Translations under genes and position numbers: made by a program | The notes under the pieces: generated by a model | The model's database searches: none | Seen by the model: the letters and a program-made list of their open reading frames with translations, nothing else | What the model was told of the DNA's origin: nothing | Source: Mesorhizobium sp. NZP2077 | Lineage (GTDB): Bacteria; Pseudomonadota; Alphaproteobacteria; Rhizobiales; Rhizobiaceae | Length of the DNA: 64,000 nt | NCBI RefSeq assembly: GCF_013170805.1 | Contig: NZ_CP051293.1 | Location: 4,284,001 to 4,348,000, forward strand | Reading direction: 5' to 3' | Shown: one piece after another, positions 1-64,000 of the stretch | Position numbering within the stretch: position 1 is the first letter of the stretch | Layout: each line of letters opens with the position of its first letter

Positions 1-488
1 ACCTCGCCCTGGACGCGATCGTGCACGACCGTTTCGCCTTCGGTGGGCGCCTTGACGCGGATGGCGCCCTTGACGCCGGGCGGTGCCTCGGATGGATCGC
101 GATCGCGCCACTGGCCGTTGTAACGCGGCGGCAGACCCTTGGCTCGGGCCGCCTCGCGTATGGCCTCCAACTCGGCAGGCGTCTCGTAGCTGTAGTAGGC
201 CTTGCCCAGGCGCACGAGTTCCTCGGCGACCTCGCGGTGGCGCGGGGCGCGCTCGAACTGCGATATGGCCTCCCCGTCCCAGGTGAGCCCAAGCCAGGTC
301 AGCCCGTCCAGAATGGCCTGGGTAGCCGCCTCGTTGAAGCGTTCGCGGTCGGTATCCTCGATGCGCAGCACCATCGTGCCGCCGGTGTGCTTGGCGTACA
401 GCCAGTTGAACAGCGCCGTGCGCGCGCCGCCGATGTGCAGATAGCCGGTGGGCGAGGGAGCAAAACGGGTGACGACCTTGTCGGACAT
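1..488 (-). CDS. gltX: Glutamyl-tRNA synthetase, N-terminal part (cut by window edge)
   Basis: This class I aminoacyl-tRNA synthetase charges tRNA-Glu in the cytoplasm. The gene starts at the ATG at 488 and runs off the left edge after about 162 codons. The protein opens with [20 protein letters not shown]; its HIGG at residues 18-21 is the class I HIGH signature of the ATP site, followed by the expected [10 protein letters not shown] helix. The KMSKS loop and anticodon-binding domain lie outside the window. It is divergent from comEC, with about 100 bp between the starts. Rhizobia often carry two gltX paralogues, and which one this is cannot be decided from the fragment. Confidence 0.95.
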
Positions 489-590
489 GGAACTCTCGGA
501 AACCATCTGAAGCGGGGTGCGGCTGCGCGGACTTTCGCGCGTTGCGCGTTCATGTAGCATAGGGCGTCAGGGGTGCAAGGGGCAGACCCG

Positions 591-3044
591 ATGGCTAGAC
601 GAGGCCGGGGCTTGGATCAGGGCGAGGACGCTGTTGCCGGCGTCAGCGAACGATCCCTGTTTGCGACGCCTCTGGCGACCCCACCGCCGCCGTCGCCACT
701 TGTGCCGGGCTCCAGTAAGCCAGCTTTGCCGGCGAATGTTCCAGCGCCAACTCCGCCCATCGAAACAGGCAGGATTGTGCGTGTGCGCCGGCAACTGGGC
801 CGGATTTCACTGCCTCGTCTGCGCCACAGCGTGGCCATCGCGGCGGAGCTGGAGCTTGACCGGGGCATCGCCTTCTTGCTGGTGCCGGTGTGTCTGGCCG
901 CCGGGGCGATCGGCTATTATTCGCTGGCAGTGGAGCCTGATTTCGCAAAGCCTGTCGCGGTCGTCGTGCTGGTGGCGAACTGCGCGCTTGTTTCGCGCTC
1001 CTGGCCGAAAACCCATCTGGGCTTCATGGCGGCATTGTTGTGCGCGCTTGGCCTGCTCGCCGCCAAGGTCGAGACATGGCGAGTAGGCACGCAGATGCTG
1101 GGCTCGGAAATCTCGACGCAACTGACCGGCCGCGTCGTCTCACTGGAGCAGATGGAGACTGGCCGCATCCGTCTGACCATCGACGTGACCTCGACCGCTC
1201 GCCCGAAACTGCGCTATGCGCCGGAAAGGGTCCGGCTTTCGGCGCGAAGCATCCCGGCGGAAATGACTGCCGGCTCCCTGGTCACCGGCTACGCCAAACT
1301 GTTGCCGCCGACTGGCCCGGTGCGGCCGGACAGCTATGATTTCTCCTTCGACAGCTATTTCGCCGGCATCGGCGGCAGCGGGTTCTTCCTCGGCAATCCA
1401 ACAGTCGTCTCCGCTGATGACGGTGAGATGCCGCTGTCGGCCCGCCTTTCCTCCGGGATAGAAAATGCCCGTGAAGCCATCGCCGACCACATCAGGGCCA
1501 CGGTCGGCGGTGCTGAAGGTGAGATCGCGGCAGCGCTCATTGTTGGTGTCCGAGCGGGCATCCCCGACGAAATCAACGAAGCGATGCGGCGCACCGGCAT
1601 CTATCACATCATCTCGATTTCCGGGCTGCATATGGCGCTGGTCGCCGGCACCATCATGGGTCTGCTGCGCGGCGCCTTCGCGCTGTTTCCGGATTTTTCC
1701 GCGCGGCGGCCGGTGAAGAAATACGCGGCTGCCGCGGCACTTGTCTCGATCGCCGCCTATCTCGTCATTTCCGGCGTCGTCGTTGCCGCCGAGCGCAGCT
1801 TCATCATGCTGGCGGTGATGCTGATTGCCGTCCTGTTCGATCGCGCGGCGCTGACCATGCGCAATCTGGCGATCTCGGCGATCGCCGTCATCGTGGTTTC
1901 GCCGCATGAGGTGGTCGGCCCGAGCTTCCAGATGTCGTTTGCCGCAACGGCCGCACTGGTCGGCGCCTACGCCGGCTGGGCGGATCACCGTGCGGGAAAG
2001 GCAAGACCGCCACCGCCAAAGCGGTCCCTGCCAAGCGTTCTCACGCGACGATTCCTGCTGGCGACGGGTGGCTTGGCCATGACTTCGATCATCGCCGGCA
2101 GCGCCACGGCGCTATTTGCCATCTGGCATTTCCAGCGGGTGTCGCCGCTCAGCCTGTTCGCCAATCTGGCCGTCATGCCGATCGTGTCAGCGGTGATGTT
2201 CCTGGCCGTTGCCAGCGCGTTGCTGATGCCGTTCGGATTGGATGCGCCAGCCCTCTACCTGATGGGCAAGGGCCTGACGGCAATGATCGCCATCTCGGCG
2301 TGGATATCGGAACGCTCGCCGGTCGACGCGGTCGGGCTCATTTCGCAGCAATCCGTCCTGCTGGTGACCGTCGCCCTGGTCATCGCGACGATGGCGACGA
2401 CATGGCTGCGGCTCGCAGCACTGCCATTCGCGCTTGCCGGTCTGCTGACGGTGTCGGATACGCGCACACCGGATGTGCTGATCTCTGAGGACGCGCGGCT
2501 GGTCGCCCTGCCGATCGGCGGCGGCGAACTCGCGGTCAGCCGGGCTCGCCCGAACGAGTTCACCGTCGACAATTGGAAACGCGCGCTGACATCCGAAACC
2601 ATCGTCGTGCCGGAGATGTTCAGCAAGGCGGATGGGCTATTCGACATTGCCGATGCCGTCAATCTGCCACCGGGAGCGCCATTCTATTGCACGGACGGCG
2701 TTTGTCTCGCCCGGCACCCGTCCGGCGCGATCATCGCGCATGTCGAAGACCGCAAGGACACCTGGAAGGCCTGCGGTTTCGCAGACCTGATCGTCGTCAA
2801 TGACGCGACGGGATATGATTCCTGCCACAACTCGCTGGTTCTCGTCGTCACCAAACGGCAGCTCGCCCGCAAGGGCAGTGCTGCCGTCTTCTTCGACCGC
2901 CAATCAGCGACAGGTCCTCCAATTATCAGCTTCGCGGTGGACGGGCCGTATCGGCCCTGGCATGCGCAGCGCAAATATTCACGCGAGGCGAGGGGGCTGG
3001 CGCCCTGGCGCAAACCCGAAAAGCCTGCCGCTCCTGCTCAGTAG
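591..3044 (+). CDS. comEC: ComEC/Rec2-family inner-membrane DNA channel protein
   Basis: ComEC proteins form the inner-membrane channel for single-stranded DNA uptake. The 817-residue protein has an N-terminal DUF4131-like region and a polytopic Competence domain carrying the family hallmark [12 protein letters not shown] near residue 340. The last 200 or so residues lack the HxHxDH metallo-beta-lactamase motif seen in Bacillus ComEC; I recall alphaproteobacterial homologues being similarly reduced. I chose ATG 591 because AAGGGG lies about 10 bases upstream; an in-frame GTG at 573 is possible. Its 3' end overlaps the convergent lexA by 7 bases. Natural transformation is not established for such rhizobia, so the physiological role is uncertain. 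Confidence 0.9.
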
Positions 3045-3778
3045 CGCCGGATCAGCCCGACGAGCTTGCCTTGCACCTTGACCCTGTCCGGCCCGAAGAT
3101 GCGCGTCTCGTAGGCCGGATTGGCGGCTTCAAGCGCGATCGAGGCGCCCTTGCGGCGAAACCGCTTCAGCGTCGCTTCCTCTTCATCCACCAGCGCCACG
3201 ATGATCTCGCCGGGCTGGGCGGTATCGGCATTGCGGATGATGACGGTGTCGCCATCGAAGATGCCGGCCTCGATCATCGAGTCGCCCTTGACCTCCAGCG
3301 CATAATGCTCGCCGCCCATGATCATGTCCGGCGGCACCGAGATCGAATGCGTCTGATGCTGGATGGCATCGATCGGCACACCGGCGGCGATACGCCCCAT
3401 CACCGGGATCGACACCGCGGAAACCGCGTCGTCGTCATTGCCGGCCGCGGGCAAACGCGACGGCGTTGCAGGCTTGAGTTGGCGGCCAAGGCCGCCCTGA
3501 CCAAGACTGCCCTGGATGACGCTTGGCGAGAATTTCTTTGCCGCGTTGAGGCCGGGCGCGATCGAATCGGGTAGCCGCAGCACCTCCAATGCCCGAGCCC
3601 GGTTGGGCAGCCGGCGGATGAAACCGCGTTCCTCCAGCGCCGTGATCAGGCGATGGATTCCTGACTTGGAGGCGAGATCGAGCGCTTCCTTCATCTCGTC
3701 GAAGGAGGGCGGAATGCCGCTTTCCTTCAGCCGTTCATGAATGAACATCAAGAGTTCATGTTGCTTGCGCGTCAGCAT
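3038..3778 (-). CDS. lexA: LexA SOS repressor
   Basis: LexA represses DNA-damage genes and cleaves itself when RecA is activated. The 246-residue protein starts [20 protein letters not shown] with an N-terminal winged helix. A linker follows, then an S24 peptidase domain with the Ala-Gly cleavage site in GRIAAGVP, the catalytic serine in VKGDSM and a lysine in EEATLKRF. A longer open frame extends to 3868, but the shorter ATG gives the standard LexA N-terminus and leaves the SOS box outside the gene. The box at 3849-3863 implies autoregulation. It is convergent with comEC. Confidence 0.97.
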
Positions 3779-4142
3779 GGCAGCCCCCAAGGCTTGAACA
3801 AAAGGTCTGAACCAGAATCGAAAAACAAACCCAGAACAAACACTATCTGTTCCAGTTGTGTTCCGCAACCGTTTAAAGTTTAGTGAATTTGTTAAGGCGG
3901 CTGAAGTTATTTGGCGCTGGCAGCGGGCCGTGTTCGACGCCTGCCTGCCGCTAACGCGCCCCGGTGCGCGTTGAAATTGTTATGGTTAATGGTGCTGGCT
4001 CATTCTTCGGCAAGTGGTTGGAATTGGTCGCAGACGCACCTCGCCGGGGTACATTCGCCGCATTGCCAGTCGTCTGTCGGGGTGAACGAAACGAAACCAA
4101 AATGCCAACTTTCGGTCCCCCCATTGCCGTTGTATGGCTGCG
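3779..4142. other. lexA leader and kynU downstream spacer
   Basis: Apart from the SOS box I see no supported gene. Short open frames of 61-79 codons overlap one another on both strands and lack convincing ribosome sites. No clear rho-independent terminator for kynU was recognised. Confidence 0.5.
3849..3863 (-). promoter_or_regulatory. SOS box (LexA operator) upstream of lexA
   Basis: GTTC-N7-GTTC is present exactly as a direct repeat, about 71 bases upstream of the lexA start. This is the established alphaproteobacterial LexA operator form. A nearby GAAC pair at 3796 and 3809 has a 9-base gap and is not canonical. Confidence 0.9.
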
Positions 4143-5390
4143 TCAGGTAACGGCTTCCTTCACAGCGAAACGCTGATCCTTCCACGCGTCCGTGCGCAGA
4201 ATGTCTTCCAGCACCTCAACTGCCTGCCATACGTCCTTGTAGCCGACATAGAGCGGCGTGAAGCCGAAACGGATGGTAGACGGCGCGCGAAAGTCACCGA
4301 TCACCCCGCGCTCGATCAGCGCCCGCATCACCTGATAGCCATGATCGTGAAGGAACGACACTTGGCTGCCGCGCTTGGTCGCATCGCGGGTGCTTTCCAA
4401 TGTCAGACCATAGGCGCCGCACTTGGCTTCGACGAGTTGGATGAACAGTTCGGTCAACGCGACGCTCTTCTTTCGCAATGCCGCCATGTCGACGTCGCTC
4501 CAGATGGCAAGCGCACCTTTAAGCGCCCGCATAGACAGGACCGGCTGCGTGCCGCACAAAAAGCGGCGGATGCCGGTGCCGGCAACATAACCCCGTTCGA
4601 AGGCAAAGGGCCGTGCATGCCCCCACCAGCCGCTGAGCGGTTGGCGGATATCGCCGTGGTGACGCTGCGCGGCATAGATGAAGGCCGGTGAGCCCGGACC
4701 GCCGTTAAGGTATTTGTAGGTGCAGCCGATGGCGAAATCGGCATTTGCATGGTCGAGCTCGACTGGCAGAGCGCCTGCTGTGTGGCATAGGTCCCAGATG
4801 ATTAGCGTTCCGGCCGCATGAGCCTTGCGCGTCAGCGCCGCCATGTCGCGCAGTTCACCCGATTTATAGTTGACGTGATTGACCAGCACCACCGCAACGC
4901 TTTCGTCGATCAGCTCTTCGATGGTTGGAGCGTCGACGCCCGTGAGGCGCAGCAGGGCGCCATCGCGGGTAGAGGCCACCCCTTCGGCGATGTACAGGTC
5001 GGTGGGAAAACTGTCACCCTCGGCGACGATCACCGACCGACCGGGCCGCATCTCCAGCGCCGCGTGCAACACCTTGTAGATATTGATCGACGTCGTATCG
5101 CAGACGACGGTCTGGCCAGCCGCGGCTCCTATCAGACGCCCAAGGTGGTCGCCGAGTTCTATCGGCATCTCGAACCATCCGGCTGTATTCCAGGCTCGGA
5201 TGAGATCCTGGGCCCATTCCTGGGTTGCCGCCTGCTGCAGCTCGCCGAAAACGGCGTGCGACGCCGCCCCGAGTGAATTGCCGTCGAGATAGATCACCCC
5301 CTCCGGCAGAATGAAACGATCGCGCATGAGGCGCAGCGGATCCTTGGCATCCATCGCTTCGATTCCAGCGAGATCAGGAATTCCACTCAT
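4143..5390 (-). CDS. kynU: Kynureninase
   Basis: This PLP enzyme cleaves L-kynurenine to anthranilate and alanine. The 415-residue length is typical. The N-terminus shows the family pattern IYLDGNSLG, and the PLP lysine is in CTYKYLNGGPGSPAF near residue 230, following WDLCHTAG. It is the last gene of a minus-strand operon after the 2-aminobenzoate-CoA ligase and tryptophan dioxygenase genes. Its anthranilate product is the substrate of that ligase, which supports a catabolic rather than NAD-biosynthetic route; no kynurenine 3-monooxygenase is in the window. Confidence 0.96.
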   Translation of the reverse strand: MSGIPDLAGIEAMDAKDPLRLMRDRFILPEGVIYLDGNSLGAASHAVFGELQQAATQEWAQDLIRAWNTAGWFEMPIELGDHLGRLIGAAAGQTVVCDTTSINIYKVLHAALEMRPGRSVIVAEGDSFPTDLYIAEGVASTRDGALLRLTGVDAPTIEELIDESVAVVLVNHVNYKSGELRDMAALTRKAHAAGTLIIWDLCHTAGALPVELDHANADFAIGCTYKYLNGGPGSPAFIYAAQRHHGDIRQPLSGWWGHARPFAFERGYVAGTGIRRFLCGTQPVLSMRALKGALAIWSDVDMAALRKKSVALTELFIQLVEAKCGAYGLTLESTRDATKRGSQVSFLHDHGYQVMRALIERGVIGDFRAPSTIRFGFTPLYVGYKDVWQAVEVLEDILRTDAWKDQRFAVKEAVT

Positions 5391-5470
5391 GGTCTGTCAG
5401 TCCTCGGTTGTTCGCGAAGGGTTTCCCGCCACAAGCGCGTGCCCTCTGTATGGCTGTTATCAGTTTGATG

Positions 5471-6307
5471 TCAGAGCCGGGTGCGAACCGTCCACAGTTC
5501 GGGAAACAGCACGACCTCGAGCATCTTCTTCAGATAGGACGCGCCTGACGTGCCGCCGGTGCCGCGCTTGAGGCCGATGATGCGTTCGACCGTGGTGACG
5601 TGGTTGAAGCGCCAGCGGCGGAAATAGTCCTCGAAGTCGACCAGCTTCTCGGCCAGCTCATAGAACATCCAGTAGCGCTGCGGGTCGCGGTAGACGGTCT
5701 GCCAGGCGACCAGGACCGCTTCATTTTCGGTGCGCGTCTCACGCCAGTCCGTGCGCCTGGCATCGGCGCCGATGTCGAACCCGTTGCGCGCCAATAGCAG
5801 CAGCGCTTCATCGTAGAGCGACGGCTCGGCCAGGATCGCCTCCAGCTTGCCGCTGAGGTCCGGCCGGTGCTTGTGCGGCCCGAGCATGGCGAGGTTGCGG
5901 TTGCCGGCCATGAATTCGATGGCGCGGTACTGCCAGGACTGGAATCCGGAGGATTGGCCGAGCGCGTCGCGGAATTCGGTGTATTCGCTGGGTGTCATCG
6001 TGCGCAGCACGTCCCACGCGTTGTTCAGCTGCTCAAAGATGCGGGCGACGCGCGACAGCATCTTGAAGCTCGGCTCAAGCCGGTCGGCGCGAATGGAACG
6101 AATGGCAGCACCGATCTCATGCAAAGCGAGCTTCATCCAGAGTTCCGAGGTCTGGTGCTGGATGATGAACAGCATCTCGTCATGCGCCGACGACAGCGGC
6201 GTCTGTGCCTCCAGGACTTTTTCCAGGTGCAGATAGTCGCTGTAGGACATGCGCTCCTTGAACGACATCTGGGCGCCTTCGGACGCCGGATCGTAGGGCT
6301 CGCTCAA
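5471..6307 (-). CDS. kynA: Tryptophan 2,3-dioxygenase
   Basis: This haem enzyme opens the indole ring of L-tryptophan to N-formylkynurenine. The 278-residue protein has the family blocks [22 protein letters not shown] and [12 protein letters not shown]; the histidine in RFNHVTTV is the expected haem ligand. I place the start at TTG 6307, overlapping the stop codon of the upstream ligase (TTGA), which suggests translational coupling and gives the usual length. An in-frame ATG at 6268 is an alternative 13 codons downstream. kynU follows 80 bases later. Confidence 0.95.
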
Positions 6308-7929
6308 TTGATTTTCTCCGTGCGCAGCCGGAAGCGCTGGATCTTGCCGGTCTGGGTCTTGGGCAGGGCGGCGATGAATTTGACCGAGCGCGGATATTTG
6401 TAGGGCGCGATCGTCGCCTTGACGTGGTCCTGCAGGCGCTTGATGGTCAACGCATCCGGCGCCACGCCCTGCGCCAGCACGACATGCGCCTCGACGATCT
6501 GGCCGCGTTCGCCATCCTCTGCGCCAATGACAGCACATTCGGCGACATCGGGATGCGAGAGCAGTGCTGCCTCGACCTCCGGACCGGCAATGTTGTAGCC
6601 GGCGCTGACGATCATGTCGTCGGAGCGCGCGCCGAAATGGAAGAAACCATCCTCGTCCTGGGTAAATGTGTCGCCGGTGAGGTTCCAGCCGTCGCGCACA
6701 TACTCCTTCTGCCGGTCGTCGGCCATGTAGCGGCAGCCGGTCGGGCCGCGCACCGCCAACCGTCCGGTCTCGCCACGCGGTACCTCGCGCATCGCAGCGT
6801 CGACGATGCGCGCCTCATAACCGCCCACAGGCTTGCCGGTCGATGCAGGCTTCATGTCGCCAAAACGGTTGGAAATGAAGATGTGCAGCATTTCGGTGGC
6901 GCCGATGCCGTCGAGGATCGGCTTGCCGGTCTTTTTCGTCCACTCCTCGAAGACCGGAGCCGGCAATGTCTCGCCGGCCGAGACGGCGACGCGCAGCGAT
7001 GACAAATCGGCACCTTCATCCATGGCCTTCAGCATGGCGCGGTAGGCGGTCGGCGCGGTGAAGGAGACGGTCGCCTTATAGGTCTCGATGATGTGGATCA
7101 TGTTGGGCGGCGTCGCCTGTTCGAGCAGCGTCGCCGCCGCGCCGTAGCGCAAGGGGAAGATGGCGAGGCCGCCTAGGCCGAAGGTGAAGGCCAGCGGCGG
7201 CGAGCCGACGAAGATATCGTCGGGCGTCACCTGGAGGATCTCACGGGCATAGGCGTCGGCGATGATCAACAGATCGCGGTGGAAATGCATCGTCGCCTTC
7301 GGCACGCCTGTCGTGCCGGAGGTGAAGCCAAGCAGGGCGACATCGTCGCGGCCGGTGTTGACCGCGGTGAAGGTGACCGGCTTGTCGAGGGCGGCGCGAT
7401 CGAGTTCGGCATCATGGTTGGCGGTGCCGTCGAAGCCGATGACCTGCTTCAGGAACGCACTGTCCTTGGCGCAAGCGGTCATCTCATCCATCAGCCTGGT
7501 GTCGCAAAGCGCGATCGTTATTTCGGCCTTGTCGACGATCTTGGTGAGCTCGCCGGCGCGCAGCATCGGCATGGTGTTGACGACGACGGCGCCGACCTTG
7601 GTGGCGGCCAGCCAGCAGGCAACCATTGCGGGGTTGTTGGCGGAGCGGATCAGCACCCGGTTGCCCGGTTTGACGCCGTAATTCTCGACCAGCGCGTGCG
7701 CCAGCCTGTTCGTCCAGTCGGACAGTTCCTTGTAGGTGCGGCGGCGGCCATTGCCGATCAGCGCGGTGTGGTCGCCGAGGCCCTTCTCGACCAGCCTGTC
7801 GGTCAATTCGACGCCGGCATTGAGATGTTCGGGATAATCGAAACCGTCGAGCAGGAAATCCGGCCATTGATCCGGCGGCGGCAGGTGATCGCGCGTGAAC
7901 GTGTCGATATGCGCTGAAGGCCCAAGCAT
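6304..7929 (-). CDS. 2-aminobenzoate (anthranilate)-CoA ligase, benzoate-CoA ligase family
   Basis: This AMP-forming acyl-CoA synthetase of 541 residues has the nucleotide motif [16 protein letters not shown], the A5 and A8 regions [10 protein letters not shown] and [12 protein letters not shown], and the catalytic lysine in [11 protein letters not shown] near the C-terminus. Family knowledge points to benzoate or aminobenzoate substrates. The operon with kynA and kynU makes anthranilate the likely one, giving 2-aminobenzoyl-CoA. The ATG at 7929 yields [11 protein letters not shown], preferred over the longer frame beginning at 8055, whose first 42 residues look non-native. It is the first gene of the operon. 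Confidence 0.88.
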
Positions 7930-8246
7930 GTAGCCGCTGTCCCATTTGCTGCCCGGCCAGTGCGCGAAGCACCTGTCCGAGGTGGTGGATCTGAAGTTTC
8001 CGTCTTTCTCGCGAGAGGCTTCGTGCAGCCAGCTATACCTGTACGACGAGGCCACCCTGAAAGGATGAACGTCCGCAGGTTTCGGGACAGCACAGCAGAC
8101 CTCCCATTGTCAGCTGTACGTCAGGCAGGATCGCACCAGTCGAAATTTGTTTCAAGCCTAAAATGTTTTTGCCTGGAGCATTGACGCGTGGCATGATGGC
8201 GGCCATTGCTAGCATGGAAAACGATGCGCTTCGGGGGAGGGTGCCG
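7930..8246. promoter_or_regulatory. Divergent control region between the kyn operon and the hydrolase gene
   Basis: These 317 bases separate the two divergent starts and must hold both promoters. The stretch near 8140-8170 is AT-rich. I could not assign -35/-10 boxes or an operator with confidence, and no regulator gene is adjacent. Confidence 0.4.
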
Positions 8247-9077
8247 ATGCTCGACCATCGCATTGCCGATTGGGACAATGCCTACGCCAACGGCGCCAAT
8301 ATTGCCGGCAGCGAGCGGTGGCCGGCTGCCTGGACGGAACCGGCGCAAGCCTTTCGTGACGCGTTGTCGGCAGAAGGCCGGGCACGGCTGGACATCGCCT
8401 ATGGCGACCGGCCGCGCAATCGCTTCGATCTTTTCCTGCCCGATGCCGCGCCCAAGGGGCTCGTCGTGTTCATCCACGGCGGTTACTGGCTGGAGTCCGA
8501 CAAGAGCGGCTGGTCGCACCTCGCCAAGGGCGCGGTCGGTAGTGGCTTTGCCGTGGCGATGCCGTCCTACACGCTGTGCCCGGACATCCGCATCGCCGGC
8601 ATCGTCGGCGAAATCGGCGCCGCAATCGGCAAGGCGTCGGCCATGGTTGACGGGCCGCTGATGCTCACCGGGCATTCGGCCGGCGGCCATCTCGCCAGCC
8701 GTATGGTGACCACCTCAACGCCTCTGACTGCCGATGTGGCAAAGCGCATACGCCATGTCATTTCGATTTCAGGCCTACATGACCTGCGTCCACTTATGTT
8801 CACCGGGCACAATGCGGCATTGGCAATCGATGAGGCCGAAGCCTTGGCGGAAAGCCCGGCGCTGCTGCGCCCCATGGATGGCGTTCGCATCACCTGCTGG
8901 GTCGGTGGTGGTGAGCGCTCGGAGTTCCTGCGCCAGAATGCGTTGCTGGCCAACATCTGGACCGGCCTAGGTGCTGCCACCAGCGCTGTGGTCGAACCCG
9001 ACCGGCATCACTACGACATTGTCGATGGGCTCGCCGATCCGGCGCATCCACTGACACGAACCTTGATCTCGGAATAA
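8247..9077 (+). CDS. Alpha/beta hydrolase, probable arylformamidase (kynurenine formamidase)
   Basis: The 276-residue protein has the oxyanion motif HGGYW and the nucleophile elbow GHSAGGH, both typical of the AFMID/BNA7-type arylformamidases that hydrolyse N-formylkynurenine to kynurenine. A C-terminal DRHHYD supplies a candidate catalytic histidine. The position divergent from kynA and kynU supplies exactly the missing step of the pathway. The usual bacterial enzyme, KynB of the cyclase fold, is not present, so this would be a non-orthologous replacement. ATG 8247 is preferred because a GGGGGAGGG ribosome site precedes it. Another carboxylesterase role is possible. Confidence 0.75.
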   Translation: MLDHRIADWDNAYANGANIAGSERWPAAWTEPAQAFRDALSAEGRARLDIAYGDRPRNRFDLFLPDAAPKGLVVFIHGGYWLESDKSGWSHLAKGAVGSGFAVAMPSYTLCPDIRIAGIVGEIGAAIGKASAMVDGPLMLTGHSAGGHLASRMVTTSTPLTADVAKRIRHVISISGLHDLRPLMFTGHNAALAIDEAEALAESPALLRPMDGVRITCWVGGGERSEFLRQNALLANIWTGLGAATSAVVEPDRHHYDIVDGLADPAHPLTRTLISE

Positions 9078-9092
9078 CCGAGATCGTTTTTT
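9065..9092 (+). terminator. Rho-independent terminator containing the hydrolase stop codon
   Basis: GATCTCGG and CCGAGATC form a perfect 8-bp stem around the loop AATAA, followed by GTTTTTT. The TAA stop codon of the hydrolase lies in the loop, so termination and translation stop coincide. Confidence 0.85.
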
Positions 9093-9121
9093 ACATATTA
9101 TCAGTGACTTATGGCGGCGCT

Positions 9122-10327
9122 TCAGCGCAGCATCAGAACGCTGCAGGAATCTCCGGCAGCGGAAGCACGGCCAAACGGGGGCCGCACGATCAGCCCGTTG
9201 GCGTCGGCCAGCATCCTCAGCATCGAGGAATCCTGGATGCTGAACGGCGTCGCCACCAGCCCGCCATCGTCTTCCCTGACCACGGCCCGCACATAATCCT
9301 GGCGAAGGTCATTGGGCGGCATTGCGGCGCCCAGCCGTGCCTGACGGATGTCCTGACGATGATTGCGGCCGCCGAGCCTTGCCAGAAGCGGCTTCAGGAA
9401 CAATTGCGAGCACACGAGGCTCGCCACCGGGTTGCCGGGCAGGCCGATGCACCTGATGTCGCCGAGGCGGCCGAACATCAGCGGCTTGCCGGGGCGCATG
9501 GCGATCTTCCAGAAGCCGAGCGTCATGCCTTCGCCGGTCAGCACGTCATGGATCAGGTCGTGATCGCCGACCGAGGCGCCGCCAAGCGTGACGATGACAT
9601 CCGCACCGGCGGCGACCGCCTTCTTCACCAAGGCGGCGATGGCGTCCTTGCGATCGGCGGCAATGCCGAGATCGAGTGCGCGGCCACCGACCGATTGCGC
9701 GGCTGCGGCTACGCCATAGGCGTTGGACGAGATGATCTGGTCAGGCCCGAGTTCGCTGCCCGGCGGCAACAACTCGTCGCCGGTGGCGATGATGGCGACC
9801 AGCGGCCGCCTGACCACAGTGACCGCGGGATGGTTGGCCGATGCCGCCAGTGAAAGCGCTGCCGGGTCGAGCAAGCGGCCTTTCTCCAGCAAGACGTCGC
9901 CTTTGGAAAAGTCGAGACCGATGCGGCGGATGTTGCGCCACTCCGCCGTCGGCTCGACCACTTCGATATTGCCGCCGCCGAGATCCCGGACGTTTTCCTG
10001 GATGACGATGGTGTCGGCGCCTTCAGGTAGCGGCGCGCCGGTGAAGATGCGCACCGCCTGGCGCTCGCCGACGAAGCCATCAAAGCCGCGCCCGGCAGGC
10101 GCCATGCCGATCACCGAAAGTCGCGACGGCGCCGACGCGACATCGGCTGCGCGGGTGGCATAGCCGTCCATGGCCGAGGCATTGAAGGGTGGCTGGGTGC
10201 GCAGCGCCACGACAGGCTGCGCCAGCACACGATCGACCGCTTCGAACAGAGAAACGCTTTCGCCGGCCAGAGGTGCTGCACCGTCCAGCAGGCGTTCGAG
10301 CGCCTCCGCGACCGGAACCAGTGTCAT
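9122..10327 (-). CDS. moeA: Molybdopterin molybdenumtransferase MoeA
   Basis: MoeA inserts molybdate into adenylylated molybdopterin to finish molybdenum cofactor. The 401-residue protein shows the family N-terminus, PPFNASAMDGYA, the central block SNAYGVAAAA and the nucleotide-fold motif TLGGASVGDHD, then GLPGNPVAS. The start codon shares one base with the moaC stop (TGATG), so the two genes are probably translationally coupled. It is the last gene of the ppiD-trpD-trpC-moaC-moeA operon. Confidence 0.96.
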   Translation of the reverse strand: MTLVPVAEALERLLDGAAPLAGESVSLFEAVDRVLAQPVVALRTQPPFNASAMDGYATRAADVASAPSRLSVIGMAPAGRGFDGFVGERQAVRIFTGAPLPEGADTIVIQENVRDLGGGNIEVVEPTAEWRNIRRIGLDFSKGDVLLEKGRLLDPAALSLAASANHPAVTVVRRPLVAIIATGDELLPPGSELGPDQIISSNAYGVAAAAQSVGGRALDLGIAADRKDAIAALVKKAVAAGADVIVTLGGASVGDHDLIHDVLTGEGMTLGFWKIAMRPGKPLMFGRLGDIRCIGLPGNPVASLVCSQLFLKPLLARLGGRNHRQDIRQARLGAAMPPNDLRQDYVRAVVREDDGGLVATPFSIQDSSMLRMLADANGLIVRPPFGRASAAGDSCSVLMLR

Positions 10328-10809
10328 CAGGCGTCAGCCTTGTAGTCGCCCGACTTGCCGCCGGTCTTTTCGACCAGCCGGATGCCGGAGATGACCATGG
10401 CGCGGTCCACGGCTTTGGCCATATCGTAGATGGTCAGGCAGGCGACCGACGCTGCGGTCAGCGCTTCCATCTCGACGCCGGTCTGGCCGGTGACACGTGC
10501 CAGCGCGGTGACTTTCAGGCCCGGCAGCGCATGGTCGGGTTCGATGTCGACGGAAACCTTGGTGAGGAGCAGTGGATGGCAGAGCGGAATCAGCTCATGC
10601 GTCTTCTTCGCCGCCATGATGCCGGCGATGCGCGCGGTACCGAGCACGTCACCTTTTTTGGCATTGCCGGCGAGAATGGTCTTCAAGGTCTCGGGCTGCA
10701 TCAAAACGAAACCCTCGGCGATCGCCGTGCGCGTCGTCTCTTCCTTGTCGCCGACATCGACCATGTTGGCCTCGCCCTGCGTGCCGAGATGGGTGAGGGC
10801 TGATGTCAT
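10327..10809 (-). CDS. moaC: Cyclic pyranopterin monophosphate synthase MoaC
   Basis: MoaC acts after MoaA in the first step of molybdenum cofactor synthesis, making cyclic pyranopterin monophosphate from a GTP-derived intermediate. The 160-residue length is standard. Conserved blocks are [38 protein letters not shown] and [19 protein letters not shown]. It starts 2 bases after the trpC stop, and its own stop overlaps the moeA start. Confidence 0.97.
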
Positions 10810-10811
10810 CG

Positions 10812-11624
10812 TCAGGCCGCCTCGGCTGTTGCCTTGCCGGTCAAAAGCAGGCGCGTGGCCGCGGTGACATCCTCTTGCCGCATCAGGCTCTCGCCGACAA
10901 GGAAGGTGCCGATGCCGGTCTTCTGCATCCTGAGGCAGTCGTCATGGGTGAAAATACCGCTCTCGCTGACCAGCAGGCGGCCGCCCGGCACCATCGGCGC
11001 CAGCCGTTCCGAAGTTCTAAGGCTGGTTTCGAACGTTCTCAGATTGCGGTTGTTGATGCCGATCAGCTGCGATGATAGTTTTACCGCGCGCAGCGTCTCG
11101 GCCTCGTCATGCACCTCGATCAACGCGTCCATGCCGAGTTCGAATGCCGTCGCTTCCAATTCGCTCGCCAAGGCGTCGTCGACGCTGGCCATGATGATCA
11201 GGATGGCGTCAGCGCCCCAGGCGCGCGCCTCATAGACCTGGTAGGGATCGAACAGAAAGTCCTTGCGCAGTGCGGGCAGGGCAACGGCTGCGCGAGCCTT
11301 GGTGAGAAACTCCGGCGCGCCCTGGAAGGATGGCGCATCGGTCAACACCGAAAGACAGGCGGCGCCGCCCTTCTCATAGGCCTGCGCCAATGCCGGCGGA
11401 TCGAAATCGGCGCGGATCAACCCTTTGGAAGGGCTTGCCTTCTTGATTTCGGCGATCAGGGCGAAGTTGCCCGACCTGCGTTTTGCCTCGAGTGCGGCGA
11501 GAAAGCCGCGCGGTGCGTCGGCGTCCTTCACCCGCGCCTTGATCTCGGCCAGCGGCACGCGCGCCTTGGCAGCCGCGATCTCGTCGCGCTTGTAGGCCTC
11601 GATCTTGCGCAGAATGTCAGACAC
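10812..11624 (-). CDS. trpC: Indole-3-glycerol phosphate synthase
   Basis: TrpC closes the indole ring in tryptophan synthesis. This 270-residue monofunctional TIM barrel carries the family patterns [45 protein letters not shown] and LLVSESGI; the lysines in [10 protein letters not shown] and RKDF are catalytic in the family. It follows trpD by 3 bases and precedes moaC, an order common in the Rhizobiales. Confidence 0.97.
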
Positions 11625-11627
11625 GGT

Positions 11628-12638
11628 TCACCCGTTTGAAATTTCGACCAGATGATCGAGCACCTGCAGCGCCCGGCCGCTGTCGATGGCTTGCGCGGCG
11701 AGCGCGATGCCGTCGCCAAGCGTCGTCACCTTGCCCGCCACCACCAGTCCCGCGCCGGCATTCATCAGCACGGTGTCGCGATAGGCGCCGGCAGCGCCGC
11801 CCAGCATATCGCGCAGCGCCTTGGCGTTGTAGGCGGCGTCACCGCCGCGCAGCTCGTCCTTGGCATGGCGCTTCAGTCCGACCTCTTCCGGGGTCAGCGT
11901 GAAGCTGCGGATCTCGCCGCCAACCAGTTCGGCGACATGGGTCTCGCCGGTGGTGGTGATCTCGTCATAGCCGTCGCCATGAACGACCCATGCATGTTCT
12001 GTGCCCAGCGCCTTCAATGTCTCGGCCACCGGCATGATCCATTCCGGCAGGAACACGCCGACCATCTGCCGCGTGACCCCGGCTGGATTGGAAAGCGGCC
12101 CGAGCAGGTTGAAGATGGTGCGGGTGCCGAGTTCGACGCGGGTCGGGCCGACATGTTTCATCGCCGGGTGGTGCGCGGGCGCGAACATGAAGCCGACGCC
12201 GGCTTCGTGGATGCAGCGACCGATCGTTTCCGGCGGAATGTCGATCTTGACACCTAGCGCAATCAGGACATCGGCGGCACCTGTCAGCGAGGACAGGCCG
12301 CGATTGCCGTGCTTGGCGACTGGTACGCCGCTGCCGGCGATGACGAAGGCCGACCCCGTCGAAATGTTGACGCTGTGGGAATTGTCGCCCCCGGTGCCGA
12401 CGATATCGATCGCGCCGGCGGGCGCGTCGACGCGAAGCATCTTGGCCCGCATCGTGGCGACAGCGCCTGAAATCTCGCTCACCGTCTCGCCGCGCACGCG
12501 CAGCGCCATCAGGAAGCCGCCGATCTGCCCGGGGGTCGCGTCGCCCGACATGATGATGTCGAAGGCCTCACGCGCTTCCTCGAAGGAAAGCGCGGTGCCG
12601 GCCGCGACCTTGGCGATATGGGTTTTCAGCGCGCTCAT
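11628..12638 (-). CDS. trpD: Anthranilate phosphoribosyltransferase
   Basis: TrpD transfers phosphoribosyl from PRPP to anthranilate. The 336-residue protein has [17 protein letters not shown] for PRPP and Mg binding, KHGNRGLSS, and [18 protein letters not shown] for anthranilate. Its ATG overlaps the end of the upstream ppiD gene by 4 bases (ATGA). Anthranilate is both the substrate here and the product of the neighbouring kynureninase. Confidence 0.97.
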
Positions 12639-14527
12639 CTTGTCGAGGCTTGGGCAACGGCGGCCTGATCGACGCGGACGTCGTACTGCGTCTGCAACTG
12701 CGCCACCAATTGGTCGAGAAGATCGTCCGACATGCCGGAGGTGAAGGATTTCTGCGCGTCCTCCGGCACCGAGCTGGCGTCGGCACCGGCGGGCTCGAAC
12801 ACTTCGGCGACCTTGAACAGGATCTGCCCGTCGCCGGTGGGCGAGGGGATCAGCCCGGTGCCGCCTTCGCCGACGCCGAACATCACGGCAGCACCTTCCT
12901 TGCCGAAATCGGCATCGTCGGCTTCGCGCTTCAGGCCGCGCTTGGTCTGCTTCTCCAGCTTGAGCTCACCGGCGATGACGTCGAGCGTGGCGCCGGCCTT
13001 GAGCCGCTTTTCGAGTTCGATCGCCTTGGCGGCGAGCCGCTTGGTAGTCTCCGCCGCCGTCCAGTCGGCGACGACTTTCTGGCGGACTTCATCCAGTGTG
13101 CGGTCGCGAGCCGGCGTGATCGAAGCAACCTCATAGAAGATGAAGCCGTTGTCGGCCGTGGTCAGCGCTTCATTTTCGGTGTTGGGTTCTGCGTCAAAGA
13201 CCGCCTTGATCAGCTCCGGCGATTCCGGCAGGTCCTTGACGATGGAGCCATCCGGCCTGAGGCCACTGCGATCGATGGCGTCGAGGGTGATGTCCTTCAG
13301 CTTCAGCTTGGCGGCCGCATCGGCCAGCGAACTGCCGGAGGCGCGGGTGTCTTCGTAATTGTCGTGCACATCCAGAAGGATGCGGCTTGCCTCGCCCAAC
13401 GCCAGGTCCTTGCGGATCTGGTCGGAGACCTCAGCGAGCGGCTTCACCACTTCGGGCTTGATCTCGGTGACGCGCAGCAGCACCGGACCGAAGGTGCCCT
13501 GAACGACCTGGCTGACTTCATTGGCGTTGAGCGCGAAAGCGGCATCGGCAACCGCCTTATCGGCAATCTTGTCCTTGGCGAGCGTGCCAAGCAGCGTGTC
13601 GGCCGGGGTCTTGCCTTCGGCGGTCACCAGCTTTTCGAAGGTGGCGCCGGCCTTGAGCGAATCGAACGCCGCCTTGGCCGCATCCGGCGTCTTGAACACA
13701 AGCTGCTCGATGGTGCGCATTTCAGGCGTGGTGTAGCGGCCCTTGTTCTTGTTGTAGTCGTCGCTCACCTGTTGTTCGGTGACGGCGGTCGGATCCATGA
13801 TGTCCACCGGCTCGAGGCGGACATAGGAGAATTTGCGGTACTCAGGTGCTGCGTAGGTTTTCTTGTTGGCCTCGAAATAGGCCTGAAGCACGCTGTCGCT
13901 CGGGGCCTCGATCGGTTCGACGAGCGTCTTTGGCAATGGCAGGTAATCGACGGTGCGATCCTCGCCGCGATAGAGCGCGACCGCCTTGAAGAAAGTGTCC
14001 GGAGCCTTGAGGCCGTCCGAGACCGCCTCGACGATCTGCTGGCGCACCGCCACCTGGGCGCGGTTCTTCAGGTAATCCTCGGGCCGCATGCCGACCTGGC
14101 GCAGCATGTACTCGAATGTTCTTCTGTCGAACTGGCCGCCTGGGCCCTTGAACGCCGGATCCTCACGCGTCAGCTCGGCCAGCCGATCCTTGGACAGGCC
14201 GAGACCAAGCTTGCGCGCCTGTTCGTCGAGAACGGCACCGGAGACGAGCTGCGACAGGACCGTGTTGTCGATACCGAGCGCCTTTGCCTGCTCATGGGTG
14301 AGGCGCTGGCCGAACTGCTGCGACATGACAGCCAGTTGGCGATCGTAGGCGAGGCGGTATTCATTGATCGATACCTTGGTGCCACCCGCTATTATCACCG
14401 AATCGTGGCCGGCAAAGCCGCCCATCAGGCGTCCGGAGATGCCCCAGGCGGCGAAACTGACCACCAACAGCGAAAGCAATGTCTTCGCGACCCAGGTACC
14501 CGCCGCGCTTCTCAATATACCAAGCAT
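12635..14527 (-). CDS. ppiD: Membrane-anchored periplasmic peptidyl-prolyl isomerase (PpiD/SurA type)
   Basis: The 630-residue protein has one N-terminal membrane segment (about residues 12-32, [16 protein letters not shown]), then a SurA-N-like domain and a parvulin region around residues 255-350 with [10 protein letters not shown]. It is likely a chaperone at the periplasmic face that assists outer-membrane protein folding. The parvulin domain is divergent, so isomerase activity is not certain. It is the first gene of the operon with trpD, trpC, moaC and moeA, and is divergent from tpiA. Confidence 0.9.
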
Positions 14528-14670
14528 CGTTACTTCCGATTTATGCGCATTTTCGGATGCGCCGAGTTTGAAACAAGCGCAATAGCGCCCTTCCGGCCCA
14601 CTGTCGATTGCTTTGTGGCCTGATTTTGGTAGTGAGGGCCAGAGCTTGATATTGCCCGGAGAAGCAGACC

Positions 14671-15441
14671 ATGACGCCAGGAATTCGCCCGCTTGTCGCC
14701 GGCAACTGGAAAATGAACGGCACCAGCACCTCGCTGAACGAGCTCAGGATGATCGGCAACGGCTTCATGAGCGGGCTCGACGCGGAGACCGAGGCACTGG
14801 TCTGCGTTCCCGCGACGCTGCTTTCCCATGCGGCGGAGATTCTGTCGCGCACGCCGGTCCATGCCGGCGGCGAGGACTGCCATACCAAGGAGAGCGGCGC
14901 CTACACCGGCTGCATCTCGGCCGAGATGCTGAAGGACGCCGGCGCCAGCCACGTCATTGTCGGCCATTCCGAATGCCGCGAACAACGTGGCGAGGACGAT
15001 GCGACGGTCCAGGCCAAGGCCGACGCCGCATGGCGAGCCGGGCTGGTGGCCATCGTTTGCATCGGCGAGACGCAACAACAGCGTGAAGCGGGCGCCACGC
15101 TCGACGTGCTGTCGCGCCAGGTCGCCGGTTCGGTGCCGCCGAGTGCCACGCCATCCAACACCATCATTGCCTATGAGCCGGTATGGGCGATCGGCACCGG
15201 CCTGACGCCGACCGCCGCCGATGTGGCCGAAGCGCATGCGCATATCCGTGAAAAGCTGGCGGAAAAGCTCGGCGCCATCGCTGCCAAAGTGCGCATTCTC
15301 TATGGCGGCTCGGTCAAGCCGTCCAACGCGGTGGAACTGCTGGGCGTCAGGAATGTCGACGGCGCGCTGGTCGGCGGCGCCAGCCTGAAAGCAGCCGATT
15401 TCCTCGGTATCGCCGAAGCCTATCGCAGCATTTCAGGCTGA
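14671..15441 (+). CDS. tpiA: Triosephosphate isomerase
   Basis: This glycolytic enzyme interconverts dihydroxyacetone phosphate and glyceraldehyde 3-phosphate. The 256-residue TIM barrel has the substrate lysine in GNWKMNG, the histidine in VIVGHSE, the catalytic glutamate in [11 protein letters not shown] and the phosphate loop [10 protein letters not shown]. It is divergent from ppiD and followed after 167 bases by secG, the same neighbour order seen in many alphaproteobacteria. Confidence 0.97.
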
Positions 15442-15608
15442 TATCCGCGACGATGGACGCGGCTCATCCGGTCCAAATTCGTTGCAAAGGGCGCGTTGCT
15501 TCCCATATTCCGGCCACGGGCTTGGAAATGCCGTGAAAGCATTGTATTGAGCCGCCTCCAATTCACCGGTCGTGTCCGCGACCGGGCAAGGCCTTGCCAG
15601 GATAAACT

Positions 15609-16085
15609 ATGCAAACCGTACTGATCGTCATCCATCTCATGGTCGTGCTCGCCCTCGTCGGCGTGGTGCTGCTGCAACGCTCCGAAGGCGGTGGCCTTGG
15701 CATTGGAGGTGGATCGGGCTTCATGACGGCGCGTGGCGCCGCCAACGCGTTGACGCGGGCGACGGCGATCCTGGCGGCGGCTTTCTTCGTCACGTCGCTG
15801 ACCTTGTCGATCATTGCCCGCTATGGTGAGAAGCCGATCGACATTCTCGACCGCGTTCCCGCGACTTCAGACGGCGCCGGTAAGGGCGTGCTCAACCAGC
15901 TGCCTGGCACGACGACCCCGGCGCCCGCGGGCACCACCACGCCGACGCTGCCGTCGGGCAATGGCGCGGCAACGACGCCTGCGCCGGCCGCTCCGGCCAC
16001 CGCGCCCGCCTCTGGTGCGACGCCGCCGGCAAGCAACGGCACCACCAACACCGCGCCGGCCGCACCGCAGGTCCCGAACCAGTAA
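15609..16085 (+). CDS. secG: Protein-export membrane protein SecG
   Basis: SecG is the small auxiliary subunit of the SecYEG translocon. Residues 1-75 hold the two membrane segments and the conserved LLQRSEGGGLGIGGG loop. The remaining 80 or so residues form an Ala/Pro/Thr-rich low-complexity tail, which makes this 158-residue protein about twice the E. coli length; such tails are common in alphaproteobacterial SecG. The start sits between tpiA and an L,D-transpeptidase gene on the same strand. Confidence 0.95.
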   Translation: MQTVLIVIHLMVVLALVGVVLLQRSEGGGLGIGGGSGFMTARGAANALTRATAILAAAFFVTSLTLSIIARYGEKPIDILDRVPATSDGAGKGVLNQLPGTTTPAPAGTTTPTLPSGNGAATTPAPAAPATAPASGATPPASNGTTNTAPAAPQVPNQ

Positions 16086-16297
16086 CCTCCACCTGGTCTA
16101 AACCGCGACCTGTGATCGTTTGAACACAGTCGCGGCAAATGCTGCGCGATCACGAAGATTCGACGCTCAGTAGCGCGGTCCCACGCTTGAGGCATCCGCG
16201 CTTATTCGACTATAGATTGCACGCGGCATTTTCGGTGTCCTTGGGGGATGCCGGGCGACGCCGTGGGCAACAAGCATTGAACGATCGGATCTTCGCC

Positions 16298-17425
16298 ATG
16301 CAGCTTCGCAGCTTCATTTTCCTGGGACTTTGCGCCGCACTCGGCCTCAGTTCCCCGGCTTTCGCCGGCGTGCCGGCCAATATGGTCGCCAATCAGTCGG
16401 TCGACAGAACCGATGCAATCCCTGTCGCAGCCACCAAAAGTGATGCGGCGCAGTTGAGGCTTCTCAAGAAGAAGAAAAACCCGACACCGGACGATCTCGC
16501 CCAGATCAAGAAGATCGAAGCCAAGATCGTTGCCGACAAGGAGGACGCCAAGGCCAAGGCACTCGAAGCCAGGAAGCTGGCGATGCGCGAAGCTGCTAAG
16601 GCCAAGGCCGAAGCGGACCGGCAGGCATTCCTGGCCAGCAGGGGCCAGAAAGCGCAGGCAACCGAAGTGGCCGAGGCCAAGCCGGCCAAGAAGACCACCA
16701 AGGTCATCGAGCCGATTGCACCGATCACGCCGATCCAGTCGGCCGAGCCGCTCCCGGCCGAGGCGATGAACGTTGCCTTGACCGGCAACAATGGCGAACT
16801 GCGCAGCGAGGTCATCGGCGGCCAGAAGCAGTCGAGTGGCGGTCTGTTCGCCGGCCTGTTTGGTGGGACCTCATCCGGCTCATCGATCAGCTATCTGCCC
16901 GAGACGCGCGCGCTCGACCAGGCACTCGCCCAGAAGAACGCCAGGAAGCCGTTCAAGGTGAAGCCGGAATTCGTCCCTCAGGACGTGGAATTCACCGGCT
17001 ACGATGCCGGCACCATCGTCATCGACACCAGTGCGCGGCGCCTCTATCTCGTCGAATCATCGACCACCGCGCGTCGCTACGCCATCGCGGTCGGCCGTGA
17101 GGGCCTGCAGTTCAAGGGTACGGTTGCCGTCGGCGACAAGCAGGAATGGCCGCGCTGGATCCCGACGCTCGACATGCAGAAGCGAGAACCCAAGCACTAC
17201 GCCCAGTACAAGGACGGCATGCCCGGCGGTGGCCAGAACCCGCTCGGCGCACGCGCCATCTATCTCTATGACGGCAAGAAGGACACGCATCTGCGCATCC
17301 ACGGCACCATCGCGCCGCAGTCGATCGGCACCAGTGCCTCCAATGGCTGCTTCCGCATGATGAACGAGCACGTCATAGACCTCTACAGCCGCGTCAGGGT
17401 CGGCACCAAAGTCGTCATCATTTGA
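16298..17425 (+). CDS. L,D-transpeptidase (YkuD domain), secreted
   Basis: The 375-residue protein begins with a signal peptide ending LGLSSPAFA. A lysine-rich charged region follows (about residues 50-130), then a C-terminal YkuD domain with the catalytic pattern HG near LRIHGTIA and SNGCFRM, in which cysteine is the nucleophile. Such enzymes make 3-3 crosslinks in peptidoglycan or attach proteins to it in the periplasm. An open frame extends upstream to 16139, but only the ATG at 16298 exposes the signal peptide. A strong terminator follows. Confidence 0.92.
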   Translation: MQLRSFIFLGLCAALGLSSPAFAGVPANMVANQSVDRTDAIPVAATKSDAAQLRLLKKKKNPTPDDLAQIKKIEAKIVADKEDAKAKALEARKLAMREAAKAKAEADRQAFLASRGQKAQATEVAEAKPAKKTTKVIEPIAPITPIQSAEPLPAEAMNVALTGNNGELRSEVIGGQKQSSGGLFAGLFGGTSSGSSISYLPETRALDQALAQKNARKPFKVKPEFVPQDVEFTGYDAGTIVIDTSARRLYLVESSTTARRYAIAVGREGLQFKGTVAVGDKQEWPRWIPTLDMQKREPKHYAQYKDGMPGGGQNPLGARAIYLYDGKKDTHLRIHGTIAPQSIGTSASNGCFRMMNEHVIDLYSRVRVGTKVVII

Positions 17426-17444
17426 CGTTTTCATCATCATGCCG

Positions 17445-17476
17445 AAAGGGCCGGCTCAGCCGGCCCTTTTGTTTTG
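17445..17476 (+). terminator. Rho-independent terminator after the L,D-transpeptidase gene
   Basis: AAAGGGCCGGC and GCCGGCCCTTT form a perfect 11-bp stem with a TCA loop, followed by a T-rich tract. Confidence 0.9.
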
Positions 17477-17477
17477 C

Positions 17478-17589
17478 CCGTTCACGATCAAGCCTCTTCG
17501 GTCGTGATCTCTAGACAAACGGAAACCGTTTGTCCGTTCACGATCAAGCCTGTTCGGTCGTGATCCTGGACAAACGGGCAACCGTTTGT
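17478..17589. repeat. Two tandem 56-bp palindromic repeat units before pyrG
   Basis: The units at 17478-17533 and 17534-17589 are about 90 percent identical. Each has an imperfect hairpin (CACGA...TCGTG) and a perfect dyad, ACAAACGG...CCGTTTGT, with a 3- or 4-base loop. They lie between the terminator and pyrG and resemble mobile palindromic intergenic elements of rhizobia. Confidence 0.85.
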
Positions 17590-17695
17590 CCGAGAAAACC
17601 GGATTCCACTTTTCGGGATCCTGGTCCAAGCGCCTTCTTGGGAAAAAGCCTTCGCGGCGGTTTTTTCTCTGGCGGAATCAATCCGGCCGCGTTAA

Positions 17696-19336
<1,641 letters not shown>

Positions 19337-19359
19337 GCACCCGCCAGGCGAGGCCTCTC

Positions 19360-19899
19360 ATGCAGACCTATGTCGCGCTCCTCTACAGCATCATCCTGGG
19401 CGAGGGGCGCCGGGTCGTCATGTCGGACCTCAAGGCGATGGCTGAAGGCCTCGGCCTGAGGAATGTTCGCACGCTGGTGGCGACCGGCAACCTCGTCTTC
19501 GACGCGCGGAAAACCGACATCGGCAAGCTGGAACAGCGGCTGGAAACGGCCTTCGAAAAAACCTTCGGCCGCCATGTCGACATCATCGTGCGCACTGCCG
19601 AGGGCTGGCTGAAACTTGCCGCCGGCAATCCGTTTCCGGCCGATTCAGCTGAAGCGGGCGACCAGGTGGCTGTGCGTGTGATGCGCGAAGCTGCGGCCGA
19701 CGATGCCCTATCGGGACTTCAGGCCTATGCCGCCGAGGACGAGAAGGTGCTCGTGGTCGGCGGTGACATATGGCTCGTGTTTTCGCGCGAAAGGCCAAGC
19801 TCGCGCCTGCTTGCCGCCGCCAACCACAAGCGCATGGGCATCGGCACGTCGCGCAACTGGAACACAGTGCGCAAGCTGGCCGAGATGGTAGGGCAGTAG
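19360..19899 (+). CDS. DUF1697 family protein
   Basis: This 179-residue protein matches the DUF1697 pattern: a start YVALLYSIILGEGR, then MSDLKAMAEGLGLRNVRTLVATGN, VDIIVRTAEGW and a C-terminal GTSRNWNTVRKL. No biochemical function is established for the family. It lies 23 bases after pyrG on the same strand. Its stop codon falls inside a run of 8-bp tandem repeats, so slippage could alter the last residues. Confidence 0.8.
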   Translation: MQTYVALLYSIILGEGRRVVMSDLKAMAEGLGLRNVRTLVATGNLVFDARKTDIGKLEQRLETAFEKTFGRHVDIIVRTAEGWLKLAAGNPFPADSAEAGDQVAVRVMREAAADDALSGLQAYAAEDEKVLVVGGDIWLVFSRERPSSRLLAAANHKRMGIGTSRNWNTVRKLAEMVGQ

Positions 19900-19938
19900 G
19901 GCAGTAGGGCAGTAGGGCAGTAGGGCAGTAGGGCAGTA
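19888..19938. repeat. 8-bp tandem repeat (GGGCAGTA x6)
   Basis: Six perfect GGGCAGTA units, preceded by GTA, begin at the last codons of the DUF1697 gene. The inverted sequence TACTGCCCTA at about 19965 can pair with any unit, giving a terminator-like hairpin between convergent genes. Confidence 0.95.
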
Positions 19939-19972
19939 TTTCCCTACTCACTTACTGCCCTACGGCCTTTGT

Positions 19973-21430
19973 TTAGGCCTTCGCCGTCCTGGCGCCCGCA
20001 CCCACGGCGGCGGTGCGCAGCACGTAGTAGATGACGCCGGCGATGGCGACGCCGAAGAACCAGCCATAGACGCCCCACCAGGACGGCAGCCAGTTGGTGA
20101 AGTTCGGCAGGATCGACGAGAAGATGGCGCCGATGCCGGCGGCGATGAAGGCATTGACGTGCCAGCCCCCTTGGAACCGGAACTCGCCATCCTCGCGATA
20201 CAGCGCCTCGACATCGACCTCGCTTTTGCGGATCAGATAGTAGTCGACCATCATGACGCCGAAGATCGGTCCCATCGTCGCGCCGATGATGTTGACGAAA
20301 TGCGCGGCACCACCATCCCACGGCGCGAAGGGGTATAGAAGCAGCGCGATCACGGCCGCGATGTAGCCGCCCTTCTTGAAGTCGATCTGGCGCGGGAAGA
20401 CGTTGGAGAAATCGAAGGCCGGCGAGACGAAGTTGGCGACGACGTTGATGCCCAGCGTTGCGACCGCGAACGTCAAGGCAGCGAGCGCCGCCAAGAACCA
20501 GCTGTCGAACTTGGCCGAGATCTGGTCGGGGTGCAGCAGCACCTCATGATAGACGTCGTAGGCGGCAATGGTGGTGACGCCGGCGACCATCGAAAACAGG
20601 ATCAGGTTGACCGGCAGACCCCAGATGTTGCCTTTGCGCAGCGACGCCTGGTCGGGCGCATAGCGGGCGAAATCACAGAAGTTGAGATAGAGCGCCGAGA
20701 AATAGGTCACCCAGATCGCGGCCACCGCAAACAGCGCGGTCCACGAGCCCGGCGTGCCCGGCACGCCGGCATCCTTGGTCTTGTCCAGGAGCACGTCCAT
20801 CGGAATGTCGCTGGTAAAGGCGAAGGTCCCGGATTTGACGCAGAGATAGATAGCCAGGAGCAGCATCATCACCCAGACCGCCGGCCCCGCCCAGTCCTGG
20901 AAGCGGCGCACCGTTTCCATGCCCTTCTGGATGATCAGCAGCTGCAGCGCCCAGATGACGACGAAGCAGATCACTTCCAGGCCGGAATGGCCGAGGAAAT
21001 GCGTGTTGGCGTTGAAATCGGCGAACCATTGCGAGCGGATCAGCAGCGCGACGATGGCGCCGGAGGCGGCGGCCGTCTGTGCACCATACCAGAAGCAGGC
21101 GACGATGGCGCGCACCAGTGCCGGTATGTTGGCGCCCCAGATGCCGAAGGAAGCGCGGGCGAGCACGGGATAGGGCACGCCGGTCTTCACGCCGGCATAG
21201 CCGACCATGTTCATCAGCGCGTAGATGATCAGCGAGCCGATGCCGATGGCAATGATGAAATTGACGAAGCCGCCGCAGAACAGGAACAGGCTGGCGGCGA
21301 GATAGTAGCCCCACAGGCTGTGGACGTCCGACGTCCAGACGTTGAAGATCGAAAACGGTCCCCAGTTTCGAACCTTGGCCGGAGCGAGATCCTCGTTGTA
21401 CAGGTCAGGCGATGCGCCTTCTATGGTCAC
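19973..21430 (-). CDS. NCS1-family nucleobase/hydantoin:cation symporter
   Basis: This 485-residue polytopic membrane protein has the NCS1 hallmark NWGPFSIFNVWTSDVHSLWG near the N-terminus, then about twelve membrane segments and the block GATMGPIFGVMMVDYYLIRK. The family imports uracil, cytosine, allantoin, hydantoins, thiamine or related ligands; the substrate here cannot be read from sequence. I chose GTG 21430 because GGGGAGGA lies 8 bases upstream, whereas the longer frame to 21547 starts with an atypical sequence. The LysR gene upstream on the same strand may control it. Confidence 0.9.
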   Translation of the reverse strand: MTIEGASPDLYNEDLAPAKVRNWGPFSIFNVWTSDVHSLWGYYLAASLFLFCGGFVNFIIAIGIGSLIIYALMNMVGYAGVKTGVPYPVLARASFGIWGANIPALVRAIVACFWYGAQTAAASGAIVALLIRSQWFADFNANTHFLGHSGLEVICFVVIWALQLLIIQKGMETVRRFQDWAGPAVWVMMLLLAIYLCVKSGTFAFTSDIPMDVLLDKTKDAGVPGTPGSWTALFAVAAIWVTYFSALYLNFCDFARYAPDQASLRKGNIWGLPVNLILFSMVAGVTTIAAYDVYHEVLLHPDQISAKFDSWFLAALAALTFAVATLGINVVANFVSPAFDFSNVFPRQIDFKKGGYIAAVIALLLYPFAPWDGGAAHFVNIIGATMGPIFGVMMVDYYLIRKSEVDVEALYREDGEFRFQGGWHVNAFIAAGIGAIFSSILPNFTNWLPSWWGVYGWFFGVAIAGVIYYVLRTAAVGAGARTAKA

Positions 21431-21621
21431 TGCAATGTCCTCCCCTTGATTGCCGCGCGCCTCCACGCGATGGCCGTGCAGGTTAAGCCTGACGCTGGGG
21501 AACCGGCAACCGATCCATTTGCCGGCTTTGGCCTTAAAGATATTCAATGCGAACCGCGATTATCGAGGGGGCGCAATGGTGGGCCGCTGTTGAACGGGGC
21601 CGTGATTCGGATTGCAACCGT

Positions 21622-22524
21622 CTAGGCGATAGCCATTACGCGCTTGTGGTCCTCGACTTCGGACAACAGCCAGTCCTGAAACAGGCCGGTGCCCGGCTTG
21701 TTGCCGATGCTGCGGCGCTGGTGCAGGTAGATGCCGGCCGGATAGGTGTGGCGGGCAGGAAACGGGGCGACAAGTTTGCCTTGCTGCAGAAAATCCTGTG
21801 CCATCATCGTGTCGGCAAGCGCTATTCCGGCGCCATTGATCGCCTCGCGCATGATCAGCGTGCAGTCATCCAGCGTTGTGCTGGATTTCGGCGTCGTGTC
21901 CACAACGCCTTCCTGCTCCAGCCAACGCTTCCATCTCATGCTCTCGCATTCATGGATCAGATGGTGGTTGACCAGATCGGCGGGCGATCGCAGCGGCACC
22001 GGTCCCTCGAGCAGCGAGGGCGCGCAGACCGGCGTCAGAACCAGCGGGATCAGCAGCGTCAAGGCCGGGCCGGCCTTGTAGACGAACTCGTCGACAATGG
22101 CCAAATCGAAGTTGGCGCGCTTGCCTGACGTCGAGATTTCCAGCTCCACCGCCGGATGCAGCCGGCGAAAGTTCGGTAGCCGGTCCGCCAGCCAAAGGTT
22201 CAGAACGGCCGGCACGCACAAGACCCTGACGCGTTGGGTCCTGCTGTGGGTCGGACCATCGGCGAGGCTGACATCGTCGGTGGCGCGCCAGATGGCCTCG
22301 AACGCTTCGGAGAGGCTGCGCGCATAGTAAGAGCCCCGGATGGTCGGCGTTATCTGGCGAAAGCCGCGCTCGAACAGATCCTGGCCGAGATTTCTTTCAA
22401 GTGCACGGATGTGGCGGCTGATGGCGGAGGGCGTCAGGTGCAATTCCTCGGCTGCATCCTTGACGCTGCCGAGACGTGCGGCGGCCTCGAAGGCGCGCAT
22501 GCCGTTAAGTGAGGGTAGAGCCAT
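21622..22524 (-). CDS. LysR-type transcriptional regulator (GcvA-like)
   Basis: The 300-residue protein has a winged helix-turn-helix at residues 5-62 (LNGMRAFEAAARLGSVKDAA, then LTPSAISRHIRALE) and a LysR substrate domain with VRVLCVPAVLNLWLADRLP. It is divergent from the peptide operon and lies upstream of the NCS1 gene on the same strand, so either could be its target. A perfect dyad at 22541-22565 lies 17 bases before the start and is a likely operator. ATG 22524 gives the standard LysR N-terminus. Confidence 0.93.
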   Translation of the reverse strand: MALPSLNGMRAFEAAARLGSVKDAAEELHLTPSAISRHIRALERNLGQDLFERGFRQITPTIRGSYYARSLSEAFEAIWRATDDVSLADGPTHSRTQRVRVLCVPAVLNLWLADRLPNFRRLHPAVELEISTSGKRANFDLAIVDEFVYKAGPALTLLIPLVLTPVCAPSLLEGPVPLRSPADLVNHHLIHECESMRWKRWLEQEGVVDTTPKSSTTLDDCTLIMREAINGAGIALADTMMAQDFLQQGKLVAPFPARHTYPAGIYLHQRRSIGNKPGTGLFQDWLLSEVEDHKRVMAIA

Positions 22525-22540
22525 TGGTCGATCATGAATT

Positions 22541-22565
22541 GTCGATTGAGTTTTTGTCAATCGAC
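22541..22565. promoter_or_regulatory. Perfect 9-bp inverted repeat, probable LysR operator
   Basis: GTCGATTGA and TCAATCGAC flank a 7-base GTTTTTG spacer. The position between divergent lysR and the aminopeptidase gene, and the symmetry, fit a LysR binding site; the strict T-N11-A pattern was not tested exhaustively. Confidence 0.7.
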
Positions 22566-22782
22566 TTGGGCAAAATTGGCGTTTGATCGCTCGCCCTGTT
22601 CGGGGATACCCAAGAGGCAAGAGCGACCAAGTCGCCACCTGAAAACAATTATTTGGGCCTCCGGCACCATTCCACCAACGGCAGAGACCAGCCCAACCGG
22701 TCTCCGCCATTGGCAGGCGAAGCTTTGCGCACAATGCATGCTGCGAGGCCGGAGTCTTCAGCAAATGGGAGAATGCCAATCT

Positions 22783-24297
22783 ATGCCTCAATCGCCAGTG
22801 CCGGTCTTTGAAGCGGCGGACGAGATTTCCGCGGAAACCTCTGTCGTCGTGATCTTGCAGACTGCCCAGACAGGCTTCGGCCCCCGGGCGGCGGCACTGG
22901 ACGCTGAAATGGGCGGCATTCTGTCCCGTGCCTGCTCCGAGCCGACCGTTCTGGCGGAGTCTGGCGCCTGCATCGATCTCATAGCTCCGCAGGCCGTATC
23001 GGCTCGGCGCGTGATCATCCTGGCCCTGGGCAAAGCCGAGGCCGTAAACGCCCTGTCACTGGCGCGCGCCGGCGGTTTGCTTGCCGCGCATCTGGAAGGC
23101 AAATGCGAATGCGCGGCCACGCTTGCCCTCGACCCCATCGCCGGTATCGACCTGCCTGCAGCCGAAATTCTGGCCCGCGTCGCGCTGGGCATGCGGCTGC
23201 GGCGCTATCGTTTCGACATGCGCAACCGGCGCCAGGGGGCGGGCTCGGATCGGACTTTGCGCGTGCAACTGATCGGGGCAAGCGGTGCGGATCTGGCCCT
23301 GGCGCTGGCGCGGATCAATGCCATTGCGGACGGCGTCGAATATGCGCGCACGCTGGTCAATTTGCCGCCGAACCATCTCCATCCTGACAATTTCCACGAT
23401 CATCTGGAGCCGCTGCGCGAAGCCGGCATCGACGTCGAAATACTCGATGCCACGCAACTGAAAGAGCTCGGCATGAACGCGCTGCTGGCGGTTGGCGCCG
23501 GCTCGGCGCGGCCGCCACGGGTCGCTGTCCTGCGCTATCGCGGCAAGGGCGCTCCTTCTCAACCGCTCGCCTTCGTCGGCAAGGGCGTCTGTTTCGATTC
23601 CGGCGGCCTCTGCATCAAGCGTCGCGAGCAGATGTTCGACATGAAGGCCGATATGGGCGGTGCGGCGGCTGTCGTCGGCCTGCTGATCGCGCTCGCCCGG
23701 CAAGGCAGCCCGGTGCATGCCGTCGGTGTTCTCGGCATCGCCGAGAACATGCCGTCGGGTACCGCGCTCAAGCCGCGCGATATCATCACGACGGCCTCTG
23801 GTCAGACCGTGGAAGTGTTCGACACGGATGCCGAAGGACGCCTGCTTCTGACCGACTGCCTGCATTATGCGGCGACGCGCTTCAATCCGTCGGTGATCGT
23901 CGATCTGGCGACGCTGACCTATTCGGTGACGCGCGGCCTCGGATCGATATTCGCTGGCCTGTTCAGCACCGACGATGCCATCGCGTCGCAGATGATCGCT
24001 GCCGGCGAAACGGTCGGCGAGCGGTTCTGGCGGCTGCCGCTCGACCGCGCCTACGATGAGGGGCTGCAATCGCCGTTCGCCGATCTCCGGCATCACGCCA
24101 AGGACATGGAGGATGGCGACGCTCCCTATGCGGCGGCGTTCCTGCGCCATTTCACCGAAGACCGCCCCTGGGTGCATCTCGACATCGCCGGCAAGGAACT
24201 GGCCGACGCCGATCGGCCGCTCGGCAGGCAAGGCGCCACGGCCTTCGGCGTGCAGATGCTGGAAGAGTGGGTGCAGGCCAGCCGAAGGTTCAACTAA
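22783..24297 (+). CDS. M17 leucyl aminopeptidase family protein
   Basis: This cytosolic zinc/manganese aminopeptidase of 504 residues releases N-terminal residues from peptides. The C-terminal catalytic domain shows FVGKGVCFDSGGLCIK, DMKADMGGAAAV and VFDTDAEGRLLLTD. The family signature is usually NTDAEGRL, so an aspartate replaces the first asparagine. I chose ATG 22783, about 10 bases after GGGAGA; an ATG at 22765 is possible. It leads an operon with a second peptidase and a peptide ABC importer. Confidence 0.92.
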   Translation: MPQSPVPVFEAADEISAETSVVVILQTAQTGFGPRAAALDAEMGGILSRACSEPTVLAESGACIDLIAPQAVSARRVIILALGKAEAVNALSLARAGGLLAAHLEGKCECAATLALDPIAGIDLPAAEILARVALGMRLRRYRFDMRNRRQGAGSDRTLRVQLIGASGADLALALARINAIADGVEYARTLVNLPPNHLHPDNFHDHLEPLREAGIDVEILDATQLKELGMNALLAVGAGSARPPRVAVLRYRGKGAPSQPLAFVGKGVCFDSGGLCIKRREQMFDMKADMGGAAAVVGLLIALARQGSPVHAVGVLGIAENMPSGTALKPRDIITTASGQTVEVFDTDAEGRLLLTDCLHYAATRFNPSVIVDLATLTYSVTRGLGSIFAGLFSTDDAIASQMIAAGETVGERFWRLPLDRAYDEGLQSPFADLRHHAKDMEDGDAPYAAAFLRHFTEDRPWVHLDIAGKELADADRPLGRQGATAFGVQMLEEWVQASRRFN

Positions 24298-24351
24298 GCG
24301 GCGGCTGTACGGACAACAACGAGATGTGTTCAAACGGGATGGGAAATCGGG

Positions 24352-25254
24352 ATGTCGGCTGAGATCATTGGCAGGGAAAGGCGGGCCGCTTTCGGCAGCT
24401 ACGAGACCTGGTATCGCATCTCCGGCGACCTCGATGCCGACAAGGCCCCGGTGGTGATCCTGCATGGCGGGCCGGGTGCTGCCTACAACTATGTCGATGC
24501 CTACAAGCTTCTCGCCCGACGGGGTCGCGCCGTCATCCACTACGACCAGTTGGGCTGCGGCAATTCCACTTTGTTGCCGCAGATGGGTGCCGATTTCTGG
24601 ACGCCCAAACTCTTCATCGACGAGCTTGAAAACCTCGTCGATCATCTCGGCATCCGCGCGGGTTTCCACGTGCTGGGCCAAAGCTGGGGCGGCATGCTGG
24701 GCGCCGAATATGGGGTCACGCGACCGAAGGGCCTGAAGTCGCTGACCATCGCCAACTCGCCGGCTTCGATGAAGCTGTGGGTCGAAGAAGCCAACCGGCT
24801 GCGCGCCGACCTGCCCGTGGATGTGCAGGAGACGCTGACCCGCCACGAGCAGGCCGGCACGACGGACGATCCGGCCTACCAGGAAGCGACGATGCGGTTC
24901 TACGAACGGCACGTCTGCCGCGTGCCTTTCCCGCCCGAAGTGACGGAGACCTTCGCCCAGATCGCACGCAATCCGACCGTTTATCATGTGATGAACGGGC
25001 CGAACGAGTTCCACGTCATCGGAACCCTGAAGAACTGGAGCATCGTCGAGCGCCTGCCGGCCATCGATGTTCCGACATTGATCATATCAGGTCGCTATGA
25101 CGAGGCCACGCCAGCGACCGTGCAGCCGTTCAAGGACGGCATCAAAGGATCGCACTGGGAGATATTCGAGCATTCCAGCCACATGCCGCATGTCGAGGAG
25201 CAAGAAGCGTGCATGCAGGTGGTGGGAGACTTCTTGGACGACAACGACAACTGA
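24352..25254 (+). CDS. Proline iminopeptidase-family hydrolase (S33)
   Basis: This 300-residue alpha/beta hydrolase has the oxyanion motif HGGPGAAYNY, YDQLGCGNS, the nucleophile elbow GQSWGGMLG with the catalytic serine, and a C-terminal HMPHVEE for the histidine. These are hallmarks of proline iminopeptidases and related L-amino-acid amidases. It lies between the M17 peptidase and the ABC substrate-binding protein genes, which supports peptide breakdown after uptake. No signal peptide is seen. Confidence 0.9.
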   Translation: MSAEIIGRERRAAFGSYETWYRISGDLDADKAPVVILHGGPGAAYNYVDAYKLLARRGRAVIHYDQLGCGNSTLLPQMGADFWTPKLFIDELENLVDHLGIRAGFHVLGQSWGGMLGAEYGVTRPKGLKSLTIANSPASMKLWVEEANRLRADLPVDVQETLTRHEQAGTTDDPAYQEATMRFYERHVCRVPFPPEVTETFAQIARNPTVYHVMNGPNEFHVIGTLKNWSIVERLPAIDVPTLIISGRYDEATPATVQPFKDGIKGSHWEIFEHSSHMPHVEEQEACMQVVGDFLDDNDN

Positions 25255-25271
25255 GAAAAGGGGAATAAAAC

Positions 25272-26933
25272 ATGAAGAAACTGCTTCTGGCGGCATCAGC
25301 CGCTGCATTGCTGGCCGGCACATGGCTGGCCCCGGCACAGGCCGAATACCTCAAGGAGCACCGAGGCGGCACCACCCGCCTTCTGGCCCGCTCGGCGGCG
25401 GGAACGCTCGATCCGCACATCAACTACACCGACCAGGGCTGGCAGATGTACCAGCCGATCTATGACGGCCTGGTGGCCTTCCGCAAGGCAGAGGGCATGG
25501 ACGGCTTCACCATCGTTCCCGATCTCGCCGAGGCGCTGCCGCAGGTCAGCAATGACGGCAAGACCTTCACCTTCAAGCTGCGCAAGGGCATAAAATTCTC
25601 CAGCGGCGGGGATGTTGGCGTGAAGGACGTTGTCGCCTCCTTCCAGCGCATCTTCAAGATCTCCGGACCGACCTCCGGCACCTTCTATGCCGGCATCGTC
25701 GGCGCCGACAAATGCCTGGCCGACGCCAAGAGCTGCACGCTGGATGGCGGTGTTGTCGGCGATGAAGCCGCCGGCACCATCACTCTCAATCTCACCAAGC
25801 CTGATGCCGAGATCCTCTACAAGCTTGCCTTGCCGCACGCCGTGGTGCTGCCGGCGGACACGCCCGCCGAAGACATGGGCTCCAAGCCCATTCCCAGCAC
25901 CGGCGCTTACATGATCTCCGCCTTCGATCCCAACAAGGGCATGACGGTGTCGCGCAACCCCAATTTCAAGCAGTGGAGCGAGGAGGCGCAGCCGGACGGT
26001 TACCCGGATGTCGTACAATATGATTTCGGCCTGTCCGAGGAAGCAGCCGTCACGGCGATCCAGAACGGCGAAGCCGACTGGATGTTCGATGCGCTGCCGA
26101 GCGACCGTTTGGGCGAACTCGGCAGCAAGTCCATGGACCAGCTGCACATCTCGCCGCTTTCGGCGTGGTGGTACGCGCCGCTGAACAACCGTCTCGCGCC
26201 GTTCGACAACGAAAAGGCGCGCCAGGCCGTTGCCTATGCGATCGATCGCAACACGCTGGTCAAGCTGTTCGGCGGCAAGGTGCTGGCTTCGCCGGTCTGC
26301 CAGGTTCTGCCGCCGGATTTCCCCGGGCATGAGGACTATTGCCCCTTCACCAAGAACCCCGGAGCCAAATGGTCGGCGCCGGATCTCGACAAGGCTAAGC
26401 AACTCGTCGAAGAATCCGGCACCAAGGGCCAGAAGGTGACGATCATCGTCGAGGACACCGCCATTTCGCGCTCGATCGGCGTCTATCTGCAGAGCGTGTT
26501 GACCACCATCGGCTATGTCGCCGATGTCAAGCCGATCTCGTCCAACATCCAGTTCACCTATATCCAGAACACCAACAACAAGGTGCAGATGTCCGTCACC
26601 CAGTGGTACAAGGACTATCCGGCGGCGTCAGACTTCCTGAACATCCTGTTCAGCTGCGCCTCCTTCCGTGAAGGTTCGGATGCTTCGATCAACATCGCCG
26701 GCTTCTGCGACAAGGATATCGACGCCAAGATGCAAAAGGCGCTGGACCTCGGCGTGACCGACCAAACAGCCGCCGACAAGATGTGGGCCGAAATCGACAG
26801 GCAAATCACGGACAAGGCGCCGGCCGTCGGCCTCTTCACGCCGAAGAGGCTTGACTTCGTCAGCAAACGGGTCGGCAATTTCAAGTTCAACCGGCAGTTC
26901 AACTGGATGATCACCCAGTCCTGGGTACAGTAA
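25272..26933 (+). CDS. Peptide ABC transporter substrate-binding protein (SBP family 5)
   Basis: The 553-residue periplasmic receptor starts with a signal peptide ending in LAPAQA and has the DppA/OppA-family layout: DPHINYTDQGWQMYQPIYDG, then FKLRKGIKFSSGGDV, and RQAVAYAIDRNTLVKL near residue 320. It starts 17 bases after the S33 hydrolase gene with GAAAAGGGG as ribosome site. The two peptidase genes upstream suggest a di- or oligopeptide ligand; nickel, glutathione and opines are alternatives in this family. Confidence 0.93.
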   Translation: MKKLLLAASAAALLAGTWLAPAQAEYLKEHRGGTTRLLARSAAGTLDPHINYTDQGWQMYQPIYDGLVAFRKAEGMDGFTIVPDLAEALPQVSNDGKTFTFKLRKGIKFSSGGDVGVKDVVASFQRIFKISGPTSGTFYAGIVGADKCLADAKSCTLDGGVVGDEAAGTITLNLTKPDAEILYKLALPHAVVLPADTPAEDMGSKPIPSTGAYMISAFDPNKGMTVSRNPNFKQWSEEAQPDGYPDVVQYDFGLSEEAAVTAIQNGEADWMFDALPSDRLGELGSKSMDQLHISPLSAWWYAPLNNRLAPFDNEKARQAVAYAIDRNTLVKLFGGKVLASPVCQVLPPDFPGHEDYCPFTKNPGAKWSAPDLDKAKQLVEESGTKGQKVTIIVEDTAISRSIGVYLQSVLTTIGYVADVKPISSNIQFTYIQNTNNKVQMSVTQWYKDYPAASDFLNILFSCASFREGSDASINIAGFCDKDIDAKMQKALDLGVTDQTAADKMWAEIDRQITDKAPAVGLFTPKRLDFVSKRVGNFKFNRQFNWMITQSWVQ

Positions 26934-26955
26934 CGAGCTGCAGAGGGACACGTCC

Positions 26956-27972
26956 GTGTCGAACCAAGCTGTCGCCTTGCCGCGCAAGACGCGAGGGCCT
27001 TGGGCCGTCGCCTTTGCGAAGCTGGCAACGGACAGGGCTGCCATGGCATCCTTGGCCGTGTTCCTCCTCATCGTCCTTGCCTGCCTCAGCGCGCCCTTCT
27101 ACGCGAAATGGGCCGGCGTGGACCCGTTCGCCTCGACGCTCGACGCCGTCATTCAGATCGACGGCGCCGACGTTCCCGTAATGGAGCAGTCCACCGAGGG
27201 GCTCGGGCTTGGCTACACGCCGCTCGGTCCGACCTGGCGGCTCGGCAACTATTTCCTTGGCGCCGACAGCCAGGGGCGCGATGTCATGGCCAGGATGCTC
27301 TATGGCGGGCTGAGCTCGCTGCTGATCTCCGGAGCAGCCACCATCTTCACCCTGCTCATCGGCACGGCGGCGGGATTGATCGCCGGCTATTTCGGCGGCA
27401 TCACCGATACGGTGCTGTCGCGCTTGCTGGATGTGCTTTGGGCATTTCCGATCTACCTGCTGGCGATTTCGCTCTCCATCGTCACCATCGCGCAAGGCAT
27501 CAGGATCGGTCCGATCGAGATCGAGTCCGGCAGCCTCTGGCTGCCGGTCATCATCATCGGCATCGTCTACGTGCCCTATGTGGCGCGCCCGATACGCGGA
27601 CAGGTGCTATCGCTGCGTCACAGCGAGTTCGTATTCGCCGCGATCAATCTGGGCGTGCCGGGATGGCGCATCCTGTGGCGCGATATCCTGCCCAACATCA
27701 CCACCACGCTCATCGTCTTCGTGCCGCTGATGATGGCGCTGAACATGCTGACGGAATCGGCACTTTCCTTCCTGTCGATCGGCGTGCAGCCGCCGGCCGC
27801 GAGCTGGGGCACCATCATCCAGGACGGGCAGGCGCTGCTTTACACCAGGCCGCTGGTGGCGCTGGTGCCGGGCCTGGCGATCGCGGTTTCCGTCATGGCG
27901 CTCAATGTCTTCGGCGACGGCCTGCGCGACGCGCTCGACCCGCGCTCCAAGGTTCGGCTGGGGCGCGACTGA
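26956..27972 (+). CDS. Peptide ABC transporter permease (DppC/OppC type)
   Basis: The 338-residue inner-membrane subunit has an OppC-N region at about residues 20-50, a periplasmic segment, and LGADSQGRDVMARMLYGGLS followed by the permease core with the EAA-like loop NLGVPGWRILWRDILPN. GTG 26956 is the start, with GAGGGA upstream. Its stop overlaps the next permease start (TGATG). The C-type permease precedes the B-type, reversing the usual dppBC order. Confidence 0.93.
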   Translation: MSNQAVALPRKTRGPWAVAFAKLATDRAAMASLAVFLLIVLACLSAPFYAKWAGVDPFASTLDAVIQIDGADVPVMEQSTEGLGLGYTPLGPTWRLGNYFLGADSQGRDVMARMLYGGLSSLLISGAATIFTLLIGTAAGLIAGYFGGITDTVLSRLLDVLWAFPIYLLAISLSIVTIAQGIRIGPIEIESGSLWLPVIIIGIVYVPYVARPIRGQVLSLRHSEFVFAAINLGVPGWRILWRDILPNITTTLIVFVPLMMALNMLTESALSFLSIGVQPPAASWGTIIQDGQALLYTRPLVALVPGLAIAVSVMALNVFGDGLRDALDPRSKVRLGRD

Positions 27973-28943
27973 TGTTTTACGCCATCCTGCGCCGTTTCGG
28001 TCAGATGCTGTTCGTCATGTTCGGCATCTCGGTCATCGTCTTCCTGATCTTTTTCGCGACGCCGGGCGCCGACCCGGCGGCGCGCATCGCCGGCCGCAAT
28101 GCGTCGCCCGAAGTGTTGGAGGCGGTGCGCCACAGTTTTGGCTTCGACCGGCCGCTCTACGTGCAATATGTGAAGATGATGGAGAAGATCTTCGTCACCG
28201 GCGACCTGACCTCCTTCGTCAACCGTGGCTGGAAGGTGGTGCCTGCGGTGATGGATTCCATTCCCGTCACGCTGTCGCTGGTGTTCGGGGCGGCGATCCT
28301 GTGGGTGGTCGTCTCCATCATCATCGGCATCGTTGCCGCCGCCACCCGCGGCAGCTGGCTGGACAAGCTTCTGATGGCGCTGGGGCTGCTCGGCATTTCC
28401 ATGCCGGTCTACTGGCTGGGCGAGGTGATGAACCTGATCACCCAAAGCCGCTACCACGACAGCTGGGCGTTCTCCTGGGTGCCGCCGCTCGGTTACAAGA
28501 ATTTCTCCGACGATCCCAAAGGCTGGTTCCTGACACTGGTCATACCGTGGATCACGCTGGCTATTCTCTATATCGGCATCTATGGACGCGTGTTGCGCGC
28601 GGCGATCATCGAATCCATGCAGGAAGACTTTATCCGCACGGCCCGAGCCAAGGGCCTGTCGGAGACCCGCATCCTGCTGCGCCATGCCTTGCGCACGTCG
28701 CTCATCGCCTTTGTCACCTTGTTCGGCCTCGACTTCGGCGCCCTGGTGGGGGGCTCTGCCCTTTTGACCGAGGTGGTGTTCGGGTTGAACGGCATCGGCA
28801 AGCTCACTTATGACGCGCTGCAGAACCTTGATCTGCCGATGATCATGGCAACGGTGATGTATGCGTCCATGTTCGTGGTGGTCGCCAATGCGGTCGTCGA
28901 TTTCGTCTACATCCTGCTCGATCCGCGCTTGAGGACATCATGA
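27972..28943 (+). CDS. Peptide ABC transporter permease (DppB/OppB type)
   Basis: The 323-residue inner-membrane subunit starts MFYAILRRFGQMLFVMFGIS, the typical DppB N-terminus, and holds the EAA-like loop RTARAKGLSETRILLRHALR near residue 225. It pairs with the preceding DppC-type protein to form the channel. Start and stop overlap both neighbours (TGATG and ATGA), indicating tight translational coupling within the operon. Confidence 0.94.
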   Translation: MFYAILRRFGQMLFVMFGISVIVFLIFFATPGADPAARIAGRNASPEVLEAVRHSFGFDRPLYVQYVKMMEKIFVTGDLTSFVNRGWKVVPAVMDSIPVTLSLVFGAAILWVVVSIIIGIVAAATRGSWLDKLLMALGLLGISMPVYWLGEVMNLITQSRYHDSWAFSWVPPLGYKNFSDDPKGWFLTLVIPWITLAILYIGIYGRVLRAAIIESMQEDFIRTARAKGLSETRILLRHALRTSLIAFVTLFGLDFGALVGGSALLTEVVFGLNGIGKLTYDALQNLDLPMIMATVMYASMFVVVANAVVDFVYILLDPRLRTS

Positions 28944-29899
28944 TACTGTCGGTGCGCGACCTCAAAGTATCCTTCCGCACCGATGGCGGCCTGGTGCGGG
29001 CCATCGACGGCGTCTCCTTCGACCTCGAGGAGAGCGAGATCCTCGGTGTCGTGGGCGAATCCGGTTCCGGCAAGACGGTGTCGCTGCTGGCCGTGATGGG
29101 CCTCATCACCGATCCCAACGCGGTCATCGAAGGCTCGATCCGCTACAAAAGCCGTGAGCTTGTCGGATTACCACCGCGCGAGCTGAGGCGGCTGCGCGGC
29201 AATGAGATCGCGATGATCTTCCAGGATCCGATGACGGCGCTGACGCCGGTCTACACGATCGGCTGGCAGATCGCCGAGCAGATCCGCGCGCACCAAAATA
29301 TCAGCAAGGCCAAGGCGATGGAGCGCGTCGAAGAATTGCTGGCCGAGGTGAATTTTCCAAACCCGCACGAGGCGATGTCACGCTATCCGCACCAGCTTTC
29401 CGGCGGCATGCGGCAGCGCGCGGTGATCGCCATGGCTTTGTCGTGCAATCCGGCGCTGCTGGTGGCGGACGAGCCGACCACGGCGCTCGACGTCACGGTG
29501 CAGGCCGGCATTCTCGACCTCGTTCGCAAGCTGCGTGCGACGCACAAATCGGCGGTGGTCTTCATCACGCATGATATGGGCGTCGTCTCCGAACTCGCCG
29601 ACCGGGTGATGGTCATGTATGCCGGCCGCGTGGTGGAACGCGGCAGCCGCATGGAGCTGTTTTCCGACCCGCGACATCCCTATACGCGTGCGCTGCTCGG
29701 TTCGATCCCGCCGCTGACTGGCGAAAAACCGCGCCGCCTGCCGGCCATACCCGGCTCGCCGCCGTCGCTGCTGCGCTTGCCGCAAGGCTGCGCCTTCGGT
29801 CCGCGTTGTCCCGTTCAATACGAACCCTGCGTGACCGGCAAGCCCGACCTCGGCATCGGCACGCATGCAGCGGCATGCTACCGGGTGGCACAGGCATGA
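28940..29899 (+). CDS. Peptide ABC transporter ATPase (DppD/OppD type)
   Basis: The 319-residue cytoplasmic ATPase has Walker A GESGSGKT near residue 37, the ABC signature LSGGMRQR and Walker B ALLVADEPT. A C-terminal oligopeptide-transporter domain contains CAFGPRCPVQYEPC, whose cysteines bind an iron-sulfur cluster in some homologues. The ATG overlaps the upstream stop (ATGA), and the downstream ATPase overlaps its end the same way. Confidence 0.95.
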   Translation: MILSVRDLKVSFRTDGGLVRAIDGVSFDLEESEILGVVGESGSGKTVSLLAVMGLITDPNAVIEGSIRYKSRELVGLPPRELRRLRGNEIAMIFQDPMTALTPVYTIGWQIAEQIRAHQNISKAKAMERVEELLAEVNFPNPHEAMSRYPHQLSGGMRQRAVIAMALSCNPALLVADEPTTALDVTVQAGILDLVRKLRATHKSAVVFITHDMGVVSELADRVMVMYAGRVVERGSRMELFSDPRHPYTRALLGSIPPLTGEKPRRLPAIPGSPPSLLRLPQGCAFGPRCPVQYEPCVTGKPDLGIGTHAAACYRVAQA

Positions 29900-30894
29900 G
29901 CGGACCGATGACCGACAAAGATCGTCCGATCCTCGAGACGCGCTCGCTGGGAAAGCGGTTTTCGATCGGCAGCCGATTTTCCGCCGAGGGCAAGCGAACC
30001 GTGCATGCGGTCGACAATGTTTCGCTCACCGTGCGGCGCGGCGAGACCGTCGGGCTGGTCGGCGAATCCGGATGCGGCAAGTCCACATTAGCGCGCTGCC
30101 TGGTGAGGCTTTACGACATAACTGACGGTGAGCTGCTGTTCGAAGGCGAGGACATCACCTCGAAATCGCTGTCCGAACTCAGGCCGCTGCGGCGCCGCCT
30201 GCAAATGGTGTTCCAGGATCCGTCAGCCTCGCTCAATCCGCGCCGGCGTGTCGGCGATCTGGTGGCCGAGCCGCTGCGCATCCATGGCAAGCTCTCGTCC
30301 CGCGAGATCACCGCGCGCGTCGCCGAACTGTTCGACCTCGTCGGGCTGCTGCCGGACCATGTCATGCGTTATCCCCATGAATTCTCAGGCGGCCAGCGCC
30401 AGCGCGTCGGCATTGCGCGGGCAATTGCCCTCAACCCGGATCTCGTCGTGTTGGACGAACCGGTCTCGGCGCTCGACGTCTCGGTGCAGGCGCAGATCGT
30501 CAACCTGCTTGCCGATCTGCAGGAGAAGCTGAACCTCACCTACATCTTCATCGCCCACGACCTGTCGGTGGTGCGTCAGGTGTCGACCCGCATCGCGGTC
30601 ATGTATCTCGGTTCGATCGTCGAGGAAGGGCCGGCTGAAGAGGTGTTCGCGGCGCCAGCCCACCCTTACAGCCAGGCGCTGATCTCGGCGGTTCCGGTCG
30701 TCGAGACGACGCCCAGCGGGACGCGCAAGCGCATCATCCTGACCGGTGACGTGCCGAGCCCGCGGAAACCGCCATCCGGCTGCCGTTTCCACCCCCGATG
30801 CCCGATCGCGGTTGAGCGCTGCCGCACGGAGCGGCCGGAACTGAGGGAATATCGACCCGGCCGCAAAGTAGCCTGCCATTTCCCGACGGTTTAG
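29896..30894 (+). CDS. Peptide ABC transporter ATPase (DppF/OppF type)
   Basis: The 332-residue partner ATPase carries Walker A GESGCGKST, signature FSGGQRQR and Walker B LVVLDEPVSALDVS, then the C-terminal GCRFHPRCPIAVERC cysteine cluster. I chose ATG 29896, which overlaps the dppD-like stop; a longer frame to 29806 lies wholly inside the upstream gene. Its stop codon is also the first bases of a RIME-like repeat, which probably ends the operon. Confidence 0.95.
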   Translation: MSGPMTDKDRPILETRSLGKRFSIGSRFSAEGKRTVHAVDNVSLTVRRGETVGLVGESGCGKSTLARCLVRLYDITDGELLFEGEDITSKSLSELRPLRRRLQMVFQDPSASLNPRRRVGDLVAEPLRIHGKLSSREITARVAELFDLVGLLPDHVMRYPHEFSGGQRQRVGIARAIALNPDLVVLDEPVSALDVSVQAQIVNLLADLQEKLNLTYIFIAHDLSVVRQVSTRIAVMYLGSIVEEGPAEEVFAAPAHPYSQALISAVPVVETTPSGTRKRIILTGDVPSPRKPPSGCRFHPRCPIAVERCRTERPELREYRPGRKVACHFPTV

Positions 30895-30995
30895 AGCAAT
30901 TCCAGGAAAAGTGTGAAACAGTTTTCCGTCAGGAATTGCGTCGAAACAAAGAGATAGAGCGGTTCGCCGTTTCCGTGAAACGGTGAATCGCTCCA
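30892..30995 (+). repeat. RIME-like palindromic intergenic repeat, copy 1
   Basis: About 104 bases made of two hairpin-forming halves (GCAATTCC...GGAATTGC, and GCGGTTCGCCGTTTCC...). A closely similar copy is at 54841-54941 and a half copy in reverse at 54054-54121. Elements of this kind are dispersed in rhizobial genomes. Confidence 0.85.
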
Positions 30996-31115
30996 GCCGG
31001 CATCCATTGACCAAAAGATTTTTCAAAGATTCTGTTTTCTGGGTGGAACCAACCGCCTGACAGCGCGTTTCATTGGGTTCGATCGAGCGGCATCGCGATC
31101 GACCGGGAGGAAACA

Positions 31116-31418
31116 ATGGACTACCTGCATTTCTTTGCACCCGTGCGGATTTCGCGCGGGCAGGGGCATCCTGTAGAAGAAGTGGATAGTGTCGCCGAGG
31201 CGATGGTTTTCTTGCGTAAATGGCCGACGGGACGACGTGGGCCAGTGTATCAGTGCGCGCTGAATTGCTGCTCGGCCGCTTTGTCGGGACAGATGTCGGC
31301 GGAGGAAGCCAGGAAGGCTTTCACCGGCTTTGCCCGGATCACGCGGCTTCTGGACGACGACATGGCCTTGCCGGCCGCCGGCGAAACCGTCGCGGGCGTA
31401 TACGCGCTGCGGCCCTAG
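31116..31418 (+). CDS. DUF982 family small protein
   Basis: This 100-residue protein fits the rhizobial DUF982 pattern: a start with PVRISRGQG, SVAEAMVFLRKWPTGRRGPVY, a central CALNCCSAALSG and EEARKAFTGFAR. The function is unknown. A clear GGGAGG ribosome site lies 6 bases upstream of ATG 31116. Many rhizobia have multiple paralogues. Neighbours on both sides seem unrelated. Confidence 0.8.
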   Translation: MDYLHFFAPVRISRGQGHPVEEVDSVAEAMVFLRKWPTGRRGPVYQCALNCCSAALSGQMSAEEARKAFTGFARITRLLDDDMALPAAGETVAGVYALRP

Positions 31419-31531
31419 CCGCAACGGATTGCTGAACGCCAGGACTGCGTCCGTAGTGGTCGCAGTGGACTTTCGACGCGCCTGCGGTGGCAGCGCCGGC
31501 CTGCGCAAATGCTTGGCCCGGGGCAAATGCC

Positions 31532-31897
31532 TTAACCCCAAGCGACGGAATAGCGATCGATCACCCAAAGCCAGGAGCCGTCGCTCTGCCGTCGGGCAAC
31601 CTCGCTGGTGATGTCGCCGTCAGGAAACCGGGTCGAGGTGAGCGCGAGGTCACCACAAATAAGCGCCGGCCGCTGTTCGCCGATCGCAAACTTCCGTGCG
31701 GACGCGACAATCTCGGCATAGTAGGCGCGGATGGCTTCACGCCCGCGCAGAAAATGTCCGCCGCCACAGTCGATCACCGCATCAGGTTCGAACAGAGCGA
31801 CCATGCCATCGACATCGCCCGCATGCTGTCTCGCTATCAGCATGGATTCCAGCTGCTGCGGGTCGTAGGCGGGCTCTGCTGCGCTGGGATCGTTCAT
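31532..31897 (-). CDS. SnoaL-like / NTF2-fold protein
   Basis: The 121-residue protein resembles the SnoaL or SgcJ/EcaC branch of the NTF2 fold: an N-terminal helix LESMLIARQHAGDVDGMVAL, then FEPDAVIDCGGGHFLRGREAI and a C-terminal beta strand with WLWVIDRYSVAWG. Such proteins are often small hydrolases, isomerases or binding domains, and no substrate can be named. It stands alone on the minus strand. Confidence 0.75.
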   Translation of the reverse strand: MNDPSAAEPAYDPQQLESMLIARQHAGDVDGMVALFEPDAVIDCGGGHFLRGREAIRAYYAEIVASARKFAIGEQRPALICGDLALTSTRFPDGDITSEVARRQSDGSWLWVIDRYSVAWG

Positions 31898-32451
31898 GGT
31901 GACAGCTCCAGTGTTGGACGGAGCTTATCGCAACGGGCTCCGGCATGCCCGTATCAGGTCGAGGCATCGTTTGGTTCAGCGAGCAATTGGAGAAATTCGA
32001 TCGGACGGATATCGAAAAGCGTCGCCGACAGCGTCGCTCGCCAAGGGGCGCTCCGGTTCGCGCCCATCCCACCATCCGCAACGGACTGGCAAGGGCATCG
32101 GAAAGGCCCGGTGAAAACATGCCTCCGTGTCGTCTTGAACTTCGAAACGGTGGGTGTCGACAGGCGTCATCTATATATTTTCCGCATAGTATTTAAACCT
32201 GTTGGCGCGGTCCCTACGTGATCTGCCGTTATGTCTATCAAGGCAAGACCGATGTGACATCGCTCACGGCCACGCCACCCCTCACTGGGGACTCGGGACG
32301 CGCGGTCATTTTCCCATCCAATGAGCAGCCCAAGCGTTTGACACGCTCTTAGTGCGTCGAGCGTATCGGTGCGCGATCTCCCCGCTTTATGAATCAACAC
32401 CAACCGGGCGGCCGGCGAGTGAACGACCCCGCGCGCCCATAGGAGAGAAGA
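31898..32451. other. Intergenic stretch without a supported gene
   Basis: Short open frames on both strands lack ribosome sites and recognisable motifs. Part of it must serve as promoter for the band-7 gene, whose ribosome site AGGAGAG lies just before 32452. Confidence 0.4.
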
Positions 32452-34498
32452 ATGGAAGCCTTACAATATCTCGAGCCGATCAAATGGACGGTGATCGAGG
32501 TAGCCGTAACAGTCGTCGTGCTGGCAATCCTGTTCCGGTGGAGCGGCGTGGTCCGCTACATCCCGAACGACAGGCTCGGCATCCTGGAAAAGCTATGGAG
32601 TTTTCGCGGCTCCGTCAGCAACGGCTTCATCGCGCTCAACCGTGAGGCGGGCTACCAGCCGGAAGTAGTGCGCGGTGGCGTGCATTTCTTCATGCCGTTC
32701 CAATATTCGATGCATCGCGCCAACCTCGTGACCATCCCGCAGGGTCAGATCGGCTATGTCTTTGCCCGTGACGGCAAGCCGTTGCCTCCGACGCAGACAC
32801 TTGCTTCCAACACCGACGCCGATGATTTCCAGGATGTGCGCGGCTTTCTCGAAAAAGGCGGACAGAAAGGACCGCAACGCAAGATCCTGCGCGAAGGCAC
32901 CTATGCCATCAATCTCGCGCAATTCATCGTGCTCACTGCCCAGTCGATCTATGCCGTCAATCTGAGCGCGTCGGAACAAAGCCTTTTTGCCAATATGTCC
33001 AGCATGATCTCGGAGCGCGGCGGCTTTGAGCCGGTCGTCATCCACAATGCCGAGGACATGATCGGTATCGTCACCATCCATGACGGTCCGGCCCTGCCGG
33101 ACGGCGAGATCATCGCGCCGACCGTCGCCAACGATCCGAGCAATCCGAACTTCCACAACAATTTTCAGGACCCGGAGAAGTTTCTCAATGCCGGTGGTTA
33201 CCGTGGCCGGCAGTTGCAGGTGCTGGCCGACGGTAGCTACTTCCTCAATCGCATTTTCGCGACCGTCGAACTGGTCGAGAAGACGATCATTGACGTTGGC
33301 ACCGTGGGTGTCGTCGTCTCCTATAACGGCCGCCACGGCACGGATATATCCGGGCAGGCATACCGTCACGGCGAGCTGGTCGAAATCGGCGCACGCGGTG
33401 TCTGGTCGACGCCGCTGCTGCCAGGCAAGTATGCGTTCAATACCTATGCCGGCAAGATCATCACCGTGCCGACCACCAACTTCGTGCTCAAATGGACGAA
33501 GGAGCAGTTCGGCGAACACAGGCTGGACGAGAACCTGTCTGAAGTGTCGTTGATCACCAAGGATGCGTTCGAGCCTGTGCTGCCGCTCTCCGTCGTCGTG
33601 CACATCGACTACATGAAGGCGCCGCTCGTGGTGCAGCGTTTCGGTGACATCAAACGGCTGGTCGAACAAACGCTCGATCCGATGGTTTCTGCTTACTTCA
33701 AGAATATCGCCCAGACAAAGACGCTGATCCAGCTTTTGCAGGAGCGTAGCGATATCCAGCGCAAATCGGGCGAGGAGATGCGCGAAAAGTTCAATTCCTA
33801 CAGCCTCGAGCTGCAGGAAGTGTTGATTGGTACGCCCCGTGCCGCCAACGGCCAGAACAGCATCGAGCAGATCCTGATCCAGCTGCGCGAGCGCCAGATC
33901 GCGGTCGAAAAGGTCGAGACTTATAAATTGCAGGAGAAGGCGGCCATTCAGGAACGCACGTTGCGTGAGAAGGAGGCGCTCGCCGAACAGCAAGCCAAGA
34001 TCACGACGTCGGCACTTACCATCGAGATCAGTGAGAACGAGGGCAAGGCGCAACTCGCCCGCACCCGCCAGCAGGCGGAAACCATTCAGGTCACTGCCAA
34101 GGCAGAGGCCGAGAAGGTGCGCCTCGGCGGCCAGGGCGAGGCCGACATGATCAAGGCTATCGCGCTTGCCGACGCCGAACGCATCAAAGCCACCGGCTTT
34201 GCGGATGCCGAGCGGGTGCGCGCCATCGGTCTGGCGGAAGGCCGAGGCCACCGAAAAGAAGGTCGCGGCCTTCGGCGGCCCGGACTATCAGCTCAACTCG
34301 CAGGTTCTCATGCGCTTCGCCGAGGCGGTCGAAAATGGCAGGATACCGCTCGTGCCGCAGATCCAGATCGGCGCGACCGGGGGCGAGAAGGGGGCCGCCA
34401 ACGGCCTTGTCGAGATGATGCTTTCGATGCTCGTCGCAGATCGGGTTGGACCGCAAAACCTGCCGGATGATATCCCCGCACCCGTTGAGGAGGAATGA
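32452..34498 (+). pseudogene. SPFH/band-7 domain membrane protein, frameshifted near its end
   Basis: The protein has one N-terminal membrane segment (about residues 13-30), a band-7/SPFH core and a long Glu/Ala/Lys-rich coiled coil like flotillins, so it probably scaffolds membrane domains. At about 34240 the frame reads GCGGAAGGCCGAGGCC; removing one G restores the natural continuation GLAEAEATEKK, which then runs in frame to a stop at 34498. As given, the first frame goes on to 34470 with an unnatural tail. The lesion is either a real one-base insertion in a G/C run or a sequencing error. The gene is otherwise intact (about 680 residues). Confidence 0.8.
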
Positions 34499-34504
34499 CT
34501 AGGG

Positions 34505-34530
34505 ATGGGCCGGTTGTACCGGCCCATTTT
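34505..34530 (+). terminator. Rho-independent terminator after the band-7 gene
   Basis: ATGGGCCGGT and ACCGGCCCAT form a 10-bp perfect stem with a TGT loop, followed by TTTTG, 6 bases after the restored stop codon. Confidence 0.88.
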
Positions 34531-34661
34531 GCGCTCTGCTGAAACATACCGCGGCGAGGCGCGGGCCGTGGCTCAAGACACCCCTCGGCTACTCCATCCC
34601 ATCCTGCGAGGGGCCGCGATCTGTCGTTCGCCAGACAGGTGCCGTCCTACAGATAGTTCCC

Positions 34662-35717
34662 TCAGGCGGCCGGCTGCATGGCGGCCCTCAGCAACATGCC
34701 GAACAGATCGCGTGGCTCGTCAGGGTCAGCCAGAAGGTCAAGTTCTTCATAAAGGCCGGTCACCTGCAACTGGTCGCGCACATAGCGCAGCGCGGAAAAA
34801 TCCTCGATGGCGAAGCCGACCGAGTCGAACAGCGTGATCTGCTTGGCGTCTCGGCGGCCGTGCGCCTTGGCAGCGATCACTTGCCAGAGTTCTGTCACCG
34901 GATAGTCGGGATCCAACTGCTGGATCTCACCCTCGATACGTGTCTGTGGCGGGAATTCGACGAAGATATCGGAGCGCAGCAGGATGTCCTTGTGGAGTTC
35001 GGTCTTGCCGGGGCAATCGCCGCCAACGGCGTTGATGTGGACGCCGGAGCCGACCATGTTGTCGGTGAGAATGGTGGCGCACTGCTTGTCGGCGGTAACG
35101 GTCGTGATGATCCCGGCACCTTCAACCGCTTCCTGCCCGGTTGCGCAGATGGTGATGTCAAATCCCATGCCAGCCAGGTTCTTGGCGCATTTCATCGAGG
35201 CTGAGCGGTCGATGTCGTAGAGCCTGATCCGATCGACGCCGGTCAGCGCCTTGAAGGCGATCGCCTGGAATTCCGACTGCGCGCCATTGCCGATGATGGC
35301 CATGGTGCGGGCGCCGCGCGGTGCCAGATACTTGGCCGCGACAGCTGAAGTGGCTGCGGTGCGCAGCGCCGTCAGGATGGTCATCTCGGTGAGCAGCATC
35401 GGGTAGCCGCTGCCAACATCGGCGAGCACGCCGAAGGCGGTCACCGTCTGCAAACCCTGGCGCATGTTCTTTGGATGGCCGTTGACATATTTGAAGCCGT
35501 AGAGGCGCCCATCGCTGGTCGGCATCAGCTCGATGACACCGTCATGGCTATGCGATGCGATGCGTGGCGTCTTGTCGAAAAGCTCCCAGCGACGGAAGTC
35601 TTCCTCGACGTAGGCGGCGAGCTCGGTCAGGAAGCGCTCGATGCCGATGGCAATCACCAGCTTCATCATGCGGTCTACGCTGACGAAGGGGACGATGTTC
35701 AGCTTGGCTGTGGTCAT
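34662..35717 (-). CDS. Ornithine cyclodeaminase
   Basis: This NAD-dependent enzyme converts ornithine to proline with release of ammonia. The 351-residue protein of the OCD/mu-crystallin family shows HDGVIELMPTSDGRLYGFKY, the Rossmann motif IIGNGAQSEFQAIAF and VHINAVGGDCPGKTEL. The ATG at 35717 is 2 bases after the arginase stop, so the two form an operon (arginine to ornithine and urea, then to proline). The longer frame to 36293 overlaps arginase and is rejected. Confidence 0.95.
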   Translation of the reverse strand: MTTAKLNIVPFVSVDRMMKLVIAIGIERFLTELAAYVEEDFRRWELFDKTPRIASHSHDGVIELMPTSDGRLYGFKYVNGHPKNMRQGLQTVTAFGVLADVGSGYPMLLTEMTILTALRTAATSAVAAKYLAPRGARTMAIIGNGAQSEFQAIAFKALTGVDRIRLYDIDRSASMKCAKNLAGMGFDITICATGQEAVEGAGIITTVTADKQCATILTDNMVGSGVHINAVGGDCPGKTELHKDILLRSDIFVEFPPQTRIEGEIQQLDPDYPVTELWQVIAAKAHGRRDAKQITLFDSVGFAIEDFSALRYVRDQLQVTGLYEELDLLADPDEPRDLFGMLLRAAMQPAA

Positions 35718-35719
35718 GG

Positions 35720-36652
35720 TCAAAAGCTCCCGGAATGGCTGCGGGTCGGACGGTCCATGATGCGGCGCCCCATCAGGCTCGCCGTCAGGTCGACCATCAG
35801 CGTCGCGGTGCGGCCGCGCTCGTCCAGAAAGGGGTTCAACTCGACCAGGTCCAGGCTGGAGACGAGACCGCTGTCGGACAGCATCTCCATCACCAGATGC
35901 GCCTCGCGGAACGTTGCGCCGCCGGGGACCGTTGTGCCGACTGCCGGCGCAATTGACGGGTCGAGGAAGTCGACGTCGAGACTGACATGCAGCAGCCCGT
36001 CTTCCTCCGACACACGCGCCAGGAAGGCGCGCAGCAACGGCACGATGCCATGCTCGTCTATGGCGCGCATGTCGTGCACGGTCACGCCCGCCTGGTTGAG
36101 CGCACTGCGCTCGGCCGGGTCGACACTGCGCAAGCCCATGGTGCAGATACGCTTGGGATCGACCGCTGCCGGAAGATCCGGAAAATAGCCATGGAAACCT
36201 GGCTGGCCGCTGGCGTAGGCGAGCGGAACACCGTGCAGATTGCCGCTGGCGGTGGTGTCGAGCGTGTGGAAGTCCGGATGCGCGTCGAGCCACAGCACGA
36301 ACAGTGGGCGACCGGCCTCTGCGGCGCGGCGGGCGAGGCCCGACACGGTCCCGGCCGAGATCGAATGGTCGCCGCCGAGAAAGATCGGCATGGCATCCTC
36401 GCTCGCCGCATAGGCGGCCGCGGCAATGGCGGATGTCCAGGCCGATATCTCGGGCAGGGCCTTCAGCGCCAGATTGCCATGCACAAGGCGCCTTGCTGGA
36501 AGCGGCTGAACGGCGCCCATATCCTCGACAGCGTGGCCGAGGCTGGACAGCACCTCAGCCAGTCCGGCGGTCCGCAGTGCGCTCGGCCCCATTTCGCATC
36601 CCATTCTGCCGGCGCCGTCCTGCACAGGCGCCCCGACGATTTTGCAACGCAT
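35720..36652 (-). CDS. Arginase
   Basis: This manganese hydrolase splits arginine into ornithine and urea. The 310-residue protein has the three metal motifs GGDHSIS, DAHPDFHT and SLDVDFLDP, plus the C-terminal ELNPFLDERGRTA. It is the first gene of the operon with ornithine cyclodeaminase and is divergent from an Lrp/AsnC regulator, the arrangement of rhizobial arginine catabolism. Agmatinase is less likely because the partner uses ornithine. Confidence 0.95.
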   Translation of the reverse strand: MRCKIVGAPVQDGAGRMGCEMGPSALRTAGLAEVLSSLGHAVEDMGAVQPLPARRLVHGNLALKALPEISAWTSAIAAAAYAASEDAMPIFLGGDHSISAGTVSGLARRAAEAGRPLFVLWLDAHPDFHTLDTTASGNLHGVPLAYASGQPGFHGYFPDLPAAVDPKRICTMGLRSVDPAERSALNQAGVTVHDMRAIDEHGIVPLLRAFLARVSEEDGLLHVSLDVDFLDPSIAPAVGTTVPGGATFREAHLVMEMLSDSGLVSSLDLVELNPFLDERGRTATLMVDLTASLMGRRIMDRPTRSHSGSF

Positions 36653-36789
36653 TTGTTTTTCCCGCGGCCCAATTTCGAATCACCGTAAGGGGACCATGGC
36701 GAGCTGGCGATCTGAACGGGTAGAATTGGCAATTCGAAAAGCATTGTTTATCGTAGTGGCAGCGAAATTCATCAAAATGGTAACCGATC

Positions 36790-37230
36790 ATGGATGCCCT
36801 GGACGAACGGCTCGTGACCTTGCTCCGGCATGATGCGCGGCGCAGCGTGTCGGATCTCGCCGTCGATCTCGGTGTCTCGCGTGCCACGGTCAGGGCACGT
36901 ATGGAGCGGCTCGAGCGGTCCGGTGAGATCATCGGCTACACTGTGGTGCTGCGGGCCGACGCGGTCGATCAGCGTATCCGCGGTATCATGCTGATCGAGA
37001 TTGAGGGCCATGCCGCCGACCGCGTGGTCCGCGCATTGGGCGGATTCCCTGAAGTCTCGACCATCCATACCACCAATGGCCGCTGGGACCTGGTGGTTGA
37101 ACTCGGCACGGCCTCGCTGACAGATTTCGATGCCGTGCTGCGCCGCATCCGACTCATAGCCGGCATAACGGGCAGCGAAACCAGTCTACTGCTGGCGACG
37201 CCACGCACGACGCGAGCACGACTGACCTAG
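36790..37230 (+). CDS. Lrp/AsnC-family regulator, likely of arginine catabolism
   Basis: The 146-residue protein has an N-terminal helix-turn-helix (LRHDARRSVSDLAVDLGVSR, then ATVRARMERLE) and a C-terminal RAM ligand domain with VSTIHTTNGRWDLVVEL. It is divergent from arginase, with 137 AT-rich bases between. By analogy with rhizobial and Agrobacterium systems it may activate the operon with arginine or ornithine as effector; this is an inference. Confidence 0.9.
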   Translation: MDALDERLVTLLRHDARRSVSDLAVDLGVSRATVRARMERLERSGEIIGYTVVLRADAVDQRIRGIMLIEIEGHAADRVVRALGGFPEVSTIHTTNGRWDLVVELGTASLTDFDAVLRRIRLIAGITGSETSLLLATPRTTRARLT

Positions 37231-37542
37231 CTCTTGCGACCAGCAGAAGGATCGATGGCCTAGTCGCCGCTCTACCATCAGCTAAAATAGCCCCGCTGCA
37301 CCAAAGACGGTTCACCCGGCGCCATTTTGACAGGGCGTGAGAGACATTCTGGCACGGAACAACGTGAAAATTGGGCGCCTGCTTGATCCAGCAGGCGCGG
37401 AGACGTGGCTCAGAAGCCAACCATGGGCAGCATCCGGTAAGACCCGACAGTTGAAAGAAGCAACAGATAAGTTAAATAGGGCCGCGACGGTCTCGCCTTG
37501 GCCGATCTCAACGATTTTGCCTGGGAAGGCAGCCGGAACGAC
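37231..37542. other. Spacer between the Lrp gene and the dusA relic
   Basis: No supported gene. An open frame from a GTG at 37337 to 37567 starts like a protein (RDILARNNVKIGRLL) but becomes incoherent after about 30 residues, so it looks like a gene remnant. If the dusA relic is genuine, the old dusA promoter should lie here. Confidence 0.4.
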
Positions 37543-37596
37543 ATGTTGGAAGCAACGCTCGCCATAGCCCCGATGATGGATGGGGAAAATAAATAA
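37543..37596 (+). pseudogene. Relic 5' end of dusA at the left island boundary
   Basis: The reading frame MLEATLAIAPMMDGENK then stops. AIAPMMD matches, codon for codon in phase, the AVAPMMD near the start of the intact DusA at 53067-53087, where the family continues WTDRHCR. The sequence diverges right after the aspartate. This is what integration into the 5' end of dusA should leave behind: the original start on the far side of the island. The match is short, so confidence is moderate. Confidence 0.6.
37561..37584 (+). other. Putative left attachment site (attL) of the dusA island
   Basis: Aligned to 53067-53090 with ATGATGGA identical (37573-37580) and the flanks partly conserved. A TTCGTGTGC motif in inverted orientation follows at 37635-37643. 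Confidence 0.55.
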
Positions 37597-37845
37597 GCAT
37601 AATCAGCTAGTTACTGGATATTGTGTGCAAAACAAGCACACGAAAGTTCTGCTTCTCTTCTTTTTTCGTTCCCGCGAAGAAGCCGCCGAAAGCCCGTTTT
37701 CGGACGCTCTTCTGCCGAGATTTTGACCGTTCCGATGCGGATGTTCGCCGGGAGCCAAGGCGTGGAGGCTGCCTCCATTCAGCTTCCAACAGCCCGCCCT
37801 AGGCGGCGGCAAAACTGTCTGGGGCCGGCTTCGTTCTGCCCTTGC
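37597..37845. other. Left end of the island, no gene seen
   Basis: It holds an inverted repeat, GTGTGC/GCACAC, at 37622-37640 that may be an integrase arm site. No open frame with a credible start was found. Confidence 0.4.
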
Positions 37846-38121
37846 CTAGCGCCAGATTCTATCGTCGGTCACGAGACCGCTATCACCGTCAGAGCGGGCA
37901 AGCGATGGAGTCCCTTCGACGGCGAAGACAATTCCTGCGTCCTCAAACGCTTGGCGGATGGCCGCGATGTTGTGGGGACGCGGTTTCCTCAAGCCATTCT
38001 CAAGAACGGCGATCGTCATTTCGCTGAGATTGGCCTTTGCCGCAAGGCGAACTCGCGACCAGTTCAGTAAGGCTCGCGCTGCCCTTGCTTGATCTGCAGA
38101 GAGTAGGTTTCGGCTGTCCAT
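37846..38121 (-). CDS. Short XRE-type helix-turn-helix protein
   Basis: The 91-residue protein starts MDSRNLLSADQARAARALLN, followed by WSRVRLAAKANLSEMTIAVL, a Cro/CI-type helix-turn-helix, and PHNIAAIRQAFEDAGIVF, the usual short C-terminal continuation in rhizobial regulators of this kind. A start 18 codons upstream (38175) is also open. It is the first gene inside the left island end and may regulate island genes; the target is unknown. Confidence 0.7.
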   Translation of the reverse strand: MDSRNLLSADQARAARALLNWSRVRLAAKANLSEMTIAVLENGLRKPRPHNIAAIRQAFEDAGIVFAVEGTPSLARSDGDSGLVTDDRIWR

Positions 38122-38340
38122 AGGACCACGAACATTCAATATGGCTAAAATGTTCCCTTGATCTTCTGCAAACATCTAAAGGCACGCCTTGCCGGTAAGC
38201 CGCGGCTTATGCATTATCCAGCCCTTAAGCGTGAGGTGCGCCGTTGCAAGACGAGCTTATCGAACGGCCTGGGCGTGGCTGGGACGCCCAGGAAGGAAGG
38301 CCCGGTCGACCTCGAAATTGATAAGGTCTGATGGGCGAGC

Positions 38341-38605
38341 GATGCCTGAATTTCGCCAAGCTGAACGTGTCGTGCTGGTTCGACGGCTCGGATCTCGTCG
38401 CGATCGAACACTGGGGTTATCGCCAGCCGAAGTGGACGATGAAAAAAAGCCGAAAGACTGGCAACCATTGCCCGAGGTGTATCAAAAGGCACGCGAGGAG
38501 GAGCAGGCGGCCGCACTGGAGCGCTTCCGTGCCAAGCAGGCAGAGCATAGGGCGAGGTTGATCAAGCTGTCAGATGGGCGCCCTACGCCGGCGCTGGCTG
38601 AATAG
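38341..38605 (+). CDS. Hypothetical charged protein
   Basis: I do not recognise this 87-residue frame. The N-terminal half (MPEFRQAERVVLV) has no known motif; the C-terminal half is rich in Glu, Ala and Arg (KAREEEQAAALERFRAKQAE) and probably helical. Overlapping open frames leave the true start, and even coding status, uncertain. It ends just before a copy of a repeated leader element (38602-38640). Confidence 0.35.
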
Positions 38606-38707
38606 CGCCGCTAGCCCGAAACGCGCGCTGGCGGGGGCTCTGAGAGAGCCTGGGAACCGAATCAGGGTGGCGGCTTCTAGCATTCAAAGAAGCATGAGGC
38701 GCGCCTA

Positions 38708-38821
38708 ATGTTCAGAGACAAAAAAACACAGATTTTGGAAGCTGGGCTGTTCGTCGCGGTCCCAGTTTCTATCCTGGTCGCGGTGGTGATGGTCAGCCTT
38801 ACGTTTGGGTGGTTTGCATGA
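38708..38821 (+). CDS. Predicted 37-residue single-pass membrane protein
   Basis: This short frame reads MFRDKKTQILEAGLFVAVPV and continues with a hydrophobic stretch SILVAVVMVSLTFGWFA to the stop. A charged N-terminus followed by one membrane helix is a common small-protein layout. The spacing of a GAGGCG upstream is acceptable. No homologue is recognised. Confidence 0.4.
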   Translation: MFRDKKTQILEAGLFVAVPVSILVAVVMVSLTFGWFA

Positions 38822-38954
38822 GCACGGTCGGCCCTGTAGGACAGCGGCAGGCGGGAAAACGCGCGCTAGCGGGCTTCTTGCGGCCCGTCCGGCGAGCTTG
38901 CCATTCGAAACCAAGCTGGTGACGACAGGGCCGGCGCGGCCGCCCACTTACTTA

Positions 38955-39167
38955 TCAGTGGCGGCCTGGGAGATGACTGATGCACTCCTCGAGAAGCTTC
39001 AGTCTGTCTTTAGTTGCCCGTAGTTCGTGAGCGATGTCATGAAGTTTCCATTTCGCGTTGGATTGATTGGCGGCGTTTATCAGTTCGCCTTCGAGCAATA
39101 CGATTCGCTCTCGAACTTGTTGAGCATCGACCAGCCGCAATTCTCTGATCAAACCTGGGCCACGCAT
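38955..39167 (-). CDS. Hypothetical helical protein
   Basis: The 70-residue frame MRGPGLIRELRLVDAQQVRE, then RIVLLEGELINAANQSNAKW and a helical end, is amphipathic and has coherent composition; it may be a coiled coil. CGGAAAG lies directly upstream of ATG 39167; the frame is also open to 39197. No family was recognised. The opposite strand carries a less coherent frame. Confidence 0.45.
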   Translation of the reverse strand: MRGPGLIRELRLVDAQQVRERIVLLEGELINAANQSNAKWKLHDIAHELRATKDRLKLLEECISHLPGRH

Positions 39168-39382
39168 CTTTCCGTGTCGCGTTGGTGAACTGACCAAATG
39201 TTAGCAGGCGAAAGCTAACGCCGTCGGATTCGAAACGCTTGAATTTTAACTGTTGCTAATAATATGCGTCCTGCCAACCGGAGACCGGGCACGGTCTCAT
39301 GCGCGTTCGTTCATGGAGGCCGCGGCACGCTTCGGCGGCATAGGACAGCGGCCAGCGGGAAACGCGCGCTGGGCGAGGCCTA

Positions 39383-40000
39383 ATGTCGGTCGCTCGCTCA
39401 CCTTCGGCCATTCTCTTGCGCCGATTGGCCGATAAAGAACGTCCGATGGAAATTCGACTGAAACGGGCGATTGCTGTCTTGGTGATCTGGTCCACCGCTG
39501 ACGGGGCGATGGCTTTCGAAAACACGGCAGAGCCTATCGACAACACGACTACGCCTGTATTCATTACTCGCGAGAACTGGACACTTGAGGGGGCTGTTGA
39601 GGGCATCAAGGAACAATGGATCGAGATGCCGTTCATCCGAGCATGGGCTTATGCGGAAGCGATCGACCGATACTGCTTCCCCGCAAAATCATACACCAAA
39701 GTTGTGGGCGTCGGCCTTGAGGAAGCGGCTAAATCCCAGGACAGATTTAGCCCTGGGATGCTTGCCAGCGCTGAGCGTGATGCAGCGGACCATTTGCGAG
39801 GCGAGTATCTGGCTTGCGCCCCCGCGATCCGGTTCATTGAGGATACCGTCGTTCGAATGCCCGAGCTCGAGAACCAGTTCACCACAGCGCAGTTGCGACT
39901 GAATGACGCCAGGGCCGCCATCGCTAAGTTTTGCGCAATAAGGGGCCGGAAGCGATCCCCGCCGCTCAAGATATGCATCGGCGGCTACCTGCCCGATTGA
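39383..40000 (+). CDS. Hypothetical exported protein
   Basis: The frame encodes up to 205 residues. A second start at 39446 gives MEIRLKRAIAVLVIWSTADG, a convincing signal peptide ending near AMA, so the shorter 184-residue form is probably the exported one. ATG 39383, however, follows GAGG at good spacing at the end of a repeated leader element. The mature part has helical, charged character and C-terminal cysteines. No family was recognised. Confidence 0.55.
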   Translation: MSVARSPSAILLRRLADKERPMEIRLKRAIAVLVIWSTADGAMAFENTAEPIDNTTTPVFITRENWTLEGAVEGIKEQWIEMPFIRAWAYAEAIDRYCFPAKSYTKVVGVGLEEAAKSQDRFSPGMLASAERDAADHLRGEYLACAPAIRFIEDTVVRMPELENQFTTAQLRLNDARAAIAKFCAIRGRKRSPPLKICIGGYLPD

Positions 40001-40061
40001 TGAGGACCTCAGCGAGCCGCGCTGAGAACAGCGGCCAAGCTGAACGCGCGTCAACGGGCTT

Positions 40062-40318
40062 ATGGAACCTAATAAGCAGGCGCAGCTTATTCGCGACATG
40101 ACCGCACGCGGAATCAACTTCTTGCATCGATGGCTGGCCAACAACGTCCCCGAGACGACGAACGCTGATGACATCTCTGTTGAGGAACTCACGCACAAGC
40201 TGATCGCGGACGCCAAGGCACTCGGCATCAGGCGGGGCGAGATCGACGAAGAGGTGGACGCCTCTATCGCACGATCCTCGACGCTATTGTGCATTACGAG
40301 CCTGGCCTGCCTGAATAG
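40062..40318 (+). pseudogene. DUF768-type rhizobial protein with a one-base frameshift
   Basis: The start MEPNKQAQLIRDMTARGINF, then LHRWLANNVPE and ISVEELTHKLIADAKALGI, is typical of DUF768. In the first frame the sequence after DEEVDA becomes unnatural. Adding one base near 40262 restores YRTILDAIVHYEPGLPE followed by TAG at 40318, the usual DUF768 ending. This is a one-base deletion or a sequencing error. The function of DUF768 is unknown. Confidence 0.75.
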
Positions 40319-40386
40319 CTCTTGCCATCGAGATCGAGGCGAGGAATATGATCCTCTGTTGCGGCGGTCCTTCAAGGGAGATCGCC

Positions 40387-40671
40387 ATGCCTCAAAAAAC
40401 CCTCGCTGATACCCTTGCAGCCCGCGAAAGCGTCCACGTCAACTGCAGCCATCCCATGTGCTGCATGACCAAGCTCGATATTAAGGCGCTCATTGATAGG
40501 CTCGGACCTGGGCATGGCTCAATGCATCAGGATCTCGTCGGGCTCTTCGGTTGCTCGAATTGCAAGGCCGCCGGCCGCGATCGGCGCCCGGTGTTCTTCA
40601 CCTTCATTCCCGACTACGAAGGCCAGCAGAGAGAGCGGAACCGCGACTGGAAGCCGACTTTCAATACCTAA
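40387..40671 (+). CDS. Small zinc-ribbon-like protein
   Basis: The 94-residue protein MPQKTLADTLAARESVHVNC has paired cysteines at about 20 and 25/26 (CSHPMCC) and 56 and 59 (FGCSNCKAAGR), a likely zinc ribbon, and ends RNRDWKPTFNT. AGGGAG lies upstream of ATG 40387. A degraded second copy ending RNHDWKRTFEPPRGT stops at 44785. In both places a member of the small TYVVSVFE protein family follows about 160 bases downstream, suggesting a two-gene module. Confidence 0.6.
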   Translation: MPQKTLADTLAARESVHVNCSHPMCCMTKLDIKALIDRLGPGHGSMHQDLVGLFGCSNCKAAGRDRRPVFFTFIPDYEGQQRERNRDWKPTFNT

Positions 40672-40829
40672 AAGGCTAATGCGGCCCGGCGCCTATAGAT
40701 TGGGATGTGAATAGGAACCGGGCCTAACCGACAGGCTGTTTGTGAGAACGGCGCCGAGGGCTAGCGAATATATGCGCCTATGCTAATACAATCGGGACTT
40801 ATCAATACGAACGATGGAAGCAGCAAAAG

Positions 40830-40982
40830 GTGGAGCACAAGCCGGCCACAACCTACGTCGTCAGCGTCTTCGAGAAGCCGCACTGGCGCACCGTGCTGAC
40901 CACCAAGGACAAGCAGAAGGCGTTCGATATGGCGAAGGAGATCGGCGACAAGGTGGGGATCAGGCAGAAGGTGAAGCGTTAG
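40830..40982 (+). CDS. Small TYVVSVFE-family protein, copy A
   Basis: A 50-residue frame from GTG 40830 reads VEHKPATTYVVSVFEKPHWR, then TVLTTKDKQKAFDMAKEIGD and a basic end. Three related sequences lie at 43528, 44950 and 46058. The sequence from 60 bases upstream through the start is nearly identical to that before copy C, so the module was duplicated with its leader. The function is unknown; the predicted fold is a short strand and helix with a basic C-terminus. Confidence 0.5.
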   Translation: MEHKPATTYVVSVFEKPHWRTVLTTKDKQKAFDMAKEIGDKVGIRQKVKR

Positions 40983-41101
40983 CAGACACCTAGCAATGAT
41001 AACGGCAAATGCTTTTAGGCCGCTCCAATGCCCTTGCGAATCCGTAAGTCGCTTAATGCTTGCCAGGCTCATATGACAAGGAATTTCTGGGAGGAAAGCC
41101 G

Positions 41102-41729
41102 GTGGGACTGCTCAGAGGGCTTCGCATAAAACTGGGGCTGAAGAAGCATCCTCTGCCGCCGCTGCCCGGTGTCGAGATCGGTCGTCATGCCTACGGGCTC
41201 GTGAAGAACTCCTTTTGGGGTGCGCATGAGAAATCGCCAATACGAATAGGTTCTTTCTGCTCGGTTGGCCCGGGTGTGCTCTTTCTCGGCGCGGCCCGAA
41301 CATCGCACCAACACAGCCACCAGCTATCCGCTTCGAGTCGTTGACGGGAAGATCCGTAATGGCGCTGAGGCTTCTAGCAAAGGACCTACCACGGTCAGCC
41401 ATGACGTATGGTTTGGTGCTCGCTGTATCATCCTAGGCGGCGTCACGATCGGGAACGGAGCGGTCATCGGTGCTGGCAGCATCGTCACCAGGGACATTCC
41501 CCCTTACGCCGTCGCGGTCGGCAATCCAGCTCGCGTCATCCGCTACCGGTTCGCGCCTGATGTCATTGGGCGCTTGCAGGCATTGGAATGGTGGAACTGG
41601 AGCGATCGCCTGATCGGCGAACGCGCCTCGATTTTGACGACGATGGATGCAAAACATTTCCTAGACGCCGTAACGCAGCAATCAACGGGGACTGTGCGCG
41701 AGCAAAGCCGGGCTGAACCAGCGGCGTGA
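41102..41729 (+). pseudogene. CatB-like hexapeptide-repeat acetyltransferase with a frameshift
   Basis: The first frame (GTG 41102, GGGAGGA 7 bases upstream) encodes a left-handed beta-helix start with IRIGSFCSVGPGVLFLG. A second frame, offset by one base, continues EHRTNTATSYPLRV, VSHDVWFGARCIILGGVTIG and GAVIGAGSIVTRDIPPYAVA to the stop at 41729. The junction is near 41295. The whole matches the xenobiotic or chloramphenicol acetyltransferase and O-acetyltransferase group of about 208 residues, so one indel separates it from an intact gene. An IS630 element lies 12 bases downstream. Confidence 0.8.
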
Positions 41730-41740
41730 CGTATCTCTAA

Positions 41741-42903
41741 TACCAACGGTCTTGGCTGCTGACTCTTTTGTGATTTTGGCCGATTTGCGCGCCGTGATTC
41801 CCTATTGCCGAAGGAGATTCGGCGATGGGATCAGCGGTGAAGTTGCGGACGAACTTTTCGGCGGGGGAGCTTCGCCGTCTTGCCCGGAACTCAAAGGATG
41901 TGCGCCAGAGCAGCCGGCTGTTGTCGATCGCAGCGGTTCTGGACGGCATGAGCCGGGCCGATGCGGCCCGGATCGGCGGGATGGATCGCCAGACGCTACG
42001 CGACTGGGTGCATCGGTTCAACACGGCCGGCCCCGATGGTCTTGTGGACCAATGGGCACCGGGACCAGCGTCCCGGCTGTCGCATGAGCAGCAGGCCGAA
42101 CTGGCCGCGCTTGTGGAGAAGGGCCCGGATCGTGCCGTCGATGGCGTCGTTCGCTGGCGGCGGATCGACCTGAAGAAAGCCATCAAGGACCGCTTCGGCA
42201 TTGATTATGACGCGCGCTATGTCGGGAAGCTGCTGCACAAGCTCGGCTTCTCCCACATGAGTGTGCGACCGCGTCATCCGGCGCAGGATGCCCATATCAT
42301 CGAGGAATTCAAAAAAACTGGCCTCGCACGCTGAAGGCGCATCTTTGCGACTTGCCGCCGCGCACGAAGGTGGAGATCTGGTTCCAGGACGAAGCAAGGA
42401 TCGGCCAGAAGAACGGGATTGTACGGCAGTGGGCCAGACGCGGCACGCGGCCGCGACAGCCGGCCGACCAGCGCTACAAGAGCGCCTACCTGTTCGGCGC
42501 CATCTGCCCAGCACGTGGTACCGGGGCGGCTCTCGCACTGCCGTTTGCCGATACCGAGGCCATGCAACTCCATATCAACGAGATCAGCCGCCATGTCGAA
42601 AAGGGCGCCCATGCCGTACTCGTCATGGATCGCGCCGGATGGCACACCACCGCAAACCTCAGCATACCGGACAACATCACCCCGATCTTCCTGCCGTCGC
42701 GCGCGCCGGAGCTGAACCCGGTCGAGAACGTCTGGCAGTATATGCGCCAGAACTGGCTCTCCAACCGTGTCTTCGACAGCTATGACGATATCATCGATGC
42801 GGCCTGCGACGCCTGGCAGAAACTCCTCGCAGATTCCGAGACCATCACATCAATCGGGATGCGCCAATGGGCCCATGTCGGTCAAACCCCATGACTCTTG
42901 GTA
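41741..42903 (+). mobile_element. IS630-family insertion sequence
   Basis: The ends TACCAACGGTCTTGG (left) and, in reverse complement, TACCAAGAGTCATGG (right) form imperfect terminal inverted repeats flanked by TA, the target this family duplicates. The element is about 1.16 kb and contains one transposase in two overlapping frames. Confidence 0.85.
41825..42894 (+). CDS. IS630 transposase, joined by -1 frameshift
   Basis: The first frame (41825-42334) carries helix-turn-helix domains (LLSIAAVLDGMSRADAARIG). The second frame holds the DDE catalytic core: FQDEARIG with the first aspartate, VLVMDRAGWHT with the second and PELNPVENVW with the glutamate. At 42311-42317 seven A residues allow a -1 slip that joins EEFKK to NWPRTLKAHLCDLPPRTKVE. 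Programmed slippage at A-runs is known in IS630 elements, so this is probably an active design rather than damage. Confidence 0.82.
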
Positions 42904-43527
42904 TAAGGGGCGTGGCCAGATAGATCGCGCCGAGAGTGAAGCACTGATGAAGTTAGCCGGCGCCAGTTGGGAGTTGGGTGGCTTTGGGGAGCGCTCGCCC
43001 GTGGCAAAGCCTGAGAGCTTGATGCGAAGCTCAGTTCATACACCGAGCGAATATCAGGCACTTCCAAAGGAAGCTTGAAACGGAAATTGACCCTGTCAAC
43101 CGAGCGCTACTCCTGAGGCTCCTCGCCCAATAGGAGGCTTGGCGGCTCCCTCACGTTGTCGGTGTTGTTAAGCCATAAACCATGCCGGCCTTTCGTAGCC
43201 TAGCGACTGATGATCCGCCTTATGAGGTTTCGTCAGGGTCTTCATGGTAGGTTAAATCGCTGATCAACCCTTTGACGTGTTTTGCCCATTCGTGTTCCGG
43301 AATTCGCAACAGACGAGCTAGCTTCCAGGACTCGCGCGGCAGGCTTCGACGATAAGGGCGGCGGCCAGCCGAAACGGCCCGCTGGTGAGGCCTGCACACA
43401 CGCTCATTTGCCTAAGCCCGGAGTGTTGATGTGCAGTGTGAGGCTGATCTGCAAAAGCGGCCGGTGCCCTCCATCGTGCCGAGATCGGGCCTCCGCTCGG
43501 GCGGCGCTCTTCTCCGCCAGAGAGGTG
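42904..43527. other. Stretch without an intact gene
   Basis: It contains a copy of the repeated leader element near 43351-43392 but no credible coding frame leads from it. The open frames here become incoherent. Confidence 0.4.
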
Positions 43528-43661
43528 CGGGTCAGCGTGTACGAGAAGCCGCACTGCACTTGACGACCAAGGACAAGCAGAAAGCGTTCGATATGGCCAA
43601 GGAGATCGGCGGCAAGGCGCGAGTCGAGGAAATCACTCCGAAGCGGCCTCGTAAGTACTAG
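43528..43661 (+). pseudogene. Small TYVVSVFE-family protein, decayed copy B
   Basis: RVSVYEKPH is followed by a stop. The second half, LTTKDKQKAFDMAKEIGGKA, resumes in another frame and ends RPRKY. A deletion of about ten bases, covering what is WRTV in copy A, explains the break. Confidence 0.65.
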
Positions 43662-44338
43662 AAGTGGTAGTTTATGCCGACACGGACCGTATCTAACTTG
43701 ATGGCATCGGAGGTGGTACTAACGACTTCGAAGTCTGGTTTCCCCAAATCCACATGCAGGTATTCTGCCTTGAGGGAAAGGTGCTGGTTCATCGCCCACT
43801 CGACGCCGGCGCCAGCCGACCAACCCCAGCGAGTGTCGCTATAGCCGCAGGTGGCACCACCACCGCATGCGCCGAGATCGGCCGATCCCTTCACGCGTCC
43901 CACGGCAAAGCCGCCTGTGACATAGGGAAGTAGATTCTCAAAGGCATATCCCAAGCGGGCGCGACCGGTGCCGAACCAACTCACCTTGGCGGAGCAGCCT
44001 TCAATGTAGCAGGGGGCGCCGACAGGTGGCTCCAATACATCGCCTCTGATATTCGCGTAGGAGATGTCACCTTCCACGCCAAGCACGAAGCGGTCGTTCT
44101 GCCAGTTGTATCCACCAGTCAGGCCGCCGACAAAACCGTTTGCATCAAAGTCGACCGACAAGGTCGCCGGGACATAATTGTAGGTTTGTGACCCCCAGCC
44201 ATACCCAGCAACTGCGCCGATATATGCGCCCGACCAATTGACCGTAGTGACCGGATCGGTCGCTACGGCGTCGGCGGCTATGGCAGAACCGGCAACGAGC
44301 GAAACCAATCCGGCCAGCAGAATGGAAATCAGGCGCAT
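43658..44338 (-). CDS. Outer-membrane beta-barrel protein (Omp25/Omp31-like)
   Basis: The 226-residue protein has a signal peptide ending LVAGSAIA, then a small eight-stranded barrel with the family features WSGAYIGAVAGYGWG, GFVGGLTGGYNWQNDRFVLG and the C-terminal VRVGINYHF ending in phenylalanine, the outer-membrane insertion signal. Rhizobial and Brucella homologues are abundant surface proteins; haem binding is known for one branch. Its 3' end overlaps the end of decayed copy B by 4 bases. It is intact, unlike many island genes. Confidence 0.9.
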   Translation of the reverse strand: MRLISILLAGLVSLVAGSAIAADAVATDPVTTVNWSGAYIGAVAGYGWGSQTYNYVPATLSVDFDANGFVGGLTGGYNWQNDRFVLGVEGDISYANIRGDVLEPPVGAPCYIEGCSAKVSWFGTGRARLGYAFENLLPYVTGGFAVGRVKGSADLGACGGGATCGYSDTRWGWSAGAGVEWAMNQHLSLKAEYLHVDLGKPDFEVVSTTSDAIKLDTVRVGINYHF

Positions 44339-44949
44339 TAATCAATCCCCAGCAAAAACCCTCGAAGCTGTTTAGCAATGGGGTAGGGAGACCGATATGG
44401 CAATTCTGCAACAAGCGTCTGCTTTTAGGCCGGACGCCGGAGACGTTGCCGCCGATGCGACATGCAGAAGGTCGTCAGCAAAATAGCCCCTCCGCCGTGC
44501 GGGACGTCACCGGGAAGGAAGTCGAGTTCATCCGCTGGAACGCTACAGGACCGGTGCGTCCCCTTACGGGTGGGTAGCACCATCGAGCTTGCCGACATCA
44601 AAAACAAAGCCCCGGCGCGGGGTGAGGCGCCGGGGCTTTTAGTTATGTACGAGCTACATTCCATGTCCGCATATGACAGTGCGCCAATCTGCTCAACAAA
44701 CGGTAAGTTCAGCATGCAACTTGAAGTTGGTCGCCAGCGAAATCACGACTGGAAGCGGACGTTCGAACCACCACGCGGGACTTAGGTGGGTGGCCCAGCA
44801 GCTTTGGTTGCAAGAGGGACTGGCAGCGGAAGGCCGCTGGGCCTGACCGGTAGTGGCCTTGAGGACGGGCGCGCGTCCGGCTAGAAAATGTATACGCCAT
44901 TGCTGATATAATCGGGATTTATCAAAATGAACGATGGAAGCAGCAAAAG
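44339..44949. other. OMP leader, terminator and zinc-ribbon gene remnant
   Basis: An open frame at 44462-44785 spans a strong terminator, which argues against a gene. Its end, RNHDWKRTFEPPRGT, matches the end of the zinc-ribbon protein at 40387, so 44700-44785 is probably a fragment of a second copy. Confidence 0.5.
44606..44640. terminator. Strong hairpin, bidirectional terminator
   Basis: AAAGCCCCGGCGC and GCGCCGGGGCTTTT form a 13-bp stem with an 8-base loop, with T tracts on the plus side and, less strongly, on the minus side. Confidence 0.8.
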
Positions 44950-45122
44950 GTGGAGGACGCGACGGCCATGACCTACGTCGTGAGCGTATTCGACAAGCAG
45001 CACTGGCGACCTGACGACAGGTACAAGAGCGAAGGCCTTAGCGCTTGAGCAGGGGGATGGTGCAGGATGCAGCTAAGGCGCGGGTCGAGGAGTTCACGCT
45101 GAAGCGGAAGACGCGTAGGTAA
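44950..45122 (+). pseudogene. Small TYVVSVFE-family protein, decayed copy C
   Basis: The frame VEDATAMTYVVSVFDKQHWR runs to a stop at 45048. The family's basic end (ARVEEFTLKRKTRR) is found downstream in another frame, ending at 45122. The middle (TVLTTKDKQ...) is lost. Confidence 0.65.
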
Positions 45123-45166
45123 AAAAGCCGGCGCCCTCGCAGGGAGGTTGCCCGAATGACGCCGGC
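45121..45166 (-). terminator. Minus-strand terminator after the 74-residue gene
   Basis: GCCGGCG and CGCCGGC form the stem with a long loop; six T residues follow on the minus strand. It lies about 95 bases beyond the end of the minus gene at 45261. Confidence 0.65.
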
Positions 45167-45260
45167 CGGACGGTCCCTTTCAGGTCCGCCGCACCTCAGA
45201 CATAGCTGAGTCTTTCCGTTACGTCATGCTGGAGGAGCGTCATGTATACGAGTTACGAGC

Positions 45261-45485
45261 TCATTGTCTACGGGCCGCCCGCCGGCTCGCAAACGCCTCT
45301 AGTTCATCAAGCGTAAACTCGTTTTGGTATCTGTATTGCGAACCATCTGAATAGATACCGCCGGCATTTATCGAAAGGATGACCGCCCCATCCGTTTCGA
45401 ATCTGACCTCGCCATCGCCCAACGGTCTATGGAAAATCGTTCGAGAAACGCCTTCTCGTTTCGCAGGTCCCACTAGGATCCGCAT
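45261..45485 (-). CDS. Hypothetical 74-residue protein
   Basis: The frame MRILVGPAKREGVSRTIFHR, then PLGDGEVRFETDGAVILSIN and YQNEFTLDELEAFASRRAAR, has coherent composition and a GAGGTAGG ribosome site before ATG 45485. A minus-strand terminator follows. I do not recognise a family. It looks like a real small gene rather than a shadow. Confidence 0.6.
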   Translation of the reverse strand: MRILVGPAKREGVSRTIFHRPLGDGEVRFETDGAVILSINAGGIYSDGSQYRYQNEFTLDELEAFASRRAARRQ

Positions 45486-45828
45486 AGCCTACCTCGCCCT
45501 GTTGCTTCGCAAATAGGAAGCAGCGCCCTCCCGCCACAACTAAGCTCCAGGTGCAATTGCCGCACCAAACTAAGGTGTCCCAATATGGGGGCAAAACTGG
45601 AGACCGGAGGCGCAAGAGCACGGCTCCTACGGCTGGGTAGGACTTCAGTCTTAGTCCAGCCGATAGGCTTAGTTGCGTAGTTACTAATATGCCCATAGTT
45701 TTGGCAGCGCGGGGGACAGTCGAACGCTTCCCGCAGTGGCCGGTGTGGTCCGATGCCCCCAACAAGAGCCCAAACCGCACCGGCCATCCGGCATATCAAG
45801 TTGCCGCATCGGGGAAGGCAGTCCTTAA
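45486..45828. other. Stretch without a supported gene
   Basis: Several short frames on both strands disagree with each other and lack start signals. It must contain the promoter of the minus 74-residue gene. Confidence 0.35.
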
Positions 45829-46074
45829 GTGCTCTCAATTGTTTTGCGGGAAAAGCTGGTTTGCGAATGCGGTTGCACCGGGTATTTGAAACTACGAGAA
45901 GACGACCTGCCCTTTAGCGGCCCCTGGGAATCCTGCAGCTTGGAGGGTTTCAGTGGCGGCAGCCTGACGATCACCAATTCCGGAAATATTCCCGGCGACA
46001 AGTTGGCCTACCTCCGCCCTTTGTGTCCTCAATGCAGCCAGTGGGGCAAGGTGAAATATGCCAGCCGAACCTGA
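45829..46074 (+). CDS. Hypothetical cysteine-pair (zinc-binding?) protein
   Basis: From GTG 45829 (or TTG 45844) the frame has LVCECGCTGYLKL near the start and LCPQCSQWGK near the end, two cysteine clusters that could bind zinc. About 80 residues. Its end overlaps the start of TYVVSVFE copy D by 17 bases, repeating the pairing seen at 40387-40982. The start is weakly supported. Confidence 0.4.
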   Translation: MLSIVLREKLVCECGCTGYLKLREDDLPFSGPWESCSLEGFSGGSLTITNSGNIPGDKLAYLRPLCPQCSQWGKVKYASRT

Positions 46075-46234
46075 GCTCGCAAGAACCATCACCTACATCG
46101 TCAGCGTTTTCGAGCAACCGCACTGGCGCACGGTGCTGACCACCAAGGACAAGCAGGCGGCTCTCGATATGGCCAAGGAGATCGGCGACAAGGTGCGTGT
46201 CGCAGAGACCACGCCAAAGCCGAAGGAGCGCTGA
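46058..46234 (+). CDS. Small TYVVSVFE-family protein, copy D
   Basis: This is the best preserved copy, 58 residues from ATG 46058: MPAEPELARTITYIVSVFEQ, then PHWRTVLTTKDKQAALDMAK, EIGDKVRVAETT and a basic end. It aligns with copy A without gaps over about 40 residues. The intact frame in two copies with synonymous differences suggests past selection for the protein. The function is unknown. Confidence 0.55.
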   Translation: MPAEPELARTITYIVSVFEQPHWRTVLTTKDKQAALDMAKEIGDKVRVAETTPKPKER

Positions 46235-46423
46235 GGACTCGAAGCGCCGCAAGCCTGTGCATCATTATGGGTCAGAATACCTGGCACCGCGATTGCATTG
46301 CGTTATCTCAGCAGGGGCAAACCAACACCCCAGCAAGTCCCGTTAATCCCTAGGGACGGTCCGCCGCTGCCGTGAATGGGGCGGCGGGCTATACTTACAG
46401 TGGTTTCGCCTGACTATGGTCGC

Positions 46424-46966
46424 TTATTGCTTCGCCGCATGATCTAGGAGCCGAATAGCCAGATCACGGCGCGGTTCGGAGTTGGCGCGGTCGACCCCCT
46501 CGACGGTAATTGCGATCGTTCCGTTCTCGATCCTGGATATCCATCCCTTCGCTTTCATGTATCACAAGTGGAATTCGAGATGTTCCCGTCGACAGCCTAA
46601 CAAGCGTTCGATCTCTACGTCGCCAATTCCGGGATTGCTCACGTCCTGCCTGCGCTTCACGCAAAGGAGCCCAAGCAGTTTGGCCTGGACCACGGCATCC
46701 TTGTCGGCTCCCCTGACATCGCTCGCTTCATCGGCCAATTGAAGGCGTAGCCCCGCGTGCTCCCGGTACAAGATGTCATACTGCGCGCGCTTGACTGGAT
46801 CCTTTAGAACGTTGTGTGCCTCTACAATTTTACTGAAGCGGGCTTCATTGACCGTCTGTTGATTGTCTGGATGGTAGCGCATGGCAAAAATCCTAAACAC
46901 CCGCTCGATCGTTTCCGAATTGGCGTTAGGGCTGACTTCCAGAAATTCGTAGTAATCAATGAACAT
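46424..46966 (-). pseudogene. J-domain protein with C-terminal winged-helix-like region, internal TGA
   Basis: The start MFIDYYEFLEVSPNANSETI leads into a J domain with the HPD motif in MRYHPDNQQ (Hsp70 contact) and KRAQYDILYR. The frame stops at TGA 46562-46564 after LEFHL. The same frame then stays open for 45 more codons (YMKAKGWISRIENGTIAITV, to LLDHAAKQ, TAA at 46424), and LEFHLWYMKAKGWI would be restored by TGG for TGA. The C-terminal region resembles a winged helix. This is a nonsense mutation, a readthrough case or a base error. Confidence 0.75.
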
Positions 46967-47458
46967 TGCTGCGCTCCCCGCTGGGACAACAGTATATTCA
47001 TCAGAGGGGTAAAGTAATGGAACGTCCAATGGACAGGAACGGAACCAAAGCGGTAACGTCAGACCTTTGCCTGCGGCACGCCAGACTTTGGTCTTAGTAC
47101 AAAAAGCCCGCCGCGTACCCCCACGCGACGGGCTCTCTATAGCGGACGGTCGCTTCCCGGAGAATCTGCCTCCATATTAGAAACTCGTGATGGACGGGAT
47201 TGGTTCCCTGTGTGATCGGGGTAGCGCCTATAGGATCGTTGAGTTTTACGAGGCCGGCGCCACGCCTTGGAGAACAACCCGACACCGGCCAGACGAACCG
47301 TCAGGTCCGCCGCGCCTCATGCATGATGGATTCGCGGGCGCGTCGGTATGGTGCGATCACGTATCCGCTAGTGGCTGCAATATTCGCTTGCACTAATATA
47401 CAGGTGACGTTACGTCATGCTGCAGCATCTTGGGGATGCGCAACCGTGGGGAAGTACG
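46967..47458. other. Stretch with an orphan minus-strand hairpin
   Basis: GCCCGCCGCGT and ACGCGACGGGC at 47106-47133 with five T on the minus strand look like a terminator, but no convincing minus gene lies upstream of it. No other feature was seen. Confidence 0.45.
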
Positions 47459-47701
47459 ATGAGAGTGGCAACTTTTTGCGCGGCGATCGTAATCGCTGCG
47501 ACCGGTGTCGCTGTGGCCAAGGAGAAAAAGGTGGTGGTCAGTAATGCTGCGGAACTTTGCTCTACCAAGCATTCGGCCAAGAAGCCGGTGCCGGAGCTGG
47601 ACTGCAGTTTGACTGGGACGGCCAAATTGCCGGATGGAGCAACGCCGGAAAAGCCGCGCCTCGGATACGAGACCAACCCATGGATTGTCGTCGGGTTTTA
47701 G
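47459..47701 (+). CDS. Small exported protein
   Basis: The 80-residue frame begins MRVATFCAAIVIAATGVAVA, a clear signal peptide, then KEKKVVVSNAAELCSTKHSA with two cysteines in the mature part. GGGGAAG lies upstream of ATG 47459. No family was recognised; the short mature domain with two cysteines could carry one disulfide. Confidence 0.55.
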   Translation: MRVATFCAAIVIAATGVAVAKEKKVVVSNAAELCSTKHSAKKPVPELDCSLTGTAKLPDGATPEKPRLGYETNPWIVVGF

Positions 47702-47799
47702 TTTAGAGAAGCAGTAACGCACCTAGCGCGGCCATCAGCACGGCAGGCGCGGCCATGCCCAGCATTGCCCTGTGCCTGTAGCGACAGACCGCGCTGCAA

Positions 47800-48830
47800 G
47801 GCCAGATTTGAGGCGGCGGTTTGCGTCGTCGACGATCAGGGCGCGGTGCATCTGGAGGCGGCGGTGATGGCCGATCCCGAGGCACTGTTTGCGGTGCTGA
47901 AGCCGTTTCTCGCGCGACTGCGGCGTGTCGGGCACGAGGCCGGCTCGCTGTCGCCTTGGCTGCAGCCGGAACTCAAGAAACTTGGCCTGCCGGCGATCTG
48001 CCTGGAGACGCAGCACGTGCGCGCCGCGCTGTCGGCGCAGCGCAACAAGACCGACAAGGCCGATGCGCTCGGCATCGCCCACATCATGCGCACCGGCTGG
48101 TTCCGCCAGGCCTAGATCAAGTCGGAGAGCTGCCACCGGACGAAGCTTCTGCTGACCCACCGGCGCAATCTGAAGGCCAAGTTTCTCGACCTGGAGAACG
48201 CCATCTGGCACTCGCTGAAGTCATTCGGCATTCGCCTCGGCAAGGTCGGACGCGGCGCTTTCGAGCAGGCGGTTCGCCAGGCTGTGGCCGACGATCCGCT
48301 GTCGGCCGAACTGATGGACGCCATGCTGTCGGCGCGCGCGGCGCTATGGAAACAGTACTGCCGGCTGCACGATCTCGTCGTGAAAATGGTGGCGCCCGGC
48401 GAGCTGTGTCGACGCTTTCATGGCGATCCCCGGCGTCGGCCCGGTGACGGCGCTCTCGTTCATGACGGCGATCGACGATCCGTCGCGCTTTCGCCGCTCG
48501 CGCGACGTCGCCGCCTACTTCGGGCTGACGTCGCGGCGCTGGCAGTCCGGCTCAACGATCGACATTCAGGGACGGATCTCCAAGGCCGGTGACGCGGACG
48601 TGCGGCGCGCGCTCTACGAGGCGGCGTCAGGTTTGATGACGCGCTTCAAGGGTAGGGACAAGGTCAAGAGTTGGGGCCAGGAGCTCGCCAAACGCTCCTG
48701 CCACCGCAAGGCTTGTGTTGCGGTGGCGCGCAAGCTGGCGGTGATCATGCATGCGATCTGGATGGACGGCACGTTCTATGTCGGCGATCCGGCTGCGGGC
48801 GAGGCCGACGGCCGCGCAGCGCGCCCATGT
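47800..48830 (+). pseudogene. IS110-family transposase, broken
   Basis: The frame carries EAAVCVVDDQGAVHLEAAV, RNKTDKADALGIAHIMRTGW, then an in-frame TAG at 48113, continues IKSESCHRTKLLLTHRRNLK, and shifts frame near 48414 before AIPGVGPVTALSFMTAIDDP and AAYFGLTSRRWQSGSTIDIQ. The first segment that normally holds the initial catalytic aspartate is missing. At least three lesions make it inactive. Confidence 0.88.
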
Positions 48831-49650
48831 CAAGGACCGCAAGCTGCTCGGAGCGCATCGATGAGCGGCGCGACGGCGGTTGAAACGCATGGTGCTCGCA
48901 CGCTGACGGACGCCACACAAGGAGATGCCCCGGCGGATGAGAACCGATGCAGACCAGGAACGACGGAACGCACGTTATCTCGCCTGCGGCCGCGCCGACG
49001 ATGAGACGGCCGGACCGCGCCGGATTGCCTGTGACGCTGCTCCGTCACTCCGATGGAAAAGTGCGCCACGACGGTTCCGGTGCTGCAAATAAGCAGCGCT
49101 GCTACCCCGTCGCAGAGCGCGGAAGACTGCACGGCGCATCGGAACTCAACGCAAGAGTACGGGATCTTGGTGTAGAGCATAGAATAGTGTATTATCGTAG
49201 ATTGGAAGAGGAACGACGATGGAATAAAGTCTCGCAAAATACGACCGATTAAGACGGCGAGATAAAAGGGAGCGAGGTGCGGCTTGGATCGGTCGTGTTG
49301 TTTCAGTGGGTTATCTAGGATTTTCGCGAGGTGCGGGCTTCCCCTGCACCTCCCAAGATTGTCGATTTTCGTTATTCGTCCGTAGCTTAGTGCGATGTGC
49401 GGCGCCTCGGTCGGCGCTTATGGAGAGTGGGGCCGGGAAGGGGGCGTGGTCTGAGACGGCAGCGAGACGCTCGACAGAAAGAAGCAGTTCTCGGAAGGGA
49501 CGCGGGTCCTTCGGTGACCTATGGTCGACTGGCAGGTGACCTAGTCCCTATGATTGCTGGGCCTGAGGGCGGCCCGTCATCCGATATGCAACGGTACGAG
49601 GGTTAAGCCGGCTGGCCGGCGCAGAGCCTCATGCATAGGAGACGGGCCAT
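48831..49650. other. Stretch between two IS110 transposases
   Basis: No credible gene. The end before 49651 should be the left noncoding end of the second IS110 element, but element limits could not be fixed because this family often lacks terminal inverted repeats. Confidence 0.4.
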
Positions 49651-50766
49651 ATGGACCATATCAGATTTGTCGGTTTGGATATTCACAAGGAACGGATCTC
49701 AGTCGCGGTGGCGGAGAGCGGACGCTCCGGCTCGGTGGAATATCTCGGCGAGATTGCCAATGATGCTGATACCATCAGCAAGCTGTGCGATCGTCTCAGG
49801 CGGTCCGGCAAGCCACTGGCGTTTTGTTATGAGGCCGGCCCGTGCGGCTATGGCGTTCATCGCCAACTCACGCGCCTCGGCCATCGGTGCGACGTGGTGG
49901 CGCCATCGCTGATTCCGCGGAAGCCTGGCGATCGGGTGAAGACGAACCGTCGCGACGCCACCATGCTCGCCCGCCTTCATCGGGCCGGAGAGTTGACCCC
50001 AGTCTGGGTGCCCGACGCCGATCATGAAGCCATGCGCGACCTGATCCGGTTGCGCAGCGTCGTGCGACAGGTGGTGACGCGAGCGCGCCAACATCTTCAA
50101 GGATTTCTGCTGCGTCACGGGCGCAAGCATGAGCGCGGGACGGCCTGGCGAAAGGCTTACCGGCGATGGCTTTCGACATTGGCCTTCGACCATCCCGCTC
50201 AGCAGATCGCATTTCAGGACTACGTCGATGCTGTCATGGATGCGGAACGGCGCCTGCAGCAGGTCGAGGAACAGATACTCAGCCTGCTCCCGGAATGGAA
50301 CCAGCGCCCGGTCGTTGACGCCTTGCAGGCGATGCGCGGCATCGCGCTGATTAATGCCGTGGTGCTGGTCGCGGAGGTCGGTGACTTCACACGCTTCTCA
50401 AACCCACGCCAGCTCATGGCCTATTTTGGCCTGGTCCCCGGAGAACAATCGAGTGGTGAGACCGTCTGGCGCGGCGGCATCACCAAGACCGGCAACACTC
50501 ATGCCCGGCGCGCGCTGGTCGAAGGCGCCTGGGCTTACCGGATGAGAGCGCGCATCGGCCGGCACAAGGTCGACCGGATCGAGGCGCTGCCGAAAGTCGT
50601 TCGCGATATCGGGTGGAAAGCGCAAGTTCGACTGTGCACCCGATATCGTCGGCTGAGCGCGCGCGGCAAGAATGCGAACGTCGTCAATGTCGCCATCGCA
50701 CGCGAGATGGTGGGCTTCATCTGGTCGATCGCCTGCACGGTTCAATCCGCGCCAAAGACGGCGTGA
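49651..50766 (+). CDS. IS110-family transposase, intact
   Basis: The 371-residue protein has the N-terminal DEDD catalytic domain with the first aspartate in FVGLDIHKERIS, YEAGPCGYG with the glutamate and VKTNRRDATMLARL, and the C-terminal helix-hairpin domain RGIALINAVVLVAEVG followed by YFGLVPGEQSSG. It is full length with no internal stop and could be active. It is not closely similar to the broken copy upstream, so two separate insertions occurred. Confidence 0.92.
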   Translation: MDHIRFVGLDIHKERISVAVAESGRSGSVEYLGEIANDADTISKLCDRLRRSGKPLAFCYEAGPCGYGVHRQLTRLGHRCDVVAPSLIPRKPGDRVKTNRRDATMLARLHRAGELTPVWVPDADHEAMRDLIRLRSVVRQVVTRARQHLQGFLLRHGRKHERGTAWRKAYRRWLSTLAFDHPAQQIAFQDYVDAVMDAERRLQQVEEQILSLLPEWNQRPVVDALQAMRGIALINAVVLVAEVGDFTRFSNPRQLMAYFGLVPGEQSSGETVWRGGITKTGNTHARRALVEGAWAYRMRARIGRHKVDRIEALPKVVRDIGWKAQVRLCTRYRRLSARGKNANVVNVAIAREMVGFIWSIACTVQSAPKTA

Positions 50767-51506
50767 CCACTATTTGACAGACAGCCAGCAGAGGAGACCA
50801 CAACACAGGATCAGCCTCGGCGCGATATGCGGCGCTGGAGGCGGGACAATGCCGGGGAGCCCTCGTCTCCACTATGAGCCTCGACGCTCGCCACCTAGAC
50901 AGAGGCAGCCCCAAACGAAACCAGGTCATGCGGCCCGACCCGCGGATGAGAGATTGTTGACCGACGTTCAAGTCCCGCCTCTTGCACCTCATATCCGCCG
51001 TACAAGTGCCTCGACCGCCGATCCGGATCGGCGGGCCGCAGCTTATGTCAAAGGCCATTGTCAGCAATCATGAGAGTGGATTCGCAACGTCAAAATCTCG
51101 TCGATCTGGCTTGCGGACCTCGCGATCGGCGGTCGGCGCGGATGGCCGTCGTCGCGGCTCGGTCACAGCCGACATCGCCAGCGTCGGCCGTAGGGTGGCG
51201 GCCGAGCGCGGCTATCGGCTGGCGCTCCCCGCTGCATTGCGGACGCATGGCTTCACGGCCTCTAGGGAAGCACCTCTGCCGTGACAAGCCTGCCGACGAT
51301 CCAAGCACTTCCATCGCGGCCTGTGGGGCGCGGCATCCTGTCGGAGATGCGGGCGCATCGCCCAGCCGACCCAGCTGACATGGGACCTTCCACACTGACA
51401 CGAATGCGCAAACCGGCGTGTTACGGTCTGATGGGGGTAGCTCACCGTTTCGATCGCCCTCGAAGCAAATGGAGAGTTCGTTACGTCCAGGATCAACCGC
51501 CGCGCC
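50767..51506. other. Stretch between IS110 and the integrase side
   Basis: Long frames on the minus strand are arginine- and cysteine-rich shadows with no motif. The first part probably includes the right noncoding end of the IS110 element. Confidence 0.4.
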
Positions 51507-51887
51507 TTGCTCTTCCGCTCCGGCAGCGCAGTCGTCGCCTCGACGGTTGCGGCACCTGCACTTGGTACAGAGCCGCCGTGCCAAAACCCGGAACCGTCCA
51601 GTAAACTGCGAACGCTGATTGACGTGCACAAGGCAGCATACGCGTCGTTCGGCGAAGCCCTGCACGAAATAGGCGGTGGCAGGCGCGACTCGGCCAGAGC
51701 CGGCCGGGAGGAGGAGAGGGCGCTACTCGCCATCTGCAGCTATGCTGCGGTTGGGGAAGGGGATCGCCTGGCCAAGGCCGGGTATCTTTTAGAGATCGAG
51801 GCGCGCGGCGAGGCGGTCAACTCTGCTCGAGATTTCGGACTGACACCGCCACTCGCGTCAACTATGCGACCTTTGCCGCGTGGATAG
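51507..51887 (+). CDS. Hypothetical protein with signal-like start
   Basis: The 126-residue frame starts at a TTG (51507) after INRRA and has a hydrophobic start FRSGSAVVASTVAAPALG, twin-arginine-like if translation begins upstream, although no ATG is available. The second half, LIDVHKAAYASFGEALHEIG and EEERALLAICSYAAVG, looks like rhizobial hypothetical proteins of unknown role. Its end overlaps the convergent integrase gene by 26 bases. The start is unresolved; it may be 5' truncated. Confidence 0.45.
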   Translation: MLFRSGSAVVASTVAAPALGTEPPCQNPEPSSKLRTLIDVHKAAYASFGEALHEIGGGRRDSARAGREEERALLAICSYAAVGEGDRLAKAGYLLEIEARGEAVNSARDFGLTPPLASTMRPLPRG

Positions 51888-52923
51888 TGTGGAGCATTTC
51901 TGGCTTGAGGTGCGTATAGCGCCGCAACATCTTCCAGTCCTTGTGCCCTGTGACCAGCGCTACCTGTTCAATTGTGAACCCAGCTTCAAAAAGGCGGCTC
52001 GTTCCTTCGTGACGCAAGTCATGAAAATGAAGGTCGTGGATGCCCAGGTCCGAGCATCCTCTGCGGAAGGCGGTGCCGACTGACCTGTGATTGAATGGGA
52101 AAATTCGATCATCGTCGTTGCTTCGCTTGGCGCGCTGCTCCTCAACAATGGTCCACGCGTCGTAACCGGTCGCTGCGAACAGCGGTATACGCTGATTGTT
52201 GCCGCTCTTGTTGCGCGGGTCTTTCCGGTCACGGATGAGAAGCATCCGCGTGCGAGTTTCCAAATCGGACCAACGTGCCTTGCAGATTTCCTCCTGGCGC
52301 ATCGCGGTTGCGACGGCGAAACGTATGATCTGGCTAACTGGCGCCATCAGACGAGGATTTGAATCGAAGTGAGCGATCAGTCTGTCGAGCTCATCCTGGG
52401 TAGGCCGCCTGTCACGCTGATGGCCTTTCCCAATGAGGCCAAGCCTCTTTAGGGCGATACGCGCGAGATCAACGGGTTCGACCTTGACGGGCAGCCCGTG
52501 CACCGCAGCGGCGTGAGCCAGAATGAGTTTTATAAAGCCTATGTCGATACCGAGAGTCATCGGTCCCGCGCCTTGGGCGGCCCGTTCGCGACCAAAATGA
52601 ATGAGCCGTTCGCGATCGAGGGCTGCGATGTTGCACGTCCCCAGATGTCTTTGGAGCATATCGAGGGCTGCGGCCTTGGAGCGGCGAGGGGACTTGCCTA
52701 CATCGCACATGTCGTCGATATGAAGGTCGATGAGTGCGCCGAAAGTTTTCAGGCGCGCTATACGGGACTTGGTCGGCGTCTCACCGCGATCGACCTGGCG
52801 CTCGGTTTCGGTTGCCCAGCGCCGTGCGTCGTCGCGGCGAAGGAAGGTCTCGCTGACGTAGCGACCTTTGCGACGGACTTGGACACGCCAGGAACCGGAC
52901 GAGAGCTTTGTGTATGTGGCCAT
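51862..52923 (-). CDS. Tyrosine site-specific integrase of the island
   Basis: The 353-residue recombinase has an N-terminal arm-binding region (SWRVQVRRKGRYVSETFLRR), a core-binding SAM-like domain, and the catalytic set: Arg209 in AMRQEEICKARW, lysine in RDRKDPRNKSG, His301 and Arg304 in HDLRHEG, His327 in GHKDW and Tyr336 in RRYTH. It lies head to head with dusA, its start 116 bases from the dusA start. Integrases next to dusA that insert in its 5' end are an established group. It appears intact. Confidence 0.92.
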   Translation of the reverse strand: MATYTKLSSGSWRVQVRRKGRYVSETFLRRDDARRWATETERQVDRGETPTKSRIARLKTFGALIDLHIDDMCDVGKSPRRSKAAALDMLQRHLGTCNIAALDRERLIHFGRERAAQGAGPMTLGIDIGFIKLILAHAAAVHGLPVKVEPVDLARIALKRLGLIGKGHQRDRRPTQDELDRLIAHFDSNPRLMAPVSQIIRFAVATAMRQEEICKARWSDLETRTRMLLIRDRKDPRNKSGNNQRIPLFAATGYDAWTIVEEQRAKRSNDDDRIFPFNHRSVGTAFRRGCSDLGIHDLHFHDLRHEGTSRLFEAGFTIEQVALVTGHKDWKMLRRYTHLKPEMLHTIHAAKVA

Positions 52924-52926
52924 TTC

Positions 52927-53001
52927 TTCGTGTGCGCTCCGTGTGCAGTGAGAGATCGAAACGTGGCGAAAAGGGTCGTATTCTGGCGAAAATTCGTGTG
53001 C
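52927..53001. other. TTCGTGTGC motifs, possible integrase arm sites
   Basis: TTCGTGTGC occurs at 52927-52935 and 52993-53001, with a shorter CGTGTGC at 52940-52946. The same 9-mer occurs inverted at the left end (37635-37643). Clustered short repeats flanking the core are how tyrosine integrases arrange arm sites. Confidence 0.5.
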
Positions 53002-53039
53002 ACTCGGCAGGTTCTAACGATTTGATGTTTAAAGAAAAA

Positions 53040-54035
53040 ATGCTGAAAAATCAAGATCATAGAGTGGCCGTGGCACCCATGATGGACTGGACGGACCGGC
53101 ATTGCCGGTTCTTCCATCGCCAGCTGACGAGCCATGCGTTGCTTTATACCGAAATGGTGGTGGCCGACGCTGTCATTCATGGCGCGCGCGAGAGGCTGCT
53201 CGGTTTCGATGTGGTGGAACATCCGGTCGCGCTGCAGCTAGGCGGCTCGGATCCGGCAAAACTTGCCGAAGCGGCGCGCATTGGCGAAGCCTTCGGCTAT
53301 GACGAGATCAACCTCAATGTTGGCTGCCCGTCCGACCGCGTCCAGTCGGGCACGTTCGGCGCCTGCCTGATGAAAGTGCCTGACCTCGTCGCCGAGTGTG
53401 TCGCGGCGATGAAGGCTGCGGTGACAATCCCCGTCACGGTCAAATGCCGCATCGGTGTCGACGAACAGGATCCGGAACCGGCGCTCGATGCGCTGGCGGA
53501 CGGGGTTTTCAAGGCCGGCGCCGACGCCTTGTGGGTGCATGCGCGCAAGGCGTGGCTGGAGGGACTCAGCCCCAAGGAAAACCGCGACATCCCGCCGCTC
53601 GACTACGACAGGGTCTATCGGCTGAAGGCCAAAAAGTCGAACGAATTCATCGGCATCAATGGCGGCATTCAGTCGCTTGAGGAGGCGCGGGGGCATCTTG
53701 ATCATGTCGACGGCGCCATGCTTGGCCGCGCGGCCTACCATACACCAGGCATCCTGGCCGGCGTGGACGCCTTCTACGGCGCGAAGTCCGAGGCGTTCGA
53801 TTTCGCCGCGCTGATCGATGCGATGGCCGGCTATGCGGCACGCCATATCGAGCAGGGTGGGCGGCTCGGCCATGTCACCCGCCATATGGTCGGGCTGTTC
53901 CACGGGCTGCCCGGTGCGCGCCGCTACCGTCAGATCCTGTCGACCGACGCAAACCGGCCCGGTGCCGGGCCTGACGTGCTGAGGACGGCTTTCGCGGCTG
54001 TCGAATTCGGTGGAGGGGCGGCCGAAGCGGCCTGA
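53040..54035 (+). CDS. dusA: tRNA-dihydrouridine synthase A
   Basis: This FMN enzyme reduces uridines in the tRNA D-loop. The 331-residue protein has VAPMMDWTDRHCRFFHRQL, NLNVGCPSDRVQSGTFGACL with the catalytic cysteine, VKCRIGVDEQD, and GINGGIQSLEEA with MLGRAAYHTP. The first eight codons are strikingly AT-rich (ATGCTGAAAAATCAAGATCA) while the rest is GC-rich, consistent with a new 5' end supplied by the island. ATG 53025 is an alternative start five codons upstream. The gene remains functional in frame. Confidence 0.95.
   Translation: MLKNQDHRVAVAPMMDWTDRHCRFFHRQLTSHALLYTEMVVADAVIHGARERLLGFDVVEHPVALQLGGSDPAKLAEAARIGEAFGYDEINLNVGCPSDRVQSGTFGACLMKVPDLVAECVAAMKAAVTIPVTVKCRIGVDEQDPEPALDALADGVFKAGADALWVHARKAWLEGLSPKENRDIPPLDYDRVYRLKAKKSNEFIGINGGIQSLEEARGHLDHVDGAMLGRAAYHTPGILAGVDAFYGAKSEAFDFAALIDAMAGYAARHIEQGGRLGHVTRHMVGLFHGLPGARRYRQILSTDANRPGAGPDVLRTAFAAVEFGGGAAEAA
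53067..53090 (+). other. Putative right attachment site (attR) within dusA
   Basis: This segment codes AVAPMMDW in dusA and aligns with the left relic over ATGATGGA and neighbouring bases. Confidence 0.55.
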
Positions 54036-54053
54036 TCTAGACTTTTGTTTTGA

Positions 54054-54121
54054 AGCAATTCCCTAGGGAAAGCGCTACGCGCTTTCCCGGGGAAAACCGC
54101 TCACACTTTTCCTGGAATTGC
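54054..54121 (-). repeat. RIME-like half repeat, reverse orientation
   Basis: The reverse complement GAGCAATTCCAGGAAAAGTG matches the left half of the repeat at 30892. It contains the extra palindrome GGGAAAGCGC...GCGCTTTCCC and lies between convergent genes. Confidence 0.75.
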
Positions 54122-54829
54122 TCAGTCCCTGAGGATCATCCGGTCGCCGCGCACATCGAAGCCTGAAAGCGAGCCGATGAAGTTCATGCCGAGCAGGCTT
54201 TGGCTGAGCATGCCGGGGGCTGCGACCATCACCGACATGTCCTTGCGCACGATGCCGCCGATCGCCACTGCGTCGGTTTTGACCGCCGCGGCGCGCGCCA
54301 TGCCGTTGGCGGTCGAAACCGGTATTGTGTAGTTGAGCACCGCCGGGTTGAAGCCTGCGGCCTGCGCGTCTTCCGATGTCAGCACGGTGCTGGTCGCGCC
54401 GGTGTCGACAATAGCCCGAACCGGATTGCCATTGACCAGGATGCGCGCTTCGAAATGGCCATTGTCGGCCTTGTCGAGCGTCACCGTGGCGTGGCCGTCT
54501 TCGACGCCAAGCGCCAGGGGGCTGCCGGGAACGAGGCCCGCGGTCACCCGGCTGGCCACGTCCTGCAGTTCGTAGCGATACTGGTAGCCGGCGATCAGTG
54601 CGAGCACGATCGCCGCCCAGGCGCCGAGATTGCGGGCCATGGCGCCGAACGGGCGGCCCGAGCGCAGCAGGCCGGCGCCGATGAGGGCGCCGAAGGCGCC
54701 AAGCCAGATCAGCCGGCCGAAATCGTAATTCTCGACGCCGAGCGTGCTGCCGGCGGAATCGTTGAGCATAAGCAGCACTGCTCCCACGCCGATCACCGCC
54801 ATCAAAATCCAGAACATCCGGCTGCTCAT
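54122..54829 (-). CDS. Retropepsin-like aspartic protease, membrane-anchored
   Basis: The 235-residue protein has about three N-terminal membrane segments (residues 5-23, 39-56 and 68-84) and a C-terminal clan AA protease domain with the active-site motif AIVDTGATSTVLT near residue 140. It matches the TIGR02281 group found in alphaproteobacteria. The protease domain follows the third membrane segment and probably faces the periplasm. The substrate is unknown. It lies just upstream of the RIME-like repeat on its strand. Confidence 0.88.
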   Translation of the reverse strand: MSSRMFWILMAVIGVGAVLLMLNDSAGSTLGVENYDFGRLIWLGAFGALIGAGLLRSGRPFGAMARNLGAWAAIVLALIAGYQYRYELQDVASRVTAGLVPGSPLALGVEDGHATVTLDKADNGHFEARILVNGNPVRAIVDTGATSTVLTSEDAQAAGFNPAVLNYTIPVSTANGMARAAAVKTDAVAIGGIVRKDMSVMVAAPGMLSQSLLGMNFIGSLSGFDVRGDRMILRD

Positions 54830-54840
54830 CCGTGCCTCGC

Positions 54841-54941
54841 TAGAGAAATTCCAGGAAGTGCGAAACGTTCTTCGTCCGGAATTGCGTTAAAACAATGAGT
54901 TAGAGCGGTCCGCCGTTTCCGTGAAAGGGTGACGTCTAGAG
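54841..54941 (+). repeat. RIME-like palindromic repeat, copy 2
   Basis: Near copy of 30892-30995, with GAAATTCCAGGAAGTGCGAA and the conserved GAGCGGTCCGCCGTTTCC half. It overlaps the last bases of the DUF1289 gene. Confidence 0.85.
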
Positions 54942-55166
54942 CGCGTCGCGTTCGCGCGCCATGCGGCTGCGGCGTGTTTCCCGACGCGGCCGGCGCTCGA
55001 CCGTTTCCAGCCGGGCCGCCAATTCGGCCATCACATTTCGGCGGGTTTCCGGCGTCATCCCCATCCAGGCGCCGATTTCCTCGCGCGTGCGGCCGCAACC
55101 GAAGCAGAAGCCGGTTTTCATGTCGATGGAACAGACAAGGATGCAGGGAGATTCGATGGCCGTCAT
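54936..55166 (-). CDS. DUF1289 family protein
   Basis: The 76-residue protein has the DUF1289 cysteine pattern PCILVCSIDMKTGFCFGCGR, then TREEIGAWMGMTPETRRNVM and a basic tail. The four cysteines may bind a metal. ATG 55166 gives the standard start; the longer frame to 55340 is not supported. Its function is unknown. It is divergent from cobT. Confidence 0.85.
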   Translation of the reverse strand: MTAIESPCILVCSIDMKTGFCFGCGRTREEIGAWMGMTPETRRNVMAELAARLETVERRPRRETRRSRMARERDAL

Positions 55167-55363
55167 GACTTTCTCTCGAGGGATCCGTGCGGAATCCGCT
55201 CGTTCACCTCCACATGGTGCAACGGCAAAGCCAATGCAAGCCCTCGCGATCGCGCCCTTCCAGGCCATCTTTGCGGCAATCAAGGCGGATGTTTGGGAGA
55301 GGTTGTGCCGATCACGCAACGCGGCTATGCCGCTCGCCAACTCAAGGAATGATTGCTCACGAC

Positions 55364-56362
55364 ATGACCAGCGCTCTGCCTTTCGACGATTTTCGCAACC
55401 TGCTCGACAATCTGCCGGTAGCCGACCTCAAAGCCGAAGCGCGCGTGCGCACACTGTTTGGCAAAGCCGACAAGCCGGCGCATTCGCTCGGCCGCATCGA
55501 GGACATCGCCGCGTGGCTTGCCGCATGGAGCGGCAGGGCTCCGCCCGCTGTGACACGGCCGCTCATGGCTGTTTTTGCCGGCAACCACGGTGTAGTCAGG
55601 CACGGCATTTCGCCGCGCCCCGTGGCGGCGACCGCCAATGCGGTCGAGCTTTGCGCGGCCGGCGGTGCGGCCATCAACCAGATCTGCATCGCCAACGATC
55701 TCGGGTTGAAAGTGTTCGATCTTGCCCTGCACATTCCGACCGGCGACATCACCGATGACGCCGCGCTCGATGAACGCGGATGCGCTGCCACCATGGCCTT
55801 TGGCATGGAAGCGATCGCCGGCGGCACCGATTTGCTTTGCCTCGGCGATCTCGGCGTCGGCAATTCCACTGTCGCCGCCGCGCTGCTTGCCGCGCTGTTC
55901 GGGGGCAGGGGTGCCGACTGGGTTGGCCCGGGATCGGGCGCCGAAGCGCCGATGCAGGCGCGCAAGGCTGAGGTGGTCGATGCGGCGCTGGCCTTTCACC
56001 ATGGCCATCTCGACGACCCGTTGGAGGTGCTGCGTCGCGTCGGCGGCCGCGAGTTCGCGGCGATAGCAGGCGCCATCCTCGCCGCGCGGATGCAGAAAAT
56101 CCCGGTGTTGCTCGACGGCTTTGCGGCAACGGCCGCCGCGGCGGTGCTTTATGTCGCGAACCCCGCAGCGCTAGACCATTGTCTTCTCGCCAGCCTGTCG
56201 CCGGAGCCCGCGCACGCCAAGGCTGCCGAGCTGCTCGCCCTGCGTCCACTGGTCGACCTCGGCATGAGCCATGGCGAAGGGGCCGGGGCAGCCCTTGGCG
56301 CTGGCTTGGTCAAGGCGGCGGCGCTGACCAGTTCAGGCATGGCGGCGGCCGTTCGGGGCTAG
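55364..56362 (+). CDS. cobT: Nicotinate-nucleotide:dimethylbenzimidazole phosphoribosyltransferase
   Basis: CobT makes alpha-ribazole phosphate, the lower ligand of cobalamin. The 332-residue protein shows VFAGNHGVVRHGISPRP, LLCLGDLGVGNST, KIPVLLDGFAATAAAAVL and the C-terminal DLGMSHGEGAGAALG with the catalytic glutamate. ATG 55364 gives MTSALPFDDF; ATG 55349 is possible but puts the AAGGA too close. Other cobalamin genes are outside the window. Confidence 0.94.
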   Translation: MTSALPFDDFRNLLDNLPVADLKAEARVRTLFGKADKPAHSLGRIEDIAAWLAAWSGRAPPAVTRPLMAVFAGNHGVVRHGISPRPVAATANAVELCAAGGAAINQICIANDLGLKVFDLALHIPTGDITDDAALDERGCAATMAFGMEAIAGGTDLLCLGDLGVGNSTVAAALLAALFGGRGADWVGPGSGAEAPMQARKAEVVDAALAFHHGHLDDPLEVLRRVGGREFAAIAGAILAARMQKIPVLLDGFAATAAAAVLYVANPAALDHCLLASLSPEPAHAKAAELLALRPLVDLGMSHGEGAGAALGAGLVKAAALTSSGMAAAVRG

Positions 56363-56393
56363 GCACGAGGCATACCGGCGCTGACGAGAGCCG

Positions 56394-57926
56394 TCAGCGC
56401 CGCCGTACCGCCACTGCCGCCGTCGGCAATGCCGGCAGCTCTTCCATCACCCGGCTCAGCGGGAAGATGGCGATCGCCTCGGTGCCTTCGCGCAGCTTGG
56501 AATGAAGTTCGAACTCGCCGCCATGCATGGCGAGCAGGCCTTGCACGATCGGCAGGCCAAGCCCGGTGCCTTGTTCGGCACTTTTGATGGCGATCGAGCC
56601 CTGGCCAAAGGCCGAAAGCACAATCGGGATCTCGTCCTGGGGAATGCCTGGACCGTTGTCCTTGACCGAGATGTATTGCCCGCCGCCCGCCGTCCAGCCG
56701 ACGCGGACACGGACTTCGCCGCCGGTGGCTGTAAATTTTATCGCGTTCGACAAGAGGTTGAGCGTGATCTGGCGCACCGCGCGCTCGTCGGCGAACAGCC
56801 GCGGCAATGTTGGTTCGAAATCCTGGATGACGCGGATATCCTTGTTGCGCGCCCTCAGTTCCATCATATGGCAGCAGTCCTCGACGATGTTGAGCAACAT
56901 CACCGGCTCCTCGTTGAGCTGGTAGCGGCCGGCCTCGATGCGCGACAGGTCGAGGATCTCGTTGATCAGGTCGAGCAGATGCTGGCCGGAATCATGCACA
57001 TCGTGGGCGTAGTCGCGATAGGTGGGATTGCTCATCGGCCCCAGCACCTCGTTCGCCATCACTTCGGAAAATCCGAGAATGGCGTTGAGCGGCGTGCGCA
57101 ATTCATGGCTCATCGAAGCCAGGAACCGCGACTTGGCCAGATTGGCATCCTCCGCCCGTCGCCGTGCCTCGTCCGACATCGATTTCGCCGTCTCGAGTTC
57201 GGCGATCAGCGCGTCCTTTTCGGAGCGGAACGACAACAGCATCAGCGAGGAGCGGTTGATGTGGCGGGCGACATAGGCGAAGAAAGGCAGCGACAAGACA
57301 AGCAGCCCGGCCATGATCGCCTCGACCGGCATCCACAGCCTGGTGCCGACATAGGCATAGAGCGCCACCGGCACGGCAAAGGTCGCCAGCAGCGCGCCGC
57401 TGAGCGATGAGGCCATCAGAGCGGTCCCGGCCATGGCAAACAGCAGCACGACCGCCTTGATCACCTGGAACTGGTCGACCTCGCAGGCGCCGCAGCCCAG
57501 CCAGACGAACCAGGCCCAGCCGAGGCCGCAAAGGAAATGGCCGGCCAGGAATTCCCGTTGCGCTTGCAAGGGGTTGAGCTCGGAAGCTTCCGTACGCTCG
57601 ATGCGCCGCGCCATGAAGACGACGATCGTATAGGAGGTGAGCGTGAACAGCGCCCAGAGTCCGATCTCGTTGCCGACGCCGGCGAGCCGGCCGACTGCTG
57701 CGATCGCCAGGACGAGCAATGGGATGACTACGGCGCCGCTTGTCATGGCGCGCGCGTGGAGTTTCAGCAGTTCGCGGTCGAAATCGAGATTGCCGGCCTG
57801 CTGCGAAAGACGGTCGCGCGTCTTGCGCACCGCGCGCGCGACATCGCTGTTGCGATGCCGTTTCCTGCGGTCCACAATGAACTTGTCCGCTGTGTTCGAG
57901 CGTTGCAAGGGCATCAAAAACTTCAA
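56394..57926 (-). CDS. Membrane sensor histidine kinase (PdhS/PleC-like core)
   Basis: The 510-residue protein has about six membrane segments in residues 60-220, a short coiled coil (FRSEKDALIAELETAKSMSD), the phosphoacceptor FLASMSHELRTPLNAILGFS near residue 280, and an ATPase domain with NAIKFTATGGEV, DNGPGIP and GTGLGLPIV. The dimerisation region GPMSNPTYRDYAHDVHDSGQ is typical of alphaproteobacterial PleC/PdhS-type kinases. No response regulator is adjacent, so the partner is unknown. A start four codons later (57914) is possible. Confidence 0.9.
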   Translation of the reverse strand: MKFLMPLQRSNTADKFIVDRRKRHRNSDVARAVRKTRDRLSQQAGNLDFDRELLKLHARAMTSGAVVIPLLVLAIAAVGRLAGVGNEIGLWALFTLTSYTIVVFMARRIERTEASELNPLQAQREFLAGHFLCGLGWAWFVWLGCGACEVDQFQVIKAVVLLFAMAGTALMASSLSGALLATFAVPVALYAYVGTRLWMPVEAIMAGLLVLSLPFFAYVARHINRSSLMLLSFRSEKDALIAELETAKSMSDEARRRAEDANLAKSRFLASMSHELRTPLNAILGFSEVMANEVLGPMSNPTYRDYAHDVHDSGQHLLDLINEILDLSRIEAGRYQLNEEPVMLLNIVEDCCHMMELRARNKDIRVIQDFEPTLPRLFADERAVRQITLNLLSNAIKFTATGGEVRVRVGWTAGGGQYISVKDNGPGIPQDEIPIVLSAFGQGSIAIKSAEQGTGLGLPIVQGLLAMHGGEFELHSKLREGTEAIAIFPLSRVMEELPALPTAAVAVRRR

Positions 57927-57990
57927 TTTATACGGGCAGCGGTTTCAAGGTGTTAAGCTACGTTCGAATGATTAACCAACCGTTTGCCAT

Positions 57991-58611
57991 ATGAGCCGTT
58001 CCTGGTCGCCGAAATCGCGCCGGCGGTACGTGGCGGCGCCCAGGAGCCAGTGGCGGCGGCTTCTGGATTATGGGCTTACGACAATCATTCTGGGGCTGCT
58101 GATCCTGCTGGCGGCGCGCCTCGATCGGGTGGAAACGCGCCAGACGCAGGGTGCTGCCATCATCAATGACGGCGATTCCATCACACTCGGCACAGAGCGC
58201 ATCCGCATGCGCGGCATCGACGCCCCGGAATACACCCAGACCTGCCGCAAAGACGGCGCCGAATATGCCTGCGGCACGCTTGCGCGCCAGTCGCTGGTGC
58301 GCCTGATCGCCGGCAGGCCCGTCACCTGCAGCGGCTGGCAGCGGGATCGCTATGGCCGGCTGCTTGGCGACTGCAAGGCCGGTGGCACGGATCTCAACCG
58401 CGCCCAGGTCGAAGCGGGCTGGGCCGTTGCCTTCGGCGACTACGAAAGTGAGGAAGCGACCGCCCGCGCGGCAAAGGTCGGTGTCTGGGCAGGCACGTTC
58501 GACCAGCCGCAGGACTGGCGCGACAGTCATCACGGCGAGGTGGTGGAGCGAAAACACGGCACGCTGGCATCGATCGGCGACGCCGTGCGGGAGATTTTTC
58601 GCTTCTGGTGA
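57991..58611 (+). CDS. Membrane-anchored staphylococcal-nuclease-like protein
   Basis: The 206-residue protein has one membrane segment at about residues 28-44 and a SNase domain with DGDSITLGTERIRMRGIDAP, CGTLARQSL and RYGRLLGDC, covering the substrate and catalytic residues of thermonucleases. It is likely a periplasmic or surface nuclease. It starts 65 bases from the divergent kinase gene and its stop overlaps the upstream extension of the GST frame. Confidence 0.88.
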   Translation: MSRSWSPKSRRRYVAAPRSQWRRLLDYGLTTIILGLLILLAARLDRVETRQTQGAAIINDGDSITLGTERIRMRGIDAPEYTQTCRKDGAEYACGTLARQSLVRLIAGRPVTCSGWQRDRYGRLLGDCKAGGTDLNRAQVEAGWAVAFGDYESEEATARAAKVGVWAGTFDQPQDWRDSHHGEVVERKHGTLASIGDAVREIFRFW

Positions 58612-58646
58612 AGCGCGTCGGCCGGGACGGGAAAAGGAGGATGGAA

Positions 58647-59258
58647 ATGAAGCTTTTTGACGGTGGCCGGGCACCTAACCCGCGGCGGGTTCGCGTTTTC
58701 CTTGCCGAGAAGGGGATCACGGTTCCGCTGGTGTCCATCGACATGGGCGCTTTCGAGCATAAGGGCGAAACGGTCAGCTCGCGCAATCCTTTGCAACGCC
58801 TGCCAGTGCTGGAGCTTGACGACGGCACCATCATCACCGAATCTGTCGCCATCTGCCGCTATTTCGAGGAGTTGCACCCCGAGCCGGCCCTGTTCGGGCG
58901 TGGCGCGCTCGGCAAGGCGCAGGTCGAGATGTGGCAGAGGCGGATGGAGTTCAACCTGCTCAGTTGCGTCGCTCAGGCCTTTCGCCACATCCATCCGGCC
59001 ATGAAGGAATGGGAAATCCCGCAGATCCCCGAATGGGGCGAGGCCAACAAGCCGAAGGCGGTCGCATTCCTGAAAATCCTCGACGACGAGCTGGCGAGCC
59101 GCGAATTCGTCGCCGGTGACAGCTATTCGATTGCCGATATCACCGGCCTGATCGCGGTCGACTTCATGAAGCCGGCGCGCATCAAGGTGCCGGAGGAATG
59201 CACCCATGTGTTGCGCTGGCATCAGGAGGTCTCCAGCCGGCCGAGTGCCGCCGCTTGA
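58647..59258 (+). CDS. Glutathione S-transferase family protein
   Basis: The 203-residue protein has a thioredoxin-like domain (MKLFDGGRAPNPRRVRVFLA, then PLQRLPVLELDDGTIITESV, the glutathione site) and an all-helical C-terminal domain with FVAGDSYSIADITGL. AAGGAGG lies 6-7 bases before ATG 58647, which decides this start over 58641 and 58608. The substrate is unknown. The uracil-DNA glycosylase gene follows 2 bases later. Confidence 0.92.
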   Translation: MKLFDGGRAPNPRRVRVFLAEKGITVPLVSIDMGAFEHKGETVSSRNPLQRLPVLELDDGTIITESVAICRYFEELHPEPALFGRGALGKAQVEMWQRRMEFNLLSCVAQAFRHIHPAMKEWEIPQIPEWGEANKPKAVAFLKILDDELASREFVAGDSYSIADITGLIAVDFMKPARIKVPEECTHVLRWHQEVSSRPSAAA

Positions 59259-59260
59259 GT

Positions 59261-59872
59261 ATGGAACTGGACTGTTTTGCAGCAAAGGTTCGGGCCTGTC
59301 GCATCTGCATCGAAAATCCTGTCGGCAAGCCACTGCCGCATGAGCCGCGACCGGTGCTGCGGCCCTCGTCCAGCGCGCGCATTCTCATTGCGAGCCAAGC
59401 GCCGGGAACCAAGGTGCACCTGTCGGGCATGCCGTTCACCGATGCTTCGGGCGACCGCCTGCGCAACTGGCTGGGTGTAACCAGCGACGAATTCTACGAC
59501 ATCGAGAAATTTGCCATCGTGCCGATGGGCTTCTGCTTTCCCGGCCAGGATGCCAAGGGCGGCGACCTGCCGCCAAGGCGCGAATGCGCGCCGGCCTGGC
59601 GCGCGCCCTTGATGGCCTTGATGCCTGCGGTCGACCTGGTGCTGACGATCGGCATCTATGCGCAGTCCTGGCATATGGGCGCCGCGCGCCGCGCCTCGCT
59701 GACGGAAACGGTGATGGACTGGCGCGCCATCTGGGGGAATTCCATCGGTCCGAAAGTGCTGCCGCTGCCGCATCCGTCCTGGCGCAACAGCGGCTGGTTG
59801 AAGCAGAATCCGTGGTTTGAAATGGATTTGCTGCCTTTCCTGCGCTCGGAAATCCGCTATCGCATCGGCTAG
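59261..59872 (+). CDS. Uracil-DNA glycosylase-family protein
   Basis: The 203-residue protein has the motifs ARILIASQAPGTKVHLSGMP, then FTDASGDRLRNWLG and, near the end, LPLPHPSWRNSGW, which correspond to the substrate and catalytic regions of the UDG superfamily. Two N-terminal cysteines (CRICIENP) hint at an iron-sulfur site, but a full four-cysteine set is not evident. Repair of uracil in DNA is likely but not proven. ATG 59261 follows the GST stop. Confidence 0.85.
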   Translation: MELDCFAAKVRACRICIENPVGKPLPHEPRPVLRPSSSARILIASQAPGTKVHLSGMPFTDASGDRLRNWLGVTSDEFYDIEKFAIVPMGFCFPGQDAKGGDLPPRRECAPAWRAPLMALMPAVDLVLTIGIYAQSWHMGAARRASLTETVMDWRAIWGNSIGPKVLPLPHPSWRNSGWLKQNPWFEMDLLPFLRSEIRYRIG

Positions 59873-59980
59873 GCATTAAGCAAGAAATCACTCGCTTTCA
59901 TGGCGATTGGCAGAATTTCTTTCTTGTGAAAGCCTCGAATAAGAGGGAATATAGCCAAACTATTCCACCAGGAGCCTCTA

Positions 59981-60472
59981 ATGGACCGCCTTGACCGAAA
60001 GATCCTACGCCTCTTGCAGGAGGACGCGACGCTCGCGGTGGCCGATGTCGCCAAGAAAGTCGGCCTGTCGACCACGCCCTGCTGGCGCCGCATCCAGAAG
60101 CTCGAGGAGGAGGGCGTCATCAAGCGGCGCGTCGCCATTCTCGACCATGAGAAGGTCAATGTGCGGGTCACCGTCTTCGTCTCGATCCGCACCAACTCGC
60201 ACAGCCATGAGTGGCTGCGGCGGTTTTCCGAGGTCATCCAGGAGTTTCCAGAGGTGGTCGAGTTCTACCGCATGAGCGGCGACGTCGACTACCTGCTGCG
60301 CGTCGTGGTACCCGACATCGCCGCCTACGACGCCTTCTACAAGCGGCTGATCGCCAAGATCGAGATCCGTGACGTATCGTCGTCCTTCGCCATGGAGCAG
60401 ATCAAGTACACGACCGAAATCCCGCTCGACTACATGGTGCTGGACAAGGAATCGGGCGCCAACGCGGCCTGA
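59981..60472 (+). CDS. Lrp/AsnC-family transcriptional regulator
   Basis: The 163-residue protein starts MDRLDRKILRLLQEDATLAV with a helix-turn-helix (ADVAKKVGLSTTPCWRRIQK) and has a RAM domain with VVEFYRMSGDVDYLLRVVVP. CAGGAG lies upstream of ATG 59981. The STTPCWRR recognition helix is that of the Lrp branch, whose members sense amino acids. No obvious target is adjacent. Confidence 0.93.
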   Translation: MDRLDRKILRLLQEDATLAVADVAKKVGLSTTPCWRRIQKLEEEGVIKRRVAILDHEKVNVRVTVFVSIRTNSHSHEWLRRFSEVIQEFPEVVEFYRMSGDVDYLLRVVVPDIAAYDAFYKRLIAKIEIRDVSSSFAMEQIKYTTEIPLDYMVLDKESGANAA

Positions 60473-60511
60473 GCACTGGTCCTAGATCGCTTGTTTTGGC
60501 CTGGAATTGCC

Positions 60512-61081
60512 TCAATTCTTCTTCTTGTTGAGGAAACTCCAGGGCGAGTTCACCGGCAGCGTAACGGTATCCGGCACGGTGTCGACACGGACTACATCGG
60601 CCTTGCGCACGGTATAGCCGGACTGGATGACGCTGACGCCGTCGAGAATGAACAGCTGGCTCTTTTCCATATCCGGCTTCAGGGCGCCGGTGACAGCGAC
60701 CGACTGGTATGCTTGCGACATCTTGTAGGGATGGGCAGGTGTGACCAGCACGATCTGGTTGGGCGGTGGCGTCGGCATGTGGCTGCACGCACCGGTCCAT
60801 GACACCAGCAGGAACTGATAGACGAGGTCGCCGTCGCGGTCGACCGGCAATGCGTAGCCGGCTAATTGTATGGTCTTATCCTGCAAATCGACAGACAGCG
60901 TCTCGCCATGATCGGGCAATTTTGCCGCGATCATCGGCAGGCCGGCGTCTTCGGCAACGGCCTGGGTCGCCGGGCGCAAATCCTTCCAGAAAATGTGCAT
61001 GGTCTCGGCTGAGGCGCCGGCTACAGCAGAGAGAGACAGGGCGGCCGCTAACGCCACGATTGATTTCAGATGGATGCTCAT
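60512..61081 (-). CDS. DUF3299 exported protein
   Basis: The 189-residue protein has a signal peptide ending AVAGASA, then the DUF3299 features FWKDLRP, VDLQDKTIQLAGYALPVD and FLLVSWTGACSHMPTPPPNQ. The function is unknown; homologues are often linked to periplasmic lipoprotein or ABC export genes, not seen here. It ends in a lysine-rich NKKKN. Confidence 0.88.
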   Translation of the reverse strand: MSIHLKSIVALAAALSLSAVAGASAETMHIFWKDLRPATQAVAEDAGLPMIAAKLPDHGETLSVDLQDKTIQLAGYALPVDRDGDLVYQFLLVSWTGACSHMPTPPPNQIVLVTPAHPYKMSQAYQSVAVTGALKPDMEKSQLFILDGVSVIQSGYTVRKADVVRVDTVPDTVTLPVNSPWSFLNKKKN

Positions 61082-61125
61082 GGCCGCTTCCTTTGCCGCG
61101 AGTAAAGACGCCTAGGCCAATGGCG

Positions 61126-61701
61126 TCAATGCTCGAGCCGCATCACATGTCGGCGAGAACCGGCGTTGCCGGTCTCTTTGAATCCGCGCCGCAAACATGT
61201 CGCGAAAGCCATGAAACGGTAGCTCGGCGATGCTTCATCGACCGGATAGGCCTCTATGATGCGCGCGCCCTTGGCGAAGGCATGGTCGATGGCCGCATCG
61301 AGCAACGCCGAAGCAAGGCCGCCGCCGCGCAACACCCTAGGCACATAGAAGCAGACGATAGACCACACGCATGTCTCGCTATCGTCCTGCTGTTTTGAAA
61401 GCTTCCGATAGGTCTCGCGTGGCGCGACCGAACACCAGCCAACGGTCTTGCCGTCGATGTGGGCGAGGATGCCGACCGGCGTGCCGGCATCGACGAGCGC
61501 CATCATCCGGTGTTTCTTCTCATCGTTCTGGATGTGCTCGCGGCCGGGGTGCCGCCAGGCCATGCACCAGCAGTATTTTGGCGCACCCGGCTGCTCGAAC
61601 AAAGTCTCGAAATTGCCGCGCGTTGCCCGCGTCACCTCGGTGAAACGAATATTGGCAACATCAAACTTTTCTGGCGGCGAGGCGTTCGAGCGTTTTGGCA
61701 T
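61126..61701 (-). CDS. GNAT-family N-acetyltransferase
   Basis: The 191-residue protein has the GNAT fold with the acetyl-CoA loop PRVLRGGGLASALLDAAIDH and an earlier strand VGWCSVAPR. WCMAWRHPGREHIQ near residue 45 is typical of the YoaP/aminoglycoside-like acetyltransferase subgroup. Its start lies inside the upstream AlkD-like gene by 41 bases; ATG 61701 is the best start available. The substrate is unknown. Confidence 0.85.
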   Translation of the reverse strand: MPKRSNASPPEKFDVANIRFTEVTRATRGNFETLFEQPGAPKYCWCMAWRHPGREHIQNDEKKHRMMALVDAGTPVGILAHIDGKTVGWCSVAPRETYRKLSKQQDDSETCVWSIVCFYVPRVLRGGGLASALLDAAIDHAFAKGARIIEAYPVDEASPSYRFMAFATCLRRGFKETGNAGSRRHVMRLEH

Positions 61702-62365
61702 CCGACAGTTCCTTCACGGCGTCCTTGCCGATCCAGCGCGCGGTCTTGTCCGGGGAGCCGGCAAGCTTCTGCGCCAGAATCAGGGCAGGGGCGTGCAGGC
61801 TCATTGATCGCTTGCCGATCTGCCGTAGCGCCCAGTTGACCGCTTTCCTGACGAAGTTGCGACTATCGCCGGCATGGACTTCGATCAAAGGCAAATAGGA
61901 CAAGAACGTTGCATCCGGTTCCTTTTTCAAATGCACGGCTGCCCATGCCAGCATGGCAAAGGCTGTGCGGCGAACGAACTCACGCTCGTCGGCCGCGAAC
62001 TCCTCGATCAACGTGCGCCAAAACGGCGTATCGACGAACAGATCAGAGACGGTGTCGACGATTTCCCAGGAATCGAAATCGCCGGCCCAGCGGCGGCATT
62101 CTTCGATGGTGATCTTCTTCGGCTCACCGGTGAAAGCCGCCATCAGCCGCGCTTCGCGAATGCCGCTGGCCCACAGCGCCAGGGACCGCTCATGGCTGCG
62201 CTTCAGCTTGCGCGCCAATGGCCGCAAATCCGTATTGCCGACGCCGAGCGCGGTCGCGGTGTTGATGCCAAACCGCGCCATGCCGGCGCGATTTTCCGCA
62301 GTGCCTATCGAGCGCAGATGCGCGACGATGTCCTGCGCCGTCCAGCCTGGAGCGAGCAGGGACAT
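61661..62365 (-). CDS. AlkD-like DNA alkylation repair protein
   Basis: The 234-residue all-helical HEAT-repeat protein has the AlkD features FGINTATALGVGNTDLRPLA, SWEIVDTVSDLFVD and EREFVRRTAFAMLAWAAVHL. AlkD enzymes excise positively charged alkylated bases. It is 6 bases after the dehydrogenase gene and overlaps the acetyltransferase, so the three may be co-transcribed. Confidence 0.9.
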   Translation of the reverse strand: MSLLAPGWTAQDIVAHLRSIGTAENRAGMARFGINTATALGVGNTDLRPLARKLKRSHERSLALWASGIREARLMAAFTGEPKKITIEECRRWAGDFDSWEIVDTVSDLFVDTPFWRTLIEEFAADEREFVRRTAFAMLAWAAVHLKKEPDATFLSYLPLIEVHAGDSRNFVRKAVNWALRQIGKRSMSLHAPALILAQKLAGSPDKTARWIGKDAVKELSDAKTLERLAARKV

Positions 62366-62371
62366 GGTCGT

Positions 62372-63241
62372 CTACTTCTCCAGCCGCGCCAGCAGCGAGG
62401 ACGTGTCCCAGCGCTTGCCGCCCATTGCCTGCACGTCCTTGTAGAACTGATCGACAAGTGCTGTCACCGGCAGCTTGGCACCGTTGCGGTCGGCTTCAGT
62501 CAGGCAGATGCCGAGGTCCTTGCGCATCCAGTCGACGGCGAAGCCGAAATCATATTTGCCGGCATTCATCGTCTTGTGCCGGTTCTCCATCTGCCAGGAC
62601 CCGGCCGCACCCTTGGAAATCACCTCGATCACCTTCTGGATGTCGAGCCCGGCCTGCTTGCCGAAATGGATGCCTTCCGACAGTCCCTGCACCAGTCCGG
62701 CGATGCAGATCTGGTTGATCATCTTGGTCAGCTGACCGGCGCCCGCCGATCCCATCAGGCCGACCATGCGGGCATAGGCGTCGATGACCGGGCTCGCCTT
62801 GTCGAAAGCATCCTGGTCGCCGCCGACCATGACGGTCAGCACGCCGTTCTCGGCGCCGGCCTGGCCACCGGAGACCGGCGCATCGAGAAATGAAAATCCG
62901 CCGGCTTGCGCGGCGGCGGCCAGTTCGCGCGCGACTTCTGCTGAGGCAGTGGTGTTGTCGATGAAGACCGAACCTTTCTTCATCGATTTGAAGGCGCCTT
63001 CCGGACCTGTCGTCACCGAGCGCAGATCATCGTCATTGCCGACACAGGAAAAGACAAAATCCTTGCCTTCAGCGGCTTGCGCCGGGGTCACGGCAAAGCT
63101 GCCGCCATGCTGGCCGACCCATTGCTCGGCCTTGGCCTTGGTGCGGTTGTAGACGGTGACGTCGTGGCCACCCTTGTTCGCGAGATGTGCGGCCATGGGG
63201 TAGCCCATAACGCCAAGACCGAGAAACGCCACAGATGCCAT
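62372..63241 (-). CDS. 3-hydroxyisobutyrate dehydrogenase-family NAD(P)-dependent oxidoreductase
   Basis: The 289-residue enzyme has the N-terminal Rossmann motif VAFLGLGVMGYPMAAHLANK, the substrate motif DAPVSGGQAGAENGVLTVMV, the catalytic lysine in GQLTKMINQI and the C-terminal LGICLTEADRNGAKLPVTAL. 3-Hydroxyisobutyrate, tartronate semialdehyde and succinic semialdehyde are possible substrates for this family; sequence does not decide. It begins the minus-strand group with AlkD and GNAT. Confidence 0.92.
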   Translation of the reverse strand: MASVAFLGLGVMGYPMAAHLANKGGHDVTVYNRTKAKAEQWVGQHGGSFAVTPAQAAEGKDFVFSCVGNDDDLRSVTTGPEGAFKSMKKGSVFIDNTTASAEVARELAAAAQAGGFSFLDAPVSGGQAGAENGVLTVMVGGDQDAFDKASPVIDAYARMVGLMGSAGAGQLTKMINQICIAGLVQGLSEGIHFGKQAGLDIQKVIEVISKGAAGSWQMENRHKTMNAGKYDFGFAVDWMRKDLGICLTEADRNGAKLPVTALVDQFYKDVQAMGGKRWDTSSLLARLEK

Positions 63242-63347
63242 GAACTTGCCCTTCAGACGGAAACGAAATCGCTGCCCAAGCTCTAGGCCCTGCGCTCATT
63301 TCGTCAAGACGTCTGTGGTCCGATCGACTGGTACAGCCGAGAACGGG

Positions 63348-64000
63348 TCAGCGTTTCAGGTGAATGGTGATCCGGCGCTCGATCCATTCGATCGCATGGC
63401 GCAACAACTCGACCATCACGAGGTATACCAGGGCGACCCAGATATAGGCCTGGATGTCGAAGGAATTGGCGAAGGCGAGTTTTGCGTTGCCCATCAGATC
63501 GTAGACGGTGATGATGGCGACGATCGCCGAAGCCTTGACCATCAGGATCAGCTCATTGCCGTAGGGTCGCAAGGCGACGATCAGGGCTTGTGGCAGGATG
63601 ATCTTGCGCAGTGTCTGCAGTTTGTGCAGGCCGAGCGAGGCAGCGCCTTCCCATTGACCCCTGTGCACGCTTTCGATGGCGCCGCGCAGGATCTCGGCCT
63701 GGTAGGCGGCGGTGTTGAGCGCAAAGGCGAAGACGCCGCAGTTGAAGGCGTCCTTGAAAAAATCCCAGAGCCCGATCATCTGGAGTTCCGGTCGGAACGA
63801 CCCCAAGCCGTAATAGACCAGAAATGTCTGGACCAGCAGCGGCGTGCCCCGGAAGAAATAGACGTAGCAATAGGCAAGGCCGGACAGGATCCGGTTCCTG
63901 GACATGCGCCCGTAAGCGACAGGCAAGGACATAACGGCGCCAAGCACCATCGAAATTGCGACCAGCGACAGGGTGACGCCAAGTCCTCGCAGATAGGCCG
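63348..64000 (-). CDS. Polar amino acid ABC transporter permease, C-terminal part (cut by window edge)
   Basis: The HisM/ArtM-type permease frame is open to the right edge, giving about 217 codons with the true start beyond it. It shows FFRGTPLLVQTFLVYYGLG, AAYQAEILRGAIESVHRGQW, then EGAASLGLHKLQTLRKIILP (the EAA loop). Such permeases pair with a similar subunit, an ATPase and a periplasmic receptor, probably encoded to the right. Amino-acid specificity cannot be read from this part. Confidence 0.92.
   Translation of the reverse strand, partial: AYLRGLGVTLSLVAISMVLGAVMSLPVAYGRMSRNRILSGLAYCYVYFFRGTPLLVQTFLVYYGLGSFRPELQMIGLWDFFKDAFNCGVFAFALNTAAYQAEILRGAIESVHRGQWEGAASLGLHKLQTLRKIILPQALIVALRPYGNELILMVKASAIVAIITVYDLMGNAKLAFANSFDIQAYIWVALVYLVMVELLRHAIEWIERRITIHLKR

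Follow-up and report, generated by a model that had tools for sequence, protein, structure and literature searches.

VF, a small-protein family of Mesorhizobium, and a likely regulatory RNA in a four-part locus

The RNAs of the ar14/NfeR1/cuckoo type (Rfam RF02344, RF02791) are alphaproteobacterial and have three hairpins with C-rich, anti-Shine-Dalgarno-like loops. For ar14, the three hairpins and the anti-Shine-Dalgarno loops are described in PMC10746234, and the promoter motif of ar14-type RNAs is reported as CTTAGAC-N17-CTATAT. In ar14 and cuckoo RNAs an identical CCUCCUCCC motif occupies each loop. In the CIN1 locus of Rhodobacter, the DUF1127 protein CcaF1 is reported to be co-transcribed with CcsR RNAs (PMC10253847). 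Copies of a locus that can be compared with both systems, with parts missing, are present in the window, i.e. the whole 64,000-nucleotide stretch of Mesorhizobium sp. NZP2077 DNA that was analysed. The parts of this locus are a DUF768 gene, a gene for a small cysteine-pair protein (cx), an RNA element of about 87 nt with three hairpins (R1) and a gene for a TYVVSVFE protein of about 54 residues (VF), R1 lying between cx and VF.

An earlier note on this DNA had described cx and VF as a repeated two-gene module; it overlooked both a DUF768 gene that lies upstream of cx and a structured RNA located between the two genes. In fact, cx and VF belong to a four-part locus, DUF768 - cx - R1 - VF, whose parts are often missing. 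Among the matches listed, to which all counts of VF, cx, R1 and DUF768 refer, the 67 neighbour pairs lying within 300 nt are all in locus order and on the same strand, some pairs sharing a locus (DUF768-cx 10, DUF768-R1 1, DUF768-VF 3, cx-R1 8, cx-VF 11, R1-VF 34). The first cx list held 88 rows, omitting 62 weaker ones; when the order was recounted with all 150, 69 of 69 pairs were in order, both extra pairs being the second fragment of one broken cx. All four parts occur together in 2 loci, and DUF768-cx-VF in 4, three of these in the genome of NZP2077 itself. Beyond 300 nt the order loosens, with departures within 1.5 kb in 2/16 DUF768-cx, 4/13 DUF768-R1, 4/23 DUF768-VF, 1/10 cx-R1 and 5/44 R1-VF pairs. 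At E 1e-8, DUF768 was found in 72 of 119 Mesorhizobium genomes (among matches listed), and 14 control genomes gave no match. The family (PF05589) has no assigned function, and its name occurs in none of the papers searched.

In the window, four VF copies lie on the forward strand, as do all the genes, leaders and RNA elements described with them below, and transposases are found near them. The locus of copy A begins with the DUF768 gene (40062..40409, 115 residues), which passes the Pfam gathering score (E 1.8e-15, 57.3 bits for a cut-off of 27.8); the match stops at profile position 58 of 67 and the final residues are, by eye, seemingly in another frame. It is followed by an intact cx of 94 residues (40387..40671), which has matches at 7 places in its own genome, then by a leader of a second type that is not R1 (40759..40829) and by VF copy A (40830..40982), which has a GTG start, 50 residues and a C-terminus shorter than usual. 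Copy B (43528..43661) is decayed, its front and back being in different frames with a stretch lost, and is preceded by a probable decayed R1 (43452..43536; cmsearch 21.6 bits, E 0.018 for the window). Copy C (44950..45048) is open for 32 codons before a stop. Its leader (44879..44949) is of the copy A type, with 85% identity over 71 bases where about 60 shared bases had been claimed, and a third genomic copy of this leader (4619566-4619620) is 89% identical over 55 bases. Copy D (46058..46234) is intact, with an ATG start and 58 residues, and its start is overlapped by cx2 (45829..46074, 81 residues), a cysteine-pair gene with 6 homologues. The description of A and D as intact and of B and C as decayed thus agrees with the open reading frames. 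The cysteine gene reported upstream of A, C and D holds in full for A; the gene at D is cx2, of a different sequence, and C has a probable C-terminal remnant of cx (44729..44785), recognised by eye from the translation, for which tblastn at 1e-3 gave no match.

VF is restricted to Mesorhizobium in the genomes sampled: 40 of 119 Mesorhizobium genomes have it (among matches listed), and it is absent from the 140 other genera sampled. A relative of VF lies on a plasmid of M. japonicum MAFF 303099. By the profile search, a single genome can hold as many as 21 places, many of them decayed. In NZP2077 the 34-residue core lies at 9 places, and 15 matches are obtained with a 31-row profile when fragments are counted. 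For the genus as a whole, second fragments of one broken copy were merged or omitted, giving 140 listed places, and then 141 when one weak place in NZP2077 was added. For the selection analysis, 96 copies, all obtained by tblastn, were reduced to 80 distinct ones by removal of identical cores; the set excludes repeats of other loci (L003, L008, L026, L105-L110) and tblastn matches shorter than 31 residues. A first test used 47 of the 80, chosen at 65% protein identity. Because this choice was made on protein identity, the test was repeated on 64 copies whose nucleotide identity to the consensus, over 27 codons, was 70% or more. Their single-base codon changes from the consensus comprise 411 synonymous and 96 non-synonymous ones, where 60 synonymous and 183 non-synonymous changes are possible; entropy at codon positions 1, 2 and 3 is 0.43, 0.29 and 1.08, and an in-frame stop occurs in 5 of the 64. 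VF is thereby shown to be a real coding family under strong purifying selection, and not a noncoding repeat devoid of synonymous excess, the alternative named at the outset.

The earlier statement that the module has no recognised function stands, as VF, cx, cx2 and a 74-residue ORF gave no match over the curated cut-offs of Pfam and NCBIfam and no PADLOC match at E 0.1. PHROGs at E 0.1 gave no match for VF or cx, and for cx2 a single one of no assigned function (0.056). The VF model (pLDDT 77) has no clear fold match, and the net charge has a median of +5 (range 0 to +8 in 31 members; +1 in copy D). A weak, full-length profile likeness to ribosomal protein uS17, by eye clearest at GDKVRVEE..P, raises the idea that VF is a ribosomal-protein mimic derived from uS17, with 16S rRNA or ribosomes as its target. 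The profile-profile comparison, for which one wrong row (L162) was taken out of the uS17 alignment, gave a probability of 57% and E 1.1e-4 over 52 columns; after shuffling of columns, 1 of 600 uS17 profiles and 0 of 400 VF profiles did as well. The median VF score of 11.6 bits exceeds 11.4, the highest value among 3850 shuffled VFs, and NCBIfam S17 models match 13 of the 31 members, at best with E 5.2e-4. However, every score is far under its curated cut-off (copy D 13.8 bits for a cut-off of 74), one decoy exceeded the real pair (27.5 against 26.2), and Pfam ranks DUF2968 (21/31, best 0.0042) and DUF6538 (12/31) first, with S17 in 1/31. Moreover, the predicted strand-strand-helix-strand order seems unlike that of an OB fold, BLASTP gave no alignment for the one pair tried, and the likeness emerged after a search through many families. 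Such an origin is very improbable.

cx has 141 homologues, 120 of them listed, and those named are from Mesorhizobium. Its placement relative to VF, upstream and in the same orientation, is far from what chance would give: among the matches listed, cx lies there within 1.5 kb at 19 of 141 VF places, and none of the three other arrangements was seen within that distance. The module is thus repeated and oriented as had been described, but an obligate two-gene unit is unsupported because no cx lies within 1.5 kb of 122 of the 141 VF places, and the cysteine gene does not always precede VF. A toxin-antitoxin or two-gene regulatory pair, as the earlier note suggested, would fit the constant orientation and the cx2 immediately before VF in copy D, L073 and L084, yet in the pairs measured 88-1250 nt separate the partners, and each gene also occurs where the other is absent. 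Neither adjacency nor homology identified a toxin-antitoxin pair, given cx near only 19 of 141 VF and the lack of family matches in the searches above, and a pair of either kind is very unlikely.

R1 is present in 62 of 119 Mesorhizobium genomes, sometimes alone (among matches listed), and folds with three hairpin loops in 50 of 52 matches. In 15 sequences, 92.5% of cells are paired compared with 35-45% in slid controls, a comparison that favours the real alignment since the structure was derived from one of the 15; the covariation score exceeds those of all 500 shuffles. CUCC occurs 1.9 times per element, compared with 0.70 times after mononucleotide shuffling. Typical loops are UGCCCUCCA, GGGCCUCC and UCCGCCAGA; unlike those of ar14 and cuckoo RNAs, they lack the full CCUCCUCCC motif and are CUCC-rich but shorter, differing from one another. 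Rfam models gave no match to R1 in 10 loci at E up to 0.5, whereas the same search detected a genuine ar14 in one of these loci (L029) at 73 bits. R1 is likely a new regulatory RNA family in Mesorhizobium. Where ar14-type RNAs have CTTAGAC-N17-CTATAT, R1 has a GGAAC-type motif, GGAAC-N15-17-[GA]TT, in 36 of 52 matches. The EcfG consensus is GGAAC-N16-CGTT (PMC7083833), and the -10 part before R1 is GTT or ATT with no general leading C. The promoter-like GGAAC-N16/17-GTT motif is a candidate EcfG-type stress promoter. It may also be an operator, because GAACATTAG-N6-CTAAA..GTT is near-palindromic.

In contrast to ar14 and cuckoo RNAs, R1 is often followed by an ORF. The gap to VF is 13-23 nt in 26 of 32 pairs, at least 11 of which, tallied from coordinates, are seeds of the R1 model, and VF typically starts about 19 nt past R1, a spacing that suggests a common transcript. 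The two are not obligate partners: among the matches listed, R1 stands in front of only 22 of the 78 VF places that are near full length, and no VF lies within 150 nt of 118 of the 150 R1 places. Most VF copies lack both R1 and cx, many are broken, and several leader types precede them by eye. VF could be a small accessory protein whose task has nothing to do with R1, the four parts adjoining through block copying in recombining accessory islands; an ancestral locus that decayed by losing parts at random would leave just such a fixed order. The tight R1-VF spacing argues against this, as do the 31 matches (of 52) with an exact GGAACATTAG, which have 31 different upstream flanks in an ungapped comparison that misses shifted likeness and indicate that R1 recurs at many sites. 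The unrelated task is a serious possibility, if a doubtful one. The many places per genome, the nearby transposases and the fall of likeness to chance near both ends, with different flanks (ungapped), could also mean that a small non-autonomous mobile element consists of, or carries, R1-VF or just VF. This is unlikely: no terminal inverted repeats were seen by eye, one flank search found no empty site among the matches listed, a few loci are alike to about 170 bp past VF, and the several VF leaders speak against a single mobile element.

The explanation that we tentatively favour, while holding it short of probable, is that DUF768 - cx - R1 - VF is a stress-controlled small RNA and small protein locus, genus-specific and repeatedly copied, with VF as its last gene. 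Its mode of action would resemble that of the cuckoo-RNA (CIN1) loci, to which it does not belong. Both systems combine a small protein with a CCUCC-type RNA in one locus, and a stress-type promoter, a candidate one in the case of R1; they differ in that VF is not a DUF1127 protein (this family is absent from the Pfam matches of 31 members up to E 10), R1 lies upstream of the gene, and R1 and VF are separable. R1 would be transcribed from an EcfG-type promoter as a regulatory RNA, and its CUCC-rich loops, by analogy with ar14 and cuckoo RNAs, might bind the ribosome-binding sites of mRNAs. Its third hairpin and short T run would form a leaky terminator, so that some transcripts would continue into VF. 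The small, mostly basic VF could then work, together with R1 or next to it, on RNA or ribosomes, in the way that CcaF1 does in the CIN1 locus of Rhodobacter, and the copies with other leaders, which are the majority, would have been re-wired to other promoters. A more specific version is decidedly unlikely: stress-induced R1 with anti-Shine-Dalgarno loops, coupled by read-through to a miniature uS17-like VF acting at the same ribosome or mRNA step, genus-specific, copied and re-wired in rhizobial accessory DNA. Overall, four anonymous items of Mesorhizobium, i.e. DUF768, two hypothetical proteins and an uncatalogued RNA, become a single ordered locus amenable to deletion tests. Its intact, partial and re-wired copies offer a natural series for what each part does, and the genus gains a likely new regulatory RNA family.

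The four copies of the TYVVSVFE small protein (VF, about 54 residues) described in the earlier note sit at the positions claimed in the window (G000:C1:4284001-4348000), and its reading of their state was confirmed: copies A (40830-40982) and D (46058-46234) are intact, copies B (43528-43661) and C (44950-45048) broken. The VF core was found at nine places in this 7.69 Mb genome and a profile search gave 15 matches. VF is present in 40 of 119 Mesorhizobium genomes, with at most 21 matches per genome, and a survey of the order detected it in 5 of 397 genomes, all Mesorhizobium, i.e. one of 141 genera. Named relatives are from Mesorhizobium; one of the 66 records in one homologue set is titled only 'Bacterium'. 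For 47 intact copies, mean pS was 0.51 and mean pN 0.12. Because this set had been filtered by protein identity, the test was rerun on copies chosen by DNA identity (64 of 80 copies, 27 codons), giving 411 synonymous changes (60 possible) against 96 non-synonymous ones (183 possible). VF is thus a genuine gene, encoding a real, genus-specific small protein.

Several types of VF leader were sorted by eye among 80 copies, and one that recurs frequently forms three hairpins. A covariance model of this RNA, R1 (about 87 nt), was built from 15 such leaders. In its structure 92.5% of cells are paired versus 35-45% in slid controls, a comparison that favours the structure, since one of the 15 leaders supplied its fold; the covariation score exceeds all 500 shuffles. 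Three hairpins appear in the folds of 50 of 52 R1 matches, with UGCCCUCCA, GGGCCUCC and UCCGCCAGA as typical loops. CUCC averages 1.9 occurrences per element, compared with 0.70 in mononucleotide shuffles; 35 of the 52 contain it two or more times. No Rfam match to R1 was obtained in ten loci at E 0.5 or in the window at gathering scores. R1 was found in 62 of 119 Mesorhizobium genomes and, across the order, in 3 of 297, all Mesorhizobium. A probable decayed R1 accompanies copy B (21.6 bits, E 0.018).

Among the 150 R1 places listed, VF follows within 150 nt at 32 (gap 13-23 nt in 26 of them), a fraction inflated because at least 11 of the 32 pairs, by our own tally, are seeds of the model. 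The small cysteine-pair protein gene cx (40387-40671 near copy A) lies 42-67 nt upstream of seven and overlaps one more; four have both neighbours, and 47 belong to genomes without VF. Other small ORFs follow R1 in loci L110/L137 and L146 (MSQSVEPPILPE / MSQTIQPPILPE...; after 1944 in L110, after 1595 in L146) and in L144 and L148, where a tiny hydrophobic ORF starts MNNIIWLVGA. In the window's own genome the L110/L146 ORF runs on into a VF tail (G000:C1:4404790). In L122-L126, R1 has no 35-codon ORF starting within 60 nt of it.

VF belongs to a larger locus of ordered parts that includes this uncatalogued structured RNA. Upstream of cx stands a DUF768 (PF05589) gene; cx, with distant relatives, occurs in 74 and DUF768 in 72 of 119 Mesorhizobium genomes. 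Among the matches listed, neighbours within 300 nt keep the order DUF768, cx, R1, VF on a single strand in 67 of 67 pairs, some from one locus, and in 69 of 69 when weaker cx matches are added. Exceptions within 1.5 kb amount to 2 of 16 DUF768-cx, 4 of 23 DUF768-VF, 1 of 10 cx-R1, 5 of 44 R1-VF and 4 of 13 DUF768-R1 pairs listed, one of the last on opposite strands; deviant chains beyond 300 nt include R1-DUF768 (two) and VF-R1 (two). All four parts are united in two loci, and DUF768-cx-VF in four, three of them in the window's own genome, including copy A. A same-strand cx lies within 1.5 kb upstream of 19 of 141 VF places listed, leaving 122 without, and no other cx-VF arrangement was found at that distance among these matches. 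A different cysteine-pair protein, cx2, directly precedes VF in copy D, L073 and L084, and a third, by eye, extends into the VF start in L033 and L089.

In ungapped comparison of 31 different flanks (from 31 of 52 R1 matches), likeness is at chance up to about 10 nt before the exact GGAACATTAG; past the VF stop, in the 62 flanks retained out of 68 and again compared without gaps, it drops to chance after about 10 nt. Another stretch of about 170 bp downstream of VF is common to a few loci (L057 4140-4308, with matches in G031, G106, G048 and G095). The 35 R1 matches with a GGAACATTAG-like motif give the upstream consensus cttgacGGAACATTAGc..t.tCTAAa.gTT, and GGAAC-N15-17-[GA]TT precedes R1 in 36 of 52 matches; the EcfG promoter form is GGAAC-N16-CGTT (PMC7083833). 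The stretch is near-palindromic and could be an operator instead of an EcfG-type promoter.

Around the window copies, two ORFs between A and B (41825-42894) carry the HTH and DDE_3 domains of one transposase, which a frame change appears to have split, and an outer-membrane beta-barrel gene (43658-44338, minus strand) adjoins broken copy B with its 3' end. A 74-residue ORF (MRILVGPAKREGVSR...), for which no family match was found, lies near VF copies at 45261-45485 (minus strand) and at L002 1159-1371. Further on are an IS110-type transposase (Pfam; 49651-50766) with an adjoining second, broken copy recognised by eye (47765-49004), and an integrase-like ORF of 353 residues (51862-52923, minus strand, by eye).

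The AlphaFold2 model of VF (mean pLDDT 77) predicts strands at 12-19, 22-29 and 46-51 and a helix at 32-42, with no clear fold match in the PDB. Net charge has a median of +5 (0 to +8, 31 members). Profile likeness to ribosomal protein uS17, chosen after many families had been looked through, is weak (E 1.1e-4, probability 57%). Column-shuffled decoys reached this score in 1 of 600 cases for uS17 and 0 of 400 for VF, and the reversed uS17 profile gave no match. NCBIfam S17 models match 13 of 31 members (best E 5.2e-4); Pfam places DUF2968 and DUF6538 ahead of S17. This likeness between profiles is a lead, not a claim.

The anatomy of the R1 locus resembles that of ar14/NfeR1, which has CCUCCUCCC loops on its three hairpins; NfeR1 silences ntrBC by base-pairing where translation begins (PMC10746234). 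The R1-VF arrangement also resembles the Rhodobacter CIN1 locus, where the small DUF1127 RNA-binding protein CcaF1 is co-transcribed with CcsR RNAs (PMC10253847). R1 is not ar14 by the Rfam model, which gives no match to it in the ten loci, and VF is not DUF1127 by a Pfam search of 31 members. In L029 a genuine ar14 sRNA and a tRNA (2519-2885, minus strand) are found some 1 kb away from a DUF768-cx-R1-VF locus with all its parts. By analogy, R1 would be a stress-induced RNA of the ar14/CIN1 working type, read-through from it would reach VF, and VF would work at the same level as R1. Of this mechanism the observations cover the anatomy alone, and the function of the locus is a proposal drawn from these likenesses. 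The locus is interesting and open to direct testing.
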